This document shows, piece by piece, positions 1 through 64,000 of a stretch of 64,000 nt of DNA. A program made the translations under genes and the position numbers. Every line of letters begins with the position of its first letter. Position 1 is the stretch's first letter. Source of the DNA: Solobacterium sp. (GTDB lineage: Bacteria > Bacillota_I > Bacilli_A > Erysipelotrichales > Erysipelotrichaceae); assembly GCA_024693325.1 (NCBI GenBank), contig JAILLA010000029.1:42168-106167 (forward strand). The letters run 5' to 3'. The notes under the pieces were generated by a model that was not told the DNA's origin, did no database searches, and saw nothing but the letters and a program-made list of their open reading frames with translations.

Positions 1-1
1 T

Positions 2-157
2 ACTGTCCCGAAAAACACACCTGTCAATATCTATCGGAAGTCCACGGGATTCGAAGCGGTTCTCGGCGCTTTGTCGCTTGAGAACAATTGGAACAGGATC
101 GGGACGATATGGGACAAAGTTATAACACTGAAGGAGGAAGGGTTATGGCACAATTGA
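2..157 (+). CDS. mrnC: Mini-ribonuclease III (MrnC/YazC-like), C-terminal fragment truncated by window start
   Basis: Frame 2 reads TVPKNTPVNIYRKSTGFEAVLGALSLENNWNRIGTIWDKVITLKEEGLWHN*; the YR.STGFEA.LG motif is typical of the MrnC C-terminus; sits directly upstream of rlmB as in B. subtilis. Confidence 0.8.
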   Translation, partial: TVPKNTPVNIYRKSTGFEAVLGALSLENNWNRIGTIWDKVITLKEEGLWHN

Positions 158-858
158 TGTACGGAAAAAACGTCGTAAAGCAGATGCTTAAAAATCCCTC
201 GAAAGTAGACTGTGTATACTTGTGTATCCAGGACCCTCAGATCGAAGCGGAATGTGCGAAGAACAGGATCAAGGTGAAGCATGTCAGCCGGAATGACCTG
301 AAAAAAATGACCGGCAGCGACAATCACCAGGGGATCGCTGCGGAAGTACAGGAATACCGTCTGTATACACTGGACGACCTTGTGAATGAACGGCATTCCG
401 AGTACGGTTTCCTGATCCTGCTGGATGAACTGGAGGACCCGCATAATCTTGGCGCGGTTCTGCGAACTGCGGACGCTGTAGGCGCAGACGGAGTGATCTT
501 CAAGAAGACACATGCGGTCGGCCTGACACCGGCGGTCGCCAAGGTATCTGCCGGAGCGATCGATACAGTAAAATGCGCGTCTGTGACGAATCTAGCGCGT
601 ACAGCTGAGGAACTGAAGAAAAAAGGCTACTGGATCGTCGGGGCAGACATGGACGGACAGGACTACAGATCACTGAAGTATGATTTCAATACCGTACTGG
701 TGATCGGCAATGAGGGAAAGGGCATTTCAAGACTGCTGAGAGAGAAGTGTGATTATCTGGTCTCACTTCCGATGAGGGGAAAGATCTCTTCCCTGAACGC
801 GGCGGTCAGTGCCGGGATCCTGATGTATCAGATCACGGATGGGCGTTTCTTCCGTTAA
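145..858 (+). CDS. rlmB: 23S rRNA (guanosine-2'-O)-methyltransferase, TrmH/RlmB family
   Basis: MAQLMYGKNVVKQML..., SpoU motifs DPHNLGAVLRTADAVGADGVI, VIGNEGKGISRL, LPMRGKISSLNAAVSAGILMY; RBS ggaggaa upstream of ATG 145. Confidence 0.93.
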   Translation: MAQLMYGKNVVKQMLKNPSKVDCVYLCIQDPQIEAECAKNRIKVKHVSRNDLKKMTGSDNHQGIAAEVQEYRLYTLDDLVNERHSEYGFLILLDELEDPHNLGAVLRTADAVGADGVIFKKTHAVGLTPAVAKVSAGAIDTVKCASVTNLARTAEELKKKGYWIVGADMDGQDYRSLKYDFNTVLVIGNEGKGISRLLREKCDYLVSLPMRGKISSLNAAVSAGILMYQITDGRFFR

Positions 859-870
859 GGAGGAAAGCTT

Positions 871-1470
871 ATGAATCCATACGAACTGCTTTATATGAGC
901 CGGACAGGAGACACATATGCCGTCCGTGCTCTTTTTAATCTCTACAAACCGATCCTGATCCACGAGGTCAAGAACGCGATCGATGCATGTCCCTGCCTGA
1001 ATATCTACTGGGATGACCTGATGCAGGAAGGGATGCTGGCATTGTACAAAGCGGCAGATACGTACAGGGAAGACCGCGGCAGCAGTTTCGCGACATTCCT
1101 GACGATCGTGATCAAAAACACGATGATCACATATACGAGAACTGTTAAGCGGAAGCAGCTGGGACGCGTCAATCATATGTATTCGCTCGACAGCATGATC
1201 AGCGAAAACAATCCCGCCATCGAGACACTGGAACAGAAAAACAGGCTGTCCGATCCGGAATATGTACTCCGGATGAACCAGGCAAGAGACCGTCTGATGG
1301 AGCAGATCAGCAAGCTGAACCCCAGGGAACAGCAGGTCCTCCTGAGCTGGATGAACGGCAATTCGTACAGCAGTTCCGCCCAGGAGATGGGCATCACAGC
1401 AAAGCAGTTTGACGGCAGAAAGCAGAGGGTGCGGAAAAAGATCAAAAAGAGCATTCTTGAAAAAGCGTGA
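871..1470 (+). CDS. sigH: RNA polymerase sigma-70 family factor, SigH-like
   Basis: Region 2-like (YWDDLMQEGMLALYKAADTYREDRGSSFATFLTIVIKNTMITYTR) and region 4-like HTH; position between rlmB and rpmG-secE-nusG matches sigH synteny. Confidence 0.8.
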   Translation: MNPYELLYMSRTGDTYAVRALFNLYKPILIHEVKNAIDACPCLNIYWDDLMQEGMLALYKAADTYREDRGSSFATFLTIVIKNTMITYTRTVKRKQLGRVNHMYSLDSMISENNPAIETLEQKNRLSDPEYVLRMNQARDRLMEQISKLNPREQQVLLSWMNGNSYSSSAQEMGITAKQFDGRKQRVRKKIKKSILEKA

Positions 1471-1514
1471 GATTCCGGTCAGGGAATGACCGCTGTATGA
1501 ATGAAGAAATGAGA

Positions 1515-1545
1515 GAAAGCCGGTTCGATCACGGCTTTTTCCGTT
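1515..1545 (+). terminator. Intrinsic terminator after sigma factor gene
   Basis: AAGCCG-loop-CGGCTTTTT. Confidence 0.7.
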
Positions 1546-1575
1546 GAAAATTAAGCAGTGCGTATTTGAACATAA

Positions 1576-1604
1576 TTGACGGGCATTGTCTCTTGTGTTA
1601 AATT
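1576..1604 (+). promoter_or_regulatory. Candidate sigma-A promoter for rpmG-secE-nusG
   Basis: TTGACG - 17 nt - TAAATT. Confidence 0.5.
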
Positions 1605-1630
1605 AGGTAGGCAATCGAGGAGTTTTTGTC

Positions 1631-1780
1631 ATGGCGAAAGATGAAAAAGTAATTATGGCATGCACAGTATGTATGTCCAGAAATTATACAACTTCACACA
1701 AAAATGCGAAGAAACGTCTTGAACTGATGAAATTCTGTCCGAAGTGCGGACGCAAAACACTCCATAAAGAAACGAAGTAG
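1631..1780 (+). CDS. rpmG: 50S ribosomal protein L33 (zinc-ribbon form)
   Basis: Below the ORF-track length cutoff; read directly: [49 protein letters not shown]; CxxC pairs and position before secE. Confidence 0.93.
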
Positions 1781-1790
1781 GAGGTACTCT

Positions 1791-1976
1791 ATGGATAAGA
1801 CATTCAGCTGGAGCGGTATCAAAAAGGAAGCCAAACGTGTACGCTGGCCGAAGCGCGCCGACGTAGTATCCAATACAGGAGAAGTTGTAACATTTACAGC
1901 ATTCTTTGCGCTGTTCTTTGTACTGTGCGATTTCTTAAGCACGACCCTTCTGACACTGATCGGAATCGGAGGATAA
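1791..1976 (+). CDS. secE: Preprotein translocase subunit SecE
   Basis: 61-aa protein, KKEAKRVRWPKRADVVSNTGEV followed by one TM helix; upstream of nusG. Confidence 0.93.
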   Translation: MDKTFSWSGIKKEAKRVRWPKRADVVSNTGEVVTFTAFFALFFVLCDFLSTTLLTLIGIGG

Positions 1977-1977
1977 G

Positions 1978-2559
1978 ATGAGCGACGAGAAGAAGGTCAA
2001 TCCTGTTATTGATGATGAAAATGAAAAACGCTGGTATGTAGTTAATACATACTCCGGCCATGAGAACCGTGTAAAGGACAATCTGGAAAAGCGTGTTGAA
2101 TCCATGGGCATCCAGGATTCACTGTTCCGTGTACTTGTTGCGGAAGAACCTGAGATCGAGATCAAAAACGGCAAGGAAGTCGAGAAGATGAGAAACATTT
2201 TCCCGGGTTATGTGTTCGTTGAGATGAAGATGACAGATGAAGCATGGTATGTTGTGCGTAACACACCGGGCGTTACCGGATTTATCGGTTCTTCAGGCGG
2301 CGGTGCAAAACCGTTCCCTGTTTCTCCGGATGAGATCGAATCCATCCTGCGCAGAATGGGTCAGAGCGACAAGAAGGTCGTTGTTGACTTCAAGGTCGGC
2401 GATACAGTACGTATCCTGACCGGACCGTTCACAGGCATGGAAGGCAGAGTCAGCGAAATGAACGACCAGACACAGGTCGCAAGCATTATGACAATGCTGT
2501 TCGGACGTGAAACACCGACCGATATCAACTATAACGATCTGCAGAAAGTGGAAGACTGA
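1978..2559 (+). CDS. nusG: Transcription termination/antitermination protein NusG
   Basis: RWYVVNTYSGHENRVKDNLEKRV, FPGYVFVEMKM, VRNTPGVTGFIG, and KOW domain VGDTVRILTGPFTGMEG. Confidence 0.97.
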   Translation: MSDEKKVNPVIDDENEKRWYVVNTYSGHENRVKDNLEKRVESMGIQDSLFRVLVAEEPEIEIKNGKEVEKMRNIFPGYVFVEMKMTDEAWYVVRNTPGVTGFIGSSGGGAKPFPVSPDEIESILRRMGQSDKKVVVDFKVGDTVRILTGPFTGMEGRVSEMNDQTQVASIMTMLFGRETPTDINYNDLQKVED

Positions 2560-2565
2560 CAAAGG

Positions 2566-2600
2566 GTCCTGCTGAATGATTCGGCAGGATCTTCTTTGTA
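2566..2600 (+). terminator. Intrinsic terminator after nusG
   Basis: GGTCCTGC-loop-GCAGGATC-TTCTTT. Confidence 0.65.
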
Positions 2601-2669
2601 TTCAGCGGTTTCAAGCAGGACCGCAGTCTGATAAGATGTTGATGTAAGAAGAACAATGGAGGGACGAAC

Positions 2670-3395
2670 ATGCAGATACCTGAACTGAAAAAGCCTGATC
2701 ACGGTTATTCCAAGCAGGAACATCCCGGCAATGCGCCGCAATATGATGTGACGCAGTATCCTGCCAGGGAAAACAGCCCGCTGAAAGGAAAGCATCTGAT
2801 ATTTCTCGGCAGTTCCGTAACACTTGGCTATGCTTCACTGAACCAGTCGTTCGCGGATGATCTGGAGCATCTTGACGGTATCGTCATGATCAAGGAAGCG
2901 GTCAACGGAACGACACTGGTCGATATCGACAAGAAGGGCCCGTCTTATATCAAACGTTTAAGAACGATCGACAGATCATTCCCGGCTGACGCACTGATCT
3001 GCCAGCTTTCTACAAACGATGCCACACAAGGTATGCCCTTGGGCACGGTGACAGATGAAAGAGATCCCGAAGCGTTTGATCTGCAGACGATCGCCGGAGC
3101 CATGGAATATATTATTTCCTATGCGCAGAATACTTGGCACTGCCCGGTACTGTTTTACAGCGGGACGAGATTCATCTCTGATCTTTATCAGAACATGACG
3201 GAACTGCTTCCGGTCATGCAGAAAAAGTGGAACATCGGCCTGATCGATCTCTGGAACCACAAAGAGATGTATGAGATCACGGATGAGGCATATAAGCTCT
3301 ATATGTTTGACCCGGTACACCCGACCAGGGCAGGGTATCTGGAATGGTGGACACCAATGTTTGAAAAGGATCTCACGGCTTTCTTCGAACAGTAA
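2670..3395 (+). CDS. SGNH/GDSL hydrolase family protein
   Basis: LIFLGSSVTLGYAS block, CQLSTND block, and C-terminal FDPVHPTRAGYLEWW (catalytic DxxH). Confidence 0.85.
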   Translation: MQIPELKKPDHGYSKQEHPGNAPQYDVTQYPARENSPLKGKHLIFLGSSVTLGYASLNQSFADDLEHLDGIVMIKEAVNGTTLVDIDKKGPSYIKRLRTIDRSFPADALICQLSTNDATQGMPLGTVTDERDPEAFDLQTIAGAMEYIISYAQNTWHCPVLFYSGTRFISDLYQNMTELLPVMQKKWNIGLIDLWNHKEMYEITDEAYKLYMFDPVHPTRAGYLEWWTPMFEKDLTAFFEQ

Positions 3396-3402
3396 AGCCG
3401 GG

Positions 3403-3439
3403 AACTCACCGTGATCACTTCCGGTGGGTTTTGATTTTT
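3403..3439 (+). terminator. Intrinsic terminator after SGNH hydrolase gene
   Basis: AACTCACCG-loop-CGGTGGGTT-TTGATTTTT. Confidence 0.7.
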
Positions 3440-3471
3440 ATAAACTGATGTTTTGCGGAAAGGCGGCAATT

Positions 3472-3918
3472 ATGGAAATTGAACGTAAATTTCTTGTTAA
3501 TGAACTTCCCGATCTGACAGGTGCTGTCATGATCCGGATGGAACAGCGGTATCTTTCGGTAGATCCGGTCCTCAGGATCCGGAAAGCGGATGATAAACAC
3601 ATCTTCACATATAAAAGCGGCATGGGTATGGTCCGGCAGGAAGAAGAATTTGAGATCTCTGCTGAGGACTATGCAAAGCTGTGTGAAAAAACGATCGGTC
3701 ATCCGGTCACGAAAAACAGATATGTCATGGAACTCCCGGACGGACATCACGCCGAGATCGATGTATATCTCGGCAGGCTTGACGGGCTGCTGGTAGTGGA
3801 AACGGAGTTCGGCAGTGAGGAAGAAGCGAATGTGTTCGTACCGCCTGTATGGTTCGGTACGGAAGTGACGGATGACCCTTACTATACGAATGCCATGCTG
3901 GCGTTCAAGGAGGCATGA
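3472..3918 (+). CDS. CYTH domain protein (triphosphate tunnel metalloenzyme family)
   Basis: Internal start MEIERKFLVNELP (ExExK signature), RIRKADDKHIFTYKSG, DVYLGRLDGLLVVETEFGSEEEA; the longer ORF start at 3424 lies inside a terminator. Confidence 0.88.
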   Translation: MEIERKFLVNELPDLTGAVMIRMEQRYLSVDPVLRIRKADDKHIFTYKSGMGMVRQEEEFEISAEDYAKLCEKTIGHPVTKNRYVMELPDGHHAEIDVYLGRLDGLLVVETEFGSEEEANVFVPPVWFGTEVTDDPYYTNAMLAFKEA

Positions 3919-3919
3919 G

Positions 3920-4843
3920 ATGGAGATCGGCTTACTGCTGCTGAAACAGATCTGCGTCATGTTTTTATTGATGCTGACGGGATATGTGTTCTACAAAAGA
4001 GGAATGATCACGGATCAGGGCTCGAAGGAGCTTGGAAAGATCCTGCTGTACCTGGTCATCCCGGTCGTGGTGATCAACAACTTCTGCATTGAGCGGACGG
4101 CGGAAAAAGCTGCGGAGCTCCTGCAGTCAACATTGCTGGCAGGCGCAGCCATGCTGGCGGCGATCGTGATCTCGCACATTGTTTTCGGGAAACGCGACGG
4201 TATTTCCTGCTTCTCATCAGCGTTCTCAAATGCAGGATTCATCGGTATTCCCCTGGTCACAGCGGTCATGGGAAGCCAGTATGTGTTCTATATTTCCGTC
4301 ATGATCGTGTTCGTCAACGCACTGCAGTGGACATACGGCGTATATGTCATCACTTCGGATAAAAATGTCATCTCACCGAAAAAGATCATGACGAATCCGA
4401 TCGTTCTTTCGGTGATCGCCGCATTGATCATCTTCTTCTCCGGAATCGGAAACCATATGCCGGGAGTCGTGACCAGCGTATTCAGTTCGATCGCAGGCCT
4501 GAATACACCGATCGCCATGATGGTCAGCGGTGTATTCCTTACCCAGTCGGATCTTCTGGCAATGTTCAAAAAGAAAAAGACATATATCGTATGTCTGCTC
4601 AGACTGGTCCTGATCCCGCTGGCAACGCTTGCCGTATTCAGGCTCCTGCCGTTCGGCAGTTCTGAAATGAAACTGGCACTGATGATCGCGGCTGCGGCAC
4701 CGGTCGGTTCCAACGTTGCGGTGTTTGCGCAGGCGTATGACAAGAACTATACAGACGCTGTAGAACAGGTCTGTCTGTCAACGATCCTCTGTCTTCTGGT
4801 ACTGCCGCTGGTCATTACGCTGGCATCTGTAGTTCTTGGCTGA
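3920..4843 (+). CDS. AEC family (auxin efflux carrier-like) transporter
   Basis: MEIGLLLLKQICVMFLLMLTGYVFYKRGMITDQGSKELGKILLYLVIP; about 10 TM; AFSNAGFIGIPL motif; overlaps CYTH stop (gcATGAgATGG). Confidence 0.88.
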   Translation: MEIGLLLLKQICVMFLLMLTGYVFYKRGMITDQGSKELGKILLYLVIPVVVINNFCIERTAEKAAELLQSTLLAGAAMLAAIVISHIVFGKRDGISCFSSAFSNAGFIGIPLVTAVMGSQYVFYISVMIVFVNALQWTYGVYVITSDKNVISPKKIMTNPIVLSVIAALIIFFSGIGNHMPGVVTSVFSSIAGLNTPIAMMVSGVFLTQSDLLAMFKKKKTYIVCLLRLVLIPLATLAVFRLLPFGSSEMKLALMIAAAAPVGSNVAVFAQAYDKNYTDAVEQVCLSTILCLLVLPLVITLASVVLG

Positions 4844-4849
4844 AAATGA

Positions 4850-4878
4850 TTGACTCGGAAGGCAATTGATACTATCAT
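4850..4878 (+). promoter_or_regulatory. Promoter for rplK-rplA
   Basis: TTGACT - 17 nt - TATCAT directly after the AEC gene. Confidence 0.75.
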
Positions 4879-4907
4879 ATTGGAGCACACGTTTTTTCGT
4901 GTGTGAT

Positions 4908-4950
4908 CATGCGTGGGAGGATAAGCAGCTTATCCGTTTACCACTGCATG
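4908..4950 (+). promoter_or_regulatory. L1-type ribosomal protein leader (mRNA mimic of the 23S rRNA L1 site)
   Basis: CATGC/GTGG pairs with CCAC/(T)GCATG, enclosing GA/GTTTA internal loop and inner stem GGATAAG/CTTATCC; contains GTGGGAGG, as in the 23S L1-binding region; upstream of L11-L1 genes. Confidence 0.75.
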
Positions 4951-4978
4951 TGGAACCTATTTAAAGGAGGAACGCCAC

Positions 4979-5401
4979 ATGGCAAAGAAAGTTGCAAAAG
5001 TATGCAAACTGCAGTTCCCTGCAGGCGGCGCTAAACCGGGACCGGCTCTGGCATCCGCAGGCATCAACATGCCGAAATTCTGCACGGAATTCAACGACAA
5101 AACAAAGGACCGCAAGGGTGACATCGTTCCTGTCGTCATCACAGCTTATGAAGACAAGAGCTTTGATTTCGTCATCAAAACAACACCTGCAGCATTCCTG
5201 CTGAAGAAGGCTGCCGGAATCGCTAAAGCTTCCGGTACACCGAAGACTGTCAAGGCCGGCAAGATCACTGTTGATCAGCTCCGCGAGATCGCTGAGTACA
5301 AGATGCCTGACCTGAATGCAAACAGTGTTGAAGCAGCTATGAAGATCATTGCAGGTACAGCCCGCAACATGGGTATTACAGTAGAAGGGATGGATAACTG
5401 A
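4979..5401 (+). CDS. rplK: 50S ribosomal protein L11
   Basis: [43 protein letters not shown]-like [14 protein letters not shown]. Confidence 0.97.
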
Positions 5402-5403
5402 TC

Positions 5404-6081
5404 ATGGCAGGTAAGAAATTCAAGGCCGCTCAGGCTCAGGTAGACAGCACGAAACTGTATCCCTATGCAGAAGGTGTTGCACTCGCAAAGAAACTCAGCC
5501 CGGTAAAATTCGACGCTACAGTAGAAGCAAGCTTCTTCCTGAACGTTGACCCTCGTCAGGCTGAACAGAACATCCGTGGTGCTATGGTTCTTCCCAACGG
5601 CACAGGTAAGACAAGAAAAGTTCTTGTTATTACTCAGGGCCCGAAAGAACAGGAAGCTAAGGATGCAGGCGCTGACTTCGTTGGCGGCGCAGACATGATC
5701 GAAAAGATCAAGGGCGGATGGTTCGACTTCGATATTATCGTAGCTACTCCCGATATGATGGGTCAGCTCGGTAAACTCGGCCGTGTGCTCGGTCCTAAGG
5801 GCTTAATGCCGAACCCTAAGACAGGTACTGTTACAACAAACATCAGCCAGGCGATCGAAGAGATCAAAAAAGGTAAGATCACATACCGTGTTGACAGAGA
5901 TGGAAACATCAACTGTCTGATCGGCAAGTGCTCCTTCTCTGATCAGGCTCTTGCAGAGAACTTTAAAGCTCTGTATGACCAGCTGAACCGTATCAAGCCT
6001 GCAACTGTCAAGGGTACATACATGAAGGGTATCACTGTTTCCACAACAATGGGCCCTGGTGTAAAAGTTACAGTTGAGTAA
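5404..6081 (+). CDS. rplA: 50S ribosomal protein L1
   Basis: [55 protein letters not shown]. Confidence 0.98.
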
Positions 6082-6102
6082 GACAGCATACAAATGTAAC
6101 CA

Positions 6103-6141
6103 AAAGGATCTGGAATGTTGAATTTCAGATCTTTTTTTTGT
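6103..6141 (+). terminator. Strong intrinsic terminator after rplA
   Basis: AGATCTGAAAT-type inverted repeat followed by TTTTTTTT. Confidence 0.8.
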
Positions 6142-6217
6142 TTTTCCGTGGAGATTCAGCGTGAATACCGAATGTTATTTCAGAAGGCCGTTGCGGCCGG
6201 GTGAAACGGAGGAAACT

Positions 6218-9200
6218 ATGAATCGCACAGCATGGAAAAAACGAAATGCACTGTTATTAGCGGCGATGACCTGTCTGAGGGCATTGCCTGCAGCTGCTGA
6301 AGAACCGGATCCTGCAGCAGGACAGCAGACTGAACTGACAGGAACAGAACAGCGGGTGATCGAAGCGGTCGCAGTACCTGATCCTTCAGAGATCATGGCT
6401 GAAGCAGGAACAGCGGAAGAAGACCTGGATCTTCCGTTTACATTATCGGTTCTGTTTGCCGGAAGCGAAACAACAGAGGAACAGGAAGTCGTCTGGCAGT
6501 GCAGTACATATGATGCGGACATTGAAGGCAGCTATGTTTTTCAATCCGTATTTACTGACACATCTCTGGTCTGGGACGATATGCCGCTAATGACTGTTAC
6601 TGTGGAAAAATACCTGACCATCACACAGTATCTGGAACAGCTGCCGGAAAGCAGCTCCGTATTTCAGATGAGCGATGAGGAAAAAGGGGAAGTACGGACA
6701 CTGCTGCAGCAGATCGGATCTCTGGAAAATGAAATGACTGATGAAGACAGGACGGATTGGCAGAGCAGGAATCCCGTGAAATATGCGCTTTATCAGGAAT
6801 TGTGCACGATCCTTTTGGACCAGTCAGGAGGAGAACACGCATATCTGGACGATGATCTGATCTATGTTGAAACATTGAATGTTTCAGAAATGAAAGACGG
6901 GATCGGACCGTTTGACGAAGAAGATACAGCGGGAAGGGATACATCGGATTCAAACCACAGGATCAGGACGTTTGATACGCTGACATACACCCTGTTTTAC
7001 AGAACAAGATCCAACGGTATTTACGACAGTGTTGGCAGCGGCTATATGTTCTACGAATTTATTCTTCCATGTACTGAAAAGGAAGCGGTTTTTGATACGG
7101 AATCCATGGGCTGGGCAGGAAACCGGTGCACTGATCTGAATGATCTGACTCCCGGAACGACCGGATGGACGCTCAGTACGGATGGAGAAGGGAATCAGGT
7201 GCTGCTAGTAAAACGGTTTATGGAACCAAACGAGACTGCGGAAAACGCATTCCCGGGCAGCGGGACGGTCAGTGCGGTAGTCCATATACTCGGGGCATCC
7301 AACGGTACGGTCATACAGCCTGTATTCCGTGCGTGGATGGACCATAACGACATCGGACAGGCGGCGGAATGCCTTTCGGAACCGGTAGAGATCACATGTG
7401 AACTCAGGATGAATGCCGCACTGGCAAAACATACGCATACGCAGGGACTTGATGTATTCGACTTTTCCACAGGAAACGATCTTGCGCTGAACAAGGATGC
7501 CGGACAGGTCAAAGGCAGGATCTACGGTTATTCTGTCAACCTCCAGCTCTACAGCAAAGGCAGTGCCGGTACAGGCGCAGACCTGAAAGGATGCGCATTG
7601 CCCGACGGACCGATCAGTGTCAGCGTTGATATGCAGGCTGTTTACAGAAGATCCTCCGCCTCCTCATCTCCCATATCGATGAATGACGACGGGTTTGTGC
7701 CGCTGATCTGGAGCTATGAAGGCAACAAGCGTCCGTATTCGGATCTGCAGGCTGATGAAAGAGACGTCAAAAGTTATGGCCTGACATACGCAACACTGGC
7801 ACCCCTGAACAGGAAGAACGAACGTCCGGATATCATGCCTGCAGACGGGTCCAACGGATGCTGGAACGGAGGAGACTGGCATGCGGAACAGGAGGGAAGT
7901 ACAGTCACATTCACGATCTATCCGAAAAGTGAAGAACATCCCAACGGCTACGAAGTGAATCCGCAGTGGTTCCCGAACGGCAACAGCGGTGCCGCACCGA
8001 AAAACCAGAACATTTACTGGAAGCCTTCAGACGGAGTGTTTACAGCAAGGATCGGATGTATATCCGCGGCAGAGGTATACTTTATCGTTCCTTTTGAGCA
8101 GAACGGAACAGGGCTCAGCGAGTGGTATGAAGACACAGGAACCGTCGAACTGAGCGCGGCAGATGCACAGCTGAAGGTATCGGATGTACTGCTTGAACAG
8201 GGCAGCACTTCCGATGATGTGCTGACATGGTCGGTTTTTATTGCCGGCGGAGGCGTGTATACACCGAATATCCATTACGCTTCAGCAGACGGATACGGTG
8301 ATATCAACCATAACGAAGAACCGGATTCCTTTCTGCATACCGGCGAGGATGCTGTGGCGGTCGGACAGCCGTTCGGGATCACCTGGGGACTATGGTGTGA
8401 TCCCAGAGGCGACAGCGACAATGTCGTATATGCAGCGAACAGCCTGATGAAGTTTGATGATGAAGGCATCCTCCTGCAGAACAGTGACGGGACTCCGGCC
8501 GGTCCGTCTGTCTATAACGACGGCTATTATGCATCCGGTACGTATTCATGGATGTATGCTGCGAAACCGGACGGTACGGGATGGTACGATGACGCTGAGA
8601 TGAACGATGCTGTTGAGTCGGACCTGATCTATTTCTCCGATCTGCAGCAGCTGCAGGACCAGGGATACACCTGCGTGGGGATCCTGACGCAGTACCGCAA
8701 GGATCTGTCGGAAAAGGAATTCACCAAAAAGGCAGCCTTGTCATATATACCGTGTATGAGCGGAGAAGAAAGTCAGACAGCAGGCAATGTATACCAGATC
8801 AGGATCAGTACAACATGGTGGCTGAAGGACAAGGTCAGTGCTGCCGGAGGCATGATCCCGCTGCGTCCGGAAGGAACCGATAACCGGACATTTGTACTGC
8901 CGCAGGGGGACAAGCAGGATGTTAAGGAAAACTATGTCAAAGCAGTGTGGGAAAGCAGCGCATATGTATCCGGACATACCGGGGATAACCATGACGGAGA
9001 CTCTGTATATGTCACTCCGTTCAGAAGTGAGATCGAGATCACTGCCGCGCAGACACAGTCCGGTTCGGCAGAACCGGCAAGGATCTACAGCCTCGACAGC
9101 GGACAGCGCTATGTGGAATACCGGATCAGACCGTCATTGACAACATATACGCAGACCGGGGAAGGCACACCGGTCACGGTGACCGTCAGGACTGTTCTGC

Positions 9201-12200
9201 CTGCGCAGCTGATGTATAACAGTGATTTCGGATCCTGGTATGCGTCAGGTTCCCAATATGTACAGGCAGGCATCGGCAAACAGGGAAGCTGTTCAGGCGT
9301 ACCTCTGGAGCCTGTACTGACAGCAGGAGAAAACGGGCAGACGATCCTGACATGGACGCTGGAGAACATCATTCCTTCTCAGGATATGAACAACATTTAC
9401 TTCGGCACGGTCATCGACGAAGAGAACGGATATATCGAAGTGGCCGATCAGCAGCAGATCATTGTCACTGCTTCCATCAGCGCAGACGGAGATCACCGTC
9501 CGCTGACTCCGGCAAACGACAACATCAGTGAAGCGGGGATCCGCATATCCAAACAGCTGGCGATGGCTGTGTCAAAAAGAGCCGACCGGAGATTCATCGA
9601 TCCGCAGGAAAGCGCAGGATGGACAGTTACGGCAGGAAACAACGGCTCTTCCAATCTGACCGACTCCGTCGTTCTTGATGTATTTGCCTCAGACAGCACA
9701 TACGCGGGGGATCTGTATCTGGATGAATTCAGGATCCTGAAGTATTCCGCAGACGGCACAAAAGTCACAGCCGATAATATCGGTGACTGGGAGATATGGT
9801 ATACCTATCAGGAAGTTGATGAAGCATCCGCTGAAACCATGACAGCAGGGCAGATCAGAAATTCTTCCGCATGGGTCAGGGGTACCGTTCAGTCAGACGG
9901 AGAAGACCGTATCCTTGTAACGGGACCGGAAGAACGGAAGAATATCAAAGCGGCAGCAGTGATCGGCACGCTTTACAGGCAGCAGACCTGCAGACTCCAT
10001 ATCAGCGTCACAATGCCGGGATGTCAGGGCGGACAAAAGATCAGGAATACGGTCTACAGGGGTTCCGACACCGGGGAATCGACAGTTTACATCGTATCGC
10101 GCAGTATTGAAGGCATCATCTGGAAAGACGGTGACCTGGACGGTCAGCGCAGCGTACAGGAACAGCCGATGCATGATATGACGATCACATTGCAGAAACA
10201 GGACACCGCGGGAAACTACGAAACATATGAATCAAACGGTTTGCCTGCTGTCGTTCACTCCTCGGAAAGCATGGATGTGCATACAGGGGTGGTGTCCGCA
10301 TACACAGACGGAAGATACCGGTTTGCGTCTCTTCCTGAGGGAACGTACAGGATCCTGATCGAAACAGCCGGTCTTCAGGAATACCTGCTTTCTCCGCTGC
10401 ATATCGGAAGCCCTGATACCGATTCGGACGGCATCGGTATTTATGAGGAAGGAAGACTGTCAGGGATCGGAATATCCGACATCACCTTGCCGGAAGCTTC
10501 ATCGATCGGTTCCTACCGTTATGTTTCGGAAAACAATGACGCAGGCATTGCGCCGGCCAGACAGCCGCTGCTGATCCGGAAAACCTGGATCAGGGAAACA
10601 CAGACAGCACTTCCTGAAGAGATCATGATCGGACTGTACGCGGACGGTCAGCTGCTGGAAACATATACGCTTACCCAGGCAGATGCCGTGTCAGGAAGAG
10701 ATATCTGGCAGATCACGACTGAAGAACTGCCGGTCTATCGTCAGGATGGTTCGGACCGGATACAGTATACCGTCAGTGAATCGGCGGTTTCAGGATGCAG
10801 TAAGGATATGCTGGGCGGTAAAACGGTATTTGTGCAGATTGGCGAAGCAGTATCCGAGGCAGGACTCTGGGCAGCGGAAAGCAGACTGTCAGGTGATTGT
10901 CTTGAGGTGGTCAACACCTGGGAGCCGGCAGAAGAAGAACTGACGGGCACTTTTGAAATGACACTGAGGAAATGCAGTGCAGAACACAGCCTGATCAATG
11001 AACCGGCTGTATTTGAACTGTTCAGTTCCGGTATTTCCATCGGGCAGTACACAACAGAAGCCGGAAGCGTCATGATCAGTTCCCTGGAAGCGGGCAGTTA
11101 TGTTCTGAGGGAGGTCACTGCACCGGCAGGATATGTGAGATCCGACGCGGATATTTCCTTCGAGATCCTGCAGGACGGAACGCTGTATCTGAGGGATGAA
11201 CTTACGGAAAACAGGATCATCCGCTTCTTCAGAAAACTGTTCCGTCTGGAAACGCAGGAGCACGCACATGCCGAATGGGATGCAAATGAACAGACGATGA
11301 CGGTCATCAATGAACGGATCAAAGGAAGTCTGAAGATCACAAAACATACAGAAGATACTGAAGGAGAACCCCTGCAGACACAACAGAGTTACCGGTTTGC
11401 CCTCCATACGGCAGACGGAGACCTGATCCGGACATTCGAGGTCAGAAACAATGAAAGCACACTCCTGAATGACATTCCCTACGGGAATTATGTCCTGACC
11501 GAGCTGAACGGTACGGAGGACAGTCTGTCGCCGGCATATATCTTCAGGAGGTTCACGGTCACCGGAGACCCTGCTGTAAGGATCAACGGGGAAACGGTTG
11601 AACTGACTGTCACAAATATCTATGAGCGCAGGAAAACAGACCTGCCGGTGGAAAAGATATGGGACGGAGCGGAGCTGGCAGAAGCCGAATTTGTTTTGTC
11701 TGCAGACGGAGAAGACATCCGGCATCTGTCAGTCAGTGCGGAATCATCCTGGAAAGGCGTATTTGCCGGCCTGAATGAATATGATGAAACAGGCAGGCAG
11801 ATCGTTTATGAGGTCCGTGAGAACGTGCCGCTGGGTTATGCGGTGACTGCGGACGCTGCCGGACATGTATTCACGAACCATCAGATCAGCCTCGCTGTAC
11901 TGAAGACGGATGAAAAGGGAAATCCTTTGCCCGGAGCAGAGCTCTGTCTGTGGGATGAACATGGCAATGAGGTTTACAGATGGACTTCGTCCGAAGAACG
12001 TGAAGAACTGGGGCCGAAACTGAAGGCGTCACAAAACTATTCGATCACGGAGATTAAAATACCGGACGGATATGCTTCTCATAACACAGCTCTTGAGTTC
12101 AGCGTGCTTCAGGACGGTACAGTGATCACAGACGCAGATATGGAAGGTCATGTGCTGAAGATCGAAAATGTACCGCTTGATATCCGCGTTGAAAAACTGG

Positions 12201-12565
12201 ACTCCTTTACAAAGAAACCGCTGTCCGGTGCTGTCCTGAAGATCATCGATGAGACCGGTAAGGTGATAGACCGCTGGACAAGCACGGAAGAAGCACACAG
12301 ACTGCAGTCGGTCAGTGCAGGAAAGACATACACTCTCATAGAAGAAAAAGCTCCCGAACAGTATGAGATCAGTGCATCCATCACATTTACTGCAGCGTCT
12401 TCCGATCAGACGCAGGTCATCACGATGTATGACAGGAAGAGATCCGAATTCCTGACAGCGCTTCCTAAAACGGGAGGAGACGGTTATCCGCTCTTCTGGG
12501 CAGGCGTATTCCTGGTCAGCGGAGCCCTGTTCACATTGTCGGCAAAACTGCTGCTCAAAAGATAA
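6218..12565 (+). CDS. Very large LPXTG cell-wall-anchored surface protein with SdrD/Cna_B/SpaA-type repeats
   Basis: N-terminal signal peptide (MNRTAWKKRNALLLAAMTCLRALPAAAEE); SdrD-B-like segment IEGIIWKDGDLDGQRSVQEQPMHDMTITLQK; SpaA-like ...SSLEAGSYVLREVTAPAGYV...; C-terminal LPKTGGDGYPLFWAGVFLVSGALFTLSAKLLLKR sorting signal; RBS ggagg before ATG 6218. Confidence 0.93.
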   Translation: MNRTAWKKRNALLLAAMTCLRALPAAAEEPDPAAGQQTELTGTEQRVIEAVAVPDPSEIMAEAGTAEEDLDLPFTLSVLFAGSETTEEQEVVWQCSTYDADIEGSYVFQSVFTDTSLVWDDMPLMTVTVEKYLTITQYLEQLPESSSVFQMSDEEKGEVRTLLQQIGSLENEMTDEDRTDWQSRNPVKYALYQELCTILLDQSGGEHAYLDDDLIYVETLNVSEMKDGIGPFDEEDTAGRDTSDSNHRIRTFDTLTYTLFYRTRSNGIYDSVGSGYMFYEFILPCTEKEAVFDTESMGWAGNRCTDLNDLTPGTTGWTLSTDGEGNQVLLVKRFMEPNETAENAFPGSGTVSAVVHILGASNGTVIQPVFRAWMDHNDIGQAAECLSEPVEITCELRMNAALAKHTHTQGLDVFDFSTGNDLALNKDAGQVKGRIYGYSVNLQLYSKGSAGTGADLKGCALPDGPISVSVDMQAVYRRSSASSSPISMNDDGFVPLIWSYEGNKRPYSDLQADERDVKSYGLTYATLAPLNRKNERPDIMPADGSNGCWNGGDWHAEQEGSTVTFTIYPKSEEHPNGYEVNPQWFPNGNSGAAPKNQNIYWKPSDGVFTARIGCISAAEVYFIVPFEQNGTGLSEWYEDTGTVELSAADAQLKVSDVLLEQGSTSDDVLTWSVFIAGGGVYTPNIHYASADGYGDINHNEEPDSFLHTGEDAVAVGQPFGITWGLWCDPRGDSDNVVYAANSLMKFDDEGILLQNSDGTPAGPSVYNDGYYASGTYSWMYAAKPDGTGWYDDAEMNDAVESDLIYFSDLQQLQDQGYTCVGILTQYRKDLSEKEFTKKAALSYIPCMSGEESQTAGNVYQIRISTTWWLKDKVSAAGGMIPLRPEGTDNRTFVLPQGDKQDVKENYVKAVWESSAYVSGHTGDNHDGDSVYVTPFRSEIEITAAQTQSGSAEPARIYSLDSGQRYVEYRIRPSLTTYTQTGEGTPVTVTVRTVLPAQLMYNSDFGSWYASGSQYVQAGIGKQGSCSGVPLEPVLTAGENGQTILTWTLENIIPSQDMNNIYFGTVIDEENGYIEVADQQQIIVTASISADGDHRPLTPANDNISEAGIRISKQLAMAVSKRADRRFIDPQESAGWTVTAGNNGSSNLTDSVVLDVFASDSTYAGDLYLDEFRILKYSADGTKVTADNIGDWEIWYTYQEVDEASAETMTAGQIRNSSAWVRGTVQSDGEDRILVTGPEERKNIKAAAVIGTLYRQQTCRLHISVTMPGCQGGQKIRNTVYRGSDTGESTVYIVSRSIEGIIWKDGDLDGQRSVQEQPMHDMTITLQKQDTAGNYETYESNGLPAVVHSSESMDVHTGVVSAYTDGRYRFASLPEGTYRILIETAGLQEYLLSPLHIGSPDTDSDGIGIYEEGRLSGIGISDITLPEASSIGSYRYVSENNDAGIAPARQPLLIRKTWIRETQTALPEEIMIGLYADGQLLETYTLTQADAVSGRDIWQITTEELPVYRQDGSDRIQYTVSESAVSGCSKDMLGGKTVFVQIGEAVSEAGLWAAESRLSGDCLEVVNTWEPAEEELTGTFEMTLRKCSAEHSLINEPAVFELFSSGISIGQYTTEAGSVMISSLEAGSYVLREVTAPAGYVRSDADISFEILQDGTLYLRDELTENRIIRFFRKLFRLETQEHAHAEWDANEQTMTVINERIKGSLKITKHTEDTEGEPLQTQQSYRFALHTADGDLIRTFEVRNNESTLLNDIPYGNYVLTELNGTEDSLSPAYIFRRFTVTGDPAVRINGETVELTVTNIYERRKTDLPVEKIWDGAELAEAEFVLSADGEDIRHLSVSAESSWKGVFAGLNEYDETGRQIVYEVRENVPLGYAVTADAAGHVFTNHQISLAVLKTDEKGNPLPGAELCLWDEHGNEVYRWTSSEEREELGPKLKASQNYSITEIKIPDGYASHNTALEFSVLQDGTVITDADMEGHVLKIENVPLDIRVEKLDSFTKKPLSGAVLKIIDETGKVIDRWTSTEEAHRLQSVSAGKTYTLIEEKAPEQYEISASITFTAASSDQTQVITMYDRKRSEFLTALPKTGGDGYPLFWAGVFLVSGALFTLSAKLLLKR

Positions 12566-12574
12566 AACTGAAGG

Positions 12575-12603
12575 TTGACAAACACGTTAAACGCTCGTAT
12601 TAT
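12575..12603 (+). promoter_or_regulatory. Promoter for rplJ-rplL
   Basis: TTGACA - 17 nt - TATTAT immediately after the adhesin stop codon. Confidence 0.85.
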
Positions 12604-12724
12604 TTTAGCGTTATCAAATACCAGAGACAGTAACGGCGTAAGCTTAATCAGGTTACCGAGGTAGAGAAAGTCAATCTGTTAGTTGAACTTTTATGCCCTT
12701 GCTGTCTGTCAGCGAGGGCTTTAT
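12604..12724 (+). promoter_or_regulatory. L10-type ribosomal protein leader with attenuator hairpin
   Basis: About 160-nt 5' leader upstream of rplJ with CAGGTTACCGAGG-type element and terminal hairpin CCCTTGCTG-TCTGT-CAGCGAGGG-CTTT. Confidence 0.75.
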
Positions 12725-12766
12725 ATATTCAGGTACGCGATAACAAGGAAAGGTTTAGGTGAAGGA

Positions 12767-13300
12767 ATGAATCAGGCGGTATTAGAATCTAAGAAAAATG
12801 TCGTCACCGAGATTGCAGACAAGATGAAAAATTCCGGTTCTGCAGTTGTCGCTGAGTACCGTGGACTGAGCGTTGCTGAGGTCACTGAACTCCGCCGTGC
12901 ACTGATGGCCGAGCATGTTGAGATGAAAGTCTATAAGAACACGCTGGCTGCCAGAGCAGCAGATGCGGCTGGTTACGGAGACCTGAAAAACGTTCTGACA
13001 GGACCCAACGCGATCGCATTCGGCGAAGACGAAACCGCAGCGGCTCGTGTTATGGCACAGTTCGCGAAAAAGCATAAGGCACTGATTCTCAAGGGCGGAA
13101 TTGTTGAAGGCCGTGTTATCGGATCTGAAACAGTTGCAGAGCTGTCCCAGCTCCCGAACAGAGAAGGAATGCTGTCAATGCTGTTATCTGTATTACAGGC
13201 ACCTGTTTCCGGCTTTGCAAGAGCTATCAATGCTGTTGCTGAAGCCAGAGGCGGTAGCGCAGAAGCACCAAAAGAAGAAGCTGCAGAGGCAGCTGCCTAA
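12767..13300 (+). CDS. rplJ: 50S ribosomal protein L10
   Basis: MNQAVLESKKNVVTEIADKMKNSGSAVVAEYRGLSVAEVTELRRALMAEHVEMKVYKNTLAARA; start corrected from the longer ORF at 12683, which lies in the leader. Confidence 0.95.
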   Translation: MNQAVLESKKNVVTEIADKMKNSGSAVVAEYRGLSVAEVTELRRALMAEHVEMKVYKNTLAARAADAAGYGDLKNVLTGPNAIAFGEDETAAARVMAQFAKKHKALILKGGIVEGRVIGSETVAELSQLPNREGMLSMLLSVLQAPVSGFARAINAVAEARGGSAEAPKEEAAEAAA

Positions 13301-13321
13301 GGAAGAAGGAGGAAAAAATCC

Positions 13322-13693
13322 ATGGCAAAGTTAACACAGGAAGAGATTCTTGCTTATCTTGATGAAGCTACAATTCTTGAGCTGAATGAGCTCGTAAAAG
13401 CAATCGAAGAAAAATATGGCGTAAGCGCAGCTGCACCTGTTGCAGTAGCTGCACCTGCAGAAGCTGCTGAACCTGCAGCACCGACAAACGTAACAGTTGT
13501 TATGACAAGCTTCGGTGACTCCAAGGTCGGCGTTATCAAGGTCGTTCGTACGATCACAGGTCTGGGACTTGTTGATGCTAAGAAGCTGGTTGACGGTATC
13601 CCTGCAGAAATCAAGAAGGATGTACCGATGGAAGAAGCAGAGAACATCAAGAAGCAGCTTGTTGAAGCAGGAGCTACAGTTGAGTTCAAATAA
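13322..13693 (+). CDS. rplL: 50S ribosomal protein L7/L12
   Basis: [59 protein letters not shown]. Confidence 0.98.
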
Positions 13694-13720
13694 GATTTGA
13701 ACAAAATAATCATTTAGAGA

Positions 13721-13744
13721 AGCCGAAATCTGTTTCGGCTTTTC
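13721..13744 (+). terminator. Intrinsic terminator after rplL
   Basis: AGCCGAAA-TCTG-TTTCGGCT-TTTC. Confidence 0.75.
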
Positions 13745-13767
13745 GGCCCTAAGAAAGGAACCGCGTT

Positions 13768-14367
13768 ATGAGCCAAATTCACTATTTTACAGATAACAGC
13801 GGGCTGCCTTCCAACAGGAGGGAGATCACCTTTCAGTTTTCGGGCCGCACATTCACATTTGTTACGGATGATGGTGTTTTCAGCAAGGACGGTGTCGATC
13901 GCGGCACAGAGATCCTGCTGAAAAACGCCGTATGCACGCCATTGTCCGGAAGTGTTCTGGACTTGGGCTGTGGATACGGGACTGTAGGAATTGTTGTGAA
14001 AACAATGTTTCCGGAATGTTCTGTCACTTGCAGCGATGTCAATTCGAGAGCGCTGGAGCTCACTGAGCTCAATGCCGAAAAAAACAGTGCGACTGTCAGA
14101 GCGGTCATGTCAGACCGCTTCGACAGCCTGGCTGATCACTTTGATATGATTCTGACAAATCCTCCTATCAGAGCCGGAAAGGCTGTGGTGCACGGGATCC
14201 TGTCGGAAGCTTATGATCATCTGAACCGCGGCGGTGTGCTGCTGGCGGTGATCAGGAGAAAACAAGGCGCTGAAAGCGCTGTCCGAAAGATAGCGGAAGT
14301 TTTCGGGTCTTGTGATGTAATTGACAGGGATAAAGGATACTGGATTCTTAAGGGGATCAGAAATTGA
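13768..14367 (+). CDS. Class I SAM-dependent methyltransferase, RsmC/YbxB-like
   Basis: VLDLGCGYGTVGIV, MILTNPPIRAGKAVVH; position rplL-X-rpoB as B. subtilis ybxB. Confidence 0.88.
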   Translation: MSQIHYFTDNSGLPSNRREITFQFSGRTFTFVTDDGVFSKDGVDRGTEILLKNAVCTPLSGSVLDLGCGYGTVGIVVKTMFPECSVTCSDVNSRALELTELNAEKNSATVRAVMSDRFDSLADHFDMILTNPPIRAGKAVVHGILSEAYDHLNRGGVLLAVIRRKQGAESAVRKIAEVFGSCDVIDRDKGYWILKGIRN

Positions 14368-14392
14368 CGGCTTTACTCAACATTGATATTAT
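14364..14392 (+). promoter_or_regulatory. Promoter for rpoB-rpoC
   Basis: TTGACG - 17 nt - TATTAT overlapping the rsmC-like stop codon. Confidence 0.75.
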
Positions 14393-14485
14393 TATATGTT
14401 GATAAATGTCGCTAAAAATAAGGGTAAGGGTAAGTATGCCCTTTTCGGCGTATATAAGGCGATGCAGGCGAAAGGATGGCGAACA

Positions 14486-17400
14486 ATGGAGAATAAAGAA
14501 ACCTACCGTGTTGTGAATTATGGCAACAAAGCAACCCGCCGCGATTATTCAAAGGTAAGTGCGGGGCTGGATCTTCCGGATCTGGTGGAAATACAGACAG
14601 CATCCTTTGAGTGGTTCACAACGGTAGGTATCAAAGAAGTATTTAATGATATCTACCCAATCTACAACTATGCCGGAAACATCCGGCTGAAGTTCATTGA
14701 TTATGAATTCGGCGAGCCGAAATATTCGATCAGTGAATGCAAATACAGAGAAACAAACTACTGTGCACCTTTAAGGGCAAAGATGGAACTCGAGATCGTT
14801 GACCCTGATACAGGTGAAGTGATGACGCAGTGGGAAGAAGTCTTCCTCGGAGACTTCCCTCTGATGACACCGACCGGCACGTTCATTATCAACGGTGCTG
14901 AGCGTGTTATCGTCAGCCAGATCGTGCGTTCACCCGGTGCATATTTTGATATCGTTTCCGAAGACCGTACAGGCCGTGATACATACACATGCGAACTGAT
15001 CCCTTCCAGAGGAACCTGGCTGGAATTCATGTCGGATGATAAGAAAGCGGCTCTGGGCAGGATCATGAACGTTTCGATCGACCGCAGAAGAAAGGTGCTC
15101 AGCACGATCCTCTTCAAGGCGATCGGTATGTCCCTGAATCTTGAACGTACAGATGATCCGTTTGATACGACAGAAATGCAGAAATTCCTGAAGACTCTGC
15201 GTTTCGAGCTGTATCCGGATGTGATCGTTGAACAGGAAGAAAGAGAATTCCTGAACGACTACATGCTGCTGTACACATCTGTATTCGGAAATTATGAGGA
15301 GATCCTCAACACACTGAACGCTGATAAGACAAAGACTACAAATGAAGCTCTTCTGTCTGTTTATGAAAACCAGCGTGCAGATGAAATCGCTACGATCGAC
15401 GGTGCCATCAACCTGATGGATGCCAAGTTCTTCGACTACAGAAGATATGATCTGACGAAAGCAGGCCGTTACAAGGTACGCAAGAAGCTGAACATTCTTG
15501 ACCGTATGGAAGGCCATAAGCTTGCGGAAGACCTGGTCGGTGCCGAAGGAACTGTCATCTTCAATAAAGATGTCCATATCGGAAAAACAGAGCGCAACGC
15601 ACTGCGTCCCGAGATCAACAAGGGCATCAACTGCCGTGCACTTCCGTTCAACCATACATTCTCCCATCCTGTAACAGCTGTGATGAAAACAAGCTGGACG
15701 AATGCACTGGTCGGAAGAATCCTTGCGACAGACCTTGATGGAAGCACTGTATCCCTTTCCAAGGGAACGGTCCTGACACCGGAAGATGTTAAAGCAGTAG
15801 CAGCTGAGTTCAGCGAGGTTACTGTTTATGCAGGAATCATCGCAAGCGAAGCGAAACTGACAAACGACAACGTAACAGCAGTACTGAAGCTGGGACAGCG
15901 TCTTTATACACCCGGCCGTCTGACGGTCAACGGTGCAGATGTGACTGATGGTGCAGGAACAAACTTCCTGGACCGCTACATTCCGGACGGAGCTGCTCCG
16001 AATCTGACGAATGCGAAGAAAGAAGCAATCACAAAGATGGTAATGGAAGGCGCATCTGTCAGCCTCTGGCTGGTTGGTGCGTGCGTACAGGAGATCACGA
16101 TCCTGGCAGCTGACGGACATCCTGTCAAGCTGATCGGTATCGATCCGCTGAACGACAAGCACACCATCACAATGCCGGATATGTATGCGCTGTACAACTA
16201 TGAACTGACGATGCTCGATGGTATCGGCACAACAGATGATATCGATATGCTGGGCAACCGTCGTATCCGTACAGTCGGTGAACTGATCCAGAACCAGTTC
16301 CGTATCGGTCTTTCCCGTATGGAACGTGTTGTCAAGGAAAGAATGTCTATTGCGGACGCATCCAACCTGACACCGAAGCAGCTGACGAATATCCGTCCGC
16401 TGACAGCAGCAATCAAGGAGTTCTTCTCCAGCTCCCAGCTGTCACAGTTCATGGACCAGCAGAACCCGCTGGCTGAGCTTTCCAACAAGCGCCGTATCTC
16501 TGCGCTGGGTCCCGGCGGTCTGACACGTGAACGTGCCGGATTCGAGGTCCGTGATATTCATAACTCCCATTACGGAAGGATCTGTCCGATCGAAACACCT
16601 GAAGGTCCGAACATCGGTCTGATCTCTTATCTGACTACTTATGCAAGAGTCAATGAATACGGATTTATCCAGACCCCGTACCGTAAGGTCATCGACGGAT
16701 ATGTAACGGATGAGATCCAGTACATGTCTGCAGATGAAGAAAACGATCACGTTATCGCTCAGGCGAACGAGATCGTAGAGGGACATCTGGCAGGCGACCG
16801 TATCGTCGCGAGAATCGCCGGTGAAACCGTCATGGTTTCCAAAGACGAGATCGACTTTGCGGACGTCAGCCCGCGTCAGATCGTATCTGTCGCGACAGCC
16901 TGCGTTCCTTTCCTGGAAAACGATGACTGTACACGTGCTCTGATGGGCGCTAACATGCAGCGTCAGGCAGTTCCTCTGCTGAACCCGCACAGCCCGTTTG
17001 TCGGCACAGGTATGGAACACCGTATTGCCCGTGACTCAGGTGCTGCCTGTGTTGCGACGGCTCCCGGTGTCGTTACCTATGTAGATGCTACTAAGGTAGT
17101 CATTCAGGAAGACAGCGGAAAAGAACATACATATGAATTGACGAAATACCGTCGTTCCAACTCTTCCACATGTCTGAACCAGAGACCGATCGTCTTTGAC
17201 GGTGAACGTATCGAGCGCGGTGACATCCTGGCTGATGGTCCTGCAATGCAGAACGGTGAGCTGGCACTTGGCCAGAACGTCCTGATCGCATTCATGACAT
17301 GGCATGGTTACAACTACGAAGATGCGATCATCATGTCCGAACGTATGGTACGTGAAGACGTATATACTTCCGTTCATATCGAAGAATATGACATCGAATG

Positions 17401-18643
17401 CCGTGATACAAAACTCGGACCTGAAGAGATCACGAGAGATATCCCGAACGTTGCAGAAAGCGCATGCCGCAATCTCGATGGAAGAGGTATCGTCATGGTC
17501 GGTGCGGAAGTAAAAGAAGGAGATATCCTGGTCGGTAAGGTAACACCGAAGGGCCAGAGCGAGATCTCTCCTGAAGAAAAACTGCTCCTGGCGATCTTTG
17601 GTGAAAAGTCCAGAGAAGTCAGAGACAACTCCCTGAAAGTACCTCACGGCGGTGCAGGTATCGTTCATTCCGTACGTATCTTCAAACGCAAGGATGACCA
17701 TGAACTGTCACCGGGCGTCAATGAAGTCGTAAAGGTATATGTCGTCCAGAAGAGAAAGATCTCCGAAGGCGATAAGATGGCCGGCCGTCACGGAAACAAG
17801 GGTGTCATTTCAAGGATCATGCCGATCGAAGATATGCCTTACATGCAGGATGGTACTCCGATCGACATCATGCTGAACCCGTTCGGCGTTCCTTCACGTA
17901 TGAACATCGGCCAGGTCCTGGAAGTACATCTGGGAATGGCTGCGAGATCTCTGAACTGCAAGTTCGCTACACCGGTATTTGACGGTGTATCCAACGAAGA
18001 CCTCAGAAACATCATGCAGGAAGCGAACACATCCGCAGACGGAAAGTATCTGCTGACTGACGGTATGACAGGCGAACCGTATGATGAGCGCATCGCGGTC
18101 GGTGTCATGTACATGATCAAGCTGGCTCACATGGTCGACGATAAGCTGCACGCACGTGCAACCGGACCTTACTCACTCGTAACTCAGCAGCCTTTGGGCG
18201 GTAAAGCTCAGAACGGCGGCCAGAGATTCGGTGAAATGGAAGTCTGGGCACTGGAAGCTTATGGTGCTGCACATACACTGCAGGAGATCCTGACAGTGAA
18301 GTCAGACGACATCATGGGCCGTACAAAGACTTACGAAGCAATCGTTAAGGGCAAGGATCTGCCGGAACCCGGTATTCCTGAGTCATTCCGCGTCCTCGTA
18401 CACGAACTGCAGGCTCTTGCAGTCGATGTCAAGATGGTCGGTGAAGACGGTGAGGAAATGGATCTGAAGCAGATGGAACAGGAAGAGCTGAAGGAAGAAA
18501 CAACGCTTGACCTGAGCCGTCAGAACATTGTCAACGATGCTGAATCACAGTCAGATCTGACGATCACTGACAGCCTTGAAGAAGAGATTCCTGAGGCAGC
18601 AGCTGTCGGATTTGATGACTTCGATGATACGGATCAGTACTAA
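14486..18643 (+). CDS. rpoB: DNA-directed RNA polymerase subunit beta
   Basis: [76 protein letters not shown]; start [13 protein letters not shown] at 14486; about 1385 aa. Confidence 0.98.
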
Positions 18644-18656
18644 GGAGGTATAAGCG

Positions 18657-21600
18657 ATGAATATCAATAACTTTGACGCGATTAAAGTCGGACTCGCCTC
18701 TCCTGAAAGAATTCGTGAATGGTCCTACGGTGAAGTAAAGAAACCCGAAACCATCAACTACCGTTCCCAGAAGCCTGAACGTGACGGTCTGTTCTGCGAG
18801 CGTATCTTCGGTCCCCAGAAGGACTGGGAATGTGCCTGCGGAAAATACAAGAAGATCCGTTACCAGGGCGTTGTATGCGATCGCTGCGGCGTTGAGATCA
18901 CAAAATCCAGCGTCCGCCGTGAGCGTATGGGACATATTGAACTGGCTGCTCCGGTTGCGCATATCTGGTATCTCAGGGGAATTCCTTCCCGCATGAGCTT
19001 ACTGCTGAATGTGCCGCCCAAACAGCTGGAAGAAGTAGTTTACTTTGTAAGCTGGATCGTAACTGATCCGGGCGACACAAAGCTGAGCTACAAGCAGATC
19101 CTTTCCGAACGTGAATTCCGTGAGAATACGGCTATTTACGGACCGGGCAGCTTCAGCGCTGCGACCGGTGCGGAAGCGATCAGAACACTGCTTGAACAGT
19201 GCGATCTGGAAAAGGAATACACCGCGATCCTGAAGGAACTGGAAAAGGCAAACGGCGACAAGCGCAAGAAGCTGATCAAGCGTCTTGAAACTGTCGATGC
19301 GTTCCGTACCAGTGAAAACCGTCCTGAATGGATGGTCCTGACGGTACTGCCGGTCATTCCGCCGGATCTGAGACCGATGCTGCAGCTGGACGGCGGAAGA
19401 TTTGCGACAAGTGACCTGAACGATCTGTATCGTCGTGTCATTACCCGCAACAACCGTCTGAAGAAACTGCTTGAACTCGGAACTCCCGCGATCATCGTTC
19501 AGAACGAAAAGAGAATGCTGCAGGAAGCTGTCGATGCTCTGATCGACAACGGACGCCGTTCCAAGCCGATCACCGGCGCGGGCGGACGTGCGCTGAAGTC
19601 ACTGTCTCACTCACTTAAGGGTAAGCAGGGACGTTTCCGTCAGAACCTGCTCGGTAAGCGTGTAGACTTCTCCGGCCGTTCCGTTATTGCAATCGGACCT
19701 ACACTGAAGATGAATCAGTGCGGTCTGCCGAGAGAAATGGCTATCCAGCTGTACAAGCCGTTCGTTATCAACGAACTGGTCAACCAGCAGATCGCCAGCA
19801 ACCCCAAGACAGCTGAAAAGCTGATCGACAGACAGGAACCCCGTGTCTGGGACGTTGTTGAACAGGTCATCAATGGCCACCCTGTATTCCTGAACCGTGC
19901 ACCTACACTGCACAGACTTGGAATCCAGTCCTTCTTCCCGAAACTGGTTGAAGGACATGCAATCCGTGTCCATCCGCTCGTATGTCCGGCATTCAACGCT
20001 GACTTCGACGGTGACCAGATGGCTGTCCATCTGCCTCTGAGTGAAATGGCAAGAGCTGAGACGGAAGTCCTGATGCTCGGTGCCAACAACATTCTGGGTC
20101 CGAAGGATGGTAAACCGATCGTTACTCCCGGACAGGACCTTGTTCTGGGTAACTTCTATCTGAACATGGAAGAAACAGCTGAGGAGTTCTATGCGAAAGC
20201 AGACGCACTCGAAAAGCTGGGCCTGCCGAATGAGGCTGCGAAGTGGAGAAGATACGGTGATAACGAAGGACATATCTACAAAGATGTCAATGAGATCCTG
20301 ATGGCATATCAGACCGGCGCAGTACATCTTCATACAAGGATCGCGCTGCCCGCAAAGACATTGAAGAAGACATGCTTCAACAGTTATCAGAATGAATGCT
20401 ATCTGCTGACATCTGTCGGTAAGATCATCTTCAATAACGTACTGCCCGCTGACTTCCCTTATATCAATGAAGCAACGGAAAGCAATCTGAAGGTTACTCC
20501 GAACGATGACTTTGTTCCGATGGGAACAGATATCCGCAAGGAGATCCAAAGCCGTAAGGTCACTTCCGAATTCAAGAAGAAGGACCTCGGAAACCTGATC
20601 GCTGCAGTATTCGATAAGTACAACATCAACGGTACAAGTGATATTCTGGACTCCCTCAAGGATATGGGATATCTCTATTCCACAACTGCAGGTATGACAG
20701 TTGCCCTCAGTGACATTTCTGTCGCACCTCATAAGGATGAGATCGTTGGTGAAGGACGTCAGAAGTCCGATCAGCTGAATGCACTGCGTGACAGAGGCAT
20801 GCTGACACCGCAGGAATGGGAACGTGCGTTCTCCTCTCTGTGGGACCGTGTCAAGAACAACGTCGGTGATACACTGATGGCATCTCTGCCCCGTATGAAC
20901 CCGATCAACATGATGGCTGTATCCGGTGCCCGTGGTAACAAGAACCACTTCACACAGCTTGCCGGTATGCGTGGTCTGATGGCTCGTCCTACACAGTCCA
21001 AATCACGTAAAGAATATCAGCCCGGTATCATCGAAGTCCCGATCTATTCATGCTTCCGTGAAGGCATGACCGTATCAGAGTTCTTTATTTCCACCCACGG
21101 TGTACGTAAAGGTCTGACCGATACTGCTCTGAAGACTGCCGAGTCAGGTTATCTGACAAGACGTCTGGTTGACGTTGCTCAGGAAGTGATCGTCAACGAG
21201 GAAGACTGCGGAACAGATAAGGGATATCTGGTAGAAGATATCGTTGATCCGAAGAACAACTCCATGATCGAACGTCTGTTTGATCGTATTGACGGACGCT
21301 ATACTGCTGAAGCAGTGGTCGATCCCAACAGCGGTGAAGTCATTGTCGAAGCTGACACATATCTGACCAGCGAACTTGCAAAGAAGATCGTTGATGCAGG
21401 TGTCAAACAGGTATACATCCGTAACGTATTCACATGTGAATCAGCACACGGAATCTGCTGCAAGTGCTATGGCCGCAACATGGCTACAGGCAATCCTGTT
21501 GAAACAGGCGAAGCGATTGGTGTCATGGCTGCCCAGGCTATCGGTGAACCCGGTACCCAGCTGACCATGCGTAACTTCCATACCGGCGGCGTTGCCAACC

Positions 21601-22487
21601 AGAGCGGTGATATCACACAGGGTCTTCCCCGTGTTGAAGAACTGTTTGAAGCCCGTACTCCGAAGAGAGTTGCAGTTGTTGCGAAGATCTCCGGTGAGAT
21701 CACTGATATCCGTGAACAGGAAAATCATCAGGGTATGATCGTTACTGTATCCAATGATCAGGAATCCATCGAACATAAGTGCGACCTGACACAGGCTGTA
21801 TCCTCAGACCTGAGAGTCGGCTCACTTGTTGAAGCAGGTGACACACTGACAGAAGGCCAGATCGCTCCGAAGGAACTGCTGGAAGTTGCCGGTGTCCGTG
21901 CTGTTGAAGAGTATATTCTGAAGGAAGTCAAGAAGGTATACGCTACACAGTCCATCGACATTTCCGACAAGCACCTGGAAGTCATGATCAAGCAGATGCT
22001 GAAGAAGGTCGTTGTTACAGACGGAGGAGACTCCGGACTGTCACTTGGCCAGACACTCAGCATCAATGCTGTCAACGAACGCAACGCAGCACTGCTGGAT
22101 GAAGACAAAGCTCCGATCCAGTACGGACCGATCCTGCTTGGTATTTCCAAGTCTGCTGTTGAAACTGACTCCTTCCTGTCTGCTGCATCATTCCAGGAAA
22201 CAACACGTGTCCTGACAGATGCTGCAGTAAGAGGCAAGGTCGACTCACTCAGCGGACTGAAGGAAAATGTCATCATCGGTAAGCTGATCCCTGCCGGAAC
22301 AGGACGCCCTGAATACAAGCGTGAAACAACTGACCGCATTGTTGCCAAGGCTGAATGGATGAAGGCAGAGCGCCGCAGAAAGGCGGAAGAACTTCTGGAA
22401 GCTACGGAAGCAAGACTTCCGGATGAAGTGATCCGTTCCGATGCGGATAAAGAAGTTCGCATTGACGAAGAGGAAACTGCTGAATAA
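18657..22487 (+). CDS. rpoC: DNA-directed RNA polymerase subunit beta'
   Basis: [16 protein letters not shown] catalytic motif; [22 protein letters not shown] zinc finger; [19 protein letters not shown]. Confidence 0.98.
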
Positions 22488-22525
22488 GCAGACACAGTAC
22501 TGTTCTCTTTGAACAAAATCTGATA

Positions 22526-22562
22526 AGACCGGTTGAGAGTAAGATCTCTTCCGGTCTTTTTC
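22526..22562 (+). terminator. Intrinsic terminator after rpoC
   Basis: AGACCGG...CCGGTCT-TTTTC. Confidence 0.75.
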
Positions 22563-22739
22563 ATTGCTGTACATGTGCCGGATGAACCTGAATGATTTGT
22601 AACAGAAATCCGGGAAAACAAAATTAGCAGGACCAGATCATTATTCCGGATATCATGAAAACTAAAAAAGCGGTATCATTAAAGCAGAAATCTTACGGCA
22701 GGCACTTTTTGTGTGCTTGATTCAATTGGAGAATAAACT

Positions 22740-24125
22740 ATGTCTGAATTGTTCCTGAATATAGTGGATATATACCATTATGCTGCAATTGCCCTGTTTA
22801 CGATCGGTTTATGGAAGGTCCTGGAAAAATGCGGTGCCAAAGGATGGTGGGCATTGCTGCCGGGAGGCAGGTACTTTAAGCTCGGTGATGTCGTTGAATG
22901 CGATAACGCAGGCATTGTAGTCCTGTTTCTTGAGATTTGTTATTGTCTGCTGTGGATCGCAGGTGAATTCGTGCCGCATGAATCGATGTCTACCGGCATT
23001 ATCGGTCTGGCGGTGATCGTTGTTGTCCTGATTCAGTTTGCATTTATGTTCAGGATCTATACAGGTGTCTGCTTTACATTTGGAAAAAGCTGGCGCTGGA
23101 TGTTTTTGTGGGTCCCGTTTAACTGGATTGCAGCACTGATCTTTGGATTCAATCCGAAATTCCAGCCGGTTAATCTCGGTATCCGTCTGAATGAAGACCT
23201 GAAGGCAGGTACCGATCCGGCAACGATCGGAACGATCAGGAATTACATGAGTCATATTCAGGATGGCGGTCTGACGGTCATGCTGAAGGAAAGGACTGTT
23301 CGTGACTTCAACAAGAAGCGCTATCTGCTGAAGGATATCTACTTTACGATCCCCAACAATTCGCTGGTGCTTCTGCTCGGCGGTTCCGGTTCGGGAAAAA
23401 CGACACTGGTCAACGCGATCACCGGTTATGAAAAGGCGAATGCGGAAATATATCTGAATGGTCAGAATGTCTATGAACAGTATGAACTGATGAAATACAA
23501 GATCGGGTTTGTACCGCAGCAGGACCTGCTGAGATACAATGACACGGTCCTGAATACATTGAATGATGCCGCAAAGCTCAGGCTTCCGACATCCATGAAA
23601 AGGAAAGACAGAACAGACGCAATCGATGAAGTGCTTGATACGCTGGGACTTGTTTCCGGTAAGTCTGGACTTGTATCGAAGAAATCAGGAGGCATGAAGA
23701 AGCGCATTTCGATCGGAACAGAACTGATCTGCCGTCCTGAACTGTTTATTCTTGATGAGCCTGATTCCGGTCTGGATGGTGTTATTGCAAGAGAACTGTT
23801 TGAAACACTGCAGAAGATCGCGCATACCGGGCGTATCGTCATTGCGATCACGCATACACCGGACCGCGTCATCAATATGTTTGATAAGGTGATCGTGCTT
23901 GCGCGTGACTCGGGAAGAGTCGGACGTCTGGCTTTCTACGGAAGACCGGATGAAGCGAAGGAGTTCTTCGGAAAGGACTCCATGGAAAACATCATTATGG
24001 CAATCAACCGCAAGGATGAAGGCGGCGAAGGACGCGCAGACGAATTTATTGCCAAATATGCGGAATATGTCAATGAACATTCCGGAAATGAAGAAAAGGA
24101 GGAACTGCCTGATGAACAATGTTAA
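22740..24125 (+). CDS. ABCG-type ATP-binding protein with N-terminal multi-TM (DUF5684-like) domain
   Basis: N-terminal about 150 aa hydrophobic (WWALLPGGRYFKLGDVV...) then Walker A LLGGSGSGKTTLVNAITGYEKA, signature KKSGGMKKRISIGTELI, Walker B LFILDEPDSGLDG. Confidence 0.85.
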   Translation: MSELFLNIVDIYHYAAIALFTIGLWKVLEKCGAKGWWALLPGGRYFKLGDVVECDNAGIVVLFLEICYCLLWIAGEFVPHESMSTGIIGLAVIVVVLIQFAFMFRIYTGVCFTFGKSWRWMFLWVPFNWIAALIFGFNPKFQPVNLGIRLNEDLKAGTDPATIGTIRNYMSHIQDGGLTVMLKERTVRDFNKKRYLLKDIYFTIPNNSLVLLLGGSGSGKTTLVNAITGYEKANAEIYLNGQNVYEQYELMKYKIGFVPQQDLLRYNDTVLNTLNDAAKLRLPTSMKRKDRTDAIDEVLDTLGLVSGKSGLVSKKSGGMKKRISIGTELICRPELFILDEPDSGLDGVIARELFETLQKIAHTGRIVIAITHTPDRVINMFDKVIVLARDSGRVGRLAFYGRPDEAKEFFGKDSMENIIMAINRKDEGGEGRADEFIAKYAEYVNEHSGNEEKEELPDEQC

Positions 24126-25053
24126 GCATTACAGAGGCAGAATTGCCCAGACAGGCATTTACCTCGGAAAACTCTTCCGTATGTTTATTTACCAGAATGA
24201 CTGGAAGATGCTGCCGATGGCCGCAGTCATTGCCGGTGCCGTAACCTTTGCTGTAGGAAACAATATCTTCAAAACACAGGAAGGAACACTGAGCGGATGC
24301 TTTGCCCTTGTATGTGTATGTATCTGGAACGGTTTCTTCAATTCCATCCAGGTAGTATGCCGTGAGCGTGCGATCGTCAAGCGTGAACACCGTGCAGGCA
24401 TGCATATTACTTCTTATATCGGCGCGCATATGATCTATCAGATGCTTCTGTGCCTGATGCAGACAGGCATTTTGATGTTCATCTGTTCGATCGCAAATAT
24501 GAGCTTCCCGAAAGAGGGAATCATTACAAACAATTTCTATATTGATTTTACACTGTCACTGTTCCTGATCACCTATGCTGCGGATATGGCATCACTGGCG
24601 ATCTCCTGCTATGTCAAAAACACAACTGCTGCTATGACGCTGATGCCGTTTATGCTGATCTTCCAGCTGATCTTCTCGGGCGGTCTGATCTATCTGGAAG
24701 GAGCAGCCAAAAAACTGACCGGTTTCACGATCGCAAGATGGGGCCTGGCCGCGTTATGCACGCTGGCAAATTACAACAGTCAGCCTATGGTATCGCTGTG
24801 GAATGAGATCTGGAAATTCCGCTCCATGACCATTGAAGGACAGCAGCCGATCAAGATCTTCACAGACACGATTATCCAGGAAGGAAGACTGAATGATTTC
24901 CTCCTCGAATCCGGTTCTTATAACCAGGATCCGGCGTATCTGTATGATAAAGCAAACCTGCTTCAGTCCTGGAAGTATATGATCATCATGGCAGTCATAT
25001 TTGCAGTCATTGCGGTACTGCTGCTGAAACGGGTAGACAAAGATAAACGCTGA
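24112..25053 (+). CDS. ABC-2 type permease (partner of the upstream ATPase)
   Basis: MNNVKHYRGRIAQTGIYLGKLFRMFIYQNDWKM; 6 TM; start overlaps end of ATPase gene. Confidence 0.82.
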   Translation: MNNVKHYRGRIAQTGIYLGKLFRMFIYQNDWKMLPMAAVIAGAVTFAVGNNIFKTQEGTLSGCFALVCVCIWNGFFNSIQVVCRERAIVKREHRAGMHITSYIGAHMIYQMLLCLMQTGILMFICSIANMSFPKEGIITNNFYIDFTLSLFLITYAADMASLAISCYVKNTTAAMTLMPFMLIFQLIFSGGLIYLEGAAKKLTGFTIARWGLAALCTLANYNSQPMVSLWNEIWKFRSMTIEGQQPIKIFTDTIIQEGRLNDFLLESGSYNQDPAYLYDKANLLQSWKYMIIMAVIFAVIAVLLLKRVDKDKR

Positions 25054-25127
25054 CAGTATTCCTGCACACAGCATTCAGTCCGGACAGAATATGTACCGGA
25101 ACCGAAATATTACAGCGGAGGTATGAT

Positions 25128-25931
25128 ATGCGCTATGGTTTTATCGGTCTCGGCAATATGGGCGGGGCCATTGTTAAAGGAATTCTTTCCGGCGACAGTT
25201 TTTCCGACGACGAAGTTTACGGTTATGACATTGATTCGGGAAAAGCCGAACAGCTTTATGAGGAAGCGGGCGTCAGCCTGTGTGATTCGGTCGCTGATCT
25301 TGCCGGACATTCCGATGTCATCATACTTGCGGTCAAGCCGCAGTACATGCAGTCGGTTCTGGATGAACTGAAGCCGCTGGACATCGAAGGATGCCTGATC
25401 ATATCGATCGCTGCAGGACTGCAGACAGAGTACTTCGAAAAAGAACTGAGGGACAATGATATCCGTGTTGTCAGGGCAATGCCGAACCTGAATGCCGCAT
25501 ATCATGATGCGATCGTCGGGATCTGCGGAGGCGCTGAAGCTGTAGAAAATGATATTGAAACAGCTGAACGCATCTTCGCGTCTGTCGGAACGACAGTCAG
25601 AATCGCTGAGCACCACTTCCCGGTATTTTCCGCGATCGCCGGTGCTTCACCTGCGTTTACCTTTATGTATGCTGACGCGCTTGCCATGGCAGCAGTAAAG
25701 GCAGGAATACCGCGTGCAACAGCCTATCAGATCGCTGCTGCAGCGATCCGCGGCAGCGGGACAACATTGATGAAAAGCAATGAACATCCGGATGCCCTGA
25801 GGGATAAAGTATGCTCACCCGGAGGTACGACGATTGAAGGAGTTACTGTACTGGAACAGAACAGCTTCAAAGGAATGATCATCGATGCAGTGGATGCTGT
25901 GATCGAAAAAGATAAAAAACTCGGAAAATGA
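25128..25931 (+). CDS. proC: Pyrroline-5-carboxylate reductase
   Basis: MRYGFIGLGNMGGAIVKG Rossmann motif; VVRAMPNLNAAYHDAI; GASPAFTFMYADALAMAAVKAG; SPGGTTIEGV. Confidence 0.95.
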   Translation: MRYGFIGLGNMGGAIVKGILSGDSFSDDEVYGYDIDSGKAEQLYEEAGVSLCDSVADLAGHSDVIILAVKPQYMQSVLDELKPLDIEGCLIISIAAGLQTEYFEKELRDNDIRVVRAMPNLNAAYHDAIVGICGGAEAVENDIETAERIFASVGTTVRIAEHHFPVFSAIAGASPAFTFMYADALAMAAVKAGIPRATAYQIAAAAIRGSGTTLMKSNEHPDALRDKVCSPGGTTIEGVTVLEQNSFKGMIIDAVDAVIEKDKKLGK

Positions 25932-25958
25932 TCCGTGTGATAACAGGAGAAGAAGACG

Positions 25959-26942
25959 ATGAAATATATCGATATGCATTGTGATACGCTCATGGTCCTT
26001 CTGTTCCAGGACAGAGATCAGATGAACCTTTATGAGTCACCGCATACAATGGTCGATCTGAAGAGAATGCGGAAGGGCGGTCAGATGGCACAGTTCTTCG
26101 CAGCATTCCTTCCGCAGCCAAGTACATATGAGCACTTCGGAGTTGAAATGCTGGATGATGATGTATACATCAACACCCTGCATGATGCGCTTGTCAGAAA
26201 TGTTGCCGAACATAACGACATCATTGAAATGGCATATAATGCCGATGATATTCTGAGAAACGATGCGGCCGGAAAAATGTCTGCCATATTTACGATCGAA
26301 GACGGAAGAAGCGTCAATGGCAGTCTGGAAAAGCTGAAGCACTATCATGATGACCTTGGTGTCAGAGCGATCTCACTGACCTGGAATTTCCGCAACTGTT
26401 TCGGTTCGCCGAATTCCAAAGACCCGGCTGTCATGAACGAAGGACTGACGGAGTTCGGAAAGGATGCGGTCCGCTATATGCAGGAACTGGGTATTCTGGT
26501 GGACGTCTCACATCTGAGTGAAGGCGGATTCTGGGATGTGGCGGATATCTGTACAAAACCGTTTGTAGCAACACATTCCAACTGCAGAAATCTGTCTCCG
26601 CATCAGCGCAATCTGTCAGATGATCAGCTCAAAAAGCTTGCGGACTGCGGCGGTATTACCGGCATCAACTTTGCGCCGGCATTCCTGAACAGTGATATTA
26701 CAAGAATGGATTCCACTGCTGAACTGATGGCGGTGCATGCACGTCATATGGCTGATGTGGCCGGTATTGATGTGATCGCACTCGGCTCTGATCTTGACGG
26801 GATCAGGGGAGACCTGGAAGTCGGTTCCAGCGACCGGTTCGGACTGATCGAAGATGCATTGAAGCGTCATGGATTTACATCAGATGAGATCGAGAAGATC
26901 TTCTGGAAAAACGCAATTCGTGTGATGAAAGAGACATTATAA
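25959..26942 (+). CDS. Membrane dipeptidase (renal dipeptidase, peptidase M19 family)
   Basis: MHCDTL; FTIEDGRSVNGSLEKLKHYHDDLGVRAISLTWN; DVSHLSEGGFWDV; VATHSNCRNL; LGSDLDGI. Confidence 0.92.
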   Translation: MKYIDMHCDTLMVLLFQDRDQMNLYESPHTMVDLKRMRKGGQMAQFFAAFLPQPSTYEHFGVEMLDDDVYINTLHDALVRNVAEHNDIIEMAYNADDILRNDAAGKMSAIFTIEDGRSVNGSLEKLKHYHDDLGVRAISLTWNFRNCFGSPNSKDPAVMNEGLTEFGKDAVRYMQELGILVDVSHLSEGGFWDVADICTKPFVATHSNCRNLSPHQRNLSDDQLKKLADCGGITGINFAPAFLNSDITRMDSTAELMAVHARHMADVAGIDVIALGSDLDGIRGDLEVGSSDRFGLIEDALKRHGFTSDEIEKIFWKNAIRVMKETL

Positions 26943-26953
26943 GGGAGGAGCAT

Positions 26954-27331
26954 ATGAAACTGATACACACTGAAAAAGCACCTGCAGCAATCGGACCTTA
27001 CTCACAGGGTTTCAGAACAAACGGACTGACATTCTTCTCGGGACAGATCGCTATTGATCCTGCAACAGGAGAAATGCCGGAAGGCATCGAAGCGCAGACA
27101 GAACAGGCATGTCTGAATGTCAAAGCACTTCTGGATGCTGCAGGGCTGGGATTTGAAGATGTTGTGAAAACAACATGCTTTATTGCGGATATGGCTGATT
27201 TCGCGGCGTTCAACAAGGTATATGAAAAGTACTTTGTTTCAAAACCGGCACGCAGCTGTGTGGCAGTCAGACAGCTTCCCAAGAACGGCTTATGCGAGAT
27301 CGAAGTGATCGCGGAGAACAGAGGAGAATAA
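26954..27331 (+). CDS. ridA: RidA family reactive intermediate/imine deaminase
   Basis: APAAIGPYSQGF; FFSGQIAIDPATGEM; RSCVAVRQLPKNGLCEIEVIA. Confidence 0.92.
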   Translation: MKLIHTEKAPAAIGPYSQGFRTNGLTFFSGQIAIDPATGEMPEGIEAQTEQACLNVKALLDAAGLGFEDVVKTTCFIADMADFAAFNKVYEKYFVSKPARSCVAVRQLPKNGLCEIEVIAENRGE

Positions 27332-27335
27332 GCAT

Positions 27336-28532
27336 ATGAAATATGATTTCACATCAATCATTGACAGACACGGCAAAGATGCCATCGCTGTTGATTTCCC
27401 GCCCAACGGAGAACTGACAAAAGAAGGTTTTGATCAGATCCCGATGTGGGTAGCTGACATGAACTTTGCGACTGTTCCGACGATCCAGGAAGAGATGATC
27501 AAGCGCGCACAGCATCCATGCTTCGGTTATTTCCGTCCCTCTGATGAATACTATCAGGCGATCATCGACTGGCATAAAGACCGCAACGGTGTTGAAGGTC
27601 TTAAGGCAGAAAATATCGGCTATGAAAACGGCGTGCTCGGCGGAGTAGCTACAGCACTTAAAGTATTCTGTTCAAGAGGAGACAAGATCCTGCTGCATTC
27701 TCCTACTTATGTCGGATTCAGAGGAGTCCTGGAAAATAACGGATATGACATGGTCCTGAGTCCGCTGCACCGTGATGAAAACGGCGTATGGAGAATGGAC
27801 TTTGATGATATGGAGAAGAAGCTGGCAGAGCAGAACATTCATGTGGCGATCTTCTGCTCACCATACAATCCGGTCGGAAGAGTGTGGGAAAAATGGGAAA
27901 TCGAAAAGGCAATGGAGCTTTACGAAAAGTACCAGGTGTTTGTGATTTCCGATGAGATCTGGTCTGACCTGATCATTGGCGACCATAAACATATCCCGAC
28001 ACAGAGCATCAATGAATACGCGAAGATGCATACTGTTGCGATGTACGCACCCAGCAAAACATTCAACCTTGCCGGCCTGATCGGAAGCTACCATATCGTA
28101 TACAACAAGTGGATCAATGACCGTATGAAGAAGGAATCTTCTCTTGGCCACTATAATTCCATGAATGTGATGTCCATGCATGCCCTGATCGGCGGTTACA
28201 GCGCGGAAGGCAGAGTATGGCTGGATGAACTGAGGGAAGTTCTGGCAGGCAATGTCGATTTTACATATGATCATATCCTGAAAAACTATCCCGGCGTAAC
28301 ACTGGCAAAGCCGGAAGGAACATATATGCTGTTCCTGAACTGTGAGCAGTGGTGCAAAGATCATAACATCACGATCGACGAACTGCAGAAGAAAGGTGCT
28401 GCTGTCGGTGTTATGTGGCAGGACGGCCGCAGATTCTTCGAACCGTACGGTATCCGCATGAACCTTGCGCTTCCTTTCTCCAGAGTCAAAGAAGCTTTTG
28501 ACAGACTCGACAAATACGTATTTACAGACTGA
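27336..28532 (+). CDS. MalY/PatB family PLP-dependent cystathionine beta-lyase/aminotransferase
   Basis: PMWVADMNFATVPTIQEEM; FCSPYNPVGRVWEKWE; VISDEIWSDLI; PLP lysine in APSKTFNLAGL. Confidence 0.92.
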   Translation: MKYDFTSIIDRHGKDAIAVDFPPNGELTKEGFDQIPMWVADMNFATVPTIQEEMIKRAQHPCFGYFRPSDEYYQAIIDWHKDRNGVEGLKAENIGYENGVLGGVATALKVFCSRGDKILLHSPTYVGFRGVLENNGYDMVLSPLHRDENGVWRMDFDDMEKKLAEQNIHVAIFCSPYNPVGRVWEKWEIEKAMELYEKYQVFVISDEIWSDLIIGDHKHIPTQSINEYAKMHTVAMYAPSKTFNLAGLIGSYHIVYNKWINDRMKKESSLGHYNSMNVMSMHALIGGYSAEGRVWLDELREVLAGNVDFTYDHILKNYPGVTLAKPEGTYMLFLNCEQWCKDHNITIDELQKKGAAVGVMWQDGRRFFEPYGIRMNLALPFSRVKEAFDRLDKYVFTD

Positions 28533-28552
28533 TCAGATGAAATTGATCAATA

Positions 28553-28600
28553 CCGGAAGCCAGATCCCATAACAGAATTCATCTTCCGGTATTTGTTTGG
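28553..28600 (+). terminator. Intrinsic terminator after malY-like gene
   Basis: TACCGGAAG...CTTCCGGTA-TTTGTTTGG. Confidence 0.65.
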
Positions 28601-28684
28601 CTTTTTGCGGCAATATGATGAAATGAAGCAGATATTCCCATGAAGTCAGACTATATAATAAAGAAGAAAAACCAGGAGGGAATC

Positions 28685-29656
28685 ATGATCGATTATAAAG
28701 AAACAGTCGTTATTAATGGTCTTGCACAGAGGATCCATGTCAAAGGACAGAAAGCATCCAATCCGGTCCTGCTCTTCCTGCACGGAGGTCCGGGTGTTTC
28801 AAACCGCCATTCTGTGATCGAAGCGAACAGTGACCTGTGTGACGATTTTACCATCGTTGCATGGGATCAGAGAGGAACATGCGGATCATATGAAGGATGT
28901 AAAGCCGAAGATCTGACGGTATCCCAGCTGACGGAAGATGCTGCGGAACTGGTAAAGTATCTCTGTGAAACATTCGGTAAGAAAAAAGTGTTTATCATCG
29001 GCGGAAGCTGGGGAAGCTGTCTTGGAACGCTGCTTGCCAAACGTCATCCGGAACAGATAGCAGCTTATGTCGGGTTCGGACAGTTTGTGGATGGTCCGGA
29101 AAATGAAAAGCTTTCCTATCAGTTTGCCCTTGATGAAGCACGGAAACACAACGATCAGAAAGCTGTGGAAAAACTTGTCCAGATCGGTTATCCGGTCGAC
29201 GGTGTATATCCGCATGTTTATGAAGATATGATGACACAGCGTAAGATCATGATGAAATACGGCGGATACTCCCAGGATAAAAAGAAGCGCTCTTATCTGA
29301 GCGCCACAGTCCTTCCTGTTTTCCGAAGCAAGGAGTATACCGCAAAAGAGATCGCCGGTTATGTCAAAGGCTATCAGTTCGTGCTGAGGAATATGTGGAA
29401 GGAAGTCGCCGGACTGAATATGCTGAAGGAAACCGAAGGAGTGATCGATGTCCCGTACTTTATCTTTGACGGACGGCTGGACAACAATACGCCTGCTTCT
29501 CTTGTACAGGACTACTATGACCAGCTTCAGGCTCCGGAGAAGGACCTGATCTGGTTTGATCAGGCAGGGCATAATCCGCTGGGAGACTGTCCGGAAGAAT
29601 TCAAAAAGTGTCTGCGTGAAAAACTTCTTCCGATCGCAGAGAGAGAAGGATTGTAA
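28685..29656 (+). CDS. Alpha/beta hydrolase, proline iminopeptidase-like
   Basis: LLFLHGGPGVSN; VAWDQRGTCGSY; GGSWGSCLG nucleophile; C-terminal DQAGHNP. Confidence 0.88.
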   Translation: MIDYKETVVINGLAQRIHVKGQKASNPVLLFLHGGPGVSNRHSVIEANSDLCDDFTIVAWDQRGTCGSYEGCKAEDLTVSQLTEDAAELVKYLCETFGKKKVFIIGGSWGSCLGTLLAKRHPEQIAAYVGFGQFVDGPENEKLSYQFALDEARKHNDQKAVEKLVQIGYPVDGVYPHVYEDMMTQRKIMMKYGGYSQDKKKRSYLSATVLPVFRSKEYTAKEIAGYVKGYQFVLRNMWKEVAGLNMLKETEGVIDVPYFIFDGRLDNNTPASLVQDYYDQLQAPEKDLIWFDQAGHNPLGDCPEEFKKCLREKLLPIAEREGL

Positions 29657-29677
29657 TACAGCGCACGTGTCATTTGA

Positions 29678-29725
29678 AGAACCGGAACCGGCTGAGGTTT
29701 CTCTCACAGGTTCCGGTTTTCTGTT
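29678..29725 (+). terminator. Intrinsic terminator
   Basis: AACCGGAACC...GGTTCCGGTTTTCTGTTT. Confidence 0.65.
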
Positions 29726-29819
29726 TTTATCAGAAAATGCGGTCTGCTTATATGCAAAGCAGAAACCGAGATGCCTGCAGAAAGATGAATAATATAAGTG
29801 CAGAAAATGGAGGTAAACT

Positions 29820-30905
29820 ATGCCCGGCAGTTTTAAACAGGGAACAGCGATCAATGCTAAACCGCGTCCCATAAAATCAGATCTGAAGTCAGAACGGATC
29901 GTCTGGGAACCGGAAAGACCGGTCCGCTGGTCATTCATGAAGGTATTAAGAGAAACCAGTTCATTAAAAGAGTTCTATCCTGAGATCAATCCTTATACAG
30001 AATGTTATAAAGTGCGTGAGAATACGTGGGCTTTGTATAACGACAGCTTTGACGGTGCGGGTGATGTCTGGATGTATCTGATCGACGGACCGGAGAAGTG
30101 CATGATCATAGATAACTCGTTCGGCATCGGAAATCTGAAAGGCCTGATCCGTCATCTTGTCGGAGATAAGGAGATCATAGCTGTTACAACTCATTCTCAT
30201 TTTGATCATTGCTACGGAAGCGCGCAGTTCGGCAGAGTTTACTGCCATGAATACGAAGTTCCCGACCTGAAGGAAAAAAACAATCCCGATATCTGGGATT
30301 ATCTGTTCAATCAGACAGATCATCCGATCGAAGTCTGGGGACAAATGATCCAGCCCGGAGAACCTGTGTACACAAAGTTTGACAGGAAAGACATCATCGT
30401 TGATATCGACCATAAAGAAACCTATCAGCCGTATGAGATTATCGGAGTCCCGGACGGATATGAATTTGATCTGGGTGATGGATATATCGTAGAAGCGGTC
30501 CTGCTGCCTGGGCATACACCCGGTCAATGCGGATTCTATGACCACCATAACCGGACGCTGTTTACCGGTGATACATCCGGTATGGGGACAAGACCGAAGG
30601 GGCATCCGTTCCGTGAATACTGCACAGTCGAAGCGATGTATGACGCACTGACAAAACTGAAGCCAAGACTGGCAGAAATGACAGGAATATTCCCGGGTCA
30701 TGGCATGCTTGATCAGCACCCGATCGTCATGCAGTACCTGCTGGATGCCTGCACAGCTGTTATGAATGATCCGGAGAACTGCAATGAGATGCGTGAAATG
30801 GAGCGCGGCGGTGTCAGAATGACTGTCTGCAGCAAATATATCCAGCAGGGCAGCGCGCTGCGGTATACCTTGGGCAATGTATATAAAAAGCAGGTCAAAG
30901 AATAA
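29820..30905 (+). CDS. MBL-fold metallo-hydrolase
   Basis: TTHSHFDHCYGSAQF (HxHxDH), LPGHTPGQCGFYDHHNRTLFTGDTSG, FPGHG. Confidence 0.88.
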   Translation: MPGSFKQGTAINAKPRPIKSDLKSERIVWEPERPVRWSFMKVLRETSSLKEFYPEINPYTECYKVRENTWALYNDSFDGAGDVWMYLIDGPEKCMIIDNSFGIGNLKGLIRHLVGDKEIIAVTTHSHFDHCYGSAQFGRVYCHEYEVPDLKEKNNPDIWDYLFNQTDHPIEVWGQMIQPGEPVYTKFDRKDIIVDIDHKETYQPYEIIGVPDGYEFDLGDGYIVEAVLLPGHTPGQCGFYDHHNRTLFTGDTSGMGTRPKGHPFREYCTVEAMYDALTKLKPRLAEMTGIFPGHGMLDQHPIVMQYLLDACTAVMNDPENCNEMREMERGGVRMTVCSKYIQQGSALRYTLGNVYKKQVKE

Positions 30906-30929
30906 TCGGACTTCAATTCATAATACATG

Positions 30930-30961
30930 CCATGTCTGCCAGGAGCAGGCATGGTTTTGTT
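30930..30961 (+). terminator. Intrinsic terminator after MBL-fold gene
   Basis: CCATGTCTGC-loop-GCAGGCATGG-TTTTGTTTT. Confidence 0.8.
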
Positions 30962-31006
30962 TTAAGATTTTTAACGAAAACCGTCAAAACTGGTATCATA
31001 TATCAC

Positions 31007-31897
31007 GTGAAAGAATTTCTGAAGAAATACTGGAAACTGATCCTGTCTGCAGTCATTCTCCTGATAGCTGCTGCAGTTGTTTTTGTGCTGAATTACACGA
31101 ATAAGCCTGTTACGTATTCCTGGGATGAAAAAGATAAAGAAGACAAACTCAGCAGGGATATTACTACGGCGATCAATGTTTATACAGACGGTACAGTACA
31201 GGAAGTGTTTCATGAAACGGGAACACTGGAAGGGATCCAGTATGACATTCTGCGGGTCATACCATCTGAGCATACATTTGTGCAGGTCGATTATACAGAA
31301 GAACCGAAACCTCTGAGTGAACTGGTGGATGAAGAGACAGTAGCGTCCGGGTATGCCTATGCAGGCGGGATCAACGGAGGCTTTTTCCGCCTGACCGGAA
31401 AAGAATACGGCAGGCCTGTCGGTGCTGTTCGCAGAAAAAATGCCTGGACAGAGTGGCAGGGAGAAGAAAATACACCTGCTTATGGAAGCGGATTTGCCAC
31501 TGCATACTTTACCGGAGATACCATGTGGCTGAAATATCATGGGTGGCAGAAGGGTGTATGGACCGGTGATGAAGACTGGACATATGAATACGGATATATG
31601 ATCAATGCGGAAAACGGAATATCCGGGTCATATACATATATCGTAGATGGAGAAGCTAAGGATATTACCGGAGAAGATTACGGAATCATTGATTACCGGA
31701 CATTCGGACGGGCTGCTACGATATTCGCCCAGAACGCACAGCATGAATATCTGCTGATCGAGATCTTCGGGGTAGTCGATGATAAGAAGATCGTGAAATT
31801 CCTGCAGTCTTTGAACACTGTCAATGCGCTGCGCATGGACGGGGGCATTTCGACACAGATGGTATATATCCGGAAATATGTGACAGAGATCAAATGA
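31007..31897 (+). CDS. Membrane-anchored phosphodiester glycosidase (NAGPA domain) family protein
   Basis: GTG start; N-terminal TM (WKLILSAVILLIAAAVVFVLNY); AGGINGGFFRLTGKEYGRPVGAV; NALRMDGGISTQMVY. Confidence 0.8.
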   Translation: MKEFLKKYWKLILSAVILLIAAAVVFVLNYTNKPVTYSWDEKDKEDKLSRDITTAINVYTDGTVQEVFHETGTLEGIQYDILRVIPSEHTFVQVDYTEEPKPLSELVDEETVASGYAYAGGINGGFFRLTGKEYGRPVGAVRRKNAWTEWQGEENTPAYGSGFATAYFTGDTMWLKYHGWQKGVWTGDEDWTYEYGYMINAENGISGSYTYIVDGEAKDITGEDYGIIDYRTFGRAATIFAQNAQHEYLLIEIFGVVDDKKIVKFLQSLNTVNALRMDGGISTQMVYIRKYVTEIK

Positions 31898-32005
31898 TCA
31901 TGATCGATTCATCATTTTTTGCGGTATAAAATATACAAAAAATACCTCTTGATAAGCTGTAAGGAACGAATCAGATTAAAATAGTAAAAGGAAACGGGGA
32001 TCAAT

Positions 32006-34558
32006 ATGAAAAAAATCATATATTGTCTGTTAAGCATGCTTGTTCTTCTGAATCTGGCTGTTCCTGTTTATGCGGAAGAAAGTTCCGATGAAGAAACGAT
32101 AACTCTTACCGATTACTTTTTTGCTGTAACGACCCAGGAAAATCACAGCCTGGATGTTCCTTTCAATGCGTCCTGGTTTAAGAATGACGCGCGAGTATAT
32201 AATCATGATCTGGCAAAGCTGTCCTTAGGTCTTGCGACCTCGGCATTCCGTCCCAATAAAAATCATATCGTGGAAAACCGGGCTCCGGACTACAACCTGC
32301 GGTATTTTCTCCGTCAGGGAGGATTCGATGATCTGCGCAGCGATGACTATGACAAGGACCCCAGTATGTACACCGTTTCTACTGTTATGGGACATCGGAC
32401 AGTCGGAGAAGGAGACGAGGCATTTGAACTGATCGCAGTGGGGATCTGCGGTCAGGGTTACATGGATGAATGGGAATCAAACCTGACTATCGGTACCAGA
32501 AAGAACCCGGAAGGTTTTTACAGTGCAGCGCATCTTGTATATGACAGAGTGTTCGGGTATATTTCCGAGAAACATCTTAATGGAAAGATGAAGATATGGA
32601 TCTCCGGTTTTTCAAGGGCAGCAGCAGTATCGAATATCACTGCATCACTGCTTTCCGACTCTGATACGTTTTCCCAGGAAACAGTATTTGCCTATACATT
32701 TGCGACACCGATGACAGTCCGTGAGGACGAACCGGCAAAATACGAAAACATCTTTAATATCTGCGGAAAAATGGATCCTGTCACGAATATGCCGTTCGCG
32801 GACTGGGGATATACACGGTATGGCGTAACTTACCATACTCCGTCTCTGGAAACGGATTCCGACTTCCTGCAGAAACGCGAAAAAGCAGATCAGGTATATG
32901 AGAAAACTACCGGAATAACCTACTGGATGAATCCGGATATGAACTTCCAGCTGAGAAATCTCATGGACAGCCTGCTGAATATCTGCCCGGATGTGAAAAC
33001 ATACCGTGAACATCTGCAGGATAATCTCATATCACTTTGGGAAAATCATGATCCGTTCAGCCTATTATCCGGGCTTCTGAAAATGGCGGAAGATCCGATC
33101 CTGATCAATGACGAAAACCGGCATGACGCAAATATTCTGATGAACCAGATCGCATATCTGCTGCTGGATTATATCGGTTCAGAGAACTCTTTCCGCCGTT
33201 ATAACGAGCGGGCTTCAATCGGATCAAATTTCCTGCAGACACATACACCGGAACTGTATATATCGTGGGTATATTCAGCAGATGACCCGGCAGAACTTTA
33301 CAGTGATTCTAATGAATATACCCAGCTGTATATCGAAGGTGATACGGAGGTATCGGTTTTCAGAGACGGACAGCTGCTTGAAACGTATGCCTTTGGGGAT
33401 CCGATGGATAAGGATGATTATCATTATCTGAGTATGCATAACCATAAGATCACCGTGCTGGTTCCGCGTGATGAAATATACAACATCGCGATCCGTTCAG
33501 AAGCTGATCAGGCTATCGTTGTTTCGGAAGCTGATTTCCAGGCCGGCCGGCATGCGCCGGAACAAGTGGCGAAAAACACATATGACGCCAAGACCGGAGA
33601 TGCTATGGAACTTGTGCTGACGGAAAACGGAAGAACTGAGTACCCCGGCGGTTTCTACACTGTATCCATTGAATACGAAACAGAGAATGCCCAGTCGGGA
33701 AGCCGTATCATGGACTATATTTACAGAAAGACGGACGTTAACTGGAGAGATCTTGTTCTTGCAATAATCATTCTTGTACTCGTTCTGATAGCTGTCGTAA
33801 CGTTTATCATCACGCTGCTTATGATGTGGATACGTCACAGGCATAGAAGAAAACGCGGTTTTATTCCGCCGGACGCAAAGTTCCGCCCGCTTCCGATCAT
33901 CTGCACATTCCTCATTCAGATGATCTTCATTGTCAAGGAATTCTATTCTGCGCTTTATGAAGTTGATCCGAACGAGATCAATCTTTATAAGGCAATCATG
34001 GGCTTCCTGCTGCTGATCATAGCGTTCTATGGATACCGGAGGAAAAAAGACCGCTTCCATCTGCTGATCATGCCTGCAGTGGTGCTTCTGACTGCTTCGG
34101 ATCTTGCCATGACTGTTTCCATCCCGGTCGGAGCTCTGCTGTATATGTCAGCATACATTCTTCTCTGTTATAACTACATCAAAGAAGATACACCGGGAAG
34201 ATCACAGATCCTGCTTTTCCTGCTGATGAGCGCAGCAAGTATCTGGTTCATCATGAAAGTAAAGGGAGATTTCGGTTATCTCAGGTATCTGGCGATCCTT
34301 TACATGCTGTCTGGATCGGCTCTGGTAGCGACTTCATTTACCCGTTCGTCAAGAACATCACGCGGTTCGCTCCTGCTGTTTGTTTCAGGTATCCTGCTGA
34401 TCGTGAATACAGCCAGAGGAACGACATTCATATCACATCTGATCGCGTCAGGTCTGTATTATGTAGCAGCAGTGACACTTGCCGGTACCGGCAGCGGATT
34501 CGGCAGACCGAGAATGATCCCGGAATATCTTCCGGAACCCGAACAGAAAACAGCATGA
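32006..34558 (+). CDS. Secreted lipase-like alpha/beta hydrolase domain fused to multi-TM C-terminal domain
   Basis: Signal peptide MKKIIYCLLSMLVLLNLAVPVYAEE; nucleophile-elbow-like WISGFSRAAAVSN; candidate Asp/His in CGKMDPVTNMP...YGVTYHTP; C-terminal about 280 aa contains several hydrophobic helices. Confidence 0.6.
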   Translation: MKKIIYCLLSMLVLLNLAVPVYAEESSDEETITLTDYFFAVTTQENHSLDVPFNASWFKNDARVYNHDLAKLSLGLATSAFRPNKNHIVENRAPDYNLRYFLRQGGFDDLRSDDYDKDPSMYTVSTVMGHRTVGEGDEAFELIAVGICGQGYMDEWESNLTIGTRKNPEGFYSAAHLVYDRVFGYISEKHLNGKMKIWISGFSRAAAVSNITASLLSDSDTFSQETVFAYTFATPMTVREDEPAKYENIFNICGKMDPVTNMPFADWGYTRYGVTYHTPSLETDSDFLQKREKADQVYEKTTGITYWMNPDMNFQLRNLMDSLLNICPDVKTYREHLQDNLISLWENHDPFSLLSGLLKMAEDPILINDENRHDANILMNQIAYLLLDYIGSENSFRRYNERASIGSNFLQTHTPELYISWVYSADDPAELYSDSNEYTQLYIEGDTEVSVFRDGQLLETYAFGDPMDKDDYHYLSMHNHKITVLVPRDEIYNIAIRSEADQAIVVSEADFQAGRHAPEQVAKNTYDAKTGDAMELVLTENGRTEYPGGFYTVSIEYETENAQSGSRIMDYIYRKTDVNWRDLVLAIIILVLVLIAVVTFIITLLMMWIRHRHRRKRGFIPPDAKFRPLPIICTFLIQMIFIVKEFYSALYEVDPNEINLYKAIMGFLLLIIAFYGYRRKKDRFHLLIMPAVVLLTASDLAMTVSIPVGALLYMSAYILLCYNYIKEDTPGRSQILLFLLMSAASIWFIMKVKGDFGYLRYLAILYMLSGSALVATSFTRSSRTSRGSLLLFVSGILLIVNTARGTTFISHLIASGLYYVAAVTLAGTGSGFGRPRMIPEYLPEPEQKTA

Positions 34559-34592
34559 TCATTCACATCATACAGTCATAATGATCAAAGTC

Positions 34593-34628
34593 AGGCAGAC
34601 CGCACAAGCAGATACGGTCTGCCTTTTT
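34593..34628 (+). terminator. Intrinsic terminator after 850-aa membrane hydrolase gene
   Basis: AGGCAGACCG-loop-CGGTCTGCCT-TTTTG. Confidence 0.8.
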
Positions 34629-34887
34629 GCCGGTCATGTCAGATGCCCGGAGATTTCAGGGTCTGTATCGGCAGGAAGAAAACAATGCCTGACGGTCACT
34701 TCCGGGGATATTGATCGAGATCCGGCGGACGGAAGGCCGGACTTCAAAACCCGACTTTTTCAGTTGAAGCGCTTTCAAAAAAGGCGATGATTATGCAGTT
34801 ATAACATTTTTACATGCATGAATGTAAAGGGGATATTCCTATTGTACCTGCTTGTGATATAATCCATATGTAAAAAAGGAGTGTTGT

Positions 34888-35547
34888 ATGGCCAAAGCTG
34901 TATTTTTAGATTACTTCGGCACGATCCTTCAGGAAAACGGTGTCGATATGCAGCAGATGCTGAGCAGAGTGATTGCAAACAGTTCAGCTGACGATGAAAA
35001 AAAGCTGTTGGCATGGTGGATGAAGAATCTCCAGAGCCTTGAACTTTCAGCACATGGAGAAAACTATATAACTGAAGAAGAAATCAGCCTGAAACTGCTG
35101 ATGATGGCAGAAAAGGAATTCGGCCTGCGGGATGATCTTGCGGAGCTGAGGCAGATGAATATAAGCGGGTGGATGTATGCCCCGATCTTTACAGATGTTA
35201 AACGTTTTCTGGAACAATGTGAACGACCTGTATATATCATTACAAACAACAGCGATAAATATGTCAGAGTATGCCTGAAGAGAAACGAGCTTCATGTTCA
35301 TGGCATTATCTGCGGGGATATGGTGAAATCATATAAACCGAATCCCGAGATCTTTCAAAAAGCACTGGAGATCGCCGGCGTCGATGCGGCGGATGCAGTT
35401 CATATCGGAGACTCACCGGTCGCCGATGTTGAGGGAGCACGTTCAGTCGGCATCACACCGATCCTTCTGGACCGTAAAGGCAGGTATGATGACGTTTACA
35501 ACTGCCGCAGGATATCCAATCTGATGGGTGCTCTCAGGAGCATCTGA
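34888..35547 (+). CDS. HAD family hydrolase
   Basis: AVFLDYFGTILQENG (DxxGT-type motif I with DYFGT), VYIITNNSDKYV, KSYKPNPEIFQKALE, HIGDSPVADVEGARSVG. Confidence 0.87.
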   Translation: MAKAVFLDYFGTILQENGVDMQQMLSRVIANSSADDEKKLLAWWMKNLQSLELSAHGENYITEEEISLKLLMMAEKEFGLRDDLAELRQMNISGWMYAPIFTDVKRFLEQCERPVYIITNNSDKYVRVCLKRNELHVHGIICGDMVKSYKPNPEIFQKALEIAGVDAADAVHIGDSPVADVEGARSVGITPILLDRKGRYDDVYNCRRISNLMGALRSI

Positions 35548-36164
35548 TGAGGATCTGGTTCGTACGGCATGGGGAAACACTGTTCAACCGTCTGAGTCGG
35601 TTTCAGGGACAGTGCGATGCTCCCCTCACAGAAAAAGGCATTCATGATGCAGAAAGAGCACGTGATGCACTGAAGGATACGGTGTTCACGAAGGCTTTCT
35701 GTTCATACAGCGGAAGGGCGGAAGATACCGCCCGCATCATTCTGGAAGGCCGCGGGATCGAGCCTGTCAGGGAAAAACAGCTGATGGAACACTATGTAGG
35801 ACTGCTGGAAGGTGCTCTTACATATGATCCTGAAGTCCGGGCACAGATCGATCACTGCAATGAAACAGGGATCTGGAGTGAAATTGAAGGTGAAGACAAC
35901 GATGTCTTCAGAGAACGGATCAGAACTATCATGAACAGGATCGCCGGATCCTGTGAGGAGGATGATCAGGTGCTGATCGTCTCACATGGTTCCTTCTGTC
36001 TCTATATGCTGGAGGTACTGTTCGGGATCGACCAGAAGGAACTGCGCAGAAACAGCACGGGATATCCGGTTCCCAACGGCGGCATTGCACAGATGGCATA
36101 TGAAAAAGGTGTCTGGACACTGCTGGCACTGCCGCAGGATCCGGATGTATATCAGACAGTATGA
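35547..36164 (+). CDS. Histidine phosphatase (phosphoglycerate mutase-like) family protein, copy 1
   Basis: IWFVRHGETLFNRLSRFQGQCDAPLTEKG; LIVSHGSFCLYML. Confidence 0.9.
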   Translation: MRIWFVRHGETLFNRLSRFQGQCDAPLTEKGIHDAERARDALKDTVFTKAFCSYSGRAEDTARIILEGRGIEPVREKQLMEHYVGLLEGALTYDPEVRAQIDHCNETGIWSEIEGEDNDVFRERIRTIMNRIAGSCEEDDQVLIVSHGSFCLYMLEVLFGIDQKELRRNSTGYPVPNGGIAQMAYEKGVWTLLALPQDPDVYQTV

Positions 36165-36790
36165 AAAAGATAACGTTCTACTATGTGAGGCATGGACAGA
36201 CATTGTTCAATATCCTGGGCAGGCTGCAGGGATGGTGTGATTCTCCCCTGACGGATAAGGGGATCGCAGATGCACAGCGGGCATCTGCTGCATTGGCAGG
36301 CATTCCCTTTACAAAGGCATGCAGTTCAAGCAGTCCCCGGGCTTCCCGAACAGCAGAGATCATATTGGAATATCATAACATTCCGCTGAAGACATATGAT
36401 GATCTGCGGGAATTCGATTATGGAATGCTGGATGGTGAAAAAACAGCAGCCATCCCAATGGAAGACCTTCTGAAAAGAAGAAAAGCCGGATCATGGACTG
36501 ATGTCGGCGGAGAAGACAATGAAATGATCTGCACAAGGATCAGAAGGCTGTTTGAATCATTTGCTGAACAGTTTGAAGACAAGGACCGGGTGCTTGTCGT
36601 ATCACACGGCACATATGCTTTGTTCCTGATGAAAGAGCTGCTCGGCATTGATCTGGATGAATACCGCAGACAGTGCGCCGACAGTGAACAGACATTGTTC
36701 CCAAACGGCGGTATTATGAAATTCGAATATGAAAACGGCAGCTGGAATGTGCTCCGGATGCCGTGTGTACCAGAATCGTTTGAAGGGTGA
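36161..36790 (+). CDS. Histidine phosphatase family protein, copy 2
   Basis: FYYVRHGQTLFNILGRLQGWCDSPLTDKGIADAQRA; LVVSHGTYALFLM; start overlaps previous stop (ATGA). Confidence 0.9.
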   Translation: MKKITFYYVRHGQTLFNILGRLQGWCDSPLTDKGIADAQRASAALAGIPFTKACSSSSPRASRTAEIILEYHNIPLKTYDDLREFDYGMLDGEKTAAIPMEDLLKRRKAGSWTDVGGEDNEMICTRIRRLFESFAEQFEDKDRVLVVSHGTYALFLMKELLGIDLDEYRRQCADSEQTLFPNGGIMKFEYENGSWNVLRMPCVPESFEG

Positions 36791-36822
36791 CCTTCAGACT
36801 TTTTTATTGGAATGACCGTATA

Positions 36823-37674
36823 TCAGGGCTTTGTATGAACGTCCATCTGAGGATACGGGATCGAGATGCCTTCCTGGTCGAATCTCTTTTTGAACAGTGT
36901 CCGTAAGTCACGCTGGACACCGAAATACTGTCTGGGAAGTGTTTTCTGCATGACGGTGACTTTCATACTGCTGTCATCAAAAGAATTGATTGACGCGACC
37001 GTCGGATCACCAAGGCACACATCCCTGTGTTCATCCGCATATGTCTGTGCGATCTCACGGAGGATATCAGTTATTTTGTCAATATCATCTTCATATGCTA
37101 CAGGTACATCAACAGATGCCATGTTGTAGTCCGTGGAATAATTGACGACTGTTTTGATGCTTCCGTTGGGGACGATGATCTTTTCACCTGAGAATCTTTT
37201 CAGATACGTACAGCGCAGCGCAAGTGAAGTGACGGTACCTTCATATTCATTCAGCTTTACAAAATCACCGACACCATACTGATGCTCAAACATGATAAAT
37301 GCGCCTGCTACAATATCTCCGATAATACTCTGTGCGCCGAGCGATACGACAAGGGCGCCGACTCCGGCAGCGGTAACGATGTTGGAAAAAGCTGAGGTGA
37401 ATCCGAGGCGGTTGATGATCAGACATATTGCCGCAAAGTAAATCATGTATCTGCATGCGCTTCTTAACAGAGTCATTGCTGTAATGATCTCTTTTGCACG
37501 CATCTTGTCGTCCATCTTTTCCGCTCTGTTCATTGCGGTTTTGGTCCCGCGTGAAAGAATATTCAGGATCAGGCGTGCTAATGCAAGTACGATAATGATA
37601 TATATCAGTTTGGAAACGAAGCTTGTCAGGTCTCCAAGCGTCTCATATAAAACTTTCTGCCAGTCTATACCCAT
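36823..37674 (-). CDS. Small-conductance mechanosensitive ion channel (MscS family)
   Basis: TAAGVGALVVSLGAQSIIGDIVAGAFIMFEHQYGVGDFVKLNEYEGTVTSLALRCTYLKRFSGEKIIVPNGSI; start MGIDWQKV with aaggag RBS. Confidence 0.92.
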   Translation of the reverse strand: MGIDWQKVLYETLGDLTSFVSKLIYIIIVLALARLILNILSRGTKTAMNRAEKMDDKMRAKEIITAMTLLRSACRYMIYFAAICLIINRLGFTSAFSNIVTAAGVGALVVSLGAQSIIGDIVAGAFIMFEHQYGVGDFVKLNEYEGTVTSLALRCTYLKRFSGEKIIVPNGSIKTVVNYSTDYNMASVDVPVAYEDDIDKITDILREIAQTYADEHRDVCLGDPTVASINSFDDSSMKVTVMQKTLPRQYFGVQRDLRTLFKKRFDQEGISIPYPQMDVHTKP

Positions 37675-37812
37675 GATCTGTTTCTCCTTATCCAGTATTC
37701 TAGCATTTTTCACAGTGAAGATAAAAAACTGCGTTTATCGCTTCATTGTTTGTGATATTAAGCGTGACCTGAAGTGAACTATGATAAAGCCGGAAAATAA
37801 AGGAGACTGATC

Positions 37813-38730
37813 ATGAAACAATTTGTACCTGTAAATAAAGGGCCGGTCGTTATCAAAGAGGCTGCCAGTTCCAACACGATTTCAGACGCATACAAGGATT
37901 CCATTACGATCGCGTATCAGTTTATTGACTCTGTCGAAGCAGATACCACGTTTACTTTCTGCGGCAGAACGCTGCAGGCACCGATCATGGCAGGACCGAT
38001 CGGAGGACAGAAAAAGATCATGGAAGACGGACAGCTGCATTATGCCCGTGCGATCAGTGAAGCAAGGAGTGTTTACTGGACAGACTACCACGATATCAAT
38101 GCCTGGGAAACAATTCTGGCGGAAGGTATTTACGGACTGCGGGTGATCAAACCGCTGGCAGACCTGGATGAATTCATTACTGAGATCAGACATGATGAAC
38201 AGGGAGGCGCACTGGCATTTGCCTCAGACATCGATCACGGACTGACCGTATATGGAACAAAAGACGGCCAGCAGAAACCGTTTGCGCCGAGAACGTCTGC
38301 AGAACTGAAACAGATCGTACAGTCAACATCACTGCCGTTCTACCTGAAAGGTGTTATGAGTGTACATGATGCACTGGCTGCTGCTGAAGCAGGAGCTGCC
38401 GGCATCGTTATTTCCGGACACAACAACCGTTTTCCGTGCGCAGTACCGCCGCTGAAAATACTTCCGGCGATACGTACTGCAGTGGGTGACAGACTGCAGA
38501 TCTTTGTTGACGGGGGATTCAACAACGGATATGACGTATTCAAAGCGCTTGCTTTGGGTGCGGATGGCGTTCTGTGTGCCCGTGCCTTCATGGCTGCGTT
38601 TGCCAAAGGCGGGGAAGAAGGACTGACTAATAAGATACTGGAGATGGGTGCACAGCTGAAGGGAGCGATGGCAAATACCGGATCACCTGACCTGAAACAT
38701 ATCAATCAGGATGCGCTGATCCTTCCTTAA
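37813..38730 (+). CDS. Alpha-hydroxy-acid oxidizing protein (FMN-dependent, lactate oxidase-like)
   Basis: APIMAGPIGGQK; FYLKGVMSVHDALAAAEAGAAGIVISGHNNR; IFVDGGFNNGYDVFKALALGADGVLCAR. Confidence 0.85.
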   Translation: MKQFVPVNKGPVVIKEAASSNTISDAYKDSITIAYQFIDSVEADTTFTFCGRTLQAPIMAGPIGGQKKIMEDGQLHYARAISEARSVYWTDYHDINAWETILAEGIYGLRVIKPLADLDEFITEIRHDEQGGALAFASDIDHGLTVYGTKDGQQKPFAPRTSAELKQIVQSTSLPFYLKGVMSVHDALAAAEAGAAGIVISGHNNRFPCAVPPLKILPAIRTAVGDRLQIFVDGGFNNGYDVFKALALGADGVLCARAFMAAFAKGGEEGLTNKILEMGAQLKGAMANTGSPDLKHINQDALILP

Positions 38731-38746
38731 GGACCAGAGAACCAAG

Positions 38747-38772
38747 GAGCATTGTCAGGATGCTCTTTTTTT
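38747..38772 (+). terminator. Intrinsic terminator
   Basis: GAGCAT-TGTCAGG-ATGCTC-TTTTTTT. Confidence 0.8.
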
Positions 38773-38922
38773 CGGAATGGAGAAAAAAACGGAACGATTC
38801 CCGTAACAAAGAACCGGTCAGTCAGATCGTGCGCCTGAACACAGTAACTTTTTACAAAGGAATGACCATGACTCGCAAAAATCGAATATCCACGATAAGA
38901 TATTATTATAGACGGAGGGCAT

Positions 38923-39990
38923 GTGGGCAGTTTCGAGATCTTTTATCATCAGCTGAAGAAATACACCGGTAATGATGAGTGTGTTGTCATTCCGGAAGGT
39001 ATTACAGAGATCAAAGATTATGCTTTTTCGGACTGCAGCAGTCTGAAGAAAATCATTATTCCGGATCATGTAACGGATATCGGCGATTATGCGTTTTATG
39101 AATGCCGGCATCTTGAAGTAATAGAAATTTCATCTTCTGTCAGATATATGGGACAGGGAGTTTTCTGCCGCTGCAATTCGCTGAAAAAGATCGTGCTTCC
39201 CAAATATCTGACATCAGTCAGCAGACTGATGTTTTATCACTGTGTGTCACTTGAAGAAGTGACTCTGCCGCCATCCTGCCGTACAGTCGGAAAGTCAGCG
39301 TTTGAGAAGTGTTATTCGCTGAAAGAACTGTATCTTCCCGAAACCATCAGAACACTGGAAGATAATGCTTTTGATGACTGTATCGGTCTGCAGAAGCTTG
39401 ACCTTCCTGCATCTTTGGAAACGATCGGCGATCATACATTCTTCAACTGCAGCGCTCTTCGGAAACTTGTGATCGGTCCGGGTATCCGGTCCATCGGAAC
39501 AGGAGCGTTTGAAACGGGAGGCAGGATCAGTGTCAGTATCATGTCTGATCTGCAGCTCCATTCTTCCATGTTTGAAACAAACTGGAACATGAACTGGAAC
39601 TTCGGTGTGAACAGGCATTATAACGGCAAAAACGAAAATAATTACCAGCTGTATGATTCCTATCTGAGCGGCATCCTGTTCCATGAGTGGAAGCCGTCTG
39701 CCGTGCTCGTACTGCTTGTTAACTATCTTGAAACATATGATCTTCATCAGGATCATTCCGCATATGATGAGAAACTCCGTGAAAACATGGACGAATGCAT
39801 CGTTTTCATGATCATGGATCACCGGAACAATGCACTGGAAACAGGAGTCAGGAAACACCTGATCACCAAGGACGTGCTGCAGCCGTATTTCCCACAAATC
39901 AAAGACCGTGAACTGAGGATCCGCCTTATGGATATGCTGTCGGATGCGGAACAGACGGACACGCTTGACGATCTCCTGAAACTTTTGTGA
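38923..39990 (+). CDS. BspA-type leucine-rich repeat (LRR_5) protein with alpha-helical C-terminal domain
   Basis: Tandem repeats such as ITEIKDYAFSDCSSLKKIIIPDHVTDIGDYAFYECRHLEVIEI; GTG start after ggagg; no signal peptide visible. Confidence 0.87.
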   Translation: MGSFEIFYHQLKKYTGNDECVVIPEGITEIKDYAFSDCSSLKKIIIPDHVTDIGDYAFYECRHLEVIEISSSVRYMGQGVFCRCNSLKKIVLPKYLTSVSRLMFYHCVSLEEVTLPPSCRTVGKSAFEKCYSLKELYLPETIRTLEDNAFDDCIGLQKLDLPASLETIGDHTFFNCSALRKLVIGPGIRSIGTGAFETGGRISVSIMSDLQLHSSMFETNWNMNWNFGVNRHYNGKNENNYQLYDSYLSGILFHEWKPSAVLVLLVNYLETYDLHQDHSAYDEKLRENMDECIVFMIMDHRNNALETGVRKHLITKDVLQPYFPQIKDRELRIRLMDMLSDAEQTDTLDDLLKLL

Positions 39991-39999
39991 GAGGAAGCC

Positions 40000-41427
40000 A
40001 TGGACCACGAACTGATCGAAATCAGTGAAGAGATCTTCCGGAATATCATTTCCAGACTGACGCTGCACCTGCGCTTTATGGACATCGCGATCGACCGCTA
40101 TGAATTTATTCCGGATACATTTTCCTTTGAATGCGACGGAAGGTTTTTTCACTATAATCCGATCACCGTGATCCAGATATTCAAAAATGATCCCAACAAA
40201 CTGACCAGAGGATATTTTCATACGGTCATGCACAATATTTTCCAGCATCCTTTTCTTGCTGAACAGTACAATCAGTCCTGCTGGGATATTGCGTGTGATA
40301 TTGCCGTGGAAAACCTGATCCTTGAGTTTGATCTGGACTGCATGCGGCTGGAATCAGACCATGATAAAAAAAGACAGATCGATAAGATCAAAGAGAAGGT
40401 AGATCTGCTTACCGCACAGAAGATCTATCATTACCTGAAAGATGAGCTGACAGGTGATGAACGGAAACTTCTGAAACAGGCGTTCCAGTTTGACGACCAT
40501 ACATCCTGGTATCATATCCGGCAGGTCGAAAGTTCTTCGGAACAGCTGTTCGGGGATGAAACGCATGATAATCCATCCAAGGCGACCAACAACCGCTTTG
40601 ACAAAGCCTCGCATGACAGCGACAGTGACAGTTCTGACAGGCAGAAGGAATCATCCGACGAAGAAGCACTGATCGAGCAGATGAAGAATACGATGAAGGA
40701 CTGGCAGGATATCTCGGAAAAGATCGAACTGGACCTTGAAACATTCCATAAAGAATACGGGGATAAATACGAAACACTGGTGCAGTCCCTGGAAAAACTG
40801 CATAAAGAAAAGTACAGCTACGAACAGTTCCTGCAGAAGTTCATGGTGATCGGCGAAAAGATGGTGATCAACGATGATGAGTTTGACTACATCTTCTACA
40901 TATACGGACTGAAGCTGTACGGGAATCTTCCGCTGATCGAGCCTCTGGAATACAAGGAGACCAGGGCACTGAAGGAACTGGTCATTGCCATTGATACATC
41001 CGGTTCCGTACAGGGAGATATGGTCCAGGGGTTCCTGCAGAAAACATACAACATTCTTTCTCAGACAGAGCAGTTCTTCTCCAGGTACTGCGTGCGCATC
41101 ATCCAGTGCGACATGAAAATACAGGACGAGGCGCTGATCACATCGGCATTGGAATTTGAAAACTACATCGAGCATGTTCAGATCCTCGGACTGGGCGGAA
41201 CGGATTTCAGACCGGTGTTTGACTACATCAGCGATAAGATCCGGAATCATGAGATCACGGAACTTGGAGGCTTGATCTATTTTACAGACGGGGACGGCGT
41301 GTATCCGAAGAGACAGCCGGATTACCGGACGGCATTTGTTTTCCTGGAAGGAAACAAAGATATGACGGTACCCCCGTGGGCGATCAAATACAACATTGAT
41401 GAAGATACGATCAAAGGAGGATTCTGA
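40000..41427 (+). CDS. VWA-like domain protein with N-terminal putative metallopeptidase (DUF2201-type) region
   Basis: N-terminal HTVMHNIFQHPF...CWDIACDIAVENLI; C-terminal MIDAS LVIAIDTSGSVQG...LGLGGTDFRPVF...LIYFTDGDG. Confidence 0.82.
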   Translation: MDHELIEISEEIFRNIISRLTLHLRFMDIAIDRYEFIPDTFSFECDGRFFHYNPITVIQIFKNDPNKLTRGYFHTVMHNIFQHPFLAEQYNQSCWDIACDIAVENLILEFDLDCMRLESDHDKKRQIDKIKEKVDLLTAQKIYHYLKDELTGDERKLLKQAFQFDDHTSWYHIRQVESSSEQLFGDETHDNPSKATNNRFDKASHDSDSDSSDRQKESSDEEALIEQMKNTMKDWQDISEKIELDLETFHKEYGDKYETLVQSLEKLHKEKYSYEQFLQKFMVIGEKMVINDDEFDYIFYIYGLKLYGNLPLIEPLEYKETRALKELVIAIDTSGSVQGDMVQGFLQKTYNILSQTEQFFSRYCVRIIQCDMKIQDEALITSALEFENYIEHVQILGLGGTDFRPVFDYISDKIRNHEITELGGLIYFTDGDGVYPKRQPDYRTAFVFLEGNKDMTVPPWAIKYNIDEDTIKGGF

Positions 41428-42908
41428 TGGATATCAAGCAGGCAAAAAAACAGATCAGGAATGCAGTACTGGCATACTGCACCAGGAATGAGTATGGAGA
41501 ATTCAGGATCCCTGTTTCCAAACAGAGACCGGTCTTTCTGGTCGGGGCTCCCGGTATCGGAAAAACAGCGATCGTAGAACAGATCGCAAAGGAACTGGAT
41601 CTGGCGTTTGTTTCCTATTCCATGACCCACCATACACGTCAGAGCGCCCTGGGACTTCCGTTTATTTCGGACCAGGAATATGAAGGGGAAGCGTATAAGG
41701 TGTCGGAATACACGATGTCCGAGATCATTGCGTCTGTTTATGATGAGATCAAGCGGACAGGGAAAAAGGACGGCATCCTGTTCCTCGACGAGATCAACTG
41801 CGTATCCGAAACACTGGCGCCAAGCATGCTGCAGTTCCTGCAGTACAAGACATTCGGAAGACATCAGATCCCCGCAGGCTGGATCGTTGTGACGGCAGGA
41901 AACCCGCCGGCATACAACCGCTCCGTAAGGGAATTCGATGTTGCTATGCTGGACAGACTGAAGAAGATCGAGGTCGAACCTGATTTCGAGGCATGGAAGG
42001 AATTTGCAATCGAAACGCATGTGCATCCGTCTGTTCTTTCATACCTGACGATCAAACCGAATCATTTCTATTCCATTACTTCATCTGTGGACGGTATGCA
42101 GTTTGTTACGGCCAGAGGCTGGGATGACTTGAGCCAGATGATCATGCTGTATGAGATCAACGGTCTGGAAGCGGATATCGATCTGTTCGGGCAGTACCTG
42201 CAGGATGAAAAGATCGCAAAGGATTTTGCCAACTATTACGCGCTGTTCCGGAAATACCAGTCTGATTACCAGGTCGGCGCGATCCTGGACGGTACGGCAG
42301 ACCGGGAGATCAAAGAGCGTGCCTCCGCAGCGAAGTTTGATGAACGGCTCTCGCTGCTGTCACTGCTGCTGTCACAGCTGAATGACGATATCGCACCGGT
42401 CGTTCACAGAGGAGCCTCCCTGAAGGCTGTCCTCAAGAGCATGACCTCAGGAACTGATGATACAGGAGCGCTGCTGAGGGAACAGATCGAAACATACATG
42501 GAAAAGGCTCAGAAAACAGACGGGCAGGACAAGCGGGATACTGCGCTGGATACGATGATGGTATACCGGAAACTGCTGTACGCCTATGAAGCAGACCCGA
42601 AAAAGGAAACGATCCGGGAAGTGCTGAAGAACCAGGTATCTGCCTATAACACAAAAGTTATCAGATGCCAGGAAGAACTCAACAATGCGTTCCTGTTCCT
42701 GGAGGAAACACTCGGAAGCGGACAGGAAATGCTGATATTCGTAACGGAGCTTTCCATCAATCCGAACACATCACAGTTCATATTTGAACATGGCTGTGAG
42801 AAATATTACGAGCACAACAAACGCCTGATGTTTGAAAACAGGCAGGACGAACTGTCAAAGAGGATCGACGCACTGCATCTCAGTGAAGTCGAAACGGCTA
42901 TATCATGA
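41427..42908 (+). CDS. MoxR-type AAA+ ATPase
   Basis: Walker A FLVGAPGIGKTAIVEQIAKEL; Walker B GILFLDEINCVSETLAPSMLQFLQYKTFG; sensor VVTAGNPPAYN; A of ATG overlaps stop of VWA gene. Confidence 0.9.
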   Translation: MDIKQAKKQIRNAVLAYCTRNEYGEFRIPVSKQRPVFLVGAPGIGKTAIVEQIAKELDLAFVSYSMTHHTRQSALGLPFISDQEYEGEAYKVSEYTMSEIIASVYDEIKRTGKKDGILFLDEINCVSETLAPSMLQFLQYKTFGRHQIPAGWIVVTAGNPPAYNRSVREFDVAMLDRLKKIEVEPDFEAWKEFAIETHVHPSVLSYLTIKPNHFYSITSSVDGMQFVTARGWDDLSQMIMLYEINGLEADIDLFGQYLQDEKIAKDFANYYALFRKYQSDYQVGAILDGTADREIKERASAAKFDERLSLLSLLLSQLNDDIAPVVHRGASLKAVLKSMTSGTDDTGALLREQIETYMEKAQKTDGQDKRDTALDTMMVYRKLLYAYEADPKKETIREVLKNQVSAYNTKVIRCQEELNNAFLFLEETLGSGQEMLIFVTELSINPNTSQFIFEHGCEKYYEHNKRLMFENRQDELSKRIDALHLSEVETAIS

Positions 42909-42940
42909 TAGACTGAGTTCAGAAGGAAAAGGAGGACAAA

Positions 42941-44338
42941 ATGGACAAAAAACCTATCAAAATCGTAACGATCGGCGGCGGAAGCAGCTACACACCCGAA
43001 CTGATGGAAGGCTTTATCAAGAGATATGATCAGGTTCCTATCAGAGAGATCTGGCTTTGCGACATTGAAGACGGAAGAGAAAAACTCGAGATCGTCGGTG
43101 CTATGGCACAGCGTATGTGGGATGCTACACCGTATGGTGTTAAAGTTCATCTGACATTTGACAGAAGAGAAGCACTTCCCGGTGCAGACTTCGTCACAAC
43201 ACAGTTCCGCGTAGGTCTGCTGAATGCCCGTATCAAGGATGAAAGGATCCCGCTGTCTTACGGTATGCTCGGTCAGGAGACAAACGGAGCAGGCGGTATG
43301 TTCAAAGCTTTCAGAACGATCCCTGTTATCCTCGGCATCATTGAGGACATGAAGGAACTCTGCCCTGATGCATGGCTGATCAACTTCACAAACCCGTCCG
43401 GAATGGTTACTGAAGCAGCGATCAAATGGGGCGGCTGGAAGAAGACAGTCGGTCTGTGCAATGTACCTGTAGGTGCCCTGATGAAAGAACCTCCTCAGTT
43501 CGGACTGACAGAGCGTGAGTGCATTCATCAGTTTGCCGGTTTGAACCACTTCCATTGGCATAAAGTAACGGATGCCAAGGGAAATGACCTGACAGACAAG
43601 ATCATCAGCAACATGTATGATCCGACTGTTGATGACGGTACACCTGCCAATATTTTCCAGTGCAAGTTCCTGGAAGATCACCTGAGACAGATCCAGCTGA
43701 TCCCGTGCGGATACCACAGATACTACTATATGCATGACGAAATGCTGAAGCATACGATCGAAGAATTCAATACAGTCGGTACACGTGCTCAGCAGGTCAA
43801 GCAGACGGAAGCAGAACTGTTCGAACTGTACAAGGATCCGAACCTGAACTACAAGCCTGAACAGCTTTCCAAGCGCGGCGGAGCTCATTACTCCGATGCT
43901 GCATGTGAATGCATCAACTCCATTTACAATGACACAAGAAGACATATGGTCGTTTCCACACAGAACAACGGAGCGATCAGAGACCTGCCGGATGACTGCA
44001 TCGTTGAAGTCTCCTCAATCATCACAGGCAAAGGCCCGATCCCGATGGCTTGGGGCAAATTCGCACCGAGTGAAAGAGGCTGGGTACAGCTGATGAAAGC
44101 CATGGAAGAATGCGTCATTGAAGCAGCTATCACAGGCAACTACCGTCTTGCGCTCGCTGCATTTGAAATGAACCCGATGGTCGAACACGGACATGTCGCG
44201 CAGACTGTTCTCGATGAACTGCTGGTTGCGCATGAGAAGTATCTGCCTCAGTTCGCTGATAAGATCGCAGAACTCAAGGCCAAAGGCGTTATGCCGAAAG
44301 ATCCGGTCGTACGCGACCTGATGGCACAGGGTCTGTAA
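42941..44338 (+). CDS. 6-phospho-beta-glucosidase, glycoside hydrolase family 4
   Basis: KIVTIGGGSSYTPELMEGFIKR NAD-binding; NFTNPSGMVTEA; VGLCNVPVG; GLNHFHW. Confidence 0.93.
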   Translation: MDKKPIKIVTIGGGSSYTPELMEGFIKRYDQVPIREIWLCDIEDGREKLEIVGAMAQRMWDATPYGVKVHLTFDRREALPGADFVTTQFRVGLLNARIKDERIPLSYGMLGQETNGAGGMFKAFRTIPVILGIIEDMKELCPDAWLINFTNPSGMVTEAAIKWGGWKKTVGLCNVPVGALMKEPPQFGLTERECIHQFAGLNHFHWHKVTDAKGNDLTDKIISNMYDPTVDDGTPANIFQCKFLEDHLRQIQLIPCGYHRYYYMHDEMLKHTIEEFNTVGTRAQQVKQTEAELFELYKDPNLNYKPEQLSKRGGAHYSDAACECINSIYNDTRRHMVVSTQNNGAIRDLPDDCIVEVSSIITGKGPIPMAWGKFAPSERGWVQLMKAMEECVIEAAITGNYRLALAAFEMNPMVEHGHVAQTVLDELLVAHEKYLPQFADKIAELKAKGVMPKDPVVRDLMAQGL

Positions 44339-44367
44339 TTCAGAGATCCCGGAACGTTGAGCGGAAA

Positions 44368-44397
44368 AGTGTCTGTCTTTACGGACGGACACTTTTT
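44368..44397 (+). terminator. Intrinsic terminator after GH4 gene
   Basis: AGTGTCTGTC-TTTACG-GACGGACACT-TTTTG. Confidence 0.8.
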
Positions 44398-44457
44398 GTG
44401 CAGATTTCAGATATTTCCCGGGAAACTGAGTAGAATAGTACGCAGGAGGTAGTCTTT

Positions 44458-45387
44458 ATGATCGAACTCGGACCCCTGTTCCGCCTTCAGTTCCTGATGT
44501 TTGTGGAAATGGCTGCAGGCTGGGCACTTTGCAAAACGGGGATATTACAGCCGAAGGACAGGAAAGTCCTGTCTGCGCTGGTCGTTAATCTGATGCTGCC
44601 ATGCAATATCGTTGCGGCATTCAATATGAAGATGAGCGGAGAACTTCTCAAACAGTTCATGATGATACTGATCATTTCCATCCTGATCCAGGTGATGTGT
44701 TCGATCGTCGCGTCTCATGCGTACAACCATGAACAGCCGCCTGTCAAAAAGGTACTGCAGTATGCAACTGTCTGCTCCAATTCAGGTTTCCTGGGCAATG
44801 CTGTTGCTGAGTGTGTGTACGGGTCGATGGGACTGGCATTGGGACAGATCTATCTGATCCCCCAGCGTATCATCATGTGGTCCGCAGGCATTTCGTATTT
44901 TACGGAAGGTACGAGCAGAAAAGATGTGATCCTGCGCATCCTGAAGCATCCCTGTATCATTGCCGTGGAACTCGGACTGCTGCGGATGATCTTCCAGATC
45001 CCTGTCCCTCTGGCCGTGGATTCGGTATTATCCAGTCTGGGCAGATGCTCGACACCTCTGATCATGCTGTTTCTCGGTATGATCCTGGCGGAGACCGGAA
45101 TCGGAAATATGATCACAAAGCGCAATCTCGGTTTCAGTGTGATCCGTCTTGTCCTGCTGCCGATGGCTGTACTGGCCGGCTGCTATCTCGCGCACATTGA
45201 CCCGGTGACTGCAGGCCTTTCCGTCCTGCTGACCGCAATGCCTGCCGGAAGTACGACAGCCGTGCTTGCCGAGCAGTATAACGGAGACACGGAGTTTGCC
45301 GCGAACTGTGTGGTACTGACAACACTGCTGTCGATCGCAGTCCTGCCTTTGTGGGTGGTCCTGCTGCAGAAACTGCTTGGCGCCTGA
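44458..45387 (+). CDS. AEC family transporter (second copy in window)
   Basis: GWALCKTGILQPKDRKVLSALVVNLMLPCNIVAAF; CSNSGFLGNAV; hydrophobic throughout. Confidence 0.87.
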   Translation: MIELGPLFRLQFLMFVEMAAGWALCKTGILQPKDRKVLSALVVNLMLPCNIVAAFNMKMSGELLKQFMMILIISILIQVMCSIVASHAYNHEQPPVKKVLQYATVCSNSGFLGNAVAECVYGSMGLALGQIYLIPQRIIMWSAGISYFTEGTSRKDVILRILKHPCIIAVELGLLRMIFQIPVPLAVDSVLSSLGRCSTPLIMLFLGMILAETGIGNMITKRNLGFSVIRLVLLPMAVLAGCYLAHIDPVTAGLSVLLTAMPAGSTTAVLAEQYNGDTEFAANCVVLTTLLSIAVLPLWVVLLQKLLGA

Positions 45388-45424
45388 CAGCATCAAAGAC
45401 TGATGGTCTTAACAATATGAAAAC

Positions 45425-45445
45425 AATGCCGGCTCAGCCGGCATT
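45425..45445. terminator. Bidirectional terminator between convergent genes
   Basis: AATGCCGGC-TCA-GCCGGCATT perfect 9-bp stem. Confidence 0.7.
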
Positions 45446-45464
45446 TATGTGTGTATACAGCTCG

Positions 45465-46058
45465 TCAGCGGACAAATGTGACTTTGTTGCCTCTGCGCTC
45501 CAGGGGTTTCCTGTTCGGCAGTCCGTCTTCTGTATCGGGATAGCCAAGGGCCAATGCCCCGTAAACAAGTTCGCCTTCTTCCAGACCGAGTGATCTCAGA
45601 TAAGGAAGCACGACTTCATTTTCATTGAGCCATTTCAGCTGGTTGATCCAGCAGCTGCCCAGATCCAGTTCGTTCGCTGCCAGATACATGTTTTCAAGCG
45701 CGCAGGAACAATCGGCGATATTGTTGGAATAGCTTTTCAGGTTCGCTGTCAGGATCAGGACAGGCGCATTGTAATGGAATACATATCCTCCTGCTTTGGA
45801 TCTGAGAACGGAGTTGGCCATGGAACGATACATATCTTCCGTGACTTCCATTTTTGCGAATTCACTCTGTGCCATCTCGGCCAGTGTTTTCAGGACTTCT
45901 TTGTTTTGGATGACCAGGAAATGCACGCTCTGACTGTTTCCGCCGCTCGGCGCATATCTGCCGGCCTGCAGGACCTGATCGAGTTTTTCTTCCTCGACCG
46001 GGAAGTCTTTGAACTGTCTTGTGCTTCTGCGTGTCATGATCGCTTCAAATACATTCAT
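45465..46058 (-). CDS. Nitroreductase family protein
   Basis: MNVFEAIMTRRSTRQFKDFPVEEEKLDQVLQAGRYAPSGGNSQSVHFLVI; ELDLGSCWI; ALGYPD. Confidence 0.9.
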   Translation of the reverse strand: MNVFEAIMTRRSTRQFKDFPVEEEKLDQVLQAGRYAPSGGNSQSVHFLVIQNKEVLKTLAEMAQSEFAKMEVTEDMYRSMANSVLRSKAGGYVFHYNAPVLILTANLKSYSNNIADCSCALENMYLAANELDLGSCWINQLKWLNENEVVLPYLRSLGLEEGELVYGALALGYPDTEDGLPNRKPLERRGNKVTFVR

Positions 46059-46183
46059 ATGATCGATGCTCCTTTGTTAAGTTCATTATGCCAAATGTTC
46101 TTCAGTTCAGGTGCCATCATGCTCTGAAATGATGTTAAAGTATTATCCGGACAAATAAGGTATGATTATACAGAGGTACTGAT

Positions 46184-47005
46184 ATGGGTGAATTTTTAAA
46201 GCCGGAAGACTATGTAGAACCGGCATGTCCGCTTTGCGATGATCCGCACAAGGTACAAAGTATACCGCAGCAGCGTATCATTGAAAAAATGGATGAATAC
46301 ATGAGCAGAAGAGATTATGAAGGTGCCGAAAAACATCTTTTATATTGGCTGGAAGAAGCGAAAATGAACCGCGATCTCAGGGGGGAACTGATGCTGAGAA
46401 ACGAACTGATCGGACATTACCGGAAAGTGCAGAACAAGGAAAAAGCGTTTGAGAATATCGATGCGGCGCTTCAGCTGCTGAAGGATCTTGATTTTGAAGG
46501 AACGATCAGTTCCGGTACGACCTATGTCAACTGCGCTACAGCCTGCAACGCGTTCGGCGATAATGTGCGTTCACTAAAACTGTTTGAGCAAGCAAAAGCA
46601 GTATATGAATCTGCTTCCGCTGTTTCGCCGTCACTGATGGGCGGTCTGTACAACAACATGGCACTGACATGCGCGGCTTTGGGAAAGTATGAAGAAGCAT
46701 TGTCATTGTATGAACAGGCATCAGAGGTGATGTCCCATGTGGAAAGCGGTGAACTGGAACAGGCGATCACCTGCCTGAACATGGCCGATACGCTGGAAAA
46801 GATGTACGGCATGGAGCAGGGTGAAAATCGGATCTATGAACTTCTTGATCAGGCGTATGATCTGCTGAAGGAATCGCATGGGGCAGAAGAAGGCTACTAT
46901 GCCTTTGTTATGGAGAAATGCGCGCCGACATTTGCCTACTTCGGGTACTTCATGGCAGCTGAAGAGCTGGAGAAGAAGGCGGAAGAGATCTATGCGCGGG
47001 CTTGA
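46184..47005 (+). CDS. Tetratricopeptide repeat protein
   Basis: Repeated A-helix/B-helix pattern (LYNNMALTCAALGKYEEALSLYEQASEVM), N-terminal CPLCDDP. Confidence 0.8.
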   Translation: MGEFLKPEDYVEPACPLCDDPHKVQSIPQQRIIEKMDEYMSRRDYEGAEKHLLYWLEEAKMNRDLRGELMLRNELIGHYRKVQNKEKAFENIDAALQLLKDLDFEGTISSGTTYVNCATACNAFGDNVRSLKLFEQAKAVYESASAVSPSLMGGLYNNMALTCAALGKYEEALSLYEQASEVMSHVESGELEQAITCLNMADTLEKMYGMEQGENRIYELLDQAYDLLKESHGAEEGYYAFVMEKCAPTFAYFGYFMAAEELEKKAEEIYARA

Positions 47006-47933
47006 ACTTTCCAGAGCGTATTTTGAGGAATTCGGCAGGCCTATGCTGGAAGAACAGTTTCCGGAAGTCCAGCCGTATCTGGCTGCGGGTCTGTGCGGGA
47101 GCGGATCAGAGTGCTTCGGTTATGATGACGAGATCTCTTCAGATCATGACTTTGAACCGGGCTTCTGCCTGTTTCTGCCGGATGAGGAAACAGTTGACAG
47201 ACGAACAGCATTCCTGCTGGAACGGGCATATGCAAAGCTTCCGAAAGAATTTCTGGGGTACAGCAGATCGCTGATGAATCCTGTCGGCGGTGCCAGGCAT
47301 GGTGTGATAAGAACAGCTGACTTTTTCCGTGACAAGACCGGTGATGAGAAGGGCCTGCTGACACTGGAAGGATGGCTCAGGGTACCGGAGGAATCTCTGG
47401 CAGAAGCGGTCAACGGTGAGATATGGTTTGACAACTTCGGTGAAGTGACGCAGATCAGGCAGTCCCTGTCCTGCTATCCGGATGATATCCGGCTGAAGAA
47501 GCTTGCGGGACATCTGCTGCTCATGGGACAGTCAGGTCAGTATAACTATCAGAGATGTATCAGACACGGTGAACAGGGTGCGGCACAGCTGGCTGTCTAT
47601 GAATTTGTCAGAAGCGCTATGGAAGTGATCTTCCTGCTGAACAGAAGATATCAGCCGTATTACAAATGGAGTTTCCGCGCATTAAGGGAACTTCCTGTCC
47701 TTTCTCTGGAAGCGGAGCTGTTTGAATATCTTCTGACGACTGACAATGATGGAGACATGAGTGAAGAAAAGTATAATGTTATGGAAGGCATCGCATCCGA
47801 TGTGATCGATGAACTGAAAGACCGGGAACTGAGTGAAGCGGTCTGTTCGGACCTTGAGAAACACGCCTATTCAGTCAATGATGGAATACAGGATCACGCA
47901 GTGAGGAATCTGCATATTCTCGCGGCAGTATGA
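46992..47933 (+). CDS. DUF4037 domain protein (nucleotidyltransferase-like fold)
   Basis: GLCGSGSECFGYDDEISSDHDFEPGFCLFL motif; start overlaps the TPR gene by 14 bp; longer ORF start at 46878 lies inside the TPR gene. Confidence 0.75.
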   Translation: MRGLELSRAYFEEFGRPMLEEQFPEVQPYLAAGLCGSGSECFGYDDEISSDHDFEPGFCLFLPDEETVDRRTAFLLERAYAKLPKEFLGYSRSLMNPVGGARHGVIRTADFFRDKTGDEKGLLTLEGWLRVPEESLAEAVNGEIWFDNFGEVTQIRQSLSCYPDDIRLKKLAGHLLLMGQSGQYNYQRCIRHGEQGAAQLAVYEFVRSAMEVIFLLNRRYQPYYKWSFRALRELPVLSLEAELFEYLLTTDNDGDMSEEKYNVMEGIASDVIDELKDRELSEAVCSDLEKHAYSVNDGIQDHAVRNLHILAAV

Positions 47934-47943
47934 AGGAGACAAG

Positions 47944-48636
47944 ATGAAAATACACGGACTTCAGAAAATGACATTGCTGGATTTCCCAGGCAGGGTAGCC
48001 TGTACGGTATTTACAGGATTCTGTGATATGAGATGCCCGTTCTGCCACAACTATGAACTGGTAGACGGTTCGGCACCTGCGATCATGACATCCGATGAGC
48101 TGTTTTCCTTTCTGTCAAAACGGAAAGGTCTTCTGGACGGGGTGGCGATCACCGGAGGTGAGCCTTGTCTGAATGAAGAACTGCCTGAGCTCCTGAGGAA
48201 GATCCGTGAGATGGGTTTCCAGACAAAACTGGATACCAATGGAAATCATCCTCAGATGCTGAAACGGATCCTGGATGAAGGCCTGATCGATTATGCCGCA
48301 ATGGATGTGAAGAACAGCCGGGCAAAATACGCGATGACCATCGGACTCAGCAGATTTGATACAAAAAACATCGAGGAAAGCATCGATCTGCTGAAACATT
48401 CAGACATTGATTATGAATTCCGCACGACTGTCGTGCATGAATTCCATGAAGATGCCGATTTTGAGGAGATCGGGCAGATGATCTCCGGAGCGAAGCACTA
48501 TTTCCTGCAGTGCTTCACCGACCGTGATACGGTTCCTTTCGGAAACCTGACTGCACCGGCACAGGAGGACCTGGAACGGTACGCTGAGATCGTGCGCAAA
48601 TATGTAAAAGATACACAGATCCGCGGCATGGATTAA
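47944..48636 (+). CDS. nrdG: Anaerobic ribonucleoside-triphosphate reductase activating protein
   Basis: Radical SAM CDMRCPFCHN; GVAITGGEPCLNEELPELLRKIREMG; adjacent to nrdD. Confidence 0.9.
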   Translation: MKIHGLQKMTLLDFPGRVACTVFTGFCDMRCPFCHNYELVDGSAPAIMTSDELFSFLSKRKGLLDGVAITGGEPCLNEELPELLRKIREMGFQTKLDTNGNHPQMLKRILDEGLIDYAAMDVKNSRAKYAMTIGLSRFDTKNIEESIDLLKHSDIDYEFRTTVVHEFHEDADFEEIGQMISGAKHYFLQCFTDRDTVPFGNLTAPAQEDLERYAEIVRKYVKDTQIRGMD

Positions 48637-48666
48637 TTGAAAATATTTTCATTAGTTATTTATATT
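48637..48666 (+). promoter_or_regulatory. Candidate promoter upstream of nrdD
   Basis: TTGAAA - 18 nt - TATATT starting at the nrdG stop. Confidence 0.45.
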
Positions 48667-48690
48667 GCAATTTCAATACGCAGGTCATAG

Positions 48691-48756
48691 AATAGTTTTC
48701 GAAAAGGTTGGATTTCCAACCATTATCTAAAAACTATTCTTTTTTCTTTCACGATA
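48691..48756 (+). terminator. Intrinsic terminator or attenuator in the nrdG-nrdD intergenic region
   Basis: AGAATAGTTTT...AAAACTATTCT 11-bp perfect outer stem followed by TTTTT, enclosing inner hairpin GGTTGG-ATTT-CCAACC. Confidence 0.75.
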
Positions 48757-48770
48757 AAGGGGGTCACAAT

Positions 48771-51164
48771 ATGTATCAGGTAGTAAAAAGAGATGGAAAA
48801 ATCGTAGAATTTCAGATCGATAAGATCTGTGCAGCTATAACCAAGGCGTTTGAAGCACTTGGCAAACCGTATCATCCGAGTGTGATCGAGCGTATTGCAC
48901 TGCGTGTAACGGCAGACTTTGAAAATAAGATCGTAGATGACAAGATCTCCGTTGAAGAGATCCAGGACAGTGTAGAAAAGGAACTTTCCGCATCCGGTTA
49001 CGCTGATGTCGCGAAAGCATACATCCTGTACCGCAGACAGCGTGAAAAGGTACGTAATGTCAATTCTGCTCTGGTCAACTACAAGGATATCGTTGATAAC
49101 TACCTGCAGATCAATGACTGGCGTGTTAAAGAAAACTCAACTGTTACATATTCTGTCGGCGGACTGATCCTCTCCAACTCAGGCGCGATCACAGCGAACT
49201 ACTGGCTGAGCGAAGTCTATGATGATGAGATCGCTGATGCACACCGCAGTGCAGCAATCCATATTCATGACCTGAGCATGCTGACAGGATACTGCGCAGG
49301 CTGGAGCTTGAAGCAGCTGATCCAGGAAGGTCTTGGCGGCGTTCCGGGCAAGATCACTTCTTCTCCGGCAAAGCATCTTTCCACACTCTGCAACCAGATG
49401 GTCAACTTCCTGGGCATCATGCAGAATGAATGGGCAGGCGCACAGGCTTTCTCCTCCTTCGATACATACCTGGCTCCGTTTGTTAAGGTAGACAACCTGT
49501 CACAGGATCAGGTCAAGCAGTGTGTCCAGTCATTTGTTTACGGTGTCAATACACCGAGCCGCTGGGGCACACAGGCACCGTTCTCCAACATTACGCTGGA
49601 CTGGACAGTTCCGAACGATCTGAAGAATCTGCCTGCGATCATCGGCGGAAAAGAAATGGACTTCACATATGGTGAATGCCAGAAGGAAATGGATATGGTC
49701 AATAAGGCCTTCATCGAGATCATGATCGAAGGCGACGCAAACGGCCGCGGCTTCCAGTATCCGATCCCCACATATTCCATCACACGTGACTTTGACTGGA
49801 GTGAAACAGAAAACAACAAGCTTCTGTTTGAAATGACAGCGAAATACGGAACACCTTACTTCTCCAACTATATCAACTCCGATATGGAACCGAGCGATGT
49901 ACGTTCCATGTGCTGCCGTCTCCGTCTTGACCTGCGTGAACTGAGAAAGAAGTCCGGCGGATTCTTCGGTTCAGGCGAATCCACAGGATCGATCGGTGTC
50001 GTTACCATCAACATGCCCAGGATCGCTTATCTGTCAAAGACAGAAGAGGAATTCTACAAGCGCCTCGACAACCTGATGGACATTGCCGCAAGAAGCCTGA
50101 ATACAAAGCGTACAGTCATCACAAAGCTGCTTGACCAGGGCCTGTATCCGTACACAAAGAGATATCTGGGAACATTCAACAACCACTTCTCCACGATCGG
50201 TCTGATCGGTATGAATGAAGTCGGCCTGAATGCTGCATGGCTCAGAGCAGACCTGACTGATCCGAAGACACAGCGCTTCACACGTGATGTCCTGAACCAC
50301 ATGCGTGAACGTCTGTCCGACTATCAGGAAAAATACGGTGACCTCTTCAACCTTGAAGCGACACCTGCAGAGTCCACGACATACCGCTTTGCTAAGCATG
50401 ATAAGGAACAGTATCCTGAAATCATCACAGCAAACATGAACGGCACGCCGTACTATACGAACTCTTCACATCTGCCTGTCGGATTCACGGAGGATGTATT
50501 CTCTGCTCTGGATATCCAGGATGATCTGCAGACACTCTATACATCCGGTACAGTCTTCCACGCATTCCTTGGTGAGAAGCTTCCTGACTGGAAGGCAGCA
50601 GCCGCACTGGTCCGCAAGATCGCTGAGAACTACAAGCTCCCGTATTACACCATGTCCCCGACATACTCCGTATGTAAGGATCACGGTTATCTGACAGGTG
50701 AGCAGTTCACATGCCCGATCTGCGGTCAGAAGACAGAAGTTTACAGCCGTATCACCGGCTACTACCGTCCGGTACAGAACTGGAACGACGGCAAAGCCCA
50801 GGAATACAAGGACCGCCGTGTTTACAACATCGGCCACTCCGTACTGAAGCACACAGGACCTGTTCCGGCTCCGGTAGATACAGTTGAAACAGCTATGGAC
50901 GCTGCTGTGGAAGCAGTCAGCACACAGGCTCCGGATCGTACGATCCTGCTGTTCAAGACTCCTACATGCCCGAACTGCAAGGCTGCAGGAGCACTGCTTG
51001 ATAAAGCAGGCGTTAATTACACGACACTGAACGCAAACGAAGAACGCGAACTCGTTGAAAAATACGGCGTCAAACAGGCACCAACACTTGTCCTCGTAAA
51101 TGGCGATACATTCGAAAAATACCGCGGTGTATCCGACATCAAGGGCTGGCTGATGAGAAGCTGA
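48771..51164 (+). CDS. nrdD: Anaerobic ribonucleoside-triphosphate reductase with C-terminal thioredoxin/glutaredoxin-like domain
   Basis: ATP-cone MYQVVKRDGKIVEFQIDKICAAITKAF; MLTGYCAGWSL; MCCRLRLDL; CKDHGYLTGEQFTCPICG zinc site; glycyl-radical region SRITGYYRPVQNWNDGK; appended RTILLFKTPTCPNCKAAGALLDKAGVNY...APTLVLVNGD. Confidence 0.93.
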   Translation: MYQVVKRDGKIVEFQIDKICAAITKAFEALGKPYHPSVIERIALRVTADFENKIVDDKISVEEIQDSVEKELSASGYADVAKAYILYRRQREKVRNVNSALVNYKDIVDNYLQINDWRVKENSTVTYSVGGLILSNSGAITANYWLSEVYDDEIADAHRSAAIHIHDLSMLTGYCAGWSLKQLIQEGLGGVPGKITSSPAKHLSTLCNQMVNFLGIMQNEWAGAQAFSSFDTYLAPFVKVDNLSQDQVKQCVQSFVYGVNTPSRWGTQAPFSNITLDWTVPNDLKNLPAIIGGKEMDFTYGECQKEMDMVNKAFIEIMIEGDANGRGFQYPIPTYSITRDFDWSETENNKLLFEMTAKYGTPYFSNYINSDMEPSDVRSMCCRLRLDLRELRKKSGGFFGSGESTGSIGVVTINMPRIAYLSKTEEEFYKRLDNLMDIAARSLNTKRTVITKLLDQGLYPYTKRYLGTFNNHFSTIGLIGMNEVGLNAAWLRADLTDPKTQRFTRDVLNHMRERLSDYQEKYGDLFNLEATPAESTTYRFAKHDKEQYPEIITANMNGTPYYTNSSHLPVGFTEDVFSALDIQDDLQTLYTSGTVFHAFLGEKLPDWKAAAALVRKIAENYKLPYYTMSPTYSVCKDHGYLTGEQFTCPICGQKTEVYSRITGYYRPVQNWNDGKAQEYKDRRVYNIGHSVLKHTGPVPAPVDTVETAMDAAVEAVSTQAPDRTILLFKTPTCPNCKAAGALLDKAGVNYTTLNANEERELVEKYGVKQAPTLVLVNGDTFEKYRGVSDIKGWLMRS

Positions 51165-51176
51165 GTTGAAAGACAA

Positions 51177-51204
51177 TGAGCAGAAACAGAAATGTTTCTG
51201 CTCA
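51177..51204 (+). terminator. Perfect 12-bp hairpin with GAAA tetraloop between nrdD and trxB
   Basis: TGAGCAGAAACA-GAAA-TGTTTCTGCTCA followed by TACTTTCTC (weak U tract). Confidence 0.6.
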
Positions 51205-51231
51205 TACTTTCTCAAAAGGAGACAGGAAGAA

Positions 51232-52146
51232 ATGTACGATATCATTGTTGTAGGCGGCGGCCCGGCAGGGATGACAGCCGCGTTATACGGATTGAGAAAC
51301 GGAAAATCCGTTCTGGTGATCGAAAAGAGCGGCTTCGGCGGACAGATCACACATTCCCCGAAAGTCGAGAATTATCCCGGTACATTGTCCATGAGCGGAA
51401 ATGAATTCGCGGACAAGATGCTTGATCAGATCCTTGCACAGGGTGCGGAGATCGAATTTGAGAATGTAGTCTCAGTTGATTCGGAAAACGGCAGAAAAGT
51501 CGTCAGGACCGAAGAAGGAAGCACATTCGAATCAAAAGCGGTCGTTCTGGCAACCGGTGTGAAGCACCGCATGCTTGGTCTTGAGGGCGAAGAAGAGCTG
51601 GTCGGAGAAGGCATCTCATTCTGTGCTGTCTGTGACGGCGACTTCTACACAGGCAAGACCGTATGCATGGCAGGCGGCGGAAACTCCGCTCTTCAGGAAG
51701 CGATCCTGCTGTCAGAGAAGTGCAGTGAAGTGATCATCCTTCAGGATCTGCCGTTCCTGACAGGCGAACCTTCCCTGCAGAAAGTGCTCGCCGCAAAAAG
51801 CAATATACGCTGTCTGACGGAAGTCAGGATCACAAAGCTCCTGAAGCAGGATGATGAATTCTGCGGCGTGGAGATCGAACAGAAAGGCGAGAAGCAGACG
51901 GTTGCGTGTGACGGGCTGTTTGTTGCGATCGGACTGATCCCGGAGAATGACGCATTTGCGGCTCTGGCGGATCTGAACACATACGGATATTTTGATTCCG
52001 ATGAACAGTGCACAACAAAGACGCCGGGCGTCTATGTAGCAGGTGACTGCCGCAGAAAGGGTGTCAGACAGCTGACGACAGCTGTGGCAGACGGCGCGAC
52101 AGCAGCGCTTGCGGCATGCCGTTATATCAACGAAACACTCAGTTAA
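51232..52146 (+). CDS. trxB: Thioredoxin reductase / FAD-dependent pyridine nucleotide-disulfide oxidoreductase
   Basis: MYDIIVVGGGPAGMTAALYGLRNGKSV; CAVCDGDFYTGKTVCMAGGGNSALQEA; GVYVAGDCRRKGVRQLTTAVADGATAA. Confidence 0.9.
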   Translation: MYDIIVVGGGPAGMTAALYGLRNGKSVLVIEKSGFGGQITHSPKVENYPGTLSMSGNEFADKMLDQILAQGAEIEFENVVSVDSENGRKVVRTEEGSTFESKAVVLATGVKHRMLGLEGEEELVGEGISFCAVCDGDFYTGKTVCMAGGGNSALQEAILLSEKCSEVIILQDLPFLTGEPSLQKVLAAKSNIRCLTEVRITKLLKQDDEFCGVEIEQKGEKQTVACDGLFVAIGLIPENDAFAALADLNTYGYFDSDEQCTTKTPGVYVAGDCRRKGVRQLTTAVADGATAALAACRYINETLS

Positions 52147-52174
52147 CAGAAGGAATGAAACCTTCTGTTTTTTT
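52145..52174 (+). terminator. Intrinsic terminator after trxB
   Basis: AACAGAAGG-AATGAAA-CCTTCTGTT-TTTTTC. Confidence 0.85.
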
Positions 52175-52278
52175 CATGGGAAGCTGAATGATTCGGAAAG
52201 AAATTTGCATAAAGCAACTATTTGAGATTGAGTTATCAGAAAGTACAGGATATACTCAGAGACATACAGGAGAATACT

Positions 52279-53652
52279 ATGAGCGAACGCAGAACAATGG
52301 ATTTGACGGAAGGCAATATATTTCAGCAGATTCTGATTTTTTCTGCGCCGATCTTCATCGGCAACCTGTTCCAGAACCTTTACAACAGCGTAGACTCCCT
52401 GGTAGTGGGCAACTTTGTCGGCAAGGGAGCGCTTGCGGCTGTTAATACGTGTGCCCCGATCTCCAATCTGCTGATCGGTTTCTTTACCGGTATGTCTGCC
52501 GGTGCTTCCGTGCTGTTCGCAAGAAACTTCGGCGCAAAGGATTACGGGAAACTGAAGCGCTCGATCCATACCACACTGACGTTTGCGCTGATCCTCGGAA
52601 TTGTAATGGCTTTGTTCGGCATGGTCTTCTCCAGGCAGCTGCTGAGGATCGTCGACTGCCCGTCTGATATTTTTGAAGATGCCAACAGATACCTGAAGAT
52701 ATACATTGCGGGTATCCTGTTTACATCGATCTACAATGTTGAATCAGGTGTCATGAGGGCAGTGGGTGATTCCAGAAGCCCGTTCTATGCACTGGTAACT
52801 GCCAGCTTTATCAATATCGTGCTGGATATCGTCCTTGTCCGCTTTATCGGTCTGGGTGTGATCGGTGTCGCGATCGCAACAGTCATCTCACAGTCTGTTT
52901 CCGTATGCATGGTATACCGGAACATGCACGGTCTCGATGAAAGATACAGGTTCAATTTCAAAGATATGGGCATTGAAAAGGACCTTCTTCTGGAAGTGAT
53001 CGATCTTGGTCTTCCGGCCGGCATTCAGTCATCACTGATCTCGATCTCCAATCTGTTTGTCCACCGTTATATCAACAGCTTCGGTTCCACAGCGACAGCC
53101 GGTGTCGGCATTGCCCAGAGGCTTGACCGGTTCGTTTCGATGCCGTGTCAGGCACTGGGACTTGCGATCACTACATTCGTTTCCCAGAACATCGGTGCCG
53201 GCAAGCGGAAACGTATCAAGAACGGTATGCTGACGGCATTTACCATGGGCATGGTCTCGATCGCGATCATGGGAATACCGCTGATGCTGAATACAAAGCT
53301 TTTCCTCGGACTGTTCAACAGGGATCCGGAAGTGCTCATGTACGGCGCGCAGATGGTCCATATCCTCGTACCGTTCTATTTCCTGATGGCAATGAACCAG
53401 GTCATGTCCGGAACATTGAGAGGATACGGCTTCTCAAGACAGGTCATGATGCTGTCGCTCATCGGAATGATCGGCATCCGCCAGGTCTTCCTGTACATAT
53501 CAATGCATATCGACTGGAACATCCGGAATGTATTCATCGGATTCCCGGTCGGCTGGTTCTTCCAGTCAGTCTGCGTATATGCGTATTTCTTCTATCTGAA
53601 GAGATCGGGGAAGCTCGAAGATGCATTTATTAAAAACAGCAAGCATACATGA
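52279..53652 (+). CDS. MATE family efflux transporter (1)
   Basis: MSERRTMDLTEGNIFQQILIFSAPIFIGNLFQNLYNSVDSLVVGNFVGKGALAAV; 12 TM. Confidence 0.92.
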   Translation: MSERRTMDLTEGNIFQQILIFSAPIFIGNLFQNLYNSVDSLVVGNFVGKGALAAVNTCAPISNLLIGFFTGMSAGASVLFARNFGAKDYGKLKRSIHTTLTFALILGIVMALFGMVFSRQLLRIVDCPSDIFEDANRYLKIYIAGILFTSIYNVESGVMRAVGDSRSPFYALVTASFINIVLDIVLVRFIGLGVIGVAIATVISQSVSVCMVYRNMHGLDERYRFNFKDMGIEKDLLLEVIDLGLPAGIQSSLISISNLFVHRYINSFGSTATAGVGIAQRLDRFVSMPCQALGLAITTFVSQNIGAGKRKRIKNGMLTAFTMGMVSIAIMGIPLMLNTKLFLGLFNRDPEVLMYGAQMVHILVPFYFLMAMNQVMSGTLRGYGFSRQVMMLSLIGMIGIRQVFLYISMHIDWNIRNVFIGFPVGWFFQSVCVYAYFFYLKRSGKLEDAFIKNSKHT

Positions 53653-53661
53653 TACTTTGAG

Positions 53662-53683
53662 GCAGTCAGATGACTGCTTTTTT
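53662..53683 (+). terminator. Intrinsic terminator after MATE 1
   Basis: GCAGTC-AGAT-GACTGC-TTTTTT. Confidence 0.75.
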
Positions 53684-53722
53684 AAATATGGCTGTACAAT
53701 AAAGAACAAGAGGTATCACACA

Positions 53723-55330
53723 ATGAGAAATGATTTTGTAAAACACAGGGGAATTGCGGCAGGGACGAAAGGAATGGTTTCTTCTGCCCACAACCTGATC
53801 TCCGTTTCCGGACTCAGAACACTCGAGAACGGCGGCAATGCCATGGACGCATGCGTCGCGATGGCATTAACTGCAGGGATCGTTCTGCCGGATATGTGCG
53901 GGCCGGGCGGAGATGCATTTGCGCTCTATTATGACGCCGCATCAGATCATATCACAGCACTCAACGGTTCCGGCAGACTGCCGAAACGGGCAACTGTTGA
54001 GGAATATACAAACAGAGGGTATCAGAAGGTACCGAATGAAGGCATGCTGTCGGTCACGGTACCCGGGGCAGTCGACATGTATTTTACGGCACTTGAAAAG
54101 TTCGGAACGATCACATTTGCGGAAGCTGCACGGGATGCAGTGAAGCTGGCAAGGGAAGGCGTACCGATGGCCGAAAAGGTGATCCGTCATTGTCAGAGCA
54201 CACTTCCGATGATGCTGAGACATGAAAACCTGGCAGCTGCCTGGCTGAATAACGGAAGTTCCTATAGGTTTGCGGATGTCGTCAGACTGCCGGAATATGC
54301 TGATTTTCTGGAAGAGATCGGTGAAAAAGGAAGAGATGAATTCTACAAAGGATCTATTGCCGAACGGATCGTAGATTACTCACACAGGCATGACGGACTG
54401 CTGGAACTTGAGGACCTGGCGGAACACAGTACAGTGATCACAGAGCCCATCAGTGTGAATTACAGAGACTATAAGGTATATCAGACACCTCCTGTTTCGC
54501 TTGGAATTGAACATCTGGAAGAAATGGCGATCCTGGATCATTTTGACCTGGCACAGTACGGTCCGGACAGCGCGGAAGCTGTGCATCTGATGGTCGAAGC
54601 CAAGAAGCTGGCATTCCATGATGCCGAACACTATTTCGGAGATCCTGAGTTTGTGACAAATCCTGTGATCTTTGATCCTGAACATATCAGACAGCTTGCG
54701 GGGAAAGTCCGTATGGACCGCTCATTGGAAGACATTGACCTGAATGAACCTGATATGGGACATACGACAAGCATGATCGCAGTGGACCGCTATGGAAATG
54801 CCTGTTCATTTATTACGTCCATATCCGGTGTGTGGGGTTCAGGTGAAATGGTAGACGGAACAGGAATGCTTCTGAACAACAGGGCTCCCGGCGCCAGGCT
54901 GGAACCCGGACATCCTAACTGCCTCAGACCGTCAGGAAGGGTCATGCATACACTGAATACCTGGATGATGCGCGATGCAGAAGGAAGGCTTTGTTATATC
55001 GGGAATACGCCGGGCGGAGACCGTCAGCCTCAGTGGAATATGCAGACGATCGTCAATCTGGTGGATTTCAAACTGGATGTACAGACAGCTTTGGAACATG
55101 CGAAATGGCATGATTCCATGGACCGTGAAACAGGAAAACATGTTCTCCGGATCGAGGGACAGATCGGTGCGGAGGAGATCGCCAAGCTCAGGGCTATGGG
55201 GCATGAAACGATTCCCATGAAGCCGTTTGCCGGCTCCGGTGCTTCCCAGGTGATCGAGATCCGGGAAGACGGTGTGCGTCTGGGAGGAAGTGATCCCCGG
55301 GCAGACGGCGCAGCTCTTGCAGAAGTGTAA
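53723..55330 (+). CDS. Gamma-glutamyltransferase family protein
   Basis: GMVSSAHNLISVSGLRTLENGGNAMDACVAMAL; GHTTSMIAVDRYGNACSF (catalytic Thr); no signal peptide. Confidence 0.9.
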   Translation: MRNDFVKHRGIAAGTKGMVSSAHNLISVSGLRTLENGGNAMDACVAMALTAGIVLPDMCGPGGDAFALYYDAASDHITALNGSGRLPKRATVEEYTNRGYQKVPNEGMLSVTVPGAVDMYFTALEKFGTITFAEAARDAVKLAREGVPMAEKVIRHCQSTLPMMLRHENLAAAWLNNGSSYRFADVVRLPEYADFLEEIGEKGRDEFYKGSIAERIVDYSHRHDGLLELEDLAEHSTVITEPISVNYRDYKVYQTPPVSLGIEHLEEMAILDHFDLAQYGPDSAEAVHLMVEAKKLAFHDAEHYFGDPEFVTNPVIFDPEHIRQLAGKVRMDRSLEDIDLNEPDMGHTTSMIAVDRYGNACSFITSISGVWGSGEMVDGTGMLLNNRAPGARLEPGHPNCLRPSGRVMHTLNTWMMRDAEGRLCYIGNTPGGDRQPQWNMQTIVNLVDFKLDVQTALEHAKWHDSMDRETGKHVLRIEGQIGAEEIAKLRAMGHETIPMKPFAGSGASQVIEIREDGVRLGGSDPRADGAALAEV

Positions 55331-55337
55331 TGGTAAT

Positions 55338-55373
55338 GAAAACGACCGCATTGTGTGTGCGGCCGTTTTTTGG
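55338..55373 (+). terminator. Intrinsic terminator between convergent GGT and GH1 genes
   Basis: AAAACGACCGCA...TGTGCGGCCGTTTTTT. Confidence 0.75.
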
Positions 55374-55388
55374 ACATGTCAGATCTGA

Positions 55389-56873
<1,485 letters not shown>

Positions 56874-57024
56874 CTAATTCTTTAACTATATGATAACTGA
56901 AAAGAGATACCATAAGAAGGGCTGTTTCAGTCATAACTGTTTTTCAGAAATACGGGTATTGTTATACTGACAGATAGAAGCGAGATGAAAGACCGGTCAG
57001 GTATGATATAACTGTACGGCAGGA

Positions 57025-58398
57025 ATGAATATGGCAGGAAGAAACGAATCAAATGAAGAACAGTATCAGAAGATGACGGAAACTCCGGTTACTGAACTGA
57101 TCCTGAGGCTCGGTATACCGACGATCATTTCGATGTTGGTTACAAACATTTACAATATGGCGGATACCTATTTTGTCGGAACGATTGGAACCAGTGCTTC
57201 CGGAGCGACAGGGGTGGTGTTCGGCCTTTCAGCGATCCTGCAGGCATTCGGATTTATGTTCGGACATGGCGCGGGGTCGAATATTTCACGTAAGCTTGGG
57301 GCACATGACGTTGGAAGTGCCAGAGAATATGCATCAACGAGTTTTTTCGCTGCGTTCGCAACAGGAGCCCTGATCCTGACCGGAGGAATTCTGCTGATGG
57401 ATCCGATGCTGAGGATGATGGGGTCAACGGAAACGATCCTGCCGTTCGCAAGAGATTATGCATTCTGGATCCTGATCGCCGGTCCTGCAATGACGACTTC
57501 CTGTGTCATGAACAACATTCTGAGATATGAAGGGAAAGCATTCTTTGCTATGGTCGGCCTGACTTCAGGCGGGATCCTCAACATTTTCCTGGATTATCTG
57601 ATGGTATTTGTTCTTCAGATGGGTATTGGCGGAGCAGGCCTTGCAACATGCATCTCACAGTATGTCGGTGCTTGTATTCTGATCATCCCGTATCTCAGAG
57701 GACAGACACAGTCAAGGATCTCACCGAAATACTTCACGAAAGAGTTTGAAGTGATAAAAAACATCGTGACAGTCGGAAGTCCGTCGCTTGCCAGGCAGGG
57801 ACTTAACTCTGTATCAACGATCGTATTGAATGCAACAGCAGGCGTATACGGTGATGCGGCTGTTGCGGCAATGTCGATCGTCAACAAGATCGTTAATTTC
57901 CTGTTCTGCGTAGCGATCGGTATCGGCCAGGGGTTCCAGCCGGTCAGCGCGTTCAACTATGGTGCAAAGATCTACAGCAGGGTCAGGGATGGTTTCTGGG
58001 TAGCCTTCAAGCTCGGACTGATTCTCATGATGGTCATGGGTGTGATATCGTTCATGAATGCGGAAGCGTTCATCGCGTTCTTCCGGGATGACCCTGAAGT
58101 CATCCGGATCGGTACAACTGCGCTCAGATGGCAGTCAGTGTCCCTGTTCCTGATGCCGGTCACTTTGTACGGCAATATGCTGTTCCAGTCAATCGGCCAG
58201 TCTAAGACTGCTCTGTGGCTGGCTGCCCTGAGAAGCGGCCTGGTCCTGATCCCTGTACTGCTGATCAGCAGCAGACTGTTCGGCCTTTTGGGTGTAGAAA
58301 CATCAAGAGCGGTATCGGAAGTGATCGCAGCCATTATTACAATGCCTTACCTGATCCGTTTCTTCCGTACTCTCCCGGAGGATGAGGCGGAAATCTGA
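57025..58398 (+). CDS. MATE family efflux transporter (2)
   Basis: LRLGIPTIISMLVTNIYNMADTYFVGTIGTSASGATGVVF; 12 TM. Confidence 0.92.
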   Translation: MNMAGRNESNEEQYQKMTETPVTELILRLGIPTIISMLVTNIYNMADTYFVGTIGTSASGATGVVFGLSAILQAFGFMFGHGAGSNISRKLGAHDVGSAREYASTSFFAAFATGALILTGGILLMDPMLRMMGSTETILPFARDYAFWILIAGPAMTTSCVMNNILRYEGKAFFAMVGLTSGGILNIFLDYLMVFVLQMGIGGAGLATCISQYVGACILIIPYLRGQTQSRISPKYFTKEFEVIKNIVTVGSPSLARQGLNSVSTIVLNATAGVYGDAAVAAMSIVNKIVNFLFCVAIGIGQGFQPVSAFNYGAKIYSRVRDGFWVAFKLGLILMMVMGVISFMNAEAFIAFFRDDPEVIRIGTTALRWQSVSLFLMPVTLYGNMLFQSIGQSKTALWLAALRSGLVLIPVLLISSRLFGLLGVETSRAVSEVIAAIITMPYLIRFFRTLPEDEAEI

Positions 58399-58437
58399 GC
58401 AGGAATGTTGCATAATACAATCATTAACTAATACAAT

Positions 58438-58462
58438 AGACATGCAAAACATGTCTTTTTTG
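58438..58462 (+). terminator. Intrinsic terminator after MATE 2
   Basis: AGACATG-CAAAA-CATGTCT-TTTTT. Confidence 0.8.
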
Positions 58463-58478
58463 AATGTGAGGTGATCAC

Positions 58479-59954
58479 ATGGCTAATCAGAAGATGGTAA
58501 AAACGTATCTTGATGAGATACCGTGGGGAACAGAAGAAGATATAGAACTGGAACAGCAGAAGTCCGGCAGGGAACGCAGACAGCTTCCTGAAGGATGTAA
58601 AAGCTCGGTCCTGTATGGCGATATCATGAGGATCGCATGGCCGTCATTGGTAGAACTGATGCTGACGAGTCTTGTCAGTATGGCCGACATGATCATGGTC
58701 GGCTCCATGGCGAACGGTGATGATGCCATTTCTGCTGTCAGTCTGGCAAACCAGCCGAAGTTTATTTTTGTGTCCTTGATCATTGCGCTGAATGTCGGTG
58801 TAACTGCAGCGGTTGCCCGCGACAGAGGCGCTGAACAGCATGAAAAAGCAAATGACACAATGAGGCAGGGCCTTGTCATGTCGTTGTTCGTATGTATTTT
58901 CGGATCTTTCATGGGCTATATATTTGCTGAACCGCTGGTCAGATTCATGGCTAACGGAAGTCTTTCCGAGGATATCATCGCAATGTCTGTCATGTATCTG
59001 AGGATCCAGATGGCAGGTTTCCTGACAATGGGCATTACAGCAACATTTACTGCCGCTTTCCGCGGTACAGGCAACTCCAGAATACCCATGATCTATAATG
59101 TGACGGCCAATATTGTGAACATTGTATTCAATTATCTCCTGATCAACGGACATTTCGGATTCCCTGCGTGGGGTGTCGCGGGTGCTTCGATCGCAACAGT
59201 ACTGGGACAGGCAGTTGCACTGGTCATGGCGATCCGGACTGCCAACTCAGGGAAATACTATTTCACGATCAAGCCAACTGATTTTCTGAAGGGATTCCGG
59301 ATCGAATTCCCCATTATCGGCAGGATCGTCAAGGTCGGTATTCCTTCCCTGATCGAGCAGCTGATCATGAGAGTCGGTATTATCCTGTTTTCTAGACAGG
59401 TCGCTACTTTGGGACAGCCCGGTTATGCAACGCACCAGATCTGCATGAATATCCAGTCGTTATCATTTATGCTTGGTCAGGCAATGGCCGTCAGTTCCAC
59501 AACACTGGTCGGACAGTCGCTTGGCAAACTCAGGACTGATATGGCAGAACATTATTCCCGGAGATGTACATATCTTGGTCTTATGATCTCACTCTTCCTC
59601 GGAGCGCTGTTCGGATTCTTCGGCAAGTACATCGTTGCGCTTTACAGTGATACGGAAGCGGTCATTGCGGCATCGATCCCGGTCATGGCGATCCTTGGTG
59701 TACTGCAGCCGATCCAGACACCGCAGTTTATATTGTCAGGTTCCCTCAGAGGTGCCGGCGCTACAAAAGCAACTGCTGTCGTAACGCTGGTCTGCGTGCT
59801 GATCCTCAGACCGCTGGCAGGCGAACTGTTTATCAAGATCCTGCAGTGGGGTCTGATCGGTGCCTGGGCTGCGATCGCGCTGGACCAGGTCGTCAGAACA
59901 CTGCTGATCATGTATTTCTATGCAAGAGGTACATGGAAGCGCATCAAAGTTTAA
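58479..59954 (+). CDS. MATE family efflux transporter (3)
   Basis: IMRIAWPSLVELMLTSLVSMADMIMVGSMANGDDAISAVSLANQPKFI; FRGTGNSRIPM; SLRGAGATK. Confidence 0.92.
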   Translation: MANQKMVKTYLDEIPWGTEEDIELEQQKSGRERRQLPEGCKSSVLYGDIMRIAWPSLVELMLTSLVSMADMIMVGSMANGDDAISAVSLANQPKFIFVSLIIALNVGVTAAVARDRGAEQHEKANDTMRQGLVMSLFVCIFGSFMGYIFAEPLVRFMANGSLSEDIIAMSVMYLRIQMAGFLTMGITATFTAAFRGTGNSRIPMIYNVTANIVNIVFNYLLINGHFGFPAWGVAGASIATVLGQAVALVMAIRTANSGKYYFTIKPTDFLKGFRIEFPIIGRIVKVGIPSLIEQLIMRVGIILFSRQVATLGQPGYATHQICMNIQSLSFMLGQAMAVSSTTLVGQSLGKLRTDMAEHYSRRCTYLGLMISLFLGALFGFFGKYIVALYSDTEAVIAASIPVMAILGVLQPIQTPQFILSGSLRGAGATKATAVVTLVCVLILRPLAGELFIKILQWGLIGAWAAIALDQVVRTLLIMYFYARGTWKRIKV

Positions 59955-60048
59955 AACATGACCCATTCTTCACTTCAGGATGGATCTTTCTGTCAGGAGC
60001 CAGCAGCTCCGCCATAGTATAATGAGTTAGAGAAAGAAGGATCATATT

Positions 60049-60516
60049 ATGAGCAGACTGAAAAACCTCAGAGCGATCATCGACCGCGAACTTTTGAAGG
60101 TAGAAGACAATGAAAAACGCATCTCTGCAGTCAATCACCTGTATGGTGTATCTCTGGCAGCTGTTTTGATTGCGAAACGGCGCGGCATGGATCCGGAACT
60201 TCCGGCAATGGCCGCAATGATGCACGATATGAACGCATATCTCACGGGTTCCTATGATGATCATGCCCACAAAGGGGCAGAACTTGCCAGGACATTCCTG
60301 CAGGAACTGGGAGAGACCACTCCGGAAGAAACAGATATGATCTGTTCCATGATCTATCATCATGACGATAAAGCTGTGACCGATCAGCCGTATGATGAAG
60401 TGCTGAAGGATGCGGATGTCATACATCACTGTTTCAACGATCCATCCAAACCTGTCAAAGATAAGGAAAAGATCCGTTATGAACAGCTTCTGAAAGAATT
60501 CGGTCTGAACGGATAG
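60049..60516 (+). CDS. HD domain-containing protein
   Basis: AAMMHDMNAYLTG HD motif, MIYHHDDKAVTDQPYDEVLKDADVIHH. Confidence 0.78.
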   Translation: MSRLKNLRAIIDRELLKVEDNEKRISAVNHLYGVSLAAVLIAKRRGMDPELPAMAAMMHDMNAYLTGSYDDHAHKGAELARTFLQELGETTPEETDMICSMIYHHDDKAVTDQPYDEVLKDADVIHHCFNDPSKPVKDKEKIRYEQLLKEFGLNG

Positions 60517-60546
60517 TTTTGTTAAACAGTATCATTTATGGATAAA

Positions 60547-60583
60547 AAAACCTTATTGCTCATGTGGGTGAGAATAAGGTTTT
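60547..60583. terminator. Bidirectional terminator between convergent HD and CvpA genes
   Basis: AAAACCTTATT...AATAAGGTTTT 11-bp perfect stem with inner CTCA/TGAG. Confidence 0.85.
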
Positions 60584-60602
60584 GTTTGTCTTGAGAAAAT
60601 GT

Positions 60603-61274
60603 TTATTTCAGTTCATCCGGTATGTACTCTGATCCGTACACCATTTTCTGAATGACCTGGTAATCATGCTCACTGACATCCAGTGTCAGTCCGTCTTTGA
60701 ACAGATTGCGTACAAAATCAAGATCAGTTTTATTGCCTAAAGACACTGCCAGTTTATCTCCGGATACGGAACATACCGTGGAAAAAAATGTTCTTTCATA
60801 CAGCTCGTTTCCGTTCTTCAGGACTTCCGGGGACATTGTCAGGATCATGAGACCTACAGCATTGATCAGGAATACAGCATATACCAGCCCGAGAACACCT
60901 CCTGCATATCTGCCGATGTCCTGAACGGTATCCCGCTGTTTCTGATACTCTATTGCCTTTTTGTACAGAGGGCGGAGCAGCTTCTGCATAATGGCAGTCA
61001 GTATGATAAAACAGATCGTCCAGTTTATGGCTGCCCTGATCGACTGGGCATAAGGGTAGGTGTTCAAAGGTGTCCATGCCATTGGCCAGAAGACATACAT
61101 CTTTGTAATGAACGAAGCTGCATAAGCTGAAACGATGATAGCCAGAAGACTGGTCAGGACATCAGCACCGACGCTGAAAATACCTTTTCTGAGTCCTGAG
61201 AAAAAGAACCATACAAATGTCAATAAAACAATGATGTCTGTCAGATATACAGACCAAACAGGCAGTGCTGCCAT
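60603..61274 (-). CDS. CvpA family membrane protein
   Basis: MAALPVWSVYLTDIIVLLTFVWFFFSGLRKGIFSVGADVLTSLLAIIVSAYAASFI; start corrected from 61367. Confidence 0.75.
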   Translation of the reverse strand: MAALPVWSVYLTDIIVLLTFVWFFFSGLRKGIFSVGADVLTSLLAIIVSAYAASFITKMYVFWPMAWTPLNTYPYAQSIRAAINWTICFIILTAIMQKLLRPLYKKAIEYQKQRDTVQDIGRYAGGVLGLVYAVFLINAVGLMILTMSPEVLKNGNELYERTFFSTVCSVSGDKLAVSLGNKTDLDFVRNLFKDGLTLDVSEHDYQVIQKMVYGSEYIPDELK

Positions 61275-61329
61275 GACCAGTTCCCTCCTACTTAATTCGA
61301 AATACTGATAAATTGACTGTATACCAATT

Positions 61330-61629
61330 TTATTCTGTTGAAACAGAAGGGATATTATGTTCCGCAAGCAGTTTCTTCAGTTTCTCGATTTCACGATCTT
61401 TTCCTGCGATTTTACTCTCGGTTTCAGCGATTTTAACCTCTTTTATTGCAATTATTTCCTTGTCGGCCGCAATGATCTCATTCAATTCTCTTAGTTCCCT
61501 TGCATGAGCACGATCGCGCATTCTTTCAGCTTCTTCCTGTGTGATCCATCTGAGTGCCATGATTTTGACTTCCTCCTCAGATTTTTGAAAGTACTCTGAT
61601 AAGATACCTTCATTTTTGCATTTACGCAG
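61330..61629 (-). pseudogene. Possible C-terminal remnant of an Rpn-type (PD-(D/E)XK) transposase/nuclease
   Basis: Minus-frame reading LRKCKNEGILSEYFQKSEEEVKIMALRWITQEEAERMRDRAHARELRELNEIIAADKEIIAIKEVK..., opened by an in-frame TAA at 61630-61632; coiled-coil tail without catalytic domain. Confidence 0.3.
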
Positions 61630-61761
61630 TTATTTTTCAACACAGCGTCCTGAGATGTCAACATGTTGTTCCATCCACTCACAGAGTGACCCAGCAGACG
61701 ATATCCACTTGTTTTATCTGCAGATCATGCGGTTATAATTAAGAAAAAGGACATAAAGCAT

Positions 61762-63042
61762 ATGAATCAGCTGTCACGGAAAAGCTGGGCGACGATCATC
61801 ATATTCGGACTGATCGGTCAGATCGCCTGGGCAATCGAAAATAATGAATTCAATCTCTTCCTGTTCAATTATATCGGCGGAACAACGACAGATATTGCCC
61901 GTATGGTTGCCTGGTCAGCAGGTGCGGCAACAGTCACGACACTCGTGATGGGAACTGTCTCCGACAGACTGAGACACAGAAAACTCTTTTTATGCGTCGG
62001 TTATATTCTGTGGGGACTGTCTGTCATGGCATTTGCCTGGATATCAAGGGATAACGTCGCCAGGTTTGTTCCTGCTGAAAGGGCCGTATCAGCCGCGGCC
62101 ATGCTTGTGATCGTAATGGACTGTGTCATGACGTTCTTCGGATCAACTGCCAATGACGCGTCATTCAATTCCTGGGTAACGGAAAGTACAGACGAAACAA
62201 ACAGGACAAAGGTGGAAGGCGTGCTGAACGCATTTCCTCTGCTGAGCATGCTGATAGTGGTAGGGGCGTCGAATATCATCATTGAACAGACAGGATGGCC
62301 GGCATATTTCATTGCGGTCGGTATCCTGGTGATCCTGTGCGGTATTGCCGGTCTGTTCTTTGTTGAAGAGACAGAAACAGTGCAGGCAGAGGAGGAACCG
62401 TTCCTGCGTTCACTGGCATACGGATTCCGTCCTTCTGTTATACGGAAACATCCGATGTTCTATACGGCTTTGGCAGCGTTGTGTCTTTACAACACTGCGA
62501 CCCAGATCTTTATGCCGTATCTGTTCATATACCTGAACAAAACACTGGGATTTGATACATTGACGTACTCCCTTGTCATGGCGATCGTCGTCCTGACGGC
62601 CAGCGTCTTTGCGATCGTGCTGGGAGGAAAGGTCGACCGTATGGGAAGAAGGAGAATGATATATCTTTCCACGGCAGTATATGCCTGCGGTCTTCTGCTT
62701 GCCGGCATCGTAAAGAGTCCTGTTCTGTTTACGATCATCGGCTCGGTCATGATGGGCGGATTTGTCATGATCTCGATCATTCTTATGTCGACCATCCGTG
62801 ACCATACACCAATGGAACATGTCGGTATGTTCCAGGGTATCCGTCTGCTGGCATATGTACTGATTCCGATGATCATCGGTCCCAATATCGGAGACTTCAT
62901 CATTCACGCTTCCAACGCGGGAACATATATCAACGAATACGGTGAAACGGTCAGTCTGCCTGTTGCGGGTGTATTCTTTGCGGCAGCTGCAGCCTGTCTG
63001 CTGATCATTGTTCCAAGCAGGAAGCTGTTCCCCAAGAGGTAA
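61762..63042 (+). CDS. MFS transporter
   Basis: 12 hydrophobic segments; VMGTVSDRLRHRK and VLGGKVDRMGRRRMIYLS loop motifs. Confidence 0.87.
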   Translation: MNQLSRKSWATIIIFGLIGQIAWAIENNEFNLFLFNYIGGTTTDIARMVAWSAGAATVTTLVMGTVSDRLRHRKLFLCVGYILWGLSVMAFAWISRDNVARFVPAERAVSAAAMLVIVMDCVMTFFGSTANDASFNSWVTESTDETNRTKVEGVLNAFPLLSMLIVVGASNIIIEQTGWPAYFIAVGILVILCGIAGLFFVEETETVQAEEEPFLRSLAYGFRPSVIRKHPMFYTALAALCLYNTATQIFMPYLFIYLNKTLGFDTLTYSLVMAIVVLTASVFAIVLGGKVDRMGRRRMIYLSTAVYACGLLLAGIVKSPVLFTIIGSVMMGGFVMISIILMSTIRDHTPMEHVGMFQGIRLLAYVLIPMIIGPNIGDFIIHASNAGTYINEYGETVSLPVAGVFFAAAAACLLIIVPSRKLFPKR

Positions 63043-63085
63043 TAAAGAGATTCTTAAGGTTTGTACGCAATACAGTGAAGTTGAT

Positions 63086-63113
63086 TTGACCGACGGTCAA
63101 AATATGATATAGT
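63086..63113 (+). promoter_or_regulatory. Promoter overlapped by TetR-type palindromic operator
   Basis: Perfect dyad TTGACCG-A-CGGTCAA (63086-63100) whose left arm is the -35 (TTGACC), 16 nt, then TATAGT. Confidence 0.65.
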
Positions 63114-63142
63114 TATGTTGCATAGCAAAGGAGAATAATCGT

Positions 63143-63769
63143 ATGGAACTCAATAACGAATTATCAAGAACCTACATTTTAAACAAAGAAGAATCTGCTC
63201 AGTCTGTTGCATATGCACTGCAGGAATACCTGGACAGAAAAAAGAATATGATCACACAGACAATGAGAACAAGAAACGGATATATGGTGCAGTGCAAAGG
63301 TGATGTTTCCGCTGAATGGACAAAATATCTCGGCATGGATGCAGCAGTATCTGTAACACTGGAACAGAAAGATGATCGTCTGACCGTAGCGATCACAACA
63401 GAAAAGTGGGCTGAAAAGGCCGGAACAGCACTGCTCGGAATTTTCTTCCAGCCTCTGCTGATCACGACAGGGATCGGAGCACTCCGTTCCATGACACTTC
63501 CCGCAGACATTTATGCATTTGTGGAAGACTATCTGCATACAGTGCCTGTATCTGAAACTCCTGTAACACCTGAAACACCTGAAGTTACAAAGAGTGCACC
63601 TGAAGTTATGATCTGCCCTCATTGCGGATCAGAAAACAGGATCGGCTCCATCTTCTGCAAGAACTGCGGTGAGAAACTGGAAAAAGAAAAGACATTCTGC
63701 CCGGAATGCGGTGCTGAACTTGACGGAGACGAAGTATTCTGCCCGCAGTGCGGCACAAAGCTTCACTAA
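63143..63769 (+). CDS. Zinc-ribbon domain-containing protein
   Basis: C-terminal double zinc ribbon: ICPHCGSENRIGSIFCKNCGEKLEKEKTFCPECGAELDGDEVFCPQCGTKLH. Confidence 0.85.
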   Translation: MELNNELSRTYILNKEESAQSVAYALQEYLDRKKNMITQTMRTRNGYMVQCKGDVSAEWTKYLGMDAAVSVTLEQKDDRLTVAITTEKWAEKAGTALLGIFFQPLLITTGIGALRSMTLPADIYAFVEDYLHTVPVSETPVTPETPEVTKSAPEVMICPHCGSENRIGSIFCKNCGEKLEKEKTFCPECGAELDGDEVFCPQCGTKLH

Positions 63770-63787
63770 GGAATCGATCAAACGGGG

Positions 63788-63824
63788 CTGTAACAGTTGA
63801 AAAATGACTGTTACAGTTTTCTTT
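63788..63824 (+). terminator. Intrinsic terminator after zinc-ribbon gene
   Basis: CTGTAACAGT-TGAAAAATG-ACTGTTACAG-TTTTCTTT. Confidence 0.85.
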
Positions 63825-63862
63825 AACTGGCAAAACACATGCGAGCATGGTATAATATAGAT

Positions 63863-64000
63863 ATGAAAAAAGCTAATCAAGTACTCGACCTACCTGATCA
63901 GCGAACTTATTATAATGCAGTTCAGCTGAGTCTGCCAATCAATACATTGTTCATTCTTGAAAAAGATGATGAAGTGTTTTCATTTCTGGAAGCGGTGGAA
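63863..64000 (+). CDS. Probable IS transposase, N-terminal fragment truncated by window end
   Basis: MKKANQVLDLPDQRTYYNAVQLSLPINTLFILEKDDEVFSFLEAVE resembles the N-terminus of IS1182/IS5-like transposases. Confidence 0.45.
   Translation, partial: MKKANQVLDLPDQRTYYNAVQLSLPINTLFILEKDDEVFSFLEAVE

Follow-up and report, generated by a model that had tools for sequence, protein, structure and literature searches.

When the rplKAJL-rpoBC block is split in proteobacteria, the split mostly falls between rplKA and rplJL (PMC4481853), and SpaA and Cna_B have been named as stalk domains of fibrillar adhesins (PMC8286594). The window, by which we mean the whole 64,000-nucleotide stretch of Solobacterium sp. 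DNA that was analysed, has a split in that position, occupied by a protein resembling those adhesins. On the plus strand it reads, unbroken, rplK (L11, 4979..5401), rplA (L1, 5404..6081), a 136-bp spacer, a gene for a 2,115-aa LPXTG (LPKTG) fibrillar-adhesin-like surface protein (6218..12565, from the ATG at 6218 to a stop ending at 12565), rplJ (L10, 12767..13300, ATG at 12767) and rplL (L7/L12, 13322..13693), followed by rpoBC. That such a gene lies between rplA and rplJ was the core of the original prediction, and the coordinates, the Pfam domains and the C-terminus confirm it. The gene is of a known kind, adding one more LPXTG protein of the fibrillar-adhesin-like type, and the ribosomal junction that holds it has been opened recurrently. 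The published splits are proteobacterial, whereas here the split is the rule in one Erysipelotrichaceae genus, is filled by varied cargo, and is associated with a terminator after rplA. The nusG-rplK junction is likewise open in the window (2670-4840), with a gene resembling GDSL lipases at 2670-3395 and one for an auxin-efflux-type transporter at 3872-4843, and it too is variable among relatives.

The source genome is 3.6 Mb spread over 128 contigs, a degree of fragmentation that invites suspicion of a metagenome assembly or binning artefact, and a false join at 6.1 or 12.5 kb had been named in advance as a possible refutation. Such a join is excluded, because the same junctions recur in independent assemblies from different hosts. 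The nearest named relatives, Solobacterium sp. RGIG615 from dairy cattle duodenum and Solobacterium sp. RGIG2523 from goat jejunum, have the identical unbroken gene order with adhesins that are 96% and 89% identical, respectively, and a fourth species (G042) has a ~55% homologue after rplA with one additional ORF before rplJ. We regard an artefact as having practically no chance of being the explanation.

The suggested comparison of rplA-rplJ synteny across related genomes was carried out on genus genomes at least 90% complete, counting those 21 in which rplA and rplJ share a contig. Of these, 20 have an open junction, with gaps of 1.1-12.2 kb and unrelated cargo, the sole compact genome being G016 with a gap of 241 bp. 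In other genus genomes the two genes fall on different contigs, in some cases with tens of kb or more between them. The other genera of the family are by contrast mostly compact, with 35 compact junctions (gaps 149-288 bp) versus 11 open ones (1.6-8.2 kb), and one single-contig genome has the two genes far apart. Among named genera, Holdemania, Longicatena, Amedibacillus and Merdibacter are compact, and Lactimicrobium and Bulleidia are open. Hence the adhesin gene does not stand as the singular insertion it was taken for; an open junction is the rule within the genus and recurs within the family. Ligilactobacillus species (L065, L067, L071) also have the junction open with various genes while their congeners are compact.

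The commonest cargo is an M24 peptidase, found at 10 loci, Lactimicrobium included; 6 loci also have an oppositely oriented alpha/beta hydrolase gene. The genome of the window has its own M24 peptidase homologue on another contig, and it is plausible that the peptidase was a shared ancestral cargo later lost or moved. Bulleidia extructa has an IS200 transposase in the gap, and a serpin, a patatin, an M3 peptidase, an aldolase and many more occur among other relatives. An LPXTG giant is the cargo only in the adhesin clade of four species; the full-length adhesin is found in only four among 60 genus genomes plus the source genome, and the carriers group together. The adhesin is thus one of many passengers at a site that has been opened recurrently and was insulated already, and the wider junction pattern is of more interest than the single insertion. 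What appeared to be an odd lone insertion becomes a comparative case of a highly conserved ribosomal operon coming apart.

Between rplA and the adhesin gene there is an intrinsic-terminator-like hairpin (6102..6136, plus strand) that closes the rplKA unit, having 15 pairs, a U-run tail and a stability of about -15.6 kcal/mol. We scored a terminator as present if a terminator-like hairpin lay no more than 30 nt from the rplA stop, with thresholds of our own choosing, and by this measure it is present in 34 of 36 open taxa versus 7 of 41 compact taxa, where dinucleotide shuffles lead one to expect 1.0 and 0.2 taxa. Of the two open taxa that lack it by this measure, L149 has a weak hairpin with a U run and L151 has a tRNA gene directly following rplA. 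The compact taxa with a terminator are three Ligilactobacillus, G112, G086, L051 and G016, all of which lie inside or beside clades with open junctions. The association of terminator and open junction is solid. The terminator was originally described as one side of a frame put around the insertion; it is there, but compact relatives such as G016 have it too, so it is not a frame in that sense.

The question then is which came first, and a two-trait model was fitted on a quick tree made from two short proteins. Making opening dependent on the terminator gives lnL -47.3, the reverse dependence gives -49.9, and independence gives -59.7, so that the terminator-first model beats independence by 12 log units and the reverse is 2.6 units worse than terminator-first. 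If instead cargo had been inserted first, and the terminator selected later as protection for ribosomal expression, the good fit of the reverse dependence relative to independence would be accounted for. What that order accounts for less well is the presence of compact terminator-bearing taxa in several lineages near open ones, together with the slightly better fit of the opposite order, and we think cargo-first rather doubtful. G016 is a case that pulls the other way, being nested among open genomes; it may represent cargo loss, and it counts against the terminator-first explanation. On balance, terminator first and cargo after is weakly favoured, as a lean only.

The reading that we prefer, at a probability of roughly 0.7, is that an intrinsic terminator arose after rplA and would have turned the rplKAJL-rpoBC block into two transcription units, with rplJL still under its own promoter and L10 leader. 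Foreign genes would then have been tolerated between terminator and promoter, with cargo differing by lineage, and in the lineage ancestral to four Solobacterium-like species of the ruminant gut that cargo would have been the giant sortase-anchored fibrillar-adhesin-like protein, probably inherited vertically since that ancestor. We infer the order of these events, while gene order, conservation of the promoter and leader, the terminator association, the variety of cargo, the restriction of the adhesin to one clade, its domains and sorting signal, and the presence of sortase genes in the genome are direct observations. Because there are many independent openings, the proposed sequence, in which promoter and leader pre-exist, the terminator appears, and cargo follows, is testable. 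A broader version, to which we would give a little less than even odds, is that the most conserved ribosomal operon has been unlocked for insertion by gain of a terminator after rplA, on several occasions in Erysipelotrichaceae and Ligilactobacillus, and that unrelated cargo has then landed recurrently in each gap.

Downstream of the adhesin stop, the TTGACA-17-TATTAT promoter of rplJ (12575..12603, plus strand) is the top promoter match in the region, and it leads into an L10 leader RNA (12603..12734, plus strand) that was overlooked in the earlier sequence-only reading. The RF00557 covariance model scores this leader at 67.3 bits against a gathering cut-off of 44, and in its score and its position directly upstream of rplJ it is like other members of RF00557, with no difference seen. 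At nearly every locus examined, whether compact or open, TTGACA, 16-18 nt and a -10-like hexamer lie ~170-200 nt upstream of rplJ, and the L10 leader follows with its conserved GTTATCAA...ACC start. Since both elements are present whether or not the junction is open, the promoter is ancestral and family-wide. The original prediction was correct in placing a promoter here and mistaken in calling it new, and creation of the promoter along with the insertion is ruled out by the compact relatives that have it.

A scan of the window sequence for terminator-like sites finds none between the adhesin stop and the rplJ promoter, and the first candidate is the terminator-like hairpin of the L10 leader itself (12695-12719). 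Therefore the insulation of the ribosomal genes, which had been proposed without qualification, is one-sided. The terminator and promoter do keep the units separate, but transcription of the adhesin gene may continue into the rplJ leader and its L10 hairpin.

The adhesin gene itself has a 79-nt leader with a GGAGG ribosome-binding site (6139..6217, plus strand). An in-frame GTG at 6161 would add 19 residues to the adhesin, but its ribosome-binding site is poorer than that of the ATG at 6218. It was correctly observed that the 136-bp spacer has no clear promoter, and no 9/12 sigma-70 match is found in 6082-6217. This, with the short distance and the shared strand, is what could be said for the idea that the adhesin is transcribed by read-through from the strong rplKA operon, with expression tracking growth rate. 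A hairpin with a long U run at -15.6 kcal/mol is however in the way, and the codon adaptation of the adhesin is a mid-range 0.51 versus 0.77 for rplA, which does not suggest expression at a ribosomal level. Codirectional cargo is also not needed at this site, as several relatives have minus-strand genes adjoining rplA. We consider read-through unlikely and find it more reasonable that a weak promoter within the 79-nt leader would drive the adhesin gene. The leader is 94.9% identical to that of G005 where four-fold sites are 63.7% identical, and 89.9% identical to that of G036 where four-fold sites are 83.9%, so strong purifying selection on it is equivocal; the block at 6171-6189 is partly retained in G042. 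Two further candidates were rejected: the leader block is not a genome-wide regulatory motif, as it is found only at the adhesin site in the source genome, G036 and G005, and an invertible promoter upstream is not indicated, as the sole inverted repeat is a short palindrome within rplA.

The adhesin begins with a basic start, a hydrophobic stretch and AAAEE, as judged by eye. An HMM search bears out the domain types that had been read from the repeats, with Pfam matching SpaA in 4 stretches, Cna_B in 2, SdrD_B in 1 (residues 1298-1405; 10109..10432, plus strand) and DUF11 at a borderline score. The sorting signal also holds, with LPKTG at residues 2082-2086 (12461..12475, plus strand), then a hydrophobic segment and KR; the G042 homologue has LPNTG. 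The SpaA/Cna_B stalk (residues ~1450-2072; 10565..12433, plus strand) has stalk matches in PDB to Cna-B, SpyCatcher and pilin domains. Six candidate Lys/Glu/Asn-or-Asp triads, assigned by eye from the alignment, are invariant in the four close homologues down to 55% identity (K1455/E1521/N1566, K1585/E1632/N1698, K1709/E1762/N1800, K1813/E1865/N1887, K1896/E1945/N1984 and K1993/E2042/D2072), pointing to putative isopeptide bonds in the stalk.

The head region (residues 201-1110; 6818..9547, plus strand) is conserved and uncharacterised. Its first domain has no Pfam match, the region as a whole has no credible match among PDB sequences, and no adhesive Pfam family is found in either the whole protein or the first head domain. 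AlphaFold on the 910-aa head with four sequences gives an unusable pLDDT of 31, and the sole usable head model is that of residues 203-396 from 14 sequences, a beta-rich fold with pLDDT near 90. Its matches in PDB are weak, with TM scores of 0.3-0.4, the best E-value going to a Streptococcus mutans adhesin domain, and for that reason no function is read from the model. The protein nevertheless looks like a fibrillar adhesin, with a ~900-aa head on an isopeptide-domain stalk, and this architecture is what suggests that the head would be adhesive. Being large, with an N-terminal head, a SpaA and Cna_B stalk and a C-terminal wall anchor, it shares the features of the fibrillar adhesins (PMC8286594), and it is unlike them in having no known adhesive Pfam domain and a head that is uncharacterised.

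Four other genera of the family have giant surface proteins with this head (residues ~206-1110) at lower identity, and in at least one case, G119, the homologous region lies away from rplA. The stalks vary among these homologues: the adhesin of the window has SpaA/Cna_B domains, G135 and G119 have DUF11 arrays, and G197 has FctA plus Cna_B. Together they define a gut-Erysipelotrichaceae family of giant surface proteins whose members share the uncharacterised head and have exchangeable stalks. In G135, a genome from another genus, several giant surface proteins with this head region are encoded close together (L137, L138).

The same SpaA/Cna_B domains are compatible with a pilin whose subunits a class C sortase would polymerise, as opposed to a monomeric fibrillar adhesin. 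Two sortase genes (PF04203) are found elsewhere in the source genome, by eye class C-like and class B-like, neither being class A-like. The SpaH/EbpB pilin model NF033902 weakly matches the C-terminal part of the adhesin, which like those LPXTG major pilins has a SpaA-like C-terminal domain and a sorting signal, but the score is 49.2 bits against a cut-off of 95. Moreover, 2,115 aa is far above the size of a shaft pilin, and no sortase or other pilin gene is adjacent, so we hold a pilin to be quite improbable. The class C-like sortase is encoded beside genes for a signal peptidase and a pilin-like protein elsewhere in the source genome (L115, C16), in what is likely a pilus locus.
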